Shown: positions 1 to 36,302 of the stretch, piece by piece
Numbering within the stretch: position 1 is the stretch's first letter
Layout: each line of letters opens with the position of its first letter
NCBI GenBank assembly: GCA_022767075.1
Contig: JALEPP010000139.1
Coordinates: forward strand, 1-36,302
DNA from: Agathobacter sp.
GTDB lineage: Bacteria > Bacillota > Clostridia > Lachnospirales > Lachnospiraceae
Length of the DNA: 36,302 nucleotides
Direction: 5' to 3'
The notes under the pieces: generated by a model
Database searches by the model: none
Told to the model about the DNA's origin: nothing
The model's input: the letters and a program-made list of their open reading frames with translations, nothing else
Made by a program: the position numbers and the translations under genes

Positions 1-23
1 AATGGTAAGTTTTGGAGGAGTTA

Positions 24-212
24 ATGAAAGAACTTAGCATATTTATAGATGAATCAGGAGACTTTGGAGAAATTACAGAGCGACCGGCATACTATCTGGT
101 AACACTTTTGTTCCATGATCAGAAGAATGAAATTGCTTCAAGTGTTAAAAGGCTTGAGGATAGTATCAAGAAATCTGGATTCCGGATTCCGGATTTCCGG
201 ATTTGCTTTTGA
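24..212 (+). pseudogene. DUF3800-type protein, truncated N-terminal remnant
   Basis: About 62 residues are readable from an ATG at 24, which has GGAGG five bases upstream. The opening ELSIFIDESGDFG, with its acidic IDESGDFG motif, is characteristic of the N-terminus of DUF3800 proteins. These are normally 200 residues or more and are often found in mobile or defence-associated regions. The frame runs into four near-tandem copies of a TCCGGAT heptamer (about 174-203) and then a stop. I see no continuation of the family in any frame downstream, so this is a broken gene and not a short protein. The function of intact relatives is not firmly established; an RNase H-like fold has been suggested. 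Confidence 0.6.
174..203. repeat. Four near-perfect TCCGGAT heptamers
   Basis: Consecutive copies read TCTGGAT, TCCGGAT, TCCGGAT and TTCCGGAT. They lie at the point where the DUF3800 frame stops resembling its family. A 7-bp unit shifts the frame at each gain or loss, so slippage here could have broken the gene. Confidence 0.7.
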
Positions 213-236
213 GTACATATTTTTGGACACCACCAC

Positions 237-245
237 TGATATAAT
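237..245 (+). promoter_or_regulatory. Extended -10 promoter for the 81-aa/macro gene pair
   Basis: TGATATAAT is a perfect extended -10 (TGnTATAAT), 27 bases before the likely ATG at 273. No good -35 is visible, which is acceptable for an extended -10 promoter. Confidence 0.5.
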
Positions 246-272
246 ATTAATATAGAAAGGAAGGTGGCCGTT

Positions 273-509
273 ATGTATACATACTATTTTAATGAAGAAA
301 CTTGTACCTTATATAAGTATTCGGGTGGTGCTTTTGCTGAGGAATACATAGATGATGTAATCGAATGGAGAGTTGTAGGCATTAATGAGATAGAAGGATT
401 AGAGCCCATATCTGAGGAAGATGCTGACGATATTATAAAAGAGTTTGAGGGAGATGAATACGACCTAGTAGATGGTTATGTTCTTTGCGACTTTAGTGGG
501 GAGATATAA
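273..509 (+). CDS. Small acidic protein of unknown family
   Basis: I do not recognise this 78-residue protein. It is strongly acidic, with runs such as EEDADDIIKEFEGDEYD, and is rich in Tyr near its N-terminus (MYTYYF). It has no membrane segment. The ATG at 273 is preferred over an in-frame GTG at 264 because the purine-rich AAGGAAGG ribosome site ends about eight bases before it. It ends two bases before the GTG of the macro-domain gene, so the two are almost certainly co-transcribed and probably translationally coupled. Its role may therefore be tied to that of the macro protein, for example as a partner or inhibitor. That is only inferred from position. Confidence 0.6.
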   Translation: MYTYYFNEETCTLYKYSGGAFAEEYIDDVIEWRVVGINEIEGLEPISEEDADDIIKEFEGDEYDLVDGYVLCDFSGEI

Positions 510-511
510 TT

Positions 512-1885
512 GTGAAAGATACTGTTGAATTATGTAATAGAGATTTGAAAAAGAGTATTTTTAATGACATTATGTTCTTCTCACTAGCTGAAGGCGGAGC
601 GATGGGAGAACCTGGTGGAGTATTCTTTTTTGATAAAAAGGGACAAACTTATCATTTCAATTATGTGTTTGGTGATGCTGATATGGGAAAGGTTGAAAAG
701 CTATTCCCGGTATTAAGTGACTGTGAGTTTGGGATGTTTGGTCTTGATAGTAAAGTCCCAAAAGGTTGGAACTATGTAAATCTTGGAATGGGTAATCATC
801 TGATTGTCAATGATGCTGTATATCCTGTATTTTTGGAGAGGCTCGGAGATGAAGAAGAACCATCTGTTGTGTATGGTAAATGGGTGGAAATAGCAGATTC
901 TATTCTTAATACAAATGGTGAGTCTTTGTATGGTGATTTAGTCAGCTTTATTGATGAACTGAAAAATGATTCCATAGGAGAGAGGATTGTAGATAAAGAG
1001 AATGACGGCACGATGGAACATCCTATTCAGATGCCTTTTGTGGTCTATTCTTCAGTTGTTAGAGGGTTTGAAAAAGCTGTATATGATTTCGAAGAAGAAC
1101 ATCCTGAATTTGGTTTGAATCAGTATGGTGAGATATTAGATAGATATCACATCCAATGGGAAACTGAATCTATGTCTACGGTAGATGTGAATAGGCTGGA
1201 CGGACAAGGAATTATGGCTTTGATTATGGCTGCTGTCCGTGCAGAACGTTTTTGTGAGGGGGCATTAAAAGAATTCTTTGAAAATGGCTCAATAGAGAAA
1301 TGGTTATTAAGGCTAAAGGAACTTGATGGTGCAAAGGATAATACCAAATTAAATAGTACAATTCAACTGATTAATGGATCCTGTGCTGACCAGAAGGTAG
1401 ATGCAGTCGTTAATGCTGCCAATAAAGGGCTACTAGCAGGTGGTGGTATCTGTGGAGTAATATTTAAGAAAGCTGGAATGCAAGAATTAACACAGGCTTG
1501 CAATGAGATTGCTACTCCTATAAAGGATGGAGATGCGGTTGTTACACCGGCATTTAATATGAAAAATGCTAAAGCTATTATCCATGCTGTGGGACCAAAC
1601 TTTGGAAGAACACCTAGTGCGTTTCAGGAATTATTCAACGCCTACTACAATTCATTAGTAGCATTGAAGGGATATGGATATCATAGCATTTCATTTCCAC
1701 TGATTAGTGCAGGTATATTCGGTGGTTCATTAGATAATCCGGCAGCCGAGTCAACAAAACAATGTTGTAGAGCTTATAAGAGGTTTGTTGAGGATTATCA
1801 TACTTACCAAGTGGATGTAAAACTGTGTGCATTCTCATCAAACGAGATGGTTGAGGCAAAAAGGGTATTTGATTCTTTCTTTTAA
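512..1885 (+). CDS. Macro-domain protein with unknown N-terminal region
   Basis: The protein has 457 residues in three parts. Residues about 1-150 are a region I cannot assign, rich in Gly and aromatics. Residues about 170-272 resemble DUF6508, with the typical ERFCEGALKEFFENG stretch. Residues about 281-457 are a macro (Appr-1''-p) domain showing VNAAN (300-304), the glycine loop AGGGICG (309-315), HAVGP (358-362) and the second phosphate loop SAGIFGG (399-405). Macro domains bind ADP-ribose, and many remove it from proteins or nucleic acids. The GTG start directly follows the preceding stop. Fusion to DUF6508 and the unknown region suggests a stress or conflict role, perhaps as the reversal arm of ADP-ribosylation. 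The macro assignment is secure; the rest is inference. Confidence 0.85.
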   Translation: MKDTVELCNRDLKKSIFNDIMFFSLAEGGAMGEPGGVFFFDKKGQTYHFNYVFGDADMGKVEKLFPVLSDCEFGMFGLDSKVPKGWNYVNLGMGNHLIVNDAVYPVFLERLGDEEEPSVVYGKWVEIADSILNTNGESLYGDLVSFIDELKNDSIGERIVDKENDGTMEHPIQMPFVVYSSVVRGFEKAVYDFEEEHPEFGLNQYGEILDRYHIQWETESMSTVDVNRLDGQGIMALIMAAVRAERFCEGALKEFFENGSIEKWLLRLKELDGAKDNTKLNSTIQLINGSCADQKVDAVVNAANKGLLAGGGICGVIFKKAGMQELTQACNEIATPIKDGDAVVTPAFNMKNAKAIIHAVGPNFGRTPSAFQELFNAYYNSLVALKGYGYHSISFPLISAGIFGGSLDNPAAESTKQCCRAYKRFVEDYHTYQVDVKLCAFSSNEMVEAKRVFDSFF

Positions 1886-1916
1886 TAAATTATTTAGATG
1901 TTGGGAGGTAGCAGAT

Positions 1917-2036
1917 TTGGATATTGAAAAAGCAAAGAAAATGTCATATGAGAGTCTGCGAGGAATGTATAAAAGCTATTTAGAAGGACAGGAGTTGAGC
2001 CGTAACACAGTTCAAACGATGTCTGGAGATACTTAA
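1917..2036 (+). pseudogene. Short N-terminal gene remnant
   Basis: A TTG at 1917 sits eight bases after a strong GGGAGGT ribosome site and opens 39 codons beginning MDIEKAKKMSYESLRGMYK, then a stop. The strong start signal and protein-like composition suggest the beginning of a real gene cut short. I do not recognise the family with confidence. After the stop comes an unusual purine-rich stretch (about 2043-2120) and then the tnpB element. The missing half is not present beyond that element, so simple insertion does not explain the loss. Confidence 0.4.
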
Positions 2037-2193
2037 TGACAATTGGGGGGCGGAGGCATGGAATCAGGAAGTGGCCCAAGGGAGATAGGACCGGGGAAGG
2101 GAAACGTGAGGGAGGCAAAGTAACAGTAAATGAAAAGTTATAAAGCTTTATTAAAGTCAACAGATTTTTATAAGTTAATAAGAGGTAGACCGT

Positions 2194-3357
2194 ATGATAA
2201 AAACAATAAAGGTAATGTTAATGCCTAATAATAAGCAAACAACTAAATTATTCCAATATGCAGGAACAGCAAGGTTTGCTTATAATTGGGCTTTGGCTAA
2301 AGAGCAAGAAAATTATAAAAATGGTGGGAAGTTTATTTCTGATAATGATTTAAGAAAAGAATTTACAATTCTTAAACATACAGACGAATATGCATGGCTT
2401 AATAATGTCTCAAATAATGTCACAAAACAAGCTATTAAGGATGCATGTGAATCTTATAAAAGATTTTTTAAAGGATTAAGTAAATTTCCTAAATACAAAT
2501 CAAAGAAGAAATCAAAACCATCCTTTTTTCAAGACCCGGTAAAGATTAAATTTACTGATACTTATGTTAAAGTAGAGGGTTTTGCAATTAGCAAGAAAAC
2601 AAATAAGCAAAAACTCAATCATATCAGACTTGCTGAAAAGGGACGAATACCTATTGATTGTAAGTATTATAATCCGCGTATTACTTTTGATGGTATTAAC
2701 TGGTGGATTTCTGTAGGCATTGATACAGAAGAATGTAAATGTCAATTGAATGACAGTGGGTTCGGAATTGATTTAGGTATTAAAGATTTAGCGATATGTT
2801 CTGATAATAATAAATATAAGAACATAAATAAATCACAAACGGTTAAAAACTTAGAGAAACAAAAACGCAGATTACAGCGTAGTATCTCTCGTAGTTATGA
2901 GAAAAATAAGAAGAAAGGAAAATACTGTAAAACTAATAATGTAATCAAAAGGGAAAAACTTTTATTAAAAATAAATCGCAGATTATCAAACATCCGTAAT
3001 GATTATTTACATCAGACTACAACTGAAATAGTAAATCGAAAACCAAGATTTATATGTATTGAAGATTTAAATGTAAGTGGAATGATGAAAAATAAACATT
3101 TATCCAAAGCCATTCAGAATCAAGGATTTTATGAATTTCATAGGCAATTAGAATATAAATGTAAAGATAAAGGTATTCAGCTTATAATTGCTGATAGATT
3201 TTATCCATCATCAAAGTTATGTAGTTGCTGTGGAAATATCAAAAAAGACCTGAAACTTTCTGATAGAATTTATAAATGCGACTGTGGAAATATCATTGAT
3301 AGAGATTTTCAGGCGTCATTAAACCTTAAAGTTTATGGAGAGCAATTTGCATCTTAG
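2194..3357 (+). CDS. tnpB: TnpB RNA-guided nuclease, IS605/IS1341 type
   Basis: At 387 residues it is full length for TnpB. The RuvC-like catalytic residues are all present: D193 in GIDLGIKDL, E290 in ICIEDLN and D371 in IIDRDFQASLNL. The zinc ribbon has C343-X2-C346 and C362-X-C364; the one-residue spacing in the second pair is seen in some clostridial relatives. The N-terminus is the usual OrfB helix-turn-helix region. TnpB is a programmable DNA nuclease that uses an omegaRNA made from the element's right end. Nothing looks inactivated, so it may be functional. The gene is clearly more AT-rich than the chromosomal genes to its right, which fits acquisition. Confidence 0.92.
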   Translation: MIKTIKVMLMPNNKQTTKLFQYAGTARFAYNWALAKEQENYKNGGKFISDNDLRKEFTILKHTDEYAWLNNVSNNVTKQAIKDACESYKRFFKGLSKFPKYKSKKKSKPSFFQDPVKIKFTDTYVKVEGFAISKKTNKQKLNHIRLAEKGRIPIDCKYYNPRITFDGINWWISVGIDTEECKCQLNDSGFGIDLGIKDLAICSDNNKYKNINKSQTVKNLEKQKRRLQRSISRSYEKNKKKGKYCKTNNVIKREKLLLKINRRLSNIRNDYLHQTTTEIVNRKPRFICIEDLNVSGMMKNKHLSKAIQNQGFYEFHRQLEYKCKDKGIQLIIADRFYPSSKLCSCCGNIKKDLKLSDRIYKCDCGNIIDRDFQASLNLKVYGEQFAS

Positions 3358-3530
3358 CACATGAAAGCGAATGCAAATATGTACGGATACGTTAATTCGG
3401 AATTTACGCCTATGGAGTGTACAAGAACTTGCGAGTAGATAAGAGCTTTGTTCTATCAAAAGCATACACATTGAAGTAGGAATGAAACATAAAGGTTTAT
3501 AACTTTTTATAAGTTTTCAGTAACGGAATT
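3358..3530 (+). ncRNA. Presumed omegaRNA scaffold and right end of the tnpB element
   Basis: The non-coding tail after tnpB is where TnpB omegaRNAs are encoded. It holds a segment ending in GAAGTAGGAATGAAACATAAAGG, here described by position about 3472-3495, whose AGTAG...TGAAACA core recurs in the tail of the second tnpB element (about 36253-36269). A small TTATAA hairpin follows. The guide would be read from the DNA just past the right end, close to 3515-3535, directly before the cls promoter region. Boundaries are approximate. Confidence 0.5.
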
Positions 3531-3558
3531 GTATATTGTGTAGGGGGAAAAGGTATGT

Positions 3559-3574
3559 TATGGTATTAACCATA
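3559..3574. promoter_or_regulatory. Inverted repeat abutting the cls ribosome site
   Basis: TATGGT-ATTA-ACCATA is a perfect 6-bp inverted repeat that ends right where AGGAGG of the next gene begins. It could be a small operator or a hairpin affecting translation. It is short enough to be chance. Confidence 0.3.
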
Positions 3575-3585
3575 GGAGGATAGAA

Positions 3586-5148
3586 ATGGGAAAAAAGAAG
3601 CCTACTGTGGAGGGAACCTATAAGACTAAAAATGGAATCAAGCGTCTCATGTTCTGCGGAGTAGCCATTCTTTTGCAGTTTGGATTGGTGATATTATTTA
3701 CCAGAACGATGTCGGATGTGGTGGGACCAATTAAGACAGGAATCCATATTGTAAGTATCGCACTAGCTTTATGGATTTACAGCAGAAATCAGACCTCTTC
3801 TATGAAGATGCCATGGATCATGTTGATGTTGGTGTCACCGGTGATTGGTGTGACGCTCTATCTGTTAATCGGTTTGAATGGTGTAACCAGACGAATGAGG
3901 GAGCGCTATGTACAGATTGATCAAAAGCTGTTTCCTATGCTTCCTGAGCAAAATGAGACCTTAGCTACATTGAATCAGATGAATCCAAAAGCGGGAAATA
4001 TTTCCAACTACCTAAAAAATGTAGCGGGATTTCCTGTCTATCAGAATACAAAGGTCAAATACCATGCAACACCGAATATTGCTCTGGAGGAGCTGCTGGA
4101 GGACTTGAGTCGGGCACAAAAATATATCTTTATGGAATATCATGCCATTGAGGATGATGTGCTCTGGGCAAGAATACAGGCAGTGCTGGAGGAACGTGCC
4201 AAAGCAGGGGTAGAAGTGTATGTATTCTACGACGATATGGGCTCCATCTGGTTTGTCAATGATAACTTCTATAACAAGATGGAGGAAAAGGGAATCCATT
4301 GTCGAGTGTTCAATCCATTTATGCCAGGTATCAATGTATTTCTGAACAATCGTGATCACAGAAAGATTACGGTCATTGACGGTAAAATCGGATATACAGG
4401 TGGTTATAACCTGGCCAATGAGTACTTTGAGATTACCATGCCTTATGGACATTGGAAGGATACCGGTGTGCGCCTTGAGGGGGAGGCTGTTGCGACTCTG
4501 ACCATTTTGTTTTTAGAGATGTGGAATGCGGTCAAGGACAATGATGCAGATATTCTGGATGTTAGTAACTATCTAATCAAAAATCAGCTGGTGTGGAATC
4601 AGGGATATGTGCAGCCCTATGGCGATAGTCCTTTGGACCGAGAGCAGGTGGGAGAAGAGGTCTATATCAGCATGTTGAATAAGGCAGAGAGATACTGTTA
4701 TTTTATGACTCCATATCTCATTATCACGGACGAGATGAATCACGCTATGTGTTTAGCCTCGAAAAGAGGGGTGGATGTTCGAATTATAACCCCGGGTATT
4801 CCGGATAAAAAGATGGTCTACGGGGTAACCAGATCCTTCTACTACGATCTTATTCACAATGGCGTTCGCATTTATGAGTGGACACCGGGCTTTTGTCATG
4901 CGAAAATGTGTGTGGTAGACGATGTTATGGCTACCTGTGGCACCATCAATCTGGATTATCGAAGTCTGTATCATCATTTTGAAAATGGATGCTTTTTTGC
5001 GGATTGCGATGTGGTGGGAGAGATCAAGAAGGATTTCTTCAAGACCATGGAGGAAAGTCGAGAAGTGACAGACGTTTACCGAGCAGAAAAGGGAAAGGCA
5101 ATGAAGCTGCGCCAGATATTCTGGCGGTTATTTGCGGGGCTCCTGTAA
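3586..5148 (+). CDS. cls: Cardiolipin synthase
   Basis: The 520-residue protein has two N-terminal membrane helices (about 20-40 and 50-96) and two phospholipase-D HKD motifs: H258-R-K260...D265 within HRKITVIDGKIGYTGGYNLA, and H438-A-K440...D445 within HAKMCVVD. It condenses two phosphatidylglycerol molecules into cardiolipin and glycerol at the inner face of the membrane. Length, order and spacing match bacterial ClsA-type enzymes. An AGGAGG site lies about seven bases before the ATG. The gap to hypB is short (70 bp), so read-through into it is possible, although the two functions are not obviously linked. Its upstream neighbour is the tnpB element, which suggests its original upstream DNA has been disturbed. 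Confidence 0.95.
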   Translation: MGKKKPTVEGTYKTKNGIKRLMFCGVAILLQFGLVILFTRTMSDVVGPIKTGIHIVSIALALWIYSRNQTSSMKMPWIMLMLVSPVIGVTLYLLIGLNGVTRRMRERYVQIDQKLFPMLPEQNETLATLNQMNPKAGNISNYLKNVAGFPVYQNTKVKYHATPNIALEELLEDLSRAQKYIFMEYHAIEDDVLWARIQAVLEERAKAGVEVYVFYDDMGSIWFVNDNFYNKMEEKGIHCRVFNPFMPGINVFLNNRDHRKITVIDGKIGYTGGYNLANEYFEITMPYGHWKDTGVRLEGEAVATLTILFLEMWNAVKDNDADILDVSNYLIKNQLVWNQGYVQPYGDSPLDREQVGEEVYISMLNKAERYCYFMTPYLIITDEMNHAMCLASKRGVDVRIITPGIPDKKMVYGVTRSFYYDLIHNGVRIYEWTPGFCHAKMCVVDDVMATCGTINLDYRSLYHHFENGCFFADCDVVGEIKKDFFKTMEESREVTDVYRAEKGKAMKLRQIFWRLFAGLL

Positions 5149-5218
5149 CGTGCGTTACCGGACAGCTTCACAGATAGAACATGCTCGGAAGAATAGAAGA
5201 AAAAGGAGTAGAAAGAAC

Positions 5219-5890
5219 GTGGCAGAAGTTAAGACCATACAGTTAAATGAAAATATTTATGCAAATAATGAGGAACAGGCAGAGATTACGAGAAAGATGC
5301 TTACGGACAAGGGTATCTTATTCTTGAATATCATGTCTTCACCGGGAAGTGGCAAGACCACAACCTTGACAAACTTAATCAACCGAATGAAGGATCAGTA
5401 TCGCATCGGTGAGATGGATGTAGATATCCAGTCTACCATCGACGCACAGAGAGTGGCAGATGCCACAGGTGTGCGTTCCCTTCAGATTCATAACAGTGGA
5501 TTGTGTCACATTGATGCTGAGATGACAGCAGAGGCCATTGCCCAATTTGGGGTGGAGGATCTGGATATCCTAATCTTAGAGAATATCGGTAACCTTGTAT
5601 GTCCTGCAGAGTTTGATACCGGAGCCCACAAGAATCTCATGATTCTCTCTGTTCCGGAGGGGGAGGACAAGCCTCTCAAATACCCACTCATGTTCTCTCT
5701 TTGTGATGTGGTATTGATTAATAAGATTGATACCATGGAGTTCTTTGATTTTGATATGGAAAAAGCAAAAGAGTACATCTATAAGCTGAATCCAAACACA
5801 ACGATTATTCCAATCAGTGCCAAGACGGGCGAAGGTATGGATGAGCTTGTTGCTTGGATTGAAGAGGAGTATAAAAAGAATCGTGGCTAA
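5219..5890 (+). CDS. hypB: HypB-like nickel-insertion GTPase
   Basis: This 224-residue protein has the Walker A motif SPGSGKTTT (41-49), the HypB signature around ENIGNLVCPAEFD, which supplies the metal-site Cys, and the guanine-specificity motif NKID. HypB hydrolyses GTP to help load nickel into NiFe-hydrogenase. It lacks the His-rich N-terminal nickel store of some homologues. The GTG at 5219 is chosen because AAGGAG lies about ten bases before it and homology begins there; the frame is open further upstream to 5132 but that segment overlaps cls and looks non-coding. No hypA, hypC-F or hydrogenase gene is nearby, so its partner must be elsewhere or its client is different. Confidence 0.88.
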   Translation: MAEVKTIQLNENIYANNEEQAEITRKMLTDKGILFLNIMSSPGSGKTTTLTNLINRMKDQYRIGEMDVDIQSTIDAQRVADATGVRSLQIHNSGLCHIDAEMTAEAIAQFGVEDLDILILENIGNLVCPAEFDTGAHKNLMILSVPEGEDKPLKYPLMFSLCDVVLINKIDTMEFFDFDMEKAKEYIYKLNPNTTIIPISAKTGEGMDELVAWIEEEYKKNRG

Positions 5891-5916
5891 CTCCTAAGAG
5901 CTAGCCACGGAATTTT
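5882..5916. terminator. Bidirectional terminator between hypB and degV-type gene
   Basis: CGTGGCTA (5882-5889) pairs with TAGCCACG (5902-5909), and an inner CTC/GAG pairing extends the stem. AATTTTAT follows on the plus strand, and a T-rich run (CTTTTTATAC on the minus strand) follows in the other direction, so it can serve both convergent genes. The stem includes the hypB stop codon. Confidence 0.75.
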
Positions 5917-5955
5917 ATAATCTATGTGGTTTTTCTATTGTTGTTCTCTATCCGG

Positions 5956-6804
5956 TTATGACTGGAAGAAGGCCAGTGCAATTGCCCCCGGTCCGATATG
6001 GGTACCAATGGCACAGCCGATAGAATAATCCGGTATATCCGGGACTGCCTGATCGTAGAGATCATGGTGGTCCTTTTTGTATTTCATCAAAACGTCGTTG
6101 TTCAGACCACTGTATGCCAACGCAACCGGCATTGAGAAATCAATAGGTCCCTCTTTGTCTATCATTTGACGAAGCATATTGTTGCCAGCTTTGGAGCCTC
6201 TTGCCTTTCCAAGCACGGCAACCTCACCTTCTTCAATGGCGATAACCGGTTTGATGGAAAGCAAAGAACCGGCAGCTGCGGCAGCGGCTGAGATGCGACC
6301 TCCCTTTCTCAGATACTCCAGGGTGTCAAGAAGGGCGATGAGCTTTACATGGTGCTTCTTTTCCTCCAGAGAAGCCAGAATTTCCTCTAAGGTACATCCC
6401 TTATCTCTCAGTGCCACAGCGTGCTCAATCAGGATTCGCTGTCCGATGGTGACACTTAAGCTGTCAAAGGGATAAATGATACCCTCATAGTCAGCAGCAG
6501 CGATGTTGGCACTCTGGAAGCAACCGGAGAGCTTGGAAGACAGAGAGATGACTATGGCTACATCCCCATTGGCTTTTACCTCTTCATAGACCTGCTCGTA
6601 GTCAAAAGGTGAAATCTGACTGGTCTTTGGGAAGACATCGGACTCAATTAACTTTTCAAAGAATTCTGTATGGGACAGGTCTACTCCATCCAGATATTCC
6701 GTTTCGTCAAAGGTGGTTTTAATAGGCAAAACGCGAATGCCCAGCTTCTTTGCTTCCTCCTGGGTGATGTCACAGCCAGAGTCAGCAATGATTTGAATTG
6801 ACAT
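5956..6804 (-). CDS. DegV family fatty-acid-binding protein
   Basis: This is a 282-residue DegV protein. It starts with IQIIADSGCDIT and carries the conserved KTSQISP and SLSSKLSGCFQSA loops that line the fatty-acid pocket, then RKGGRIS and IGPGA near the C-terminus. DegV/FakB proteins hold a fatty acid and present it to the kinase FakA for phosphorylation, feeding phospholipid synthesis from exogenous fatty acids. Which acyl chain this one prefers cannot be read here. It is monocistronic, convergent with hypB, with AGAAAGGAG about eight bases before its ATG. Placement near cardiolipin synthase gives a loose membrane-lipid theme, but the genes are on opposite strands and not one operon. Confidence 0.92.
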   Translation of the reverse strand: MSIQIIADSGCDITQEEAKKLGIRVLPIKTTFDETEYLDGVDLSHTEFFEKLIESDVFPKTSQISPFDYEQVYEEVKANGDVAIVISLSSKLSGCFQSANIAAADYEGIIYPFDSLSVTIGQRILIEHAVALRDKGCTLEEILASLEEKKHHVKLIALLDTLEYLRKGGRISAAAAAAGSLLSIKPVIAIEEGEVAVLGKARGSKAGNNMLRQMIDKEGPIDFSMPVALAYSGLNNDVLMKYKKDHHDLYDQAVPDIPDYSIGCAIGTHIGPGAIALAFFQS

Positions 6805-6977
6805 GGTTTGTCTCCTTTCTGAAAACGACTTTTAAAATGCAGTTTCCTTTACAATCAGATAAATAGCTGATGTACAAGGTTGGTTTATATTATCGTTTCC
6901 ATGAGACCTACCTTACCCTATAAAGGACATCTTGTCAAATAATTCTCAGGAATACCTTTTATAGATGGGGTGAATCA

Positions 6978-6986
6978 TGGTATAAT
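6978..6986 (+). promoter_or_regulatory. Extended -10 promoter for the CmpB-type gene
   Basis: TGGTATAAT is a perfect extended -10. The -35 position (about 6958) is only TTTATA. It lies 58 bases before the ATG at 7045. The rest of the 240-bp gap shows no further structure that I can support. Confidence 0.6.
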
Positions 6987-7044
6987 TGTAGGAAATGATG
7001 CTAGTCATCGGTAACTGGAATATACTACTAAGGAGAAGGAAAAT

Positions 7045-8334
7045 ATGGTTATTGCATCGCAGATTATGTGGCTGTTTTTTGTCTACTCGTTTGCAGGTTG
7101 GATATTAGAGACAATTCTTGGAACAATCAAAAATAAAAAGTATGTAAATAAGGGTCTCGTAACGGGACCATTCTGTGTAATCTATGGTTTTGCGGCGGTA
7201 TTGCTTTCTGTTTTCTTGCAGGAGCTGAAAGGAATTCCGCTTTTCCTGTTCTGTACCGTAATCGCAACAGTGGTGGAATGGGTAGCGGGACATCTCATCG
7301 AGCGTTTTTTCAAGGAACGCTGGTGGGATTACCATGATCTGAAATGGAACCTGGATGGCTATATTGCTGTGCTGCCATCTCTGATCTGGGGTGCATTCGG
7401 TTATGTGGGTGTGCGTTGGCTCAATGGCTTTTTTATGCAGATAATTGGGCTGCTTCCAAGCATTGTATCCCAGATCATTATGCTGGTGGCTTCCATCTTG
7501 CTCTTTATCGATATTCTTGCCTCCAGTATTTTGCTTTCCGGTAGAAGCAAGCAGGAGGAGAAATGGGAGCTTGCCAACAGTGGCTTTGAAAAGGCCAGCG
7601 ATGCTTTGGGCGGCTTTATCAGTGGTAAAATCAGAAAGCGTATCAACAAGGCTTATCCGAAAAAGGTCAAGGTACAGAAGGAGGAAAAACATCCTGAGAT
7701 TTTTGCCTACGGATGCAGCTTCTACAAGATTGTGCTGTTATTTATCATAGGAGCCTTTCTGGGGGACATTACAGAGACAATCTACTGTCGTATCACCGCA
7801 GGCTACTGGATGAGCAGAAGCAGTGTGGTATGGGGCCCTTTTAGTGTAGTATGGGGCCTTGGAATCGCAGGAGCCACTCTTCTTTTGTATCGCTACAAGG
7901 ATAGGAAGGATGTCTTTCTTTTTTGGATGGGAACCTTTTTGGGAGGAGTATTTGAATATCTATGCAGTGTTTTTACCGAAATCTTTTTCGGTAAGGTATT
8001 CTGGGATTACAGCTGGATGCCATTTAACCTGGGAGGACGAATTAACCTCTTGTATTGCTTCTTCTGGGGCTTCGCAGCGGTGATATGGTTCAAGAGAATC
8101 TATCCGCTTGCATCCAAAGAAATCGAGCGTTTGCCTAAGAAATTCGGCACGATTGCTACCTGGGGTCTTCTCATATTTATGATTTGTAATGTGTCTGTAT
8201 CTGCAATGGCCTTGGTACGCTATGATGCCAGAAGCAAGGATAAGCCAGCTGACAACTCGGTAGAAGAGTGGCTGGATGAAAAATATGATGATCAAAGGAT
8301 GGAAAGAATCTATCCAAACGCCAAGGCTGTGTAA
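7045..8334 (+). CDS. Tandem CmpB-type (putative ABC transporter type IV) membrane protein
   Basis: The 429-residue multi-pass membrane protein belongs to the ABC_trans_CmpB (PF06541) type. It contains the domain twice, about residues 5-130 and 225-360. The halves align on GPFCVIYG versus GPFSVVWG, and on EWVAGHLIERFF..WWDY versus EYLCSVFTEIFF..FWDY, and both have a Gly-aromatic plus Glu-Thr motif in the first helix. A Lys-rich cytoplasmic linker (about 170-215) joins them. The tail after the last helix is charged. Despite the family name, no ATP-binding partner is nearby and transport has not been shown for the family as far as I know. The gene stands alone between an extended -10 promoter and a strong terminator. 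Confidence 0.8.
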   Translation: MVIASQIMWLFFVYSFAGWILETILGTIKNKKYVNKGLVTGPFCVIYGFAAVLLSVFLQELKGIPLFLFCTVIATVVEWVAGHLIERFFKERWWDYHDLKWNLDGYIAVLPSLIWGAFGYVGVRWLNGFFMQIIGLLPSIVSQIIMLVASILLFIDILASSILLSGRSKQEEKWELANSGFEKASDALGGFISGKIRKRINKAYPKKVKVQKEEKHPEIFAYGCSFYKIVLLFIIGAFLGDITETIYCRITAGYWMSRSSVVWGPFSVVWGLGIAGATLLLYRYKDRKDVFLFWMGTFLGGVFEYLCSVFTEIFFGKVFWDYSWMPFNLGGRINLLYCFFWGFAAVIWFKRIYPLASKEIERLPKKFGTIATWGLLIFMICNVSVSAMALVRYDARSKDKPADNSVEEWLDEKYDDQRMERIYPNAKAV

Positions 8335-8353
8335 ATACGATAGAAGAAGCAAG

Positions 8354-8394
8354 ACAGGGAGCGAGTAGTATCACACGCTCCCTGTTATTTTTTA
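8354..8394 (+). terminator. Strong intrinsic terminator
   Basis: ACAGGGAGCG (8354-8363) pairs perfectly with CGCTCCCTGT (8376-8385) and is followed by TATTTTTT. It ends transcription of the CmpB-type gene. Confidence 0.9.
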
Positions 8395-8660
8395 AATATG
8401 CTTCCTATCGGTGGAAGCTCTGTATTTTACTTCTGTTCTGATATAGGTGGTTCTATATGGCATCTGAGGATGCTCAATTCTTGATAGCAGCATATCTGCT
8501 GCAGTATATCCCATAGAAGAACTTGGAATACGAACTGTCGTAAGTGGCGGTTCAATGATGGTTGACTCCGGAGAATTGTCAAATCCGCAAACCATTACAT
8601 CCGTAGGAACCACTATGGATAAGGACTTCAAAGCTCTCATAACAGAGATGGCCAGGAAAT
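8392..8660 (-). pseudogene. LacI family regulator, C-terminal remnant
   Basis: On the minus strand the frame reads DFLAISVMRALKSL, then VPTDVMVCGFDNSPES, PPLTTVRIPSSSMGYTAADMLL and the tail TEVKYRAS (positions about 8660 down to 8392). This is the last ~85 residues of a LacI/GalR effector-binding domain; the DNA-binding half and most of the sugar-binding core are missing. Homology stops abruptly near 8655-8660, exactly where a different gene remnant begins on the plus strand. It cannot act as a repressor. Intact relatives control sugar genes, so an old sugar locus may have stood here. Confidence 0.75.
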
Positions 8661-8787
8661 CACAATTCCGGTAACACATCAGTTAGAGATTGCAAGAGAT
8701 GATGAAATCATTTTTGCGATTAATCCAGAAGGCAATGACGAATATGATGGCGGAAGACTCCAGGTAAAGATCTATGCACAGCCATAA
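8656..8787 (+). pseudogene. C-terminal remnant of an unidentified protein
   Basis: The plus-strand frame ending at the TAA of 8785-8787 reads EITIPVTHQLEIARDDEIIF, then AINPEGNDEYDGGRLQVKIY. The alternating pattern looks like the last strands of a beta-sandwich, perhaps a carbohydrate-related module. There is no start codon or ribosome site; upstream it abuts the LacI remnant. A normal terminator follows, as expected for the real 3' end of a gene. Family not recognised. Confidence 0.5.
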
Positions 8788-8821
8788 ATGGCAGAGAATA
8801 CGGTAAACCAATAATGATAGG

Positions 8822-8852
8822 AAAGGACATCCTGTGGGATGTCCTTTTCTTT
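8822..8852 (+). terminator. Intrinsic terminator after the remnant
   Basis: AAAGGACATCC (8822-8832) and GGATGTCCTTT (8837-8847) form a perfect stem with a TGTG loop, followed by TCTTT. It has outlived most of the gene it served. Confidence 0.8.
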
Positions 8853-8863
8853 GCATGCTCCTA

Positions 8864-8971
8864 ATTTTTCAGATGGTTTTGGAAAGGTCATTGTGGCTTT
8901 GTCCTTTTCAGGCTTTGTCATTGTCATTCTTCGAAACCAGAAGTATAATGTATCCAAGGAGAAAGAAAGGT
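8864..8971 (+). pseudogene. Possible C-terminal remnant of a membrane protein
   Basis: A frame ending at the TGA of 8969-8971 reads NFSDGFGKVIVALSFSGFVI, then VILRNQKYNVSKEKER. That is one hydrophobic helix followed by a basic tail, like the end of a transporter. There is no start. It lies directly before the ribosome site of the DUF3990 gene. It may be the third fragment in this scrap region, but it is short and could be chance. Confidence 0.3.
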
Positions 8972-8979
8972 GAGAAGAT

Positions 8980-9630
8980 ATGTTGCTTTATCATGGTTCT
9001 AAAAGTGGAATACAAGGGAACATCCGACCGATAAGTAGAGAAAAATGTGATTTTGGCAGTGGGTTTTATATGGGAGATGCTTCAGATCAACCAAAAGGAT
9101 TGATTGCGCCATACCCGGGAAATCGATTTTATGAAATAGAATACAATAAAGATGGTTTACAGGAAAAGATATTTGGGGATGATTACATTAGCCAGTTGGA
9201 TTGGGCATTGTATGTAGCGTTTAATAGAGAGCCCGAGGTTATGATGCCGTATAAAAACCTATGTGCAAAGTATAAAAGATATAACGAATCAAATGATATT
9301 ATTATAGGATTAATCGCCGATGATAAAATGACTCAAGTTATGAATTTATTCTTCAAAGGATTCATGTGTGATAAGGCATTTATTGAGGCTTTACAATACG
9401 TTAAACTGGGTAGGCAGTATGTGTTAAAGACCGGTAAGGCGTGTGAGGAAGAACGTTTTCAAATAATAAACGAGCATAAGCTTTCAGCTGAAGAAATAAA
9501 GCTTATCAGCGCACAAAATGCAAACAGGACCATTCAGTTAAACAATCTAATCAATCAGATTCAAACGAAGTATAGACGAGCACAAAATGTCAAGTTCTTT
9601 GATGAGATTATACAGGAGTGGAATAAATAA
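8980..9630 (+). CDS. DUF3990 ADP-ribosyltransferase-like protein, putative toxin
   Basis: The 216-residue protein opens with MLLYHGSKSG (H5), then DFGSGFYMG (24-32, Y30), WALYVAFNRE (75-84), DIIIGLIADDK (106-116) and GRQYVLKT (144-151). This is the DUF3990 layout, which belongs to the ADP-ribosyltransferase fold, with a His in strand 1 and a Tyr in the next helix region for NAD binding. The third catalytic residue cannot be placed with certainty, although Glu residues follow at about 155-158. The ATG has GGTGAGAAG just upstream. Its TAA overlaps the ATG of the next gene, so the two are translationally coupled. Toxin activity is inferred from fold and pairing only. The pair is more AT-rich than surrounding chromosomal genes, suggesting transfer. 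Confidence 0.7.
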   Translation: MLLYHGSKSGIQGNIRPISREKCDFGSGFYMGDASDQPKGLIAPYPGNRFYEIEYNKDGLQEKIFGDDYISQLDWALYVAFNREPEVMMPYKNLCAKYKRYNESNDIIIGLIADDKMTQVMNLFFKGFMCDKAFIEALQYVKLGRQYVLKTGKACEEERFQIINEHKLSAEEIKLISAQNANRTIQLNNLINQIQTKYRRAQNVKFFDEIIQEWNK

Positions 9631-10073
9631 TGGAATTAACCTTTGTTAATATTGGAATATGTGAGCAATCGGCAGAGCTGTTCGTGCAATCTGCAAGGAA
9701 GGGATATGACTCAAAGGACTTTATCGAGAAGTTAATGAACTCTCAAACTGCGATCTATTTGTATGACAAATCGGATACGCAAATGTGGTTAGGATATAAC
9801 TATATACTAGAAACCCTTGAGGCTGAGGTTACAATTCAAAAAGGAAAAACCTATCCGGAAGATTTAATGTCGTGGATTGGTTACTTGTTCGCATGCTGGA
9901 ATATAACATACGCGGATGATTATCCAAAGGATATGCTCAGACAAGCTTCGGTAGATACTCTTGTTCTGGCTTATCAGGGCTTGCATGTCCTAACCTTTGA
10001 AGATGCAATTATGGAATTAAAAAATATTTACAAGGAAAATGAAAAACTAAGAGAACATGTAGCAAACCAGTAA
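9630..10073 (+). CDS. Unknown protein coupled to DUF3990; candidate antitoxin
   Basis: I do not recognise this 147-residue protein firmly. It is soluble, slightly acidic, Trp/Tyr-rich in the middle, and ends in a charged helix (ELKNIYKENEKLREHV). DUF3990 genes are often paired with a small DUF3791 protein. This one is about twice that length and only loosely similar at its start (ICEQSAELF...), so it may be an extended or different partner. Its ATG overlaps the TAA of the upstream gene (TAATG), the usual sign of balanced production of two interacting proteins. Antitoxin or immunity function is an inference from this arrangement. Confidence 0.6.
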   Translation: MELTFVNIGICEQSAELFVQSARKGYDSKDFIEKLMNSQTAIYLYDKSDTQMWLGYNYILETLEAEVTIQKGKTYPEDLMSWIGYLFACWNITYADDYPKDMLRQASVDTLVLAYQGLHVLTFEDAIMELKNIYKENEKLREHVANQ

Positions 10074-10171
10074 TGTGGTAAGAGAAGAGGAGCATCCGAT
10101 TGGGACGTCGGCCTTGCGCGGACCGAAGCGGAGCCAAGAAGCGAGAACCTTCGAGCCTCCGGCCCGCTTCT

Positions 10172-10216
10172 ACAACGAAAAAAAGAATATCCAATCGGAT
10201 GTTCTTTTTCGTTGTA
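10172..10216. terminator. Hairpin in repeat copy A
   Basis: ACAACGAAAAA...GAATATCC pairs with GGATGTTC...TTTTTCGTTGT around an AATC loop. The stem contains an A-run on one arm and a T-run on the other, so it resembles a bidirectional terminator, the same as in copy B but with no tRNA to serve. Confidence 0.6.
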
Positions 10217-10234
10217 AGAGCGATAGACGGCGCA

Positions 10235-10253
10235 CGACGTCCAGTGGACGTCG
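10235..10253. repeat. 19-bp palindrome at the repeat junction
   Basis: CGACGTCC-AGT-GGACGTCG is a perfect inverted repeat centred on the junction (10245/10246) between the two tandem copies. It may mark the recombination point that made the duplication. Confidence 0.75.
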
Positions 10254-10314
10254 GTTTTGCGCGGACCGAAGCGGAGCGGAGAAGCGAGAACCTTCGAGCC
10301 TCCGGCCCGCTTCT

Positions 10315-10358
10315 ACAACGAAAAAAGGAATATCCAATCGGATATTCCTTTTCGTTGT
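10315..10358 (-). terminator. Terminator hairpin of tRNA-Gly (repeat copy B)
   Basis: Read on the minus strand, the hairpin starts a few bases after the tRNA 3' end: ACAACGAAAAGGAATATCC pairs with GGATATTCC followed by TTTTTTCGTTGT. The T-run within the closing arm makes it a plausible terminator for the tRNA. Confidence 0.65.
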
Positions 10359-10361
10359 AAG

Positions 10362-10434
10362 AGCGATAGACGGGGCTCGAACCCGCGGTCTCGACCTTGG
10401 CAAGGTCGCGCGTTACCAACTACGCCACTATCGC
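10362..10434 (-). tRNA. tRNA-Gly (GCC)
   Basis: The minus-strand 73-mer folds into a full cloverleaf: acceptor GCGATAG/CTATCGC, D-stem GCGT/ACGC, anticodon stem CGACC/GGTCG with loop TTGCCAA (anticodon GCC), T-stem GCGGG/CCCGT with loop TTCGAGC, and discriminator U. CCA is not encoded and must be added. A consensus promoter lies upstream and a hairpin terminator downstream. Its 3' tail is duplicated at 10218-10230, a pattern often left by integration or duplication at tRNA genes. Confidence 0.97.
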
Positions 10435-10465
10435 ATTTTCTGTTGCGCTCTTAAGCACATTTAAG

Positions 10466-10494
10466 ATAATACAGTATGAATAATGGAAAGTCAA
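10466..10494 (-). promoter_or_regulatory. Promoter of tRNA-Gly
   Basis: On the minus strand, TTGACT (10494-10489), a 17-bp spacer and TATTAT (10471-10466) form a near-consensus housekeeping promoter 31 bases before the tRNA. Confidence 0.85.
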
Positions 10495-10551
10495 CCATAA
10501 AATTGAAAAAATTTAAAAAAAATATTGAATATCTATAATTCGCTTCAGAAC

Positions 10552-11148
10552 CTAATCATAGTTGGTAATTTCAACACTAGGTTGGAGAACCAACATCATC
10601 TGATCATAGATTTCTCGTTTTAAATCAAAGCCTCCATTTGTCTTGGTCCAGCGGATATCGATGCCGATAGCACAGTCGTACATAGTCCGGAGCAGAAGAA
10701 ATGGGTCGGCCATATTCTTGATTTCCTTAGCCTTTTGCATTTTCTGAATCAGAGACAGGGATACCTTGATGGCAGGACTTAGGGTTTCTTCTTCTTCGAT
10801 GCAGAAATAGTCATTCAGGACATTCTGCATGGCGATGGTGGCAAGAAGCTTTGGTCCAAAGCTGGTCTGTCTTGCAATATCAATTTTATTAAACTCCCAG
10901 AACTGCTCCAATGGAGAATCGAATTTTAAGAGAATCTCCGGCAACGCGGCCATTTTGTCATCGTCGCTGGTGGCATAGGTACTCCCAAATACCTCTTCCT
11001 TGCTGGTAAAGTACTGATAAAAGGTGTTCTTGGAAATATGTGCGCCTTCACAGATTTCCTTTACGGAAAGGGTATCCGGTCCTTTTTGTTTTGCCAATTC
11101 TACGGCTGTACGAATAATTCGATTTCTGGTTTCCTGTGGTTTGCCCAT
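10552..11148 (-). CDS. TetR family transcriptional regulator
   Basis: The 198-residue protein has the TetR N-terminal helix-turn-helix at about residues 8-55, ending in the typical SKNTFYQYFTSKEEVF. The C-terminal ligand-binding helices are not assignable to a ligand. It is divergent from the reductase/CoA-transferase pair, and the 210-bp space between holds promoters for both sides, so it most likely represses that pair and releases on binding the substrate or a CoA ester. This is inferred from gene order. Its own promoter appears to be an extended -10, TGCTATACT, on the minus strand near 11188-11196. Confidence 0.9.
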   Translation of the reverse strand: MGKPQETRNRIIRTAVELAKQKGPDTLSVKEICEGAHISKNTFYQYFTSKEEVFGSTYATSDDDKMAALPEILLKFDSPLEQFWEFNKIDIARQTSFGPKLLATIAMQNVLNDYFCIEEEETLSPAIKVSLSLIQKMQKAKEIKNMADPFLLLRTMYDCAIGIDIRWTKTNGGFDLKREIYDQMMLVLQPSVEITNYD

Positions 11149-11237
11149 ATCTGGTTCCCCTTCTCAATACATTATCAGATGGGCTTAGTATAGCACATTA
11201 CATAAGAAAACAGTACTTTTTTTATAAAATCTTCCCA

Positions 11238-11266
11238 TTGAGTTTAAAAAATGACTATGGTAATAT
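11238..11266 (+). promoter_or_regulatory. Promoter of the reductase/CoA-transferase operon
   Basis: TTGAGT (11238-11243), a 17-bp spacer and TAATAT (11261-11266), with TGG giving an extended -10, sit 92 bases before the ATG at 11359. The TetR product would be expected to bind near here, but no clear palindromic operator is visible. Confidence 0.65.
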
Positions 11267-11358
11267 TTTTAATGACGGGAGTATTAAAGGCTTTGGTGAG
11301 GAATTTGATTCGATAGCCAAAGCCGACTTTATATTACAACGAAGGAGAGATACTTTTT

Positions 11359-13632
11359 ATGAAAACAGATAAAATCGTGCAGGAGCTGGTAGACAGCTAC
11401 GGAGACTGGATGGTCCAGAATCCGGAAAAAACCGGTAAGGGTGGCTGTGGAAAAATGACATCGGAGCTGTACCCATACAATCACCTCTTTTCCCCGATTC
11501 AGGTGAACCGTACCAAAATCAAAAACCGTGTGGTAATGGCACCTATGGGAAATCTGCAGATGGCAGAGGAGACGGGAAGACCGGGTCAGAAGATGCTTGA
11601 CTACTTTTTTGCCAGAGCAAAGGGTGGTACCGGTTTATTGACCACCGGTCTGATTCCGGTTAGTCATGGTATCGATCATACGGTAACAGAGTCCGGGGAG
11701 CTTTCTTATTTCCCAAGAATTGATCGTACCAGAACTGTGTATGGGGGATGGCGAGACCTGGCTCAGGGAGTACATGCATACGGCAGTCATATCTTTGTAC
11801 AGCTTACTGCCGGGCTGGGACGTGTTGGTGCTCCCATGTGCGTATTGAATGAGCACAAATTTCCGGGAAGTGCATCCTTAAATCCAAACTTCTATATTCC
11901 GGAGCTTCCAAGCTTTCGTATGAGTGATCACCATCTGAAACAGATTGTGAAAAACATGGGTCAGGCAGCAGCGGATGCCAAGGTGATGGGACTTGACGGT
12001 GTGTACCTTCACGGACATGAGGGATACCTTTTGGAGCAGATGACGAACCCTGCATTTAACCGCAGAAAGCTTGGTCATTATGCAGACTGGAGGAGATTTG
12101 GAATCGAGTGTGTGGAGGCAATCCGAAAGAGCACAGATCCTTCTTATCCGATTATGTACCGTATTGATTTGTCTCTTGCGTTAAATGAGACCTATGGGGA
12201 TCGTATGAATACGGTGCGCTCCCTGAAGAAATTCCAAAACGGGCGTACCATTGAGGATACCTTATCTTACATGGAGGACCTTGTAAAAGCAGGTGTGGAT
12301 ATGTTTGACGTGGACCTTGGCTGCTATGACAACTGGTGGCTTCCACATCCACCGGCAGGAATGCCTGCAGGTTGCTTTCTGGAGATTTCACGCATTGCAA
12401 AGGAGCATTTTGCAAAGAATCATATCATATCCAACGCCGGCTATGAGGTTCCAATCGTGGCTGTAGGAAAGCTTGGATATCCGGACCTTGCAGAAAAGGC
12501 CCTTATGGACGGAGATTGCGACATGGTTATGCTTGGCAGACCACTTCTTGCGGATGCGGAGTGGTGCAACAAAGCGTACAGAGGTGATGTGGCGGATATT
12601 CGTCCATGTATCGGATGTCAGGAGGGTTGCGTCAACGAGTTTGTGGAGGGTGGCCATATCCAGTGTACCATCAACCCAAGAACCGGATTTGAGGACGTGA
12701 TTCCGGAGAAGCTTCCGGAGGCAAAGGAGAAGAAACACATTGCTGTCATCGGTGCAGGCCCGGCAGGTATGGCTTTTTCCCTTGCGGCTCTTGAGAGAGG
12801 GCATGAGATTACTCTGATTGAAAAAGAAGGACAGCTTGGAGGAAAGGTTCTTCCGGGAAGTGCCTCTAAAATCAAGTATGACTTCCACAACTATTTAACC
12901 TATTTGTGTCATAGAATTGATAAGGCAAAAGAAAATGAGAAGTTCCACTTACTCCTAAACACCTCGGTAGATACCAATTGGTTAAAGGAACAGGGCTTTG
13001 ATTCCATCGTGTTTGCCAACGGATCGGTCAATATTGATCCTCCATTCCCTGGAAAAGACCAGATAAAGCATGTCCAGGCAGTAGACCTTTTAGTAGACCC
13101 AAGTCTCCTTGGAGATGCGAAAAATGTAGTAGTTGTGGGTGGTGGAACCGTAGGCTGTGAGACCGCATATTTCCTTGCCTACGAGCACAACTGCAAGGTG
13201 AAGGTTGTGGAGATGGCTGATCAGATGATGAATGGTGTATGTACCGCAAACCGTGGTCATTTGATTCATTACATGGAGAAAAAGGGTGTGGAGCTTGTGA
13301 ACTGTGCCAAGGTTGTTTCTTTTGAAAAGGGAAAAGTCAATGTTGCTAGAGTGACGAAGAATGTTCCGGACCCTTACAACACCTGGCAGCCGATTCTTCC
13401 GAAAAACATCAAGAATCCACTTGGAAAAACCCCGGGAACCGAGACGAGGGATATGTCCCTTGAGGCGGATATAGTTGTCATTGCTATGGGTGGAAGAGCA
13501 GATGATGGGTTCTATTTTGACGCGGTAAAAGAGCACTGTGCCAAGGAAGTGTTTGCAATTGGAGATTGTCGTAAGGCCGCAAGAGTGCTGGAGGCTACCA
13601 GAGCAGCCCTTCGCCTTGCTATGGATATTTAA
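11359..13632 (+). CDS. Old-yellow-enzyme/Fe-S/FAD enoate reductase
   Basis: The 757-residue flavoprotein has the 2,4-dienoyl-CoA reductase/2-enoate reductase/BaiCD-BaiH layout. Residues about 40-400 form an FMN barrel with the active-site LHGHEGYLLEQMTNP (H218, H220). A 4Fe-4S cluster follows with C417, C420, C424 and C436. FAD- and NAD(P)H-binding domains show GAGPAG (465-470) and VVGGGTVGCE. Electrons pass from NAD(P)H via FAD and the cluster to FMN, which reduces a C=C bond. A family-atypical N-terminal extension of about 38 residues precedes the barrel. It forms a tight operon with the downstream CoA-transferase (10-bp gap). The substrate is unknown: bile acids, cinnamate-type acids and other enoates are all possible. 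Confidence 0.9.
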   Translation: MKTDKIVQELVDSYGDWMVQNPEKTGKGGCGKMTSELYPYNHLFSPIQVNRTKIKNRVVMAPMGNLQMAEETGRPGQKMLDYFFARAKGGTGLLTTGLIPVSHGIDHTVTESGELSYFPRIDRTRTVYGGWRDLAQGVHAYGSHIFVQLTAGLGRVGAPMCVLNEHKFPGSASLNPNFYIPELPSFRMSDHHLKQIVKNMGQAAADAKVMGLDGVYLHGHEGYLLEQMTNPAFNRRKLGHYADWRRFGIECVEAIRKSTDPSYPIMYRIDLSLALNETYGDRMNTVRSLKKFQNGRTIEDTLSYMEDLVKAGVDMFDVDLGCYDNWWLPHPPAGMPAGCFLEISRIAKEHFAKNHIISNAGYEVPIVAVGKLGYPDLAEKALMDGDCDMVMLGRPLLADAEWCNKAYRGDVADIRPCIGCQEGCVNEFVEGGHIQCTINPRTGFEDVIPEKLPEAKEKKHIAVIGAGPAGMAFSLAALERGHEITLIEKEGQLGGKVLPGSASKIKYDFHNYLTYLCHRIDKAKENEKFHLLLNTSVDTNWLKEQGFDSIVFANGSVNIDPPFPGKDQIKHVQAVDLLVDPSLLGDAKNVVVVGGGTVGCETAYFLAYEHNCKVKVVEMADQMMNGVCTANRGHLIHYMEKKGVELVNCAKVVSFEKGKVNVARVTKNVPDPYNTWQPILPKNIKNPLGKTPGTETRDMSLEADIVVIAMGGRADDGFYFDAVKEHCAKEVFAIGDCRKAARVLEATRAALRLAMDI

Positions 13633-13642
13633 GGGGTGACCT

Positions 13643-15262
13643 ATGGAAAATATGAAGAAAAAAGCCCTTGAGGCGCAGATTTGTTATGAGGATTTATTAC
13701 AGCGTCTGGAATTGGATACCGATACGGAGGTTGTGTTTCATGTGGCAGATGAGTCCCAGAAGAAACTGATGATGGATGCGTGCTATCAGAATAATCCATT
13801 TCCGGGTATTCCAAAGGCCGTATTATTATCTCTGAGAAAAAAGGCTATCAAACGCCTTTTTCAGGATGAGCTTGTGATTCAGACAGCACCGGCCGCTTCC
13901 ATTCTGGCATTAAATGCAGCAATGGGAAATGATATCTTAACCCTTAGAACCGGCAAGAAAAATGAGAATCCCATTGTTTGCGATATCGGATTTGCGGGAC
14001 TTCAGGTGGTTCGCCTTTATATGATGGCTTACCATGGGGATAAGGCCTTTGCCAAAAGCCGTTACCAGTCAGCTACCCGGGTAGACAATGCGTTAAACGG
14101 TTCCTTTTACAAGTACAAAACCAAGGACGAAAAGTATTTTTCTGCTCATGTGTACTATGAATCTCAAAAGCGCAGGATGATGAAGCTGCTTGCTATCAAA
14201 AAGGATCCGGACAAATTCCAGCTACTAAGTCTTCCTATAGACAAGGTTACCACTGCAAAAGCCATTGGTTCCTTTGATGCATTAGACTTAGAGGAAAAAG
14301 CCTTTGAAACCGGTGCCTGCGGATGTATGCTTCGTGACAGAAAGGAATGGGAGCAGTCAGAGGTTGGCAAAGCTGTGTGCGATATGCCCCTATACCGCCT
14401 GACAAAGGTAGGAGATGCCCCGAAAAAGGATTTTGGAAATGACACATCAAGAGGTCCCCTTACCGGTGTGAAGGTATTAGATCTTACCCACATTATCGCG
14501 GGTCCGGCGTGCACCAGAATCCTTGCAGAGCAGGGAGCGGATGTACTTTTGGTTCGCAGGGGAAGCTTTACCAATCAGGAACAGGCGATGCTTGAGCTGG
14601 ATGGATGGGCAGGCAAACATGCTATCCATTTGGATTTCAACGTGAAAGAGCAGCTGGAGAGAATGTATGAGCTGGTAAAAGAGGCGGATGTCATCGTATC
14701 CTCTTACCAGCAGGGTGCATTGGACCGATTTGGATTGTCTCAAGAGGAATTGAGAAGACGAAATCCAAATGCTATTATCGCTTCTATGATGTGCTTTTCA
14801 GACAGCGTGTGGCGTACCCGTCCGGGCTGGGCTCCGTTGGCTGAGGATATTACTGGGCTTAGCATCCGCAATGGTTCCAGGGAGAATCCGGTGAATCTCA
14901 ACGGAGTGCCTCTGGATTATATACCGGGCTTTCTTATGGCAGCAGGTGTCCTAGAAGCATTGAAGCGTTCCATGACAGAGGGGGGAGCCTATGAGGTAAT
15001 CGGCTCTCTTACAAGAGGTGGCTATTGGTTACATCAGTGTACCGATTTGTGCGAAAAGCCGGACTCTGACAGTGTCTACAAACATTGCTCAGTTGGCACA
15101 GGCATGCAGATACCACAGTGGAAGAAGCTCTGGTGTGAAATTCCGGAGACTGCGGTTGGAACAGTATTGTTCCCAATGCCTGCAACCTATCAGGCCGGTG
15201 CGGTAGAACCATATGGAAATATGCGCTTTTCTCATGGGGAAAATGACTTCCCAAACCCATAA
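13643..15262 (+). CDS. Family III (CaiB/BaiF) CoA-transferase
   Basis: In this 539-residue protein, residues about 271-450 are a clear CaiB/BaiF domain: GPLTGVKVLDLTHIIAGP, LAEQGADVLLV, and the probable catalytic aspartate D425 in GVPLDYIPG, at the place of the GDSNSG aspartate of formyl-CoA transferase. The first 270 residues look like a degenerate related lobe (FSAHVYYESQKRRMMKLL), making it longer than the usual 400. Family III enzymes move CoA between carboxylic acids through an aspartyl-CoA anhydride. Ten bases separate it from the reductase, so the pair probably activates an acid as a CoA thioester and reduces it. The specific acid cannot be read from sequence. Confidence 0.85.
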   Translation: MENMKKKALEAQICYEDLLQRLELDTDTEVVFHVADESQKKLMMDACYQNNPFPGIPKAVLLSLRKKAIKRLFQDELVIQTAPAASILALNAAMGNDILTLRTGKKNENPIVCDIGFAGLQVVRLYMMAYHGDKAFAKSRYQSATRVDNALNGSFYKYKTKDEKYFSAHVYYESQKRRMMKLLAIKKDPDKFQLLSLPIDKVTTAKAIGSFDALDLEEKAFETGACGCMLRDRKEWEQSEVGKAVCDMPLYRLTKVGDAPKKDFGNDTSRGPLTGVKVLDLTHIIAGPACTRILAEQGADVLLVRRGSFTNQEQAMLELDGWAGKHAIHLDFNVKEQLERMYELVKEADVIVSSYQQGALDRFGLSQEELRRRNPNAIIASMMCFSDSVWRTRPGWAPLAEDITGLSIRNGSRENPVNLNGVPLDYIPGFLMAAGVLEALKRSMTEGGAYEVIGSLTRGGYWLHQCTDLCEKPDSDSVYKHCSVGTGMQIPQWKKLWCEIPETAVGTVLFPMPATYQAGAVEPYGNMRFSHGENDFPNP

Positions 15263-15267
15263 GATTG

Positions 15268-15276
15268 TGCTATGAT
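15268..15276 (+). promoter_or_regulatory. Extended -10 promoter of pyrF
   Basis: TGCTATGAT, an extended -10 with one mismatch in the hexamer, lies six bases past the preceding stop and 83 bases before the pyrF ATG. No PyrR-type attenuator hairpin is evident in the leader. Confidence 0.45.
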
Positions 15277-15358
15277 GTTTCAGATAAAAAGGTGCATTCT
15301 TTTCACAGGAAGTATCCTATTAGTAACAACAAACAGCACAAGAACAGGAGCATAAGTT

Positions 15359-16057
15359 ATGGGTCGAGACGTCATTATCGCATGTGATTTTAACAGCAAG
15401 GAAGAAGTAATGCAGTTTTTGGACAAGTTCCAGGAGGAGAAGCCGTTTGTAAAAATCGGTATGGAGCTTTTCTATGCAGAAGGACCGGAAATTGTCCGGG
15501 AGATTAAGAGAAGAGGTCATAAGATTTTCCTTGATCTGAAGCTTCATGATATTCCAAACACAGTAAGAAAATCAATGGCAGTATTGTCAAGACTTGATGT
15601 AGATATGTGTAACGTACATGCCGGTGGAACAAAGGCTATGATGGAAGCAGCACTTGAGGGACTTACCAGGGAGGATGGCACTCGCCCACTCCTGATTGCG
15701 GTAACCCAGCTTACCTCTACCAGTGAAGAGGCAATGAGAAGAGACCTCTGGATTGAGAAGCCAATAGACGAAACCGTTATGCATTACGCCAAGAACACCA
15801 TGGAGGCTGGCTTAGACGGAGTGGTATGCTCTCCCCTTGAGGCAGGAAAGGTTCACGAGGTATGCGGAGCAGACTTCTTCACCATTACACCGGGTGTTCG
15901 ATTCGCAGATGGCGACGTTGGCGACCAGAAGCGTGTTACCACCCCTGCAAAAGCAAAGGAAATTGGCTCAGACTACATCGTAGTGGGACGTCCAATCACC
16001 CAGGCTGAGGACCCTGTAGCAGCATATCGCAGATGCGTTGCTGAATTCGTAGGCTAA
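15359..16057 (+). CDS. pyrF: Orotidine 5'-phosphate decarboxylase
   Basis: The 232-residue enzyme carries the catalytic Lys-Asp-Lys-Asp set: K32 in FVKIGME, then D59, K61 and D64 in [17 protein letters not shown] near the C-terminus is the phosphate loop. It makes UMP from OMP, the last step of de novo pyrimidine synthesis. Length matches the bacterial short form. A GGAG site lies about 11 bases before the ATG. It stands apart from other pyr genes, and its stop codon touches the left end of the large palindrome. Confidence 0.96.
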
Positions 16058-16101
16058 GGAAATAATCCCCCTACACATCAATTCCATATATTAGAACCTA
16101 C

Positions 16102-16135
16102 AACCGCGGGGACTTTCTTCCCTGCGGTTCTTTTT
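16102..16135 (+). terminator. pyrF terminator (left arm)
   Basis: AACCGCGGGGA (16102-16112) pairs with TTCCCTGCGGTT (16118-16129), followed by CTTTTT. It lies inside the left arm of the giant palindrome. Confidence 0.8.
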
Positions 16136-16624
16136 ATGGATATTTGTTTCACGAAATCTCTCCCGGGAGTCCGCGGCATAGGTATTCTCATTTTCCGGTT
16201 CAAGCCAGCAAGTGTTTTCAGGACGCCCCACTCAAGCTTTTTTGATGATTCCGGTCCACCAAAGTTTGGACAAGAGACAAAAAGTTGTCTGCCAAAAATG
16301 CGCAGCGTTTCAGCGACGAGTCGTTGCTCCTCTTGGAGGCACCCTGAACGAAAAATCGGGGGCGGTTCTGTTTGCGGCTCGAAGAACGACAAACAGAGAG
16401 CCCCCGAAATAAAATTCGTGAAGGTGCCTCCTTAGAGGAGCAGACGAGGAGCGCCTAGTGCCTTTCTTTGGTGCACAGTTTTTGGCAGAAGCGTTCAAAC
16501 CGTTGGTGGACAGGAAAATTAAGCTTGAGTGGGGCCTCCGAAAACACTAAGCAGTCTTGAAAAGTCAAATGAGAATACCTATGCCGTGGACTCCCGGGAG
16601 AGATTTCGTGAGTCCTTTGGAACA

Positions 16625-16658
16625 TAAAAGAACCGCAGGGAAGAAAGTCCCCGCGGTT
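16625..16658 (-). terminator. Sensor-kinase gene terminator (right arm)
   Basis: This is the mirror copy of the pyrF terminator. On the minus strand, the same AACCGCGGGGA...TTCCCTGCGGTT hairpin is followed by CTTTT, about 40 bases after the kinase stop codon. Confidence 0.8.
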
Positions 16659-16695
16659 GTAGGTTGATAATCTGTGGAATTGATGTGTAGGAGGA

Positions 16696-19600
16696 TTATT
16701 TCAGGGCAGATGCAATCATCTCCATGAGTTTGTTGACATTTACCGGTTTGGCGATGTGGCCGTTCATTCCTGCAGCAAGAGCATCTCGCTTGTCCTCCTC
16801 GAAGGCATTGGCTGTCATTGCAAAGATTGGGATGTCTCGCTTGACAGGGTCGTCCATGGCACGGATAATCTGAGCAGCTTTGTAGCCGTTCATGTTCGGC
16901 ATCTGGATGTCCATGAGGATGAGGTTGTAGTATCCGGAGGCGGCTTTTTGAATCATGTCTACGCAGATGATACCGTCTTCTGCACGCTCCACCTCAAGAC
17001 CGGCACCTTTTAGGATTTCGGTTGCAATTTCCGCATTGAGGTCATTGTCTTCCGCAAGAAGGATTCTCTTTCCTTCAAAGCAGGTGGTGTCGATGTATGC
17101 CACATCGTCTCTTCGGATATCTTCGATTCCGGCGATTCTGTGAGGAATGATGGCTCTGAAGGTGGTGCCCTTGCCAAGCTCACTTTCTACCGAGATGGAG
17201 CCACCCATCAATTCAACCAGCTTTTTCACGATAGGCATACCAAGGCCGGTACCCTGAATGTTGTTCTCTGTAGCGTTGCGCTCCCTGGTAAAAGCATCAA
17301 AAAGGATTGGAAGGTATTCCTTTGACATACCAATACCGGTATCCGAAACGATGGTCTCAAATAAGGCATATCCCTTTTTCTCACAAGGAATTTCTCTTCG
17401 GATGAAGGTAATTTCACCACCCTCCGGGGTATATTTGTAGGCATTGGATACCAGGTTCAGGAATATTTCCTTCAGCTTGACCTTATCGGCATAGATGTAT
17501 TTGGTTCGAACATCCACGGTGTGGGTGAAGGTAATGTTCTTTTGGTGCATGAGCTCAGAGTAGACGGCGCTTACCTCCTCCACAATCTGACCGGCCTGAA
17601 TCGGAGACTCATCTAATACCATACGGTCGCTTTCGATTCGCGCCATTTCCAAAACGTTGTTGATTAGGGACAGAAGGAAATCGCTGGAGGATTTGATTTT
17701 CTTTACGTAGTCAATGCACCGATCCGTATCTTCTGTATTGTTTAGAATCAAGTCCGTATATCCGACGATAGCGTTCATCGGAGTTCGAATATCGTGGGAC
17801 ATATTGAAAAGGAAGGTGGACTTAGCTTTGTTGGCAGCCTCCGCCATGTTTCTAGCAGATTCCAAAATTGCCTGTTGCTCCTTCTCAGACTCGATAATAT
17901 CATCAATGCAGCGGATACCAATGATGAGGGAATTGGATTCCTTGCTGCCGCGATATGCAAATTTGACCTGGCAGTGGGTGATAGGTTCCCCAGGAACCAG
18001 ACGATATCTGCAGGAGTAGGAGCTTGCATTTTTTAGATTCGCTTTCACTTGGTCAATGGCAACGGCCTGTGTGACCCTCTCCCGATCCTTTGTGGCCACG
18101 TAGGTGTTGATGTAGGTTTCCCAGGCCTGGTCGTAGGAGCGGGCTTTCTTTTTGTCATCAGGCAAAAACACACCGTTTGCCTTTATAGGAACCGATAACA
18201 TCTGGTTCAAATCCACCATGAATACATCCTCCGTCTCGCGGCTGATGGTCTCCATGAGCTGGTATTGTTCTTTCAGATGAGAATTGAGCTTTGCGGTGTT
18301 CCGCCAGTTAATAATCATGAACAGGGTCAGAAATATCAGGATCACAATACTGGAAAAATACAGCGGATGGTCATAGAGGAACGCAATCAAGGATGGCTTG
18401 GAAGCCTCTGCCAGATAGGACTGGACAATTTCAATTCCCCGAGCTGTGGAGGTATTGTTAAGAGCCTTTTGCCAGATGGAAAAAAACTGATAATCCACTT
18501 TGGAATTGATTCCCATGGATATCTTAATGTCGGAACCAGGCACAATGTCCGCCTGAAACCGGTTCTGAATGTCCTCCCTGGCGAATTTTTGAGCGCTATA
18601 GCTCGGTAGTAAAAGCGCATTCACATCTCCTGATACCAGAGCATTGATGCTTTGGGCGGGGTCGTCATATTCTATGACCTTTGAATCCGGATACGAGGAA
18701 GAGAGAGTCTCCAAAATGTCTACATGATTCTCCACAATACCGATTTTCTCCGGCTTTCCGGTTGAACCGCGTTTTACCAGCAGGGAAAGGGTGGAGGTGA
18801 GGTAAGGGTCTGTAAGCTTATAGCTGTCTTCATAATAGCCCTCTGCATCCAGCCAGATATCCGCATCACCGGAAGCAACAATCTCAAGGTACTGGGTCTT
18901 GTCTGCTGCAGGCAGGAATTCATATTGGAGCCCCAGCCGGTTGGCGGTCTCAACAAAAATGTCCGCAACGATTCCCTTTCCGTCCCCGTCTTCGTACCAG
19001 GAGTAAGGGGGATTATCCGGATTCATGACAACAAGAAGCTTAGTTCCATCGTCCTTAAGCTTTTGTAGATATAGCTGCTCGGTTTCTGTAAGCTCGTTGT
19101 TGTGAAGCTGTGCTTCATAGTATTTGTTGTACAGCTCCATGCGCCATTTTGGACGGGCAATGTTCATTTGGTCGATGGCGCTGTCAAGCTCATTGATCAG
19201 GTCCTGATCTTCCTTGCGGGCCATAAAATAGTATGGAGTCTCTCCAAAATATTCGATGGTGGTTTCGTCATCAGCAGTTCCGATATAGCTGTTCACCAGA
19301 GCATCCACCTCCCCGTCAATCAGGGCTGCGGTAAGCTCTGCAGTAGTCTGGTAGTAATGGACAGAATAGGTAAAGCCCTTTTCTTTGGCAAAATCAAAAA
19401 ATTGATAGTTGTAGGTATGAGTCTCCAGCAAGCCCACGCGCATTCCCTCATAGGTGGAATAGTCACCGGCTATGATGGTGGAATTTCCACGTTTTACATT
19501 CATGCAGGTGGTGGCAGTGATAGCCGGATGCTTGGAAAAAATAAAGTCTTCTTCACGTTCTGTGGTGCGCTTGGCTGCTGTGTAGATATCCAGCTCGCCG

Positions 19601-19872
19601 TTTCGCAGCATTTCTTCACATTCCTGTGGAGTTTTGTCATAACCTACATAGGTGAAGGTGCACTGAATGTATTGGGAGAGCTCCTGCATCATTTCATAGC
19701 CGTAGCCACTTTTTCGGCCGTAGGAGTCCTGCTGATGATAGCTTGGGAAGGCATAGAAGGCAACCTTATACTCAGGCGTGGTGATACGGGGGATACTCAT
19801 GCCGTAAGCCGGACAACAGGTTAGGATGATCAGTAATGTGCAAAATATAATTGCGGATATCTTTTTCCTCAT
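16696..19872 (-). CDS. Hybrid sensor histidine kinase with two solute-binding domains
   Basis: The 1058-residue protein starts with a signal/anchor segment (about 6-24). Two extracellular SBP_bac_3 modules follow (about 34-255 and 277-490), then a membrane helix (about 503-523), a PAS-like stretch, HisKA with [20 protein letters not shown] (H693), HATPase with [14 protein letters not shown] and [12 protein letters not shown], and a receiver with phospho-acceptor D988 in [13 protein letters not shown]. The periplasmic-binding-like modules suggest sensing of an amino acid or similar small solute outside the cell. There is no separate DNA-binding regulator beside it and no Hpt domain, so its output partner is elsewhere. 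Convergent with pyrF across the palindrome. Confidence 0.93.
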
Positions 19873-19914
19873 AACAGATGAACCTCATTGGTAAACTGGA
19901 ATTATCAAATTGGG

Positions 19915-19935
19915 ATTATAGTAACAATTATAGCA
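19915..19935 (-). promoter_or_regulatory. Two -10 elements for the sensor kinase
   Basis: On the minus strand, TGCTATAAT (19935-19927, extended -10) is followed by another TATAAT (19920-19915), about 43-54 bases before the ATG at 19872. Either could start the transcript; no strong -35 is seen. Confidence 0.5.
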
Positions 19936-20021
19936 CTTTATACGGAGGGATGCTAGGATAATAGTACTAAAATATTTAATTATAATCACCAATAGAATTA
20001 TCAATTGAAGCAAAAATTTGC

Positions 20022-20050
20022 TTGAAATAAAGCTCCCATCCATGTATAAT
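20022..20050 (+). promoter_or_regulatory. Promoter of the MATE gene leader
   Basis: TTGAAA (20022-20027), a 17-bp spacer and TATAAT (20045-20050) make a near-consensus promoter. The start would be near 20057, giving a leader of about 115 bases that contains two terminators before the ATG at 20172. Confidence 0.75.
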
Positions 20051-20083
20051 CATCATATAAACCCAATCGGGTGTGGACTTTTC

Positions 20084-20116
20084 AAGAGCGTCTGAATAAG
20101 GAGACGTTCTTTTTTC
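20084..20116 (+). terminator. Leader terminator 1 (possible attenuator)
   Basis: AAGAGCGTCT (20084-20093) pairs with AGACGTTCTT (20102-20111), including one G-U pair, with loop GAATAAGG, followed by TTTT. It lies between the promoter and the MATE gene. Confidence 0.7.
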
Positions 20117-20117
20117 G

Positions 20118-20146
20118 CCACATGGCAGTTGCCATGTGGTTTTTTT
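20118..20146 (+). terminator. Leader terminator 2 (possible attenuator)
   Basis: CCACATGGCA (20118-20127) pairs perfectly with TGCCATGTGG (20130-20139), followed by seven Ts. It ends 12 bases before the AAGGAG site of the MATE gene. Confidence 0.85.
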
Positions 20147-20171
20147 GTGTGTTAGGAAAGGAGACTGTGGT

Positions 20172-21512
20172 ATGAATCAGACTTTTATGAAGGAGAAAAA
20201 AGTAATTCCGTTGGTGCTTTCCATGGCTCTTCCCATGGTACTTTCCATGGCGGTGAATTCTCTTTATAATATCGTGGACAGTTATTTTGTGGCGAAGCTT
20301 TCAGAGGATGCCATGACAGCACTTTCCTTAGTGTTCCCGGCTCAGAATCTCTTGACGGCGGTAAGTGTTGGCTTTGGAATTGGTGTCAATGCCCAGATTG
20401 CTTACTTCCTTGGGGCGAAGGATCAGGACATGGCGGATCGGACGGCCTCTCAGGGAATCCTTTTTAGCGTGTTTCACGGGGTGATGATTCTCTTTGTATT
20501 CTTGCTTGGAATGCCATGGTTTCTTGGAAGATTTACCTCCAGAGCTTCTGTGTTAGCGCTTGGGATCCAGTATTCCAATGTGGTATTTTGGTTTTCCGTT
20601 GTGGTGAGTGTTGGGATTACCTATGAGAAAATCTTTCAAGCGGTAGGCCGCATGAAAGAAACGATGATCTGCATGATGCTTGGTTTTGTCACCAATATCC
20701 TTTTGGATCCGCTTTTGATTTTTGGAATTGGTCCTTTTCCTGAGCTTGGAATGAGAGGGGCGGCGGTTGCCACCGGAATGGGACAGGTGCTTACCTTTTT
20801 TGCATACGTTTTCTTTGACAAAAAGAAGCCCCTGCCGGTGAACATTTCCTTTTCCAAGATGAAGCCTTCGGCAGAGATATGTAAAAAGGTCTACGGAGTA
20901 GGTGGTCCTGCCACCCTAAACATGGCGCTTCCTTCCTTTTTGATTACGGCGCTGAATGGGATGCTTTCGGTCTATGGAGAGACCTATGTGCTGGTGTTAG
21001 GAATCTACTACAAGCTTCAGACCTTTATCTACCTGCCAACCAATGGAGTCCTTCAGGGAATCAGACCGCTGGTAGGCTATAATTACGGGGCAAAGGAGTA
21101 TAGAAGAGTGGAGAAGATATATCGATTTGCTATGGTTATGACGGCAGGGATTATGTTCCTTGGTATGGGAGGATGTCTGCTCATTCCAAAGCTTCTCATG
21201 AGTCTTTTTGCCAGTAATCCACAGACAATTGCCATTGGAACTGTGGCTCTTCGGATTATTTCACTGGGCTTTCTGGTGTCCGCTACTTCCATTACCTACT
21301 GTGGGACCCTGGAGGGCTTGGGAGAGGGAATGCCGTCTCTTGTGATTTCTCTGCTCCGCTATACAGTAATCATGATCCCTGTCGCCTTGCTTTTGAGCCA
21401 TGGCATGGGAGCTGTGGGAGTGTGGATTGCCTTCCCTGTGACAGAATTTGCAGTGGCCTTGGTTTCCTATCTGTTCTTCTACAAGATCTGGAAAAAGAAA
21501 AAGGGGAACTAA
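20172..21512 (+). CDS. MATE family multidrug/sodium antiporter
   Basis: The 446-residue protein has about 12 membrane helices and typical MATE features: MVLSMAVNSLYNIVDSYFVA in helix 1, then GVNAQIAYFLGA, and the second-half repeat beginning ATLNMALPSF. MATE proteins expel cationic drugs, dyes or metabolites using a Na+ or H+ gradient; the substrate is not predictable here. The ATG at 20172 is chosen because AAGGAG (20158-20163) lies eight bases before it; the frame is open further upstream, but that part runs through terminator 2. The leader with two terminators implies regulated read-through. It ends six bases from the convergent GH3 gene. Confidence 0.92.
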   Translation: MNQTFMKEKKVIPLVLSMALPMVLSMAVNSLYNIVDSYFVAKLSEDAMTALSLVFPAQNLLTAVSVGFGIGVNAQIAYFLGAKDQDMADRTASQGILFSVFHGVMILFVFLLGMPWFLGRFTSRASVLALGIQYSNVVFWFSVVVSVGITYEKIFQAVGRMKETMICMMLGFVTNILLDPLLIFGIGPFPELGMRGAAVATGMGQVLTFFAYVFFDKKKPLPVNISFSKMKPSAEICKKVYGVGGPATLNMALPSFLITALNGMLSVYGETYVLVLGIYYKLQTFIYLPTNGVLQGIRPLVGYNYGAKEYRRVEKIYRFAMVMTAGIMFLGMGGCLLIPKLLMSLFASNPQTIAIGTVALRIISLGFLVSATSITYCGTLEGLGEGMPSLVISLLRYTVIMIPVALLLSHGMGAVGVWIAFPVTEFAVALVSYLFFYKIWKKKKGN

Positions 21513-21519
21513 GTTCCCC
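21503..21519 (-). terminator. Terminator of the GH3 gene overlapping both stop codons
   Basis: GGGGAAC-TAA-GTTCCCC forms a perfect stem whose loop is the MATE stop codon and whose edge touches the GH3 stop (TAG, minus strand 21521-21519). On the minus strand it is followed by TTTTTCTTTTTCC; on the plus strand there is no T-run, so it mainly serves the GH3 gene. Confidence 0.7.
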
Positions 21520-23942
21520 TAATCCAGTTTGATGATAAAATCCAATATTCGCTTTGCACAAAGGGCAATTTCTTCTCGAGAGATTGCTCCTTTTTCATAG
21601 GCTTCTTTTACTCGCTCAGGGTAGCCGTTGGCCATCTTGAGATCGTTTCCTGCCAGGGCTTCCTTGTAGTGCTCGCCGAAGGTCCACCAGTCGCTGGTGA
21701 CAAAGCCTTCATATCCCCATTCCTCACGAAGGATGCCGGTCAAAAGATCCTTGCATTCCGATGCCCGGTGTCCGTTGATCATATTGTAAGAGGACATGAT
21801 CGACCATGGCTTTTCCTCCTTTACAATCATCTCGAAGGCCTTCAGATAGATTTCTCTGGCGGCGCGCTCCGATACTCGGGAATCGCTGTTTTTCCGGTTG
21901 GTTTCCTTGTTGTTTAAGGCAAAGTGTTTTACGCTTGCGCCCACCTTATTGGCCTGGATACCTCTTACCATGGCACCTGCCATTTTTCCTGCCAGGAATG
22001 GGTCCTCTGAGTAGTACTCAAAATTGCGTCCGCAAAGAGGACTTCTGTGGATGTTGATGGCCGGAGTGAGCCACAGGGCCAGGTTGTTCTCTTTTAATTC
22101 CTGTCCGCCTGCGTAACCGACGGCTTCTACCATATCCGGGTTCCAGGTGCAGGCAAGGAGGGTGGAGCATGGGAAAGCAGTTGTGTTGATTCCCACCTCC
22201 GGTTGGATGCGGACACCGGCAGGACCATCCGCTGTCATGGCAGATGGAATCCCGTATTCCGGCATGTTTCCGATGCCGAAGGTGTTGGCTACTCCCTGGT
22301 TTGGCTGTCCTCCTATGAGGTGAATGAGCTCGTCGATGGACCATTCATCCAAAAATTCCTCCAGGGTAAGCTTGCCCTCTACCACATCCATCAGCACGTG
22401 ACTGCCTTTCTTTGGAAGTCCGTTCATCAGACGATAAATCGGCATCGGGCGGACACATGGTCCGATTCCCTCTGTCTCGGTGTTTGGAATCTTGCCCACC
22501 ACAGATTCGTCGGTATCATATGGCGGCAGAATCGGGAGGTCTTCGTAGGAGCCGTCAGCCAGAAGTCTTTTTTTCAGGCTGGTAGGAACCAGCTTGGCAG
22601 AGAGCTGTTCCACAATTACCGTATCGGAAAGCTCGTAGGTGAAGTCCTGCTTTTTGGCATCTCGGACATTGTTTCCCACGTAGATTTCATAAGTGCCTTT
22701 TTCCAGGAGATAAGCGGATTTTTGCACCTTTCCCAGATCGTCGTAGGCGGCAAAGCGCTTCACATCAAAGCTCATGCAAACCAGCTGGGAGTCTCCCGGG
22801 AGAAGCTCTCTTGTCTTTTGAAAGGCCACCAATTCTCTGGCAGGATTGCCCAGAAGCCCCTGTGGCTTTGACAGGTATACCTGAACCACCTCTTTTCCGG
22901 AATAGCTGCCGATGTTTGTCACTCTGACCTGAAGGGAAATAACGCCCTCCTCCTGTGATATGCTCTCGGTCGTAAGGGCGAAGTCTGTGTAGGAAAGTCC
23001 AAAGCCAAATGGGTAGTTGACCTTCTTTGCGGCGCCCTTAATGGTTTCAAAATAGCGGTAGCCTACATAGATATCCTCGGTATAGTCTACGTATTCTCTT
23101 GACTGGTGAAAGTGCTCGGTGGAAGGGTAGTCATCCAGGGAACCGGCGAAGGTGTCAGATAGCTTGCCGGATGGGGTCCCCTCTCCAAGAAGGAGCTCTG
23201 CCACCGCAAGTCCGCCCTCTATTCCTCCCTGCAAGGCCAGAAGTGCCGACTGTATCTGATGGTCATGGACGAACCAGGAGGTATCCACCATTCCACCTAC
23301 GTTCAATACCACAATGACCTTGTTAAAACGCTCTTTTACGATAGAGACCATCTTGGCTTCGTTTTCTGACAGGCAGAAGTCTCCATCCTTAAAGATTTCC
23401 GCAGAGCGTTCTGTCATTTGCCTTTCGTAATCCCACAGGGCAGGATTGTTCGGGTCGATGACACTTTTTCTGTCCCAGCCCTCACCGGAATAACGGCAGA
23501 TGGTGATAATGGCGGTATCCGTAAAGGCACGGGCCTTTTTTACCAGCTCCATTGGAACCTCAGGCTCTAAAGTCATGCCAGGGACATTGCCCTTTTCATA
23601 CTGGTTCTCAATATCCTTTCGGTAGTAGTCACACAGCTCCTTGAATACGGTGATTTTGTCACTTTTTTCCTGAAGACCATCGTAGAGATTGCGGATGTAG
23701 GCTACGGTCACATCACCACTTCCTCCGCCTCCCTTGACATAATCGAAGGTTCCCTTTCCAAATAGGGCAACTTTGGTGCCGGCTTTCAATGGAAGCACCT
23801 GCTTTTCATTTTTTAAGAGGACCATTCCCTCCTTGGCTGCTTCCTTGGAAAGTGCGATGTGCTCGGCACTTCCGGTGACACGTCTGCCGTCCTTACCCAA
23901 TGGAAGATTTGGGTTGAATCTGATTCTAGACCACTTTGTCAT
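21519..23942 (-). CDS. Beta-glucosidase, GH3, circularly permuted
   Basis: The 807-residue enzyme has the GH3 domains in reversed order. The C-type sandwich (about 30-320, with EGMVLLKNE and the acid/base candidate E154 in RYSGEGWDR) comes first, then a fibronectin-III-like part (about 335-410), then the (beta/alpha)8 barrel (about 520-807, with GPAGVR, CGRNFEYYSEDPFLAG, KHFALNN and nucleophile D751 in VTSDWW). This permuted order is known from Butyrivibrio fibrisolvens BglA and Ruminococcus enzymes. There is no signal peptide, so it acts in the cytoplasm on imported beta-glucosides or related oligosaccharides. It is divergent from an AraC regulator that probably controls it. GGAG lies about seven bases upstream of the ATG. 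Confidence 0.92.
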   Translation of the reverse strand: MTKWSRIRFNPNLPLGKDGRRVTGSAEHIALSKEAAKEGMVLLKNEKQVLPLKAGTKVALFGKGTFDYVKGGGGSGDVTVAYIRNLYDGLQEKSDKITVFKELCDYYRKDIENQYEKGNVPGMTLEPEVPMELVKKARAFTDTAIITICRYSGEGWDRKSVIDPNNPALWDYERQMTERSAEIFKDGDFCLSENEAKMVSIVKERFNKVIVVLNVGGMVDTSWFVHDHQIQSALLALQGGIEGGLAVAELLLGEGTPSGKLSDTFAGSLDDYPSTEHFHQSREYVDYTEDIYVGYRYFETIKGAAKKVNYPFGFGLSYTDFALTTESISQEEGVISLQVRVTNIGSYSGKEVVQVYLSKPQGLLGNPARELVAFQKTRELLPGDSQLVCMSFDVKRFAAYDDLGKVQKSAYLLEKGTYEIYVGNNVRDAKKQDFTYELSDTVIVEQLSAKLVPTSLKKRLLADGSYEDLPILPPYDTDESVVGKIPNTETEGIGPCVRPMPIYRLMNGLPKKGSHVLMDVVEGKLTLEEFLDEWSIDELIHLIGGQPNQGVANTFGIGNMPEYGIPSAMTADGPAGVRIQPEVGINTTAFPCSTLLACTWNPDMVEAVGYAGGQELKENNLALWLTPAINIHRSPLCGRNFEYYSEDPFLAGKMAGAMVRGIQANKVGASVKHFALNNKETNRKNSDSRVSERAAREIYLKAFEMIVKEEKPWSIMSSYNMINGHRASECKDLLTGILREEWGYEGFVTSDWWTFGEHYKEALAGNDLKMANGYPERVKEAYEKGAISREEIALCAKRILDFIIKLD

Positions 23943-24063
23943 GTTATTCTCCTTTTTGAAATCGTTCTGTTATTTTCTTTTCTGGTTTTGTTCTGATTTT
24001 CTCTATTTCCGATTATAGGAGAAAAATGTGGTGCAAACAATTGCAATACTGACAAGTTATTAG

Positions 24064-24075
24064 GTCAATATTGAC
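24064..24075. promoter_or_regulatory. Possible operator 1 between GH3 and araC-type gene
   Basis: GTCAATATTGAC is a perfect 12-bp palindrome in the divergent gap. It shares the GTCAA half-site with operator 2, 45 bp away. Confidence 0.45.
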
Positions 24076-24108
24076 TTTTTGTGGTAAACTGTTCCTGTAA
24101 ACAATTTC

Positions 24109-24129
24109 CGTCAACAAGCTTGGTTGACG
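24109..24129. promoter_or_regulatory. Possible operator 2 between GH3 and araC-type gene
   Basis: CGTCAAC-AAGCTTG-GTTGACG is a perfect 7-bp inverted repeat, centre to centre about 50 bp from operator 1. AraC proteins usually prefer direct repeats, so a different regulator is possible. Confidence 0.45.
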
Positions 24130-24191
24130 AAGCTATGGAAAAAGTTTGGGTTGGTCCGGGGATATGGACCAAGGGAGGGAGAATACATAAG

Positions 24192-25019
24192 ATGGCAGAA
24201 CAATATACCTATGAGATTGTACAGTTGGATCCCAATCTTCCCATACGATGTAATCTATACCAGGTGCAAAGCCAGCTGTCTCCCAGCCATTGGCATGAGC
24301 ATCTGGAGATTATCTATCTGTTGGAGGGGCAGCTGCAGATCTATTGTGACGAGGAGGAATACACGCTGGAGGCGGGAGATTTCTTTGTGGTAAATTCCAA
24401 TAAAATACATGGTACCAGAAGCAGTGGGGAGGTATACTCCCTGTTGCTTCAGATTCCTTTTTCCTATCTGGAGGTGTATCTTCCCAATCTGGCAAAGCTG
24501 GAGTTTGTGCAGAATCATTTTCGGGAGCAGAATGAGAAGTGTTACCGAAGGATGCTACAGCTTTTGGAACAGCTGGTGACAATTTACGGGGAAAAGGAGA
24601 TGGGGTATCAGCTTCTTGTGATGGCAAGGCTCAATGAATTTTTGAATCTTCTCTATCGGGATTTTTCCTATGTGAAACAGGTCTCAGATGCTGACTCCAG
24701 ACAGACAGCGAGATTAAAGGAGGTATTGCAGTATGTGGCGGACCATTACAAGGAGCCCATTTCTCTGAAGGATGCTGCTGGGATTGCCTCCTTGAATCAG
24801 GAGTATTTCTGTCGCGTGTTTAAAAGGGCCATGGGAGTTACCTTTTTGGAATACGTCAATCTGGTTCGACTGACGCAGATACACAGAGAACTGCGAAAGT
24901 CAGAAGAATCCATACTTTGTATCATGGAGAACAACGGATTTACCAATTACAAGGTGTTCAATCGTATGTTCAAGGAACAGTACGGCATGACACCCAGTCA
25001 GATGAGAAAAGGGAAATAA
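24192..25019 (+). CDS. AraC family transcriptional regulator
   Basis: In this 275-residue protein, the N-terminal cupin (about 8-85) includes SPSHWHEHLEIIYLLEG and EAGDFFVV, and the C-terminal AraC double helix-turn-helix (about 178-273) includes SLKDAAGIASLNQEYFCRVF and GFTNYKVFNRMFKEQYG. The cupin of such proteins typically binds a sugar. The ATG at 24192 is preferred to the open GTG at 24081 because a GGGAGGGAG site precedes it by about ten bases and domain homology starts there. Divergent from the GH3 gene across paired palindromes, it is the likely activator of that gene. Confidence 0.9.
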   Translation: MAEQYTYEIVQLDPNLPIRCNLYQVQSQLSPSHWHEHLEIIYLLEGQLQIYCDEEEYTLEAGDFFVVNSNKIHGTRSSGEVYSLLLQIPFSYLEVYLPNLAKLEFVQNHFREQNEKCYRRMLQLLEQLVTIYGEKEMGYQLLVMARLNEFLNLLYRDFSYVKQVSDADSRQTARLKEVLQYVADHYKEPISLKDAAGIASLNQEYFCRVFKRAMGVTFLEYVNLVRLTQIHRELRKSEESILCIMENNGFTNYKVFNRMFKEQYGMTPSQMRKGK

Positions 25020-25030
25020 TGGTTCTTTTT

Positions 25031-25059
25031 GCATATTTTCACAAAAAGGAGAGATACTG
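25031..25059 (+). promoter_or_regulatory. Possible sigma-G/F-type promoter of the spoVAC-type gene
   Basis: GCATA (25031-25035), a 17-bp spacer and GATACTG (25053-25059) fit the forespore consensus (GHATR, then CATWHTA) with two mismatches in the -10. It lies 37 bases before the ATG, and the gene is a sporulation type. Confidence 0.35.
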
Positions 25060-25095
25060 TATTTATCTTTAAAAGAGAAAAGAAAGGGTATCTAT

Positions 25096-25578
25096 ATGAG
25101 TGAGAAAAACAGTTCAGGGAATCAACAGAAACGAATCGAAAGACGAAACCGGATGTATCAGGATTATGTGGAGCGAATTACTCCAACGCCGAATCTGTTC
25201 CTGCAGATGGCAAAGGCCTTTGTCACAGGCGGAACCATCTGTCTGCTAGGTCAAATCATTGTCAATGTGGCGAATAATCTGGGGTGCAACAAAGAGGATG
25301 CGGCAACGGTTTGCAGTATCCTTTTAATTCTGCTCAGCGTGATTCTCACGGGTTTCAATATCTATCCGTCCTTTGCCAATTGGGGAGGAGCAGGAGCCCT
25401 TGTGCCAATCACGGGATTTGCAAATGGGGTAGCCGCATCCGCTATCGAATATAAGGCCGAGGGTCAGGTGTTTGGAATTGGAGCTTCTATTTTTAAAATA
25501 GCGGGACCTGTCATCTTGTATGGTATTTTTTCCAGCTGGCTTGTGGGAGTCATTTATTGGCTGATTTCTCTGATATAG
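25096..25578 (+). CDS. spoVAC: Stage V sporulation protein AC (SpoVAC)
   Basis: This is a 160-residue membrane protein with about four to five helices. The signature region WGGAGALVPITGFANGVAAS, followed by AIEYKAEGQVFGIGA, is diagnostic of SpoVAC/SpoVAEb-type proteins. SpoVA proteins form the inner-spore-membrane channel that moves dipicolinic acid into the forespore and out at germination; SpoVAC itself can act as a mechanosensitive channel. The usual companions spoVAD and spoVAE are absent here, so this is a lone copy. The short form SpoVAEb is similar in sequence, so the letter is less certain than the family. AGAAAGGG precedes the ATG. Confidence 0.85.
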   Translation: MSEKNSSGNQQKRIERRNRMYQDYVERITPTPNLFLQMAKAFVTGGTICLLGQIIVNVANNLGCNKEDAATVCSILLILLSVILTGFNIYPSFANWGGAGALVPITGFANGVAASAIEYKAEGQVFGIGASIFKIAGPVILYGIFSSWLVGVIYWLISLI

Positions 25579-25680
25579 TCATGACAGAGAAGGGCGTACG
25601 AAGGAAGAGTTTGTTCTAGGAAAAAGGGGCAAAATGTGGTATGCTTTTCTGTAACTTCAGTGATAGAAGAGGAAACGAGT

Positions 25681-26388
25681 ATGTATCATATTGCCATTGT
25701 AGAGGATGAGGCGGAATTTAGAGAACAACTGAAAACGTATTTGATGCAGTATCAGAAGGAGCAGGATATTCCCCTGAAGATATCGGTATTTACAGATGGT
25801 GAGGAGATTCTTAGGGATTATCAGCCTATCTACGACATCATTTTATTTGACATTGAGATGTCAAAGGTTAATGGAATGGATGCGGCGGAGCAGGTTCGCC
25901 TAAAGGATTCGGATGTGGTCTTAATGTTTATTACCAATATGGCCAACTATGCCCTGAGAGGATATGAGGTGGGAGCTCTTGATTTTGTCATGAAGCCTAT
26001 CACCTATTACACCTTTTCCATGAGATTTACCAGGGCTATCAAACGTGTGAAGCAAAAGGAGCAACAGCAGATTTTGATTACTCTTCCGGATGGGGTAAAA
26101 AAGCTTGGAATCCAGGAAATCTACTATGTGGAAGTTCAAAAACGCATGCTCCATTATCATACGGTGTCAGGGGAATACGTGGTGCGCGGAACTATGTCAA
26201 GCGTGGAGGATGGCTTATCCTCCTATGGCTTTGTAAGGTGTAATCACTGGTACATCGTGAACCTTATGCACGTATCACAGGTGAGAGGAAATGTGGCCAT
26301 AGTGGGGGACCATGAACTGGAAATCAGCAGAAGAAACCGTACTGCCTTTCTAAAGGCCCTGACCCAATATGTAGGAGGAACTCCATGA
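25681..26388 (+). CDS. LytTR-type response regulator (AgrA-like)
   Basis: In the 235-residue protein, a receiver domain (1-120) has acidic residues E8-D9-E10 and phospho-acceptor D57 in DIILFDIEM, followed by a LytTR DNA-binding domain (about 135-232) with IYYVEVQKRMLHYHT and FVRCNHWYIVNLMHV. LytTR regulators bind two short direct repeats about one or two helical turns apart. The ATG at 25681 opens the conserved MYHIAIVEDE; the upstream open frame is not homologous. It overlaps the kinase gene by four bases (ATGA). Candidate binding repeats lie just past the kinase gene at 27691-27720. Confidence 0.93.
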   Translation: MYHIAIVEDEAEFREQLKTYLMQYQKEQDIPLKISVFTDGEEILRDYQPIYDIILFDIEMSKVNGMDAAEQVRLKDSDVVLMFITNMANYALRGYEVGALDFVMKPITYYTFSMRFTRAIKRVKQKEQQQILITLPDGVKKLGIQEIYYVEVQKRMLHYHTVSGEYVVRGTMSSVEDGLSSYGFVRCNHWYIVNLMHVSQVRGNVAIVGDHELEISRRNRTAFLKALTQYVGGTP

Positions 26389-27698
26389 TAAACTGGATTT
26401 ATTGTTTCATTTTTGAGATAGCGCTGCTTATCAGTGGTATGATTTACGGCCACACCAGAGAGCGAAGAGAGGAATTTTTTAGGAGATTCCTTTTGGGCAT
26501 CCTTGTGTACATAGGAATCTGTCTGGTGGGCAATCTTCTGGTGGTAAATCATATGATGGAGCTGTCGGCTCGAATCATTGGACGGAGTGTGGGATTTCTC
26601 TTGCTCTTTGGCTTTCATCAGTGGTGCCTTCGGGTGGATTGGACCATCTCTGCCTACGATACCATCTGGGCAGCTATGTCCTGGCAGCTTATTTATGAGC
26701 TGTGGAGTGGAATCAGCATGGCCAGAGGCGGTATCTTTTTTAACGGACCGGTGAGAAATGTCTGTGGGATTTTTTTGAGCTTTCTGGTAGGACATGTGGT
26801 GGCCTATTATACCATTGCCCGCTTCCTGCCGGAGGGCGGCGGCAAAAGGATTGGACCAAGGCAGCTTGCCTCTGCAGTGCTCATTTTCTTCACCTTTGAG
26901 TTTATCGGCTTTGATGCGGGGGGAGCACAGACAGGTCTTTGGGAGGCGGAGTTTCTCATTGTGTACCTGTCTCAGTTGATGTTAGCCCTGATTCTTTACC
27001 TGCAGAATGAACTGTTCAAGAAAAGTGCTCTTAGGCAGGAGCTTGCGGTGATGAACCTTTTGTGGAAAAAGGAGCAGGAGCAGTATCAGCTTTCCAAGGA
27101 AAACATCGCCCTAATCAATCAAAAATGCCATGACCTAAAGCATCAGATTCGGGCAATTCGCAACAGCAGCAAGGAGGATATGGACAAGTATCTGGAGGAG
27201 ATGGAAGGGTCCATTCAAATCTATGAGTCCATGGTTCAGACAGGAAATGAGGTATTGGATACCATCCTGACGGAGAAGAGTCTGATCTGCCGTGAGAAGG
27301 GGATTACCGTATCCTGTGTGGCAGATGGAAGTCAGATGGAGTTTATCAATACCGTGGACCTCTATGCCATCCTTGGAAATGCCCTGGATAATGCCATGGA
27401 AGCGGTAGAGAAATTCAAGCATCAGGAGAAGCGTCAGATTGATGTGCTGATCTATCGACAGCAGAATTTTCTGGTGATGAATATCATGAATCCCCTGAAG
27501 GGAGAGCTTGTGTACGAGGAGGAGCTTCCGGTTACCACAAAGGGAGACAAGAGTTTCCATGGCTTTGGACTAAAAAGCATGAAATATATGGTGAAAAAAT
27601 ATGATGGATTTTTGAGTGTGAGCACCGAGGATGGTTGCTTTTCCTTAAAGATTTTGATTCCGATTCCGGAGATTTTTTCCAAGGAAGCGTCCACTTAG
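26385..27698 (+). CDS. AgrC-like GHKL sensor histidine kinase
   Basis: The 437-residue protein has about six membrane helices in residues 1-207, then a dimerisation helix with the phospho-acceptor motif KCHDLKHQIRAIRN (H249, with H253 nearby) and an ATPase of the GHKL type (ILGNALDNAMEAV, GFGLKSMKYMVKKYDG). Such kinases sense peptides or other signals in the membrane and phosphorylate LytTR regulators. No agrB/agrD-like peptide genes are near, so a nutrient or membrane signal is as likely as quorum sensing. Translational overlap ties it to the regulator gene. It is followed by the sugar operon. Confidence 0.92.
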   Translation: MINWIYCFIFEIALLISGMIYGHTRERREEFFRRFLLGILVYIGICLVGNLLVVNHMMELSARIIGRSVGFLLLFGFHQWCLRVDWTISAYDTIWAAMSWQLIYELWSGISMARGGIFFNGPVRNVCGIFLSFLVGHVVAYYTIARFLPEGGGKRIGPRQLASAVLIFFTFEFIGFDAGGAQTGLWEAEFLIVYLSQLMLALILYLQNELFKKSALRQELAVMNLLWKKEQEQYQLSKENIALINQKCHDLKHQIRAIRNSSKEDMDKYLEEMEGSIQIYESMVQTGNEVLDTILTEKSLICREKGITVSCVADGSQMEFINTVDLYAILGNALDNAMEAVEKFKHQEKRQIDVLIYRQQNFLVMNIMNPLKGELVYEEELPVTTKGDKSFHGFGLKSMKYMVKKYDGFLSVSTEDGCFSLKILIPIPEIFSKEAST

Positions 27699-27720
27699 GT
27701 AAGGATAGAGACCACTTAGG
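27691..27720 (+). promoter_or_regulatory. Direct-repeat operator, candidate LytTR site
   Basis: CCACTTAGG occurs at 27691-27699 and again at 27712-27720, 12 bp apart (21-bp period). Two 9-bp repeats with a 12-bp gap are the standard geometry for LytTR regulators, although this sequence does not match the commonest LytTR consensus. The second copy ends nine bases before a -35. Confidence 0.5.
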
Positions 27721-27729
27721 AGAAACCTA

Positions 27730-27758
27730 TTGAAAAAGAAGGAAGAACTTTGTAAATT
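27730..27758 (+). promoter_or_regulatory. Promoter of the GH2-GH3-GPH operon
   Basis: TTGAAA (27730-27735), a 17-bp spacer and TAAATT (27753-27758) form a promoter with a weak -10, as expected for an activated promoter. The start would be near 27765, inside the loop of the terminator at 27745-27788. Confidence 0.5.
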
Positions 27759-27788
27759 CTAGCTAAGAGAATTTGCGAGGTTCTTTTT
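27745..27788 (+). terminator. Terminator of the two-component genes, overlapping the next promoter
   Basis: GAACTTTGTAAATTCT (27745-27760) pairs, with several G-U pairs, with AGAATTTGCGAGGTTC (27768-27783), followed by TTTTTCTT. It should stop read-through from the kinase gene. Transcripts started from the overlapping promoter lack the left arm and so would escape it. Confidence 0.75.
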
Positions 27789-27859
27789 CTTATCAGGGAA
27801 AAAGAGCTTCGTCAGGATGCGCACCTTGGCGCAGAGGAAAGGAGGAATTGAGAAAAGGG

Positions 27860-29854
27860 ATGCAAGCGATTCGCAGAACACAAAAGCTGATGAGAGACTG
27901 GATGTTTACCATGGCAAACGGCAAGAAACGCCCTGTAGATTTGCCTCATACCTGGAACGATGTAGATGGTCAGGACGGTGGCAATGATTACTACCGTGGT
28001 ACCTGCATCTATGAGAAAAAGGTGGAGAAGCCTCAGTTTTCAGAAAACGAATGTGTGTATCTTCAGTTTCAAGGGGTCAATGCCAGTGCAACGGTTTTCT
28101 TCAATGGCAAGAAAATGTGTACACATCACAACGGCTATTCGACCTTCCGAGTGGACGTCACAGAGGAGCTTTTGCAGGAGAACCTGATTCGTGTGGAGGT
28201 GGACAACAGTGTCAATGATGTGGTTTATCCCCAGAAAGCAGATTTTACCTTCTATGGAGGAATCTATCGAGATGTAGAATTTCTGATTGTTCCAAAGGAG
28301 CATTTTGAATTGGACTTCTATGGTGGTCCGGGCGTGTATGTGAGCTCAGAGGTAAAGGGGCGAGACGGAATTCTTCAGGTTACGGCATACACCGGTGAGG
28401 GTGTAAAGGGTGATACTACAAAAACGGTGTGTTTTTCCCTTCTGGACGAGGATGGAACACAGGTGGCAAAAGCGATTGCCACCACAAAAAGCCGTGAGAA
28501 TGGAGCAAGAGAACAGTTTGGCTGTGAAGCAGATGCCTACCGGGCAACCCTTTTAGTGCCGGATGCTCATCTTTGGAATGGTGTGAAGGATCCTTATTGT
28601 TACACCTTAGTGGCTTCTCTTAAAGGGGGAAATGAGGTAGTGGATCAGGTGACGGTTCGGTGTGGTATTCGTACCTTTTCCATTGATCCGGACAAGGGCT
28701 TTTTCCTAAACGGAGAGTCTTATCCTCTCAGAGGCGTGTCCAGACATCAGGACTTTAAGGGCATCGGAAATGCCATTTCCTATGAGCAGATGGAACAGGA
28801 TATGGAGCTCATCAGAGAGATTGGTGCCAACACCATCCGACTGGCTCACTATCAGCACAATCAGTATTTCTATGAATTGTGTGACAAATACGGAATGGTG
28901 GTGTGGGCTGAGATTCCTTATATTTCCGCGCACATGCCAAACGGCAGAGAGAACACCTTCTTCCAGATGAGAGAGCTCATCATACAGAACTATAATCACC
29001 CTTCCATTGTGACCTGGGGAATCTCCAATGAGATTACCATTTCCAGAAAAAACAAGAAGGATATGTTAGATAACCACCATGCTCTTCAGGCGCTCTGTAA
29101 GGAGATGGATCCGACCAGAGTGACCACCCTGGCATGTTATGCCATGTGTGAGCCATTCCATCCGGTGACCAAGATATCGGATGTAGTGGCATGGAACTTG
29201 TATCTGGGCTGGTATGTGCCGGGACTTTTCTTAAATGACTGGTTCATGAAATTCTATCACTGGAAATATCCAAACAGACCATTGGGATATTCGGAGTATG
29301 GAGCTGAAGGAATGCCAAACCTTCACAGCGCACATCCAAAAAGAGGAGATCACACAGAGGAATATCAGGCAAAATACCATGAGTATATGCTCAAGTGCTT
29401 TGAGAGACACCCATTCCTGTGGTCCACCTATGTATGGAACATGTTTGATTTTGCGGCAGATGCCAGAAATCAGGGCGGGGAGCCGGGTATGAACCACAAG
29501 GGCCTGGTAACCTTTGACAGAAAGATAAAGAAGGACAGCTTCTATATCTATAAAGCCTGGTGGAGTGATGAACCGTTTGTTCATCTGTGTGGAAAGCGTT
29601 TTGAACACCGCACGGGAAAAACCACGGAGGTTGTGGTATATTCCAACCAGACAGAGGTTTCACTGTACAACAATGGTAAATTGTTGGAGACGAAGACGGG
29701 AGAGCATGCCTTCCATTTTAAGGTGGCTTTGGAGGAGGAGAATCACCTTGAGGTTGTAAGCTCAGACCTTAGGGATGAGGCAACGATCTACAAGGTCAGG
29801 GAGGCCGATCCTTCGTACAAGGTGAAGAAAGGCAAAAGCCAAAACTGGGTATAA
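27860..29854 (+). CDS. GH2 family beta-galactosidase/glycosidase
   Basis: The 664-residue enzyme has the GH2 domains: sugar-binding (about 10-150), sandwich (about 150-270), TIM barrel (about 275-560) and a C-terminal extension. The acid/base is E391 in WGISNEI and the nucleophile E479 in GYSEYGAEG; RLAHYQHN and EIPY are family-typical. No signal peptide, so cytoplasmic. Beta-galactosidase is the best guess, but GH2 also covers glucuronidases and mannosidases. The start is ambiguous: GGAGG (27841-27845) is two bases before an in-frame TTG at 27848 and 14 before this ATG; the frame is open to 27773. First gene of an operon with the anchored GH3 enzyme and symporter. Confidence 0.9.
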   Translation: MQAIRRTQKLMRDWMFTMANGKKRPVDLPHTWNDVDGQDGGNDYYRGTCIYEKKVEKPQFSENECVYLQFQGVNASATVFFNGKKMCTHHNGYSTFRVDVTEELLQENLIRVEVDNSVNDVVYPQKADFTFYGGIYRDVEFLIVPKEHFELDFYGGPGVYVSSEVKGRDGILQVTAYTGEGVKGDTTKTVCFSLLDEDGTQVAKAIATTKSRENGAREQFGCEADAYRATLLVPDAHLWNGVKDPYCYTLVASLKGGNEVVDQVTVRCGIRTFSIDPDKGFFLNGESYPLRGVSRHQDFKGIGNAISYEQMEQDMELIREIGANTIRLAHYQHNQYFYELCDKYGMVVWAEIPYISAHMPNGRENTFFQMRELIIQNYNHPSIVTWGISNEITISRKNKKDMLDNHHALQALCKEMDPTRVTTLACYAMCEPFHPVTKISDVVAWNLYLGWYVPGLFLNDWFMKFYHWKYPNRPLGYSEYGAEGMPNLHSAHPKRGDHTEEYQAKYHEYMLKCFERHPFLWSTYVWNMFDFAADARNQGGEPGMNHKGLVTFDRKIKKDSFYIYKAWWSDEPFVHLCGKRFEHRTGKTTEVVVYSNQTEVSLYNNGKLLETKTGEHAFHFKVALEEENHLEVVSSDLRDEATIYKVREADPSYKVKKGKSQNWV

Positions 29855-29881
29855 TAACCGGGAATAGAAAAGGAGATCATT

Positions 29882-32860
29882 ATGGACGAGAAAAAGAAAG
29901 AGTACAAAGCTCGCAAAAAGGCCTACAACAAGGCCAGAAGAAAAGCAATCAGACCATGGAAGGGCTTAACCTTCTTAAGTGCTGTTATTGCCATTATCAT
30001 GATTCCGCTTACTGTGGTTTTATCAATGTTTGACAACACAGTAGCTGCTTTCGTTGGGGGAAGCTTCTGGGAATTAAAAAATGAGGATGCAAGTGCACAG
30101 TACTTCATCTCCGATTTTGAAACGGCAGAGGAGATGACCGAGTATGGTATCGAAATCTGTAAACAGGTAGAGGCAGAAGGTGCAGCTCTTCTCTTAAATG
30201 AAAATAACGCCCTTCCCCTTGCAGCAGGATCAAAGGTAAGCTGTTTTTCAGGCTCTTCTGTGAACCTGGTATACGGTGGAACCGGTTCCGGTAACATCGA
30301 TGCTTCTACAGCAGATACGTTAAAGAGTGCCTTGGAGGGCGCAGGTATGGAGGTAAACGGAAGCCTTTGGGATTTCTATAATTCAGAGGAGGCTGCTCCA
30401 TACGCAAGATTTGATGGAGACTTTACAAGCAGTGCAAAGGTTGGAGAGGTGCCATGGGATGCTTATCCACAGGAGGTACTTGACTCTGTAGCAAGCTATG
30501 GAGATGCTGCAATCGTTACCTTTTCCCGTGTAGGTGGAGAGGGAGCCGATCTTGAGTATGCGGATACCAACTACCTTGCATTAAATGAAGATGAGAAGGA
30601 CATGATGGCAAACCTTGCTTCTATGAAAGCAGATGGAACCATCGGAAAAATCATTGTATTAATCAACACAGCAAACCCACTTCAGGTGGATTTCTTAAAG
30701 AATAATGAGTACGGTGTGGACGCTTGTCTTTGGATTGGAGATGTAGGTATCAGCGGAATCAATGCTGTTGCAGAGATCCTCGCAGGAACCATCAATCCAT
30801 CCGGTAGTCTTGTAGATACTTACTGCTATGACAACTACTCCGCTCCTGCAATGGCCAACTTTGTTCCAACTACCTACGAAGGATACGAAGAGGGAATCAT
30901 TCCTGACAATGCAAAGTCCTATATGATTTACCAGGAAGGTATCTATGTAGGCTACAAATACTATGAGACCAGATACGAAGACTATGTAATGGGAACCGGA
31001 AATGCAGGTTCTTACGCATACGGGGATGAGGTTGCGTTCCCATTTGGATACGGACTTAGTTATACCGAGTTTGCTTACAGCGATATGGAAGTAAACTACA
31101 ATGCAGCAAACGACCAGTTTGAGGTAAAGGTAACCGTAACCAACACCGGAGATACCTATTCAGGAAAAGAGACCGTTCAGGTGTACAGCCAGTCTCCATA
31201 CACTACTTACGATGTAGAGAACAAGGTGGAGAAACCATCGGTAGCACTCTGTGGTTTTGCAAAGACAGACATCCTTGCTCCTGGGGAGTCTCAGGATGTA
31301 ACCGTAATCGTAGAGAAGAGAGATTTGGCTTCCTTTGATGCGTACGGTGCCGGAACCTACATTTTGGATGAAGGTGACTACTACTTAACCGTAGCAACCG
31401 ATGCTCACAATGCAGTGAACAACACTCTTGCAGCAAAAGGATATACAACTGAGACCTCTGAGGGACGTATGGATGCCGATGGTGATGCAGCCCTTGCTTA
31501 CAAGTGGACACAGGATAGCTTTGATGCTACTACCTACAGCACTTCCGTAAACGGAACGCAGATTACGGCTCAGCTCACTCAGTCAGACCTGAACCTTTAT
31601 GAAGGAAATGGCGGACAGTCCGTAACCTACCTTACCAGAAATGACTGGATGGGAACCTATCCAACTGAGATTACACAGTTAGCATTAACGGAGCAGTTAA
31701 TCAAAAATCTTCAGGATATCCAGTATGACCCTGCTGACTATGAAGCAGTGGAAATGCCTACCCTTGGGGCAGACAATGGTCTGAAGCTCATTGATATGTA
31801 TGGAAAAGAGTACGACGATCCGGATTGGGAGAAGCTTTTAGATCAGCTTACCTTTGATGAAATGGTATCCATGATTGGTGATTCCTTCCACTGGACCATG
31901 CCAATGGAATCGGTACAGGCACCGGGAACCCGTGAGGAGAACGGACCACAGGGACTTACCGCATCCCTTCTTGGATCGGATAAGACTCAGCTGAAGGCAA
32001 CTGCCTTTACCTCTGAGGACGTGATGGCTGCCACCTTCAACGTAGACCTTATGACTGAGGTTGGTAAGGTAATTGGAAACAACTGCTTACATGCAAACAT
32101 TGCCTGCCTCTACGGACCGGGTAACAATATTCACAGAACTCCATATGGTGGACGTAACTTTGAGTACTATAGTGAGGATGGCTTCCTTTCCGGAAAAATC
32201 AGCCAGTACGAGGTTGCCGCTATCCAGGCTAAGGGTGTAGACGTGGTAATGAAGCACTTTGCTCTTAATGACTGTGAACAGGATCGTATCGGTCTTGGAG
32301 TATGGTTAGGAGAGCAGGCTGCTCGTGAGATTTACTTAAAAGCATTCCAGGCTCCATTTGAGTATGGGGATGCCAACGGTGTCATGATGGCTTACACCCG
32401 TTGGGGAACCCAGTGGTCAGGAGCAAACAAGGGACTTGTAACCGGAATCATGAGAAATGAGTGGGGCAGCAACGGAAAGAGCATTACCGACAACGTGCTT
32501 ACTACCTATGTAAACGGTGTAGATGGAATCCTGGCAGGAACCTCTTACTATGATGCCATGATGCCATACGTTACCAAACTGCTTCCACAGTACAAGAATG
32601 ATCCTGTTATTGTCAGCGCTATGAAGGAGGCTTGTCACCATAACCTTTATGCATTGGTGAACTCATGTGGTATCAACGGACTTGGAAAAGACACCATCGT
32701 GAAGGCAAAGGGATTAACCGTCATCCTCGTTTGCAGAACCCTTGCCATTGTGTTTAGTGTACTCTTTGTTCTTTCCCTGGTAATGTGGATTGTCAACAAA
32801 AAGAAATTCAACAAATCAGAAATTTGTATCAGCTTTAAGGAGTATAAAGCATCAAGATGA
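29882..32860 (+). CDS. Membrane-anchored GH3 glycosidase, permuted, two membrane helices
   Basis: The 992-residue protein opens with a Lys/Arg-rich cytoplasmic tail (1-28), a helix (about 29-50), a permuted GH3 enzyme (C-type domain with LLLNENNALPL and acid/base candidate E220 in VGGEGAD; Fn3-like part about 405-500; barrel with RNFEYYSEDGF and KHFALND; nucleophile candidate D870 in KSITDNV), then a second helix (about 944-972) and a basic tail. By the positive-inside rule both ends are cytoplasmic and the enzyme faces outside. The nucleophile context TDN differs from the usual SDW or TDW. An in-frame ribosome site AAAAGGAG precedes the ATG by about eight bases. It overlaps the symporter gene by four bases. 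Confidence 0.88.
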   Translation: MDEKKKEYKARKKAYNKARRKAIRPWKGLTFLSAVIAIIMIPLTVVLSMFDNTVAAFVGGSFWELKNEDASAQYFISDFETAEEMTEYGIEICKQVEAEGAALLLNENNALPLAAGSKVSCFSGSSVNLVYGGTGSGNIDASTADTLKSALEGAGMEVNGSLWDFYNSEEAAPYARFDGDFTSSAKVGEVPWDAYPQEVLDSVASYGDAAIVTFSRVGGEGADLEYADTNYLALNEDEKDMMANLASMKADGTIGKIIVLINTANPLQVDFLKNNEYGVDACLWIGDVGISGINAVAEILAGTINPSGSLVDTYCYDNYSAPAMANFVPTTYEGYEEGIIPDNAKSYMIYQEGIYVGYKYYETRYEDYVMGTGNAGSYAYGDEVAFPFGYGLSYTEFAYSDMEVNYNAANDQFEVKVTVTNTGDTYSGKETVQVYSQSPYTTYDVENKVEKPSVALCGFAKTDILAPGESQDVTVIVEKRDLASFDAYGAGTYILDEGDYYLTVATDAHNAVNNTLAAKGYTTETSEGRMDADGDAALAYKWTQDSFDATTYSTSVNGTQITAQLTQSDLNLYEGNGGQSVTYLTRNDWMGTYPTEITQLALTEQLIKNLQDIQYDPADYEAVEMPTLGADNGLKLIDMYGKEYDDPDWEKLLDQLTFDEMVSMIGDSFHWTMPMESVQAPGTREENGPQGLTASLLGSDKTQLKATAFTSEDVMAATFNVDLMTEVGKVIGNNCLHANIACLYGPGNNIHRTPYGGRNFEYYSEDGFLSGKISQYEVAAIQAKGVDVVMKHFALNDCEQDRIGLGVWLGEQAAREIYLKAFQAPFEYGDANGVMMAYTRWGTQWSGANKGLVTGIMRNEWGSNGKSITDNVLTTYVNGVDGILAGTSYYDAMMPYVTKLLPQYKNDPVIVSAMKEACHHNLYALVNSCGINGLGKDTIVKAKGLTVILVCRTLAIVFSVLFVLSLVMWIVNKKKFNKSEICISFKEYKASR

Positions 32861-34368
32861 TGGAAGAAAAAAAGACAACATCTTTAAACAGGGCAAAGCC
32901 ATATCAACTTGTGCTTTTCCCGATGAATAACGGAGCCACCAACGTCTATTACATTTTGACCATGAACTTCATTGCCTATTATGCCAATGGAGTTTTGGGA
33001 TTGGCTCTTATGTTTGCAACAACCATGGTTACGGTCATGCGTCTCTTTGACGCAGTGACCGACCCAATTATCGGTGCGCTCATCGACCGTACCTCCACCA
33101 GATTCGGAAAATTCCGTCCTTACATGGTCCTTGGTAATGTGATTATGATGGTATCCTCCATCCTGCTTTACTTTGGAACCAGAGTGGTAGCAGAGGATAT
33201 GATGTGGCTTCGTTATGTGTGCTTCATCTTATTCTATGCGCTGTATGTAATCGGATATACCTTCCAGACGGCATGTACCCGTTCCGGACAGACCTGTCTT
33301 ACCAACGATCCAAAGCAGAGACCACTTTTTACGGTGTTTAATACGGTAGCAAGCTTAATCGGTATGGGGTTGGTGCAGTTTTTAGCTCCAATCTTAAGTG
33401 GTATGCTGGGTGGATACAACAGTAAGGATTTCTTCAACGTCATGATTCCTCTTGCCATTGTGGTATCCGCAATCTTAACAATCCTTGCGGTTATCGGAAT
33501 CGCAGAGAAGGACCGACCGGAATTCTTCGGCGTAGGCGGATCCGGTGAAAAGGTTCCGTTTAGCGAATATGTGGCAATCTTAAAGGCCAACAAGGAATTG
33601 CAGAGACTTATGGTTGCGGGAGCCGGATGTAAGCTGGCTTTCTCCATTGCGACCAACATGACTGTTCTTTGTATGCTCTACGGAGCCATGATGGGAAATT
33701 ATGGGGGGCTCTATCTGCCGATGATGGTCATTGGATACGTGTTCTCCGTTCCGTTTTTCCTATTGACGGTGAAGACATCTCAGAAGCATGGACAAAAAGC
33801 TTCTCTGGTGAAATATACGACACTTGCTCTTGTGATGTACGTAGGAGTGCTGGTACTGCTTCTATTGTGGAAAAACGGAAACCCAACCTGGAACTTGAGT
33901 CTGTTTCCGTTTAACCTGTATTCCGTTCTGTTTATTGTCTTCTTTGGAGTGGGATATGGCGCTTATTACGCAACAGCAGATATGCCAATTCCGATGGTTG
34001 CAGATTGCTCCGACTACGAGACTTATCGTTCGGGACGATACATTCCGGGAATTATGGGAACTTTATTCTCCCTGGTGGATAAGCTTGTGAGCTCCCTTGG
34101 TTCTACCATTGTAGGTGCTGCTGTGGCTATGATAGGAATCCATACCCTGCCGGACGGCAACACGCCTTATGCTCCGGGCATGCACGGAGTGGTAGTGGTA
34201 CTGTTTTGCGTGGTACCGATGCTGGCGTGGATTGCAACCTTGATTGCCATGAAGGGTTATACCTTAACCGGAGATCGAATGAAGGAGATTCAGGCTGTCA
34301 ATGCAGCCAGAAAAGAAGCTATTGCAGAGGGGATGAGCTTGGAAGAAGCCATGGAGAAATATCAATAA
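32857..34368 (+). CDS. GPH family sugar:cation symporter
   Basis: This is a 503-residue, 12-helix transporter of the glycoside-pentoside-hexuronide family (MelB, XylP, UidB relatives). Signatures are RLFDAVTDPIIGALIDRT in the first cytoplasmic loop, GKFRPYM and the late DCSDYE motif. GPH carriers take up glycosides with Na+ or H+. The ATG lies in the ATGA overlap with the GH3 stop; a second ATG follows directly, and AAGGAG lies 13 bases upstream. Together with the external GH3 and internal GH2 enzymes, it should import the oligosaccharide released or trimmed outside. The exact sugar is not determined. Confidence 0.92.
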   Translation: MMEEKKTTSLNRAKPYQLVLFPMNNGATNVYYILTMNFIAYYANGVLGLALMFATTMVTVMRLFDAVTDPIIGALIDRTSTRFGKFRPYMVLGNVIMMVSSILLYFGTRVVAEDMMWLRYVCFILFYALYVIGYTFQTACTRSGQTCLTNDPKQRPLFTVFNTVASLIGMGLVQFLAPILSGMLGGYNSKDFFNVMIPLAIVVSAILTILAVIGIAEKDRPEFFGVGGSGEKVPFSEYVAILKANKELQRLMVAGAGCKLAFSIATNMTVLCMLYGAMMGNYGGLYLPMMVIGYVFSVPFFLLTVKTSQKHGQKASLVKYTTLALVMYVGVLVLLLLWKNGNPTWNLSLFPFNLYSVLFIVFFGVGYGAYYATADMPIPMVADCSDYETYRSGRYIPGIMGTLFSLVDKLVSSLGSTIVGAAVAMIGIHTLPDGNTPYAPGMHGVVVVLFCVVPMLAWIATLIAMKGYTLTGDRMKEIQAVNAARKEAIAEGMSLEEAMEKYQ

Positions 34369-34450
34369 GAATTTCTACAGATAAATAGGAAAGAAGCAAT
34401 CTCCAAAAAGATGTTCATGATGGAGAGATAAGAAAGCTTGTAAGATATGC

Positions 34451-34487
34451 GAAAAGGACGTTCCCGGGGGAACGTCCTTTTCGTATA
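34451..34487 (+). terminator. Terminator of the sugar operon
   Basis: GAAAAGGACGTTCCC (34451-34465) and GGGAACGTCCTTTTC (34468-34482) form a perfect 15-bp stem, with TTTTC on the plus strand and, symmetrically, on the minus strand. Confidence 0.85.
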
Positions 34488-34635
34488 AGATGTGCATTCT
34501 TTTTATCTGAATGTGTCGTAAAATCCCTAGCTTTAGCTATGGGGATATAAGACACGTCCATCGAATTTACGCAAGTAATTGAAGATGGACAAATATATGT
34601 TTGTATTAGTTTGGAAGCTATAGTATAATATGTGT

Positions 34636-35058
34636 ATGAATACAACATATAAATCTAACAATAATGTCGTCTATTCCTGTAAATACCATGTGGTGTGGTG
34701 TCCTAAATATAGGCGAAAGGTATTAATCAATGGTGTAGATATACGATTGAAGGAACTACTCTTGGAGTATGCTGCAAATCTTTCTGTAGACATTCTGGAA
34801 ATAGAAATAATGCCAGACCATGTACACATACTGATGGAAGTAGACCCACAATTCGGTATCCACAAAGCTGTAAAGTCCTTAAAAGGCTATACTTCCAGGA
34901 TTTTAAGGGAAGAATTTCCGTATCTCAGAACAAAAATACCGACACTCTGGACAAACAGCTATTTCGTATCTACAGTGGGTGGTGCCCCACTGGAAGTCAT
35001 CAAGCAGTATATTGAGAATCAGAAAACCTCGCAACGACAAAAGGATAAACAAGGCTGA
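34636..35058 (+). CDS. tnpA: IS200/IS605 transposase TnpA (Y1 HUH)
   Basis: This is a 140-residue protein of usual length. The HUH metal motif is in PDHVHIL (H62, H64) and the catalytic tyrosine is Y125 in KQYIENQK; HVVWCPKYRR near the start is typical. TnpA cuts and joins single-stranded DNA at the end hairpins. ATG at 34636 chosen; another in-frame ATG lies at 34630. Its TGA overlaps the tnpB ATG (TGATG). Confidence 0.96.
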   Translation: MNTTYKSNNNVVYSCKYHVVWCPKYRRKVLINGVDIRLKELLLEYAANLSVDILEIEIMPDHVHILMEVDPQFGIHKAVKSLKGYTSRILREEFPYLRTKIPTLWTNSYFVSTVGGAPLEVIKQYIENQKTSQRQKDKQG

Positions 35059-36155
35059 TGCAAAAAGGTATCAAATTCAGAATTTACCCGAACAGGGAAC
35101 AGCAAAATTTAATCAATCAGACACTTGGCTGTTGCAGACTAATCTACAACAGAGGACTTGCCATGCGTAATGAAGCCTTTGGGAATGGAAGAAAAATCGG
35201 ATATTCCCAGACTTCCGCAATGCTGACGGAACTTAAAAAAAGTGATGATTTTGCTTTTCTGAAAGTGGTGGATTCCATTGCGTTACAACAATCTCTGCGT
35301 GACCTCGACAGAGGTTTTGTAAACTTTTTTCAGAAACGTGCAGCACATCCGACATTCAAAAGCAAACATAATCGTCACCAGTCCTATAGAACAATAAATC
35401 AGGGGGACAACATCCGTATTGTAGGAAGATACATAAAACTCCCTAAACTTGGATTTGTCAAAATACGTCAGTCTATGGAAGTAGGAAAAATCAATAATGT
35501 AACGATTGAGCATACTCCTACAGGCAAGTATTTTGCGGTTGTTAACGTGGAATTTGAGCCACAGCCAAGACAAAACAATGGAGGTCGTATAGGCATCGAT
35601 GTTGGCATTAAAGAGTTTTACTCAGACAGCAATGGAAATGCCCAACCAAATCCGAAATATCTTGAAAAATCAATGCGTAAACTCATTCGTGAACAGCGTA
35701 AGCTGTCAAGAAAACAGAAAGACTCAAATAACCGCAATAAACAGCGTGTTAAGGTTGCCTTAGTTCACGAAAAGATTACAAATCAGAGAAATGACTTCTT
35801 ACAGAAGCAGTCCACTATGCTGATTCGTGAAAACCAAACAATCTGTATAGAGGAACTGAAAGTGAAGAATATGATGCGTAATCACAAACTGGCACAGCAC
35901 ATCAGTTCTGTATCATGGAGTAAGTTCTTTGATATGCTTGCATATAAGTCTGTCTGGTATGGGAATGATATAATCAAAGTGCCAACTATGTACCCAAGCA
36001 GTCAGACCTGTTCCTGCTGTGGGTATAAAAATCCTCTGGTGAAAAATCTAGCGATTCGTGTATGGGAGTGTCCGGATTGTCATACCATACATAATCGTGA
36101 TACAAATGCAAGTGTAAATATTTTGAATAAAGGACTGCAAATGCAGTCGACATAG
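35058..36155 (+). CDS. tnpB: TnpB RNA-guided nuclease of the IS200/IS605 element
   Basis: The 365-residue protein retains catalytic D181 in RIGIDVGIKEF, E265 in ICIEELKV and D348 in HNRDTNASVN. The zinc ribbon is C318-X2-C321 and C338-X2-C341. It is only distantly related to the tnpB at 2194-3357, so the two elements arrived independently. It is translationally coupled to tnpA. With its omegaRNA it would cut DNA at empty sites and so favour retention of the element. Confidence 0.95.
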   Translation: MQKGIKFRIYPNREQQNLINQTLGCCRLIYNRGLAMRNEAFGNGRKIGYSQTSAMLTELKKSDDFAFLKVVDSIALQQSLRDLDRGFVNFFQKRAAHPTFKSKHNRHQSYRTINQGDNIRIVGRYIKLPKLGFVKIRQSMEVGKINNVTIEHTPTGKYFAVVNVEFEPQPRQNNGGRIGIDVGIKEFYSDSNGNAQPNPKYLEKSMRKLIREQRKLSRKQKDSNNRNKQRVKVALVHEKITNQRNDFLQKQSTMLIRENQTICIEELKVKNMMRNHKLAQHISSVSWSKFFDMLAYKSVWYGNDIIKVPTMYPSSQTCSCCGYKNPLVKNLAIRVWECPDCHTIHNRDTNASVNILNKGLQMQST

Positions 36156-36302
36156 ATATACAAAACTGCACCGTAGGGCATACGGGAACAGTATAATCTA
36201 GCTTGTGGACACTGTGTAAGACGTTGCGATATCGTAAGGTATTAGCCAATGCAGTAGTGGTTGAAACAAGAATCCCCCTGCTTTAGCTGTGGGGAGTGTC
36301 AA
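36156..36302 (+). ncRNA. Presumed omegaRNA scaffold of the second element
   Basis: The non-coding tail after tnpB ends with GTTGAAACAAG and the right-end hairpin (36272-36295). The omegaRNA scaffold of such elements is made here; the guide would begin just past the right end, outside the window. Confidence 0.5.

Follow-up and report, generated by a model that had tools for sequence, protein, structure and literature searches.

The DNA stretch analysed here (36,302 nt from Agathobacter sp., hereafter the window) contains pyrF and a gene for a hybrid sensor histidine kinase/response regulator in convergent orientation (Table 1). The latter assignment comes from kinase-family matches, none of the 25 shown being above its cut-off. 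A single imperfect palindrome of 644 bp (16059-16702) fills the gap between the two genes, as a preliminary description had claimed for the whole intergenic region; its local arm-to-arm score was 243, whereas the maximum among 300 shuffles was 24. The arms are 316 and 311 nt long and 76% matched with gaps counted, and the perfect 40-nt block announced for each side was recovered at 16095-16134 and 16626-16665. The tips do lie at both stop codons: the pyrF stop (TAA) occupies 16055-16057, and the kinase stop (16696-16698, minus strand) falls inside the right tip. Neither a GTAG nor a CGTC tag was found at the foot of the palindrome. Each strand folded into one long hairpin, at -405.9 and -402.9 kcal/mol (z = -31 and -23, calculated from just 20 shuffles per strand). 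The same terminator, with a stem of 11 pairs, is present in both arms (16102-16129 on the plus strand and 16658-16631 on the minus strand), in agreement with the earlier claim of one terminator per arm; four terminator-like sites were found, as against 1.1 expected from shuffles.

Table 1. Features of the pyrF/histidine kinase locus (positions in the window)
Feature	Position	Strand	Basis or remark
pyrF, orotidine-5'-phosphate decarboxylase, left convergent neighbour	15359..16057	+	NCBIfam NF001273, 301.7 bits, above cut-off
Left outer arm	16059..16190	.	mostly locus-specific; starts 1 nt past the pyrF stop; inner limit approximate
pyrF intrinsic terminator	16102..16134	+	11-pair stem 16102-16129, T tract
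Left inner arm of shared core	16191..16374	+	own-genome matches, alignment A1; conserved asymmetric internal-loop motifs; outer limit approximate
Apical loop	16375..16391	+	same in 27 sites except two purine positions
Right inner arm of core	16392..16570	+	covariation with left inner arm; outer limit approximate
Right outer arm	16571..16702	.	inverted match of left outer arm; contains kinase stop codon
Kinase-gene intrinsic terminator	16626..16658	-	sequence same as left terminator
Hybrid sensor histidine kinase/response regulator, right convergent neighbour	16696..19872	-	kinase-family matches

Several other features were observed in the window. A RAGATH-18 RNA lies at 3409-3482 (+; 73.2 bits, above the gathering score). 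Two genes lie in 11359-15262 (+), the first for a BaiCD/bilirubin-reductase-like flavoenzyme and the second CoA-transferase-like, with formyl-CoA transferase as its best match; neither reaches the family cut-offs. Two copies of another repeat, hairpin-ended (ACAACGAAAAA..), occupy 10090-10360 and adjoin a tRNA gene at 10362-10434 (-). This repeat beside the tRNA gene, and not the present family, accounts for a weaker palindrome score at about 9921-10560. An IS200-like Y1 transposase gene is located at 34669-35022 (PF01797, E 8.5e-44), at a locus without the tip sequences described below.

Dispersed copies and their placement

The genome (G000) is a 2.12-Mb draft in 180 contigs, 84% complete. 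When the left window arm was searched against it, we obtained 27 matches, the arm itself and its partner included, which mostly start at query position 130-190 of 317 and continue to the centre. Thus, the inner arm is common to the copies and the outer arm mostly is not; an exception with an outer-arm match is C54:7271-7445 (query 37-215). The preliminary description had offered two head-to-head copies of a repeated element of about 310 bp as one option. The element is indeed a dispersed repeat, but the repeated unit takes in the centre rather than one arm alone. A search with the apical loop also gave 27 sites (21 exact and six with one mismatch; 0 for the reversed control pattern), and these loci, L029 to L055, were oriented by the loop strand and then measured. 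At 22 of them the arms are 151-457 nt long, and at L048 they are 125 and 122 nt; at L034, L035, L039 and L052 they are shorter than 60 nt, and three of these four loci are at contig ends, where several copies of the family are located. As palindromes, 19 of the 27 sites span 400-900 bp. A palindrome scan of this genome found 15 in 388 kb, which is no estimate of density since the contigs were chosen mostly for holding copies. One of the scanned palindromes (L313, 1-729), at the start of contig C1, is 97% matched, unlike the imperfect ones; it may be a fold-back assembly artefact. Near the apical loop, some copies contain a nested hairpin of about 50 bp (GGTCCTAGTCGTCC..GGACGACT..GGACGGACCGGAGC), an insert that lies just to the right of the loop in L031, L033, L040 and L051 and in the left arm in L050 and that has short matches in a number of other genus genomes.

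The neighbours of the copies were called as long flanking ORFs, and the distances given here are accordingly rough. Convergent ORFs flank nine palindromes in this genome; the loop is present in seven of them and absent from two (L311 and L313). In eight of the nine, both tips are within 45 nt of both stops (1 and -7 nt for the window copy); the exception is L037 (169 and 193 nt). Another 17 copies face a gene end, and six of them (L031, L032, L033, L044, L050 and L051) start within 30 nt of that stop, the distance for L033 being measured to the nearer, shorter ORF. The family also has copies between tandem and divergent genes, and those between tandem genes are found in both orientations (five and five). 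Two convergent palindromes of genome G011 (L292, 4001-4600, and L291, 17305-17507) are also placed stop to stop, and the two convergent ones in G015 leave gaps of 28/39 and -4/210 nt. In the relevant passages of Di Nocera et al. (PMC3733652), convergent REPs are mostly within 20 bp of both ORFs, and GTAG REPs often supply a TAG stop. The position beside both convergent stops is therefore, as far as those passages go, a known trait of REPs.

We compared the loci with those of relatives. pyrF was found in 29 of the 60 genus genomes, this one included, and no long palindrome was detected at the 29 pyrF loci of the 28 other genomes (scores of 22-37, as against 254 here). The pyrF/kinase neighbourhood was not recovered among these 28, so that they provide no empty site for the window locus. 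Elsewhere, the gaps between prs and rplQ (six relatives) and between pflB and pflA (eight) were without a palindrome, the best scores being 18-42.5. The convergent pair at L045, whose stops are about 600 bp apart in this genome, is -17 to 116 bp apart in eight of the 14 relative loci examined; in two others the genes are 401 and 834 bp apart, and in four the right gene is not nearby. Insertion between near-touching stops as the sole cause of the placement is refuted by prs/rplQ, since 119-375 bp separate the aligned ends in the six relatives.

The exact loop was found in none of the 59 other genomes, with up to two mismatches, and in no stretch of genome_contigs or viral_contigs. A covariance model of the core recovered the 27 sites in this genome (30 hits, three of them on the opposite strand) and, in addition, four sites in G026, one in G012 and a weak one in G070 (E 0.002); the remaining 56 of the 60 genomes gave no hit, stricter filters having been applied to more than 40 genomes. 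Within the sample, the restriction to this genome thus applies to the loop and not to the core. Four of the six sites in G026, G012 and G070 were read and lie within palindromes of 298-646 bp. Palindromes were also found in G011 (eight in the 366 kb scanned) and in the single-contig genome G015 (five, of 254-428 bp, in the 400 kb scanned). The five in G015 (L255, L257, L259, L260 and L271) are a third palindrome family, with a common core of its own and without the tip.

Element ends and REP-type transposases

Subfamily A comprises six copies (L030, L036, L037, L051, L054 and L055) with shared outer-arm sequence. At one end or at both, they bear the tip GGGACGTTCC..TTTCCACG.. or a slightly different form of it. 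The same tip, inverted, flanks two genes for Y1 transposases of 256 and 264 aa (contigs C13 and C118). Both proteins match PF01797 (4.2e-19 and 3.4e-17), and the best NCBIfam match of both is the REP-associated tyrosine transposase (REP_Tyr_transpos), with 61.2 and 56.8 against a cut-off of 80. In the sections of PMC6006769 drawn on here, long Y1 proteins with a C-terminal HTH are regarded as probable TIRYTs, and those of TnpA_REP subclass 2.1 have this form; in our two proteins, the HTH is only hinted at (E 0.13 and 0.028, below the cut-off). TIRtrons and TIRYTs (PMC3733652; TnpA_REP subclass 2.1 of PMC6006769) are portrayed there, like the genes found here, as a Y1 transposase between long inverted repeats that are also dispersed. 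The TIR motif given in those sections, GGGGWSAS, comes near the subfamily A tip (GGGGACGT) and is satisfied by GGGGACAG beside the L248 gene. Neither giant hairpin members nor locus-specific outer arms, both of which are seen here, are described in the same sections.

The tip pattern occurs in 10 of the 60 genus genomes (0 for the reversed control), with 36 sites in G000, 33 in G011, 28 in G012 and at most three in each other genome. The C118 protein was compared with ten chosen genomes; full-length relatives were present in G000, G011 and G012, and the coordinates place every one of them between tips (in G012, one flanking tip has a mismatch), a second, weaker relative was found in G011 and a broken remnant in G016, and relatives were absent from the other six. 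The three genomes with full-length relatives are also the only ones among the 60 with more than three tip sites. Among the palindromes, only those of subfamily A and some loop-less ones were seen to bear tips; the window copy has none. In G011, elements carry the tip at one or both ends, the giant ones around a different core. In G026, both the tip and any match to the C118 transposase are lacking, despite its four core-related sites, and the core is thus not dependent on the transposase. The core and the transposase are linked in this genome, yet they are not one inseparable unit. The Y1 enzyme may cleave the ends of the tip-bearing subfamily.

Covariation of the core and apparent copying between arms

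Core sequences were aligned for 19 of the 27 copies, namely those reaching 125 nt on both sides and free of the nested insert in the right arm. RNAalifold predicted 96 pairs, and in 64 of them both sides had changed together at least once. No variation was seen in the apical loop or at several internal-loop positions, and 94.6% of the cells paired. None of 500 shuffles reached any of the five measures. When the partner was slid, 20-33 two-sided pairs were obtained instead of 64, and 47 were left when the divergent rows L039 and L054 were removed. The preliminary description had suggested a very long structured RNA able to form from either strand; the covariation among copies is real, as is the folding of both strands.

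An RNA is expected to tolerate G.U more than A.C. In the structure of the loop strand, G.T mispairs outnumbered A.C by 111 to 22 (58 to 22 without the pairs that are mainly G.T). However, the folding program itself favours G.U; the structure of the opposite strand gave 80 to 23 in its own favour, and in the 73 pairs common to the structures of both strands, the counts were 16 and 17. Isolated mismatches in all 27 copies gave p values of 0.06, 0.59 and 0.01 for the core, depending on stringency, and no significant G.T excess for the outer arms. A cruder count, in which the pairwise alignments run through internal loops, was 111 to 85 in the core and 67 to 67 in the outer arms. The consensus energy was better on the loop strand (-120 as against -80). 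A known RNA family was rejected as an identification, since no Rfam model matched at its gathering threshold; the two weak matches (E 0.16 and 4.9) were far below the gathering scores. Taken together, the mispair counts are mixed for the core and show nothing for the outer arms, and selection for RNA may or may not be the cause of the covariation.

L051 and L054 are at unrelated loci and have near-identical inner arms: between their left arms, 5 of the inner 170 columns and 55 of the outer 200 differ. In the right arms, 39 columns of the outer 200 differ, and the part near the centre is disturbed in L051 by the nested insert of about 50 bp. Of 26 left-arm substitutions between the two copies, 24 have a partner position in both; 14 of these 24, including all 11 at arm positions 106-171, are exactly mirrored in the right arm, and 10 are not.

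Coding ends were found within two palindromes. At L040, between prs and rplQ, the prs stop is directly followed by an inverted match to the last part of the rplQ coding region (21 of 22 nt), and 0 of 2000 shuffles did as well. The rplQ end is similar in six relatives and fits the L17 family model to its very end, so rplQ is taken as the template and the prs side as the copy. The other case, L038, involves a membrane-protein gene (ECF-type by eye; no NCBIfam match), whose end recurs inverted 11 nt behind the deoB stop (score 27, maximum among shuffles 26; 0 of 2000). In each of the 14 close relatives read, this end can be recognised, and deoB is beside the gene in none of them; these relatives therefore offer no empty site for L038. 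Coding-end copies at L032, L044, L045 and L051 were not significant, leaving two significant loci among the six tested. An inverted duplication of the 3' region of one gene, another of the earlier options, accordingly applies to the outer arms at L040 and L038, where relatives name the template; at the window locus just 7 nt of coding sequence lie within the palindrome, and no direction of copying can be assigned. Because of the inverted coding ends at two loci and the mirrored changes in L051 and L054, the arms of the family seem to have been copied from each other as DNA.

Origin of the family

The explanation we prefer, at a probability of roughly 0.57, is that the window palindrome is a copy of a giant, non-autonomous hairpin family of REP type, whose arms are kept matching by copying and which now serves as a two-way terminator. 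The element would fold into a long hairpin when single-stranded, as during replication, and the transposase of the tip-bearing subfamily would have mobilised it into sites behind stop codons. After insertion, DNA polymerase could switch template across the hairpin and copy one arm onto the other, sometimes carrying the end of a neighbouring gene along. Such copying would keep the arms complementary and push the symmetry outward until coding sequence is met, and the outer arms would be recruited, at least partly, from the insertion site. We propose that the copied flank can include the terminator of a gene, so that both convergent genes get one, and that the element persists in this role. The family is probably related to mobile REP elements. 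This reading draws on the dispersed loop sites, the covariation with conserved internal loops, the mirrored substitutions, the copied coding ends, the stop-to-stop placement and the tips common to subfamily A and the Y1 genes; the tipless window copy, the core-related sites of G026, the sub-cut-off transposase scores, the four loci with no significant coding-end copy, the ten unmirrored substitutions and those counts in which G.T exceeds A.C weigh against it. Mobility of the window copy, where the transposase tips are absent, is putative; this copy has probably lost its mobility, unless the tip-linked enzyme never moved it at all. More tentatively, and with appreciably less conviction, we suggest a genus-wide class of giant hairpins, which would have its identity in the conserved internal loops and not in the stem sequence, would grow by copying a flanking gene end together with its terminator, so that host DNA at each site would make up much of the arms, and would evolve by arm-to-arm copying.

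A different possibility is that the pairing itself is selected, in a large structured non-coding RNA or a single-stranded DNA structure of the loop strand, with the outer arms as passengers. The two-sided pairs with their conserved internal loops, the related cores in G026, G012 and, weakly, G070, the G.T excess and the better consensus energy of the loop strand are all consistent with it. The bias of the opposite strand in its own favour, the even counts in the shared pairs, the scattered p values of isolated mismatches in the core with nothing significant in the outer arms, and the want of an Rfam match at the gathering threshold count against it; furthermore, both orientations between tandem genes and a terminator ahead of the core in each window arm argue against a transcript from the neighbouring genes. 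We consider this reading unlikely. It is less likely still that the palindrome is a cellular two-way terminator or insulator, non-mobile and kept at gene ends by selection. Such a device would accord with the stop-to-stop position, with the identical terminators in both window arms and with identified neighbours that are housekeeping genes such as prs, rplQ, deoB and pflA. However, a terminator of 28 nt needs no arm of 300 nt, L051 and L054 have near-identical inner arms at unrelated loci, copies also lie between tandem and divergent genes, and the relatives compared lack the element at prs/rplQ (six), pflB/pflA (eight) and the L045 pair (adjacent in eight of 14).

The tips of L054 and L244, which read TAGGGACG...CGTCCCTA with GTAG and TA at both tips, could suggest a foldback MITE, mobilised by a DDE transposase and duplicating a TA target. 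In three species, however, Y1 genes are flanked by these tips, and we find such an origin improbable. As for a fold-back or chimera in the assembly of a draft genome, the 180 contigs, the 84% completeness, the several copies at contig ends and the near-perfect palindrome at the start of C1 might raise the suspicion. The arms of the window palindrome differ by about 24%, different genes flank its two sides, other copies have other flanks, and similar, shorter palindromes occur inside the single-contig genome G015; hence, we give an artefact almost no credence.

The preferred reading, a giant REP-type hairpin, can be set beside the known systems as the cited parts of the literature present them. 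REPs, REPINs and BIMEs, which are GTAG-tagged and RAYT-associated, are likewise palindromic, dispersed and located at the 3' ends of both convergent ORFs, their tips may supply a TAG stop, and a gene of RAYT type is also present in this genome. REPs measure 20-40 bp according to PMC3733652, whereas 19 of the 27 sites here span 400-900 bp; the present family, in addition, has a complex conserved core and takes in the end of a host gene at two loci, and the window copy is without the GTAG tag. Nunvar et al. (2010, PMC2817692) describe BIMEs that captured rayt 3' ends, in which gene 3' ends join the repeat as they do here; the captured piece came from rayt itself in their four cases and from ordinary neighbours in our two. 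Template switching that creates and repairs hairpin stems, our suggested mechanism for the symmetry of the arms, is proposed in PMC8794818 for RNA genes, where the helices comprise 2 to 10 pairs, compared with arms of hundreds of bases in this family. Among the open PubMed Central papers covered by a literature search, neither such giant elements nor captured ends of neighbouring genes were found described. The words Firmicutes and Clostridi- are absent from the main text of PMC3733652.

In general, long palindromes are regarded as unstable in bacteria. Despite this presumed instability, 27 sites of one family, mostly large palindromes, are kept in this genome. If template switching keeps the arms symmetrical, the family would be a natural experiment in that process at the scale of hundreds of bases, and also a warning that covariation alone is no proof of RNA. 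The world of REPs and RAYTs, described mainly from Proteobacteria in the accounts cited, would be extended to giant hairpins, and the family may serve as material on how REP-like elements fill convergent gaps from stop to stop.
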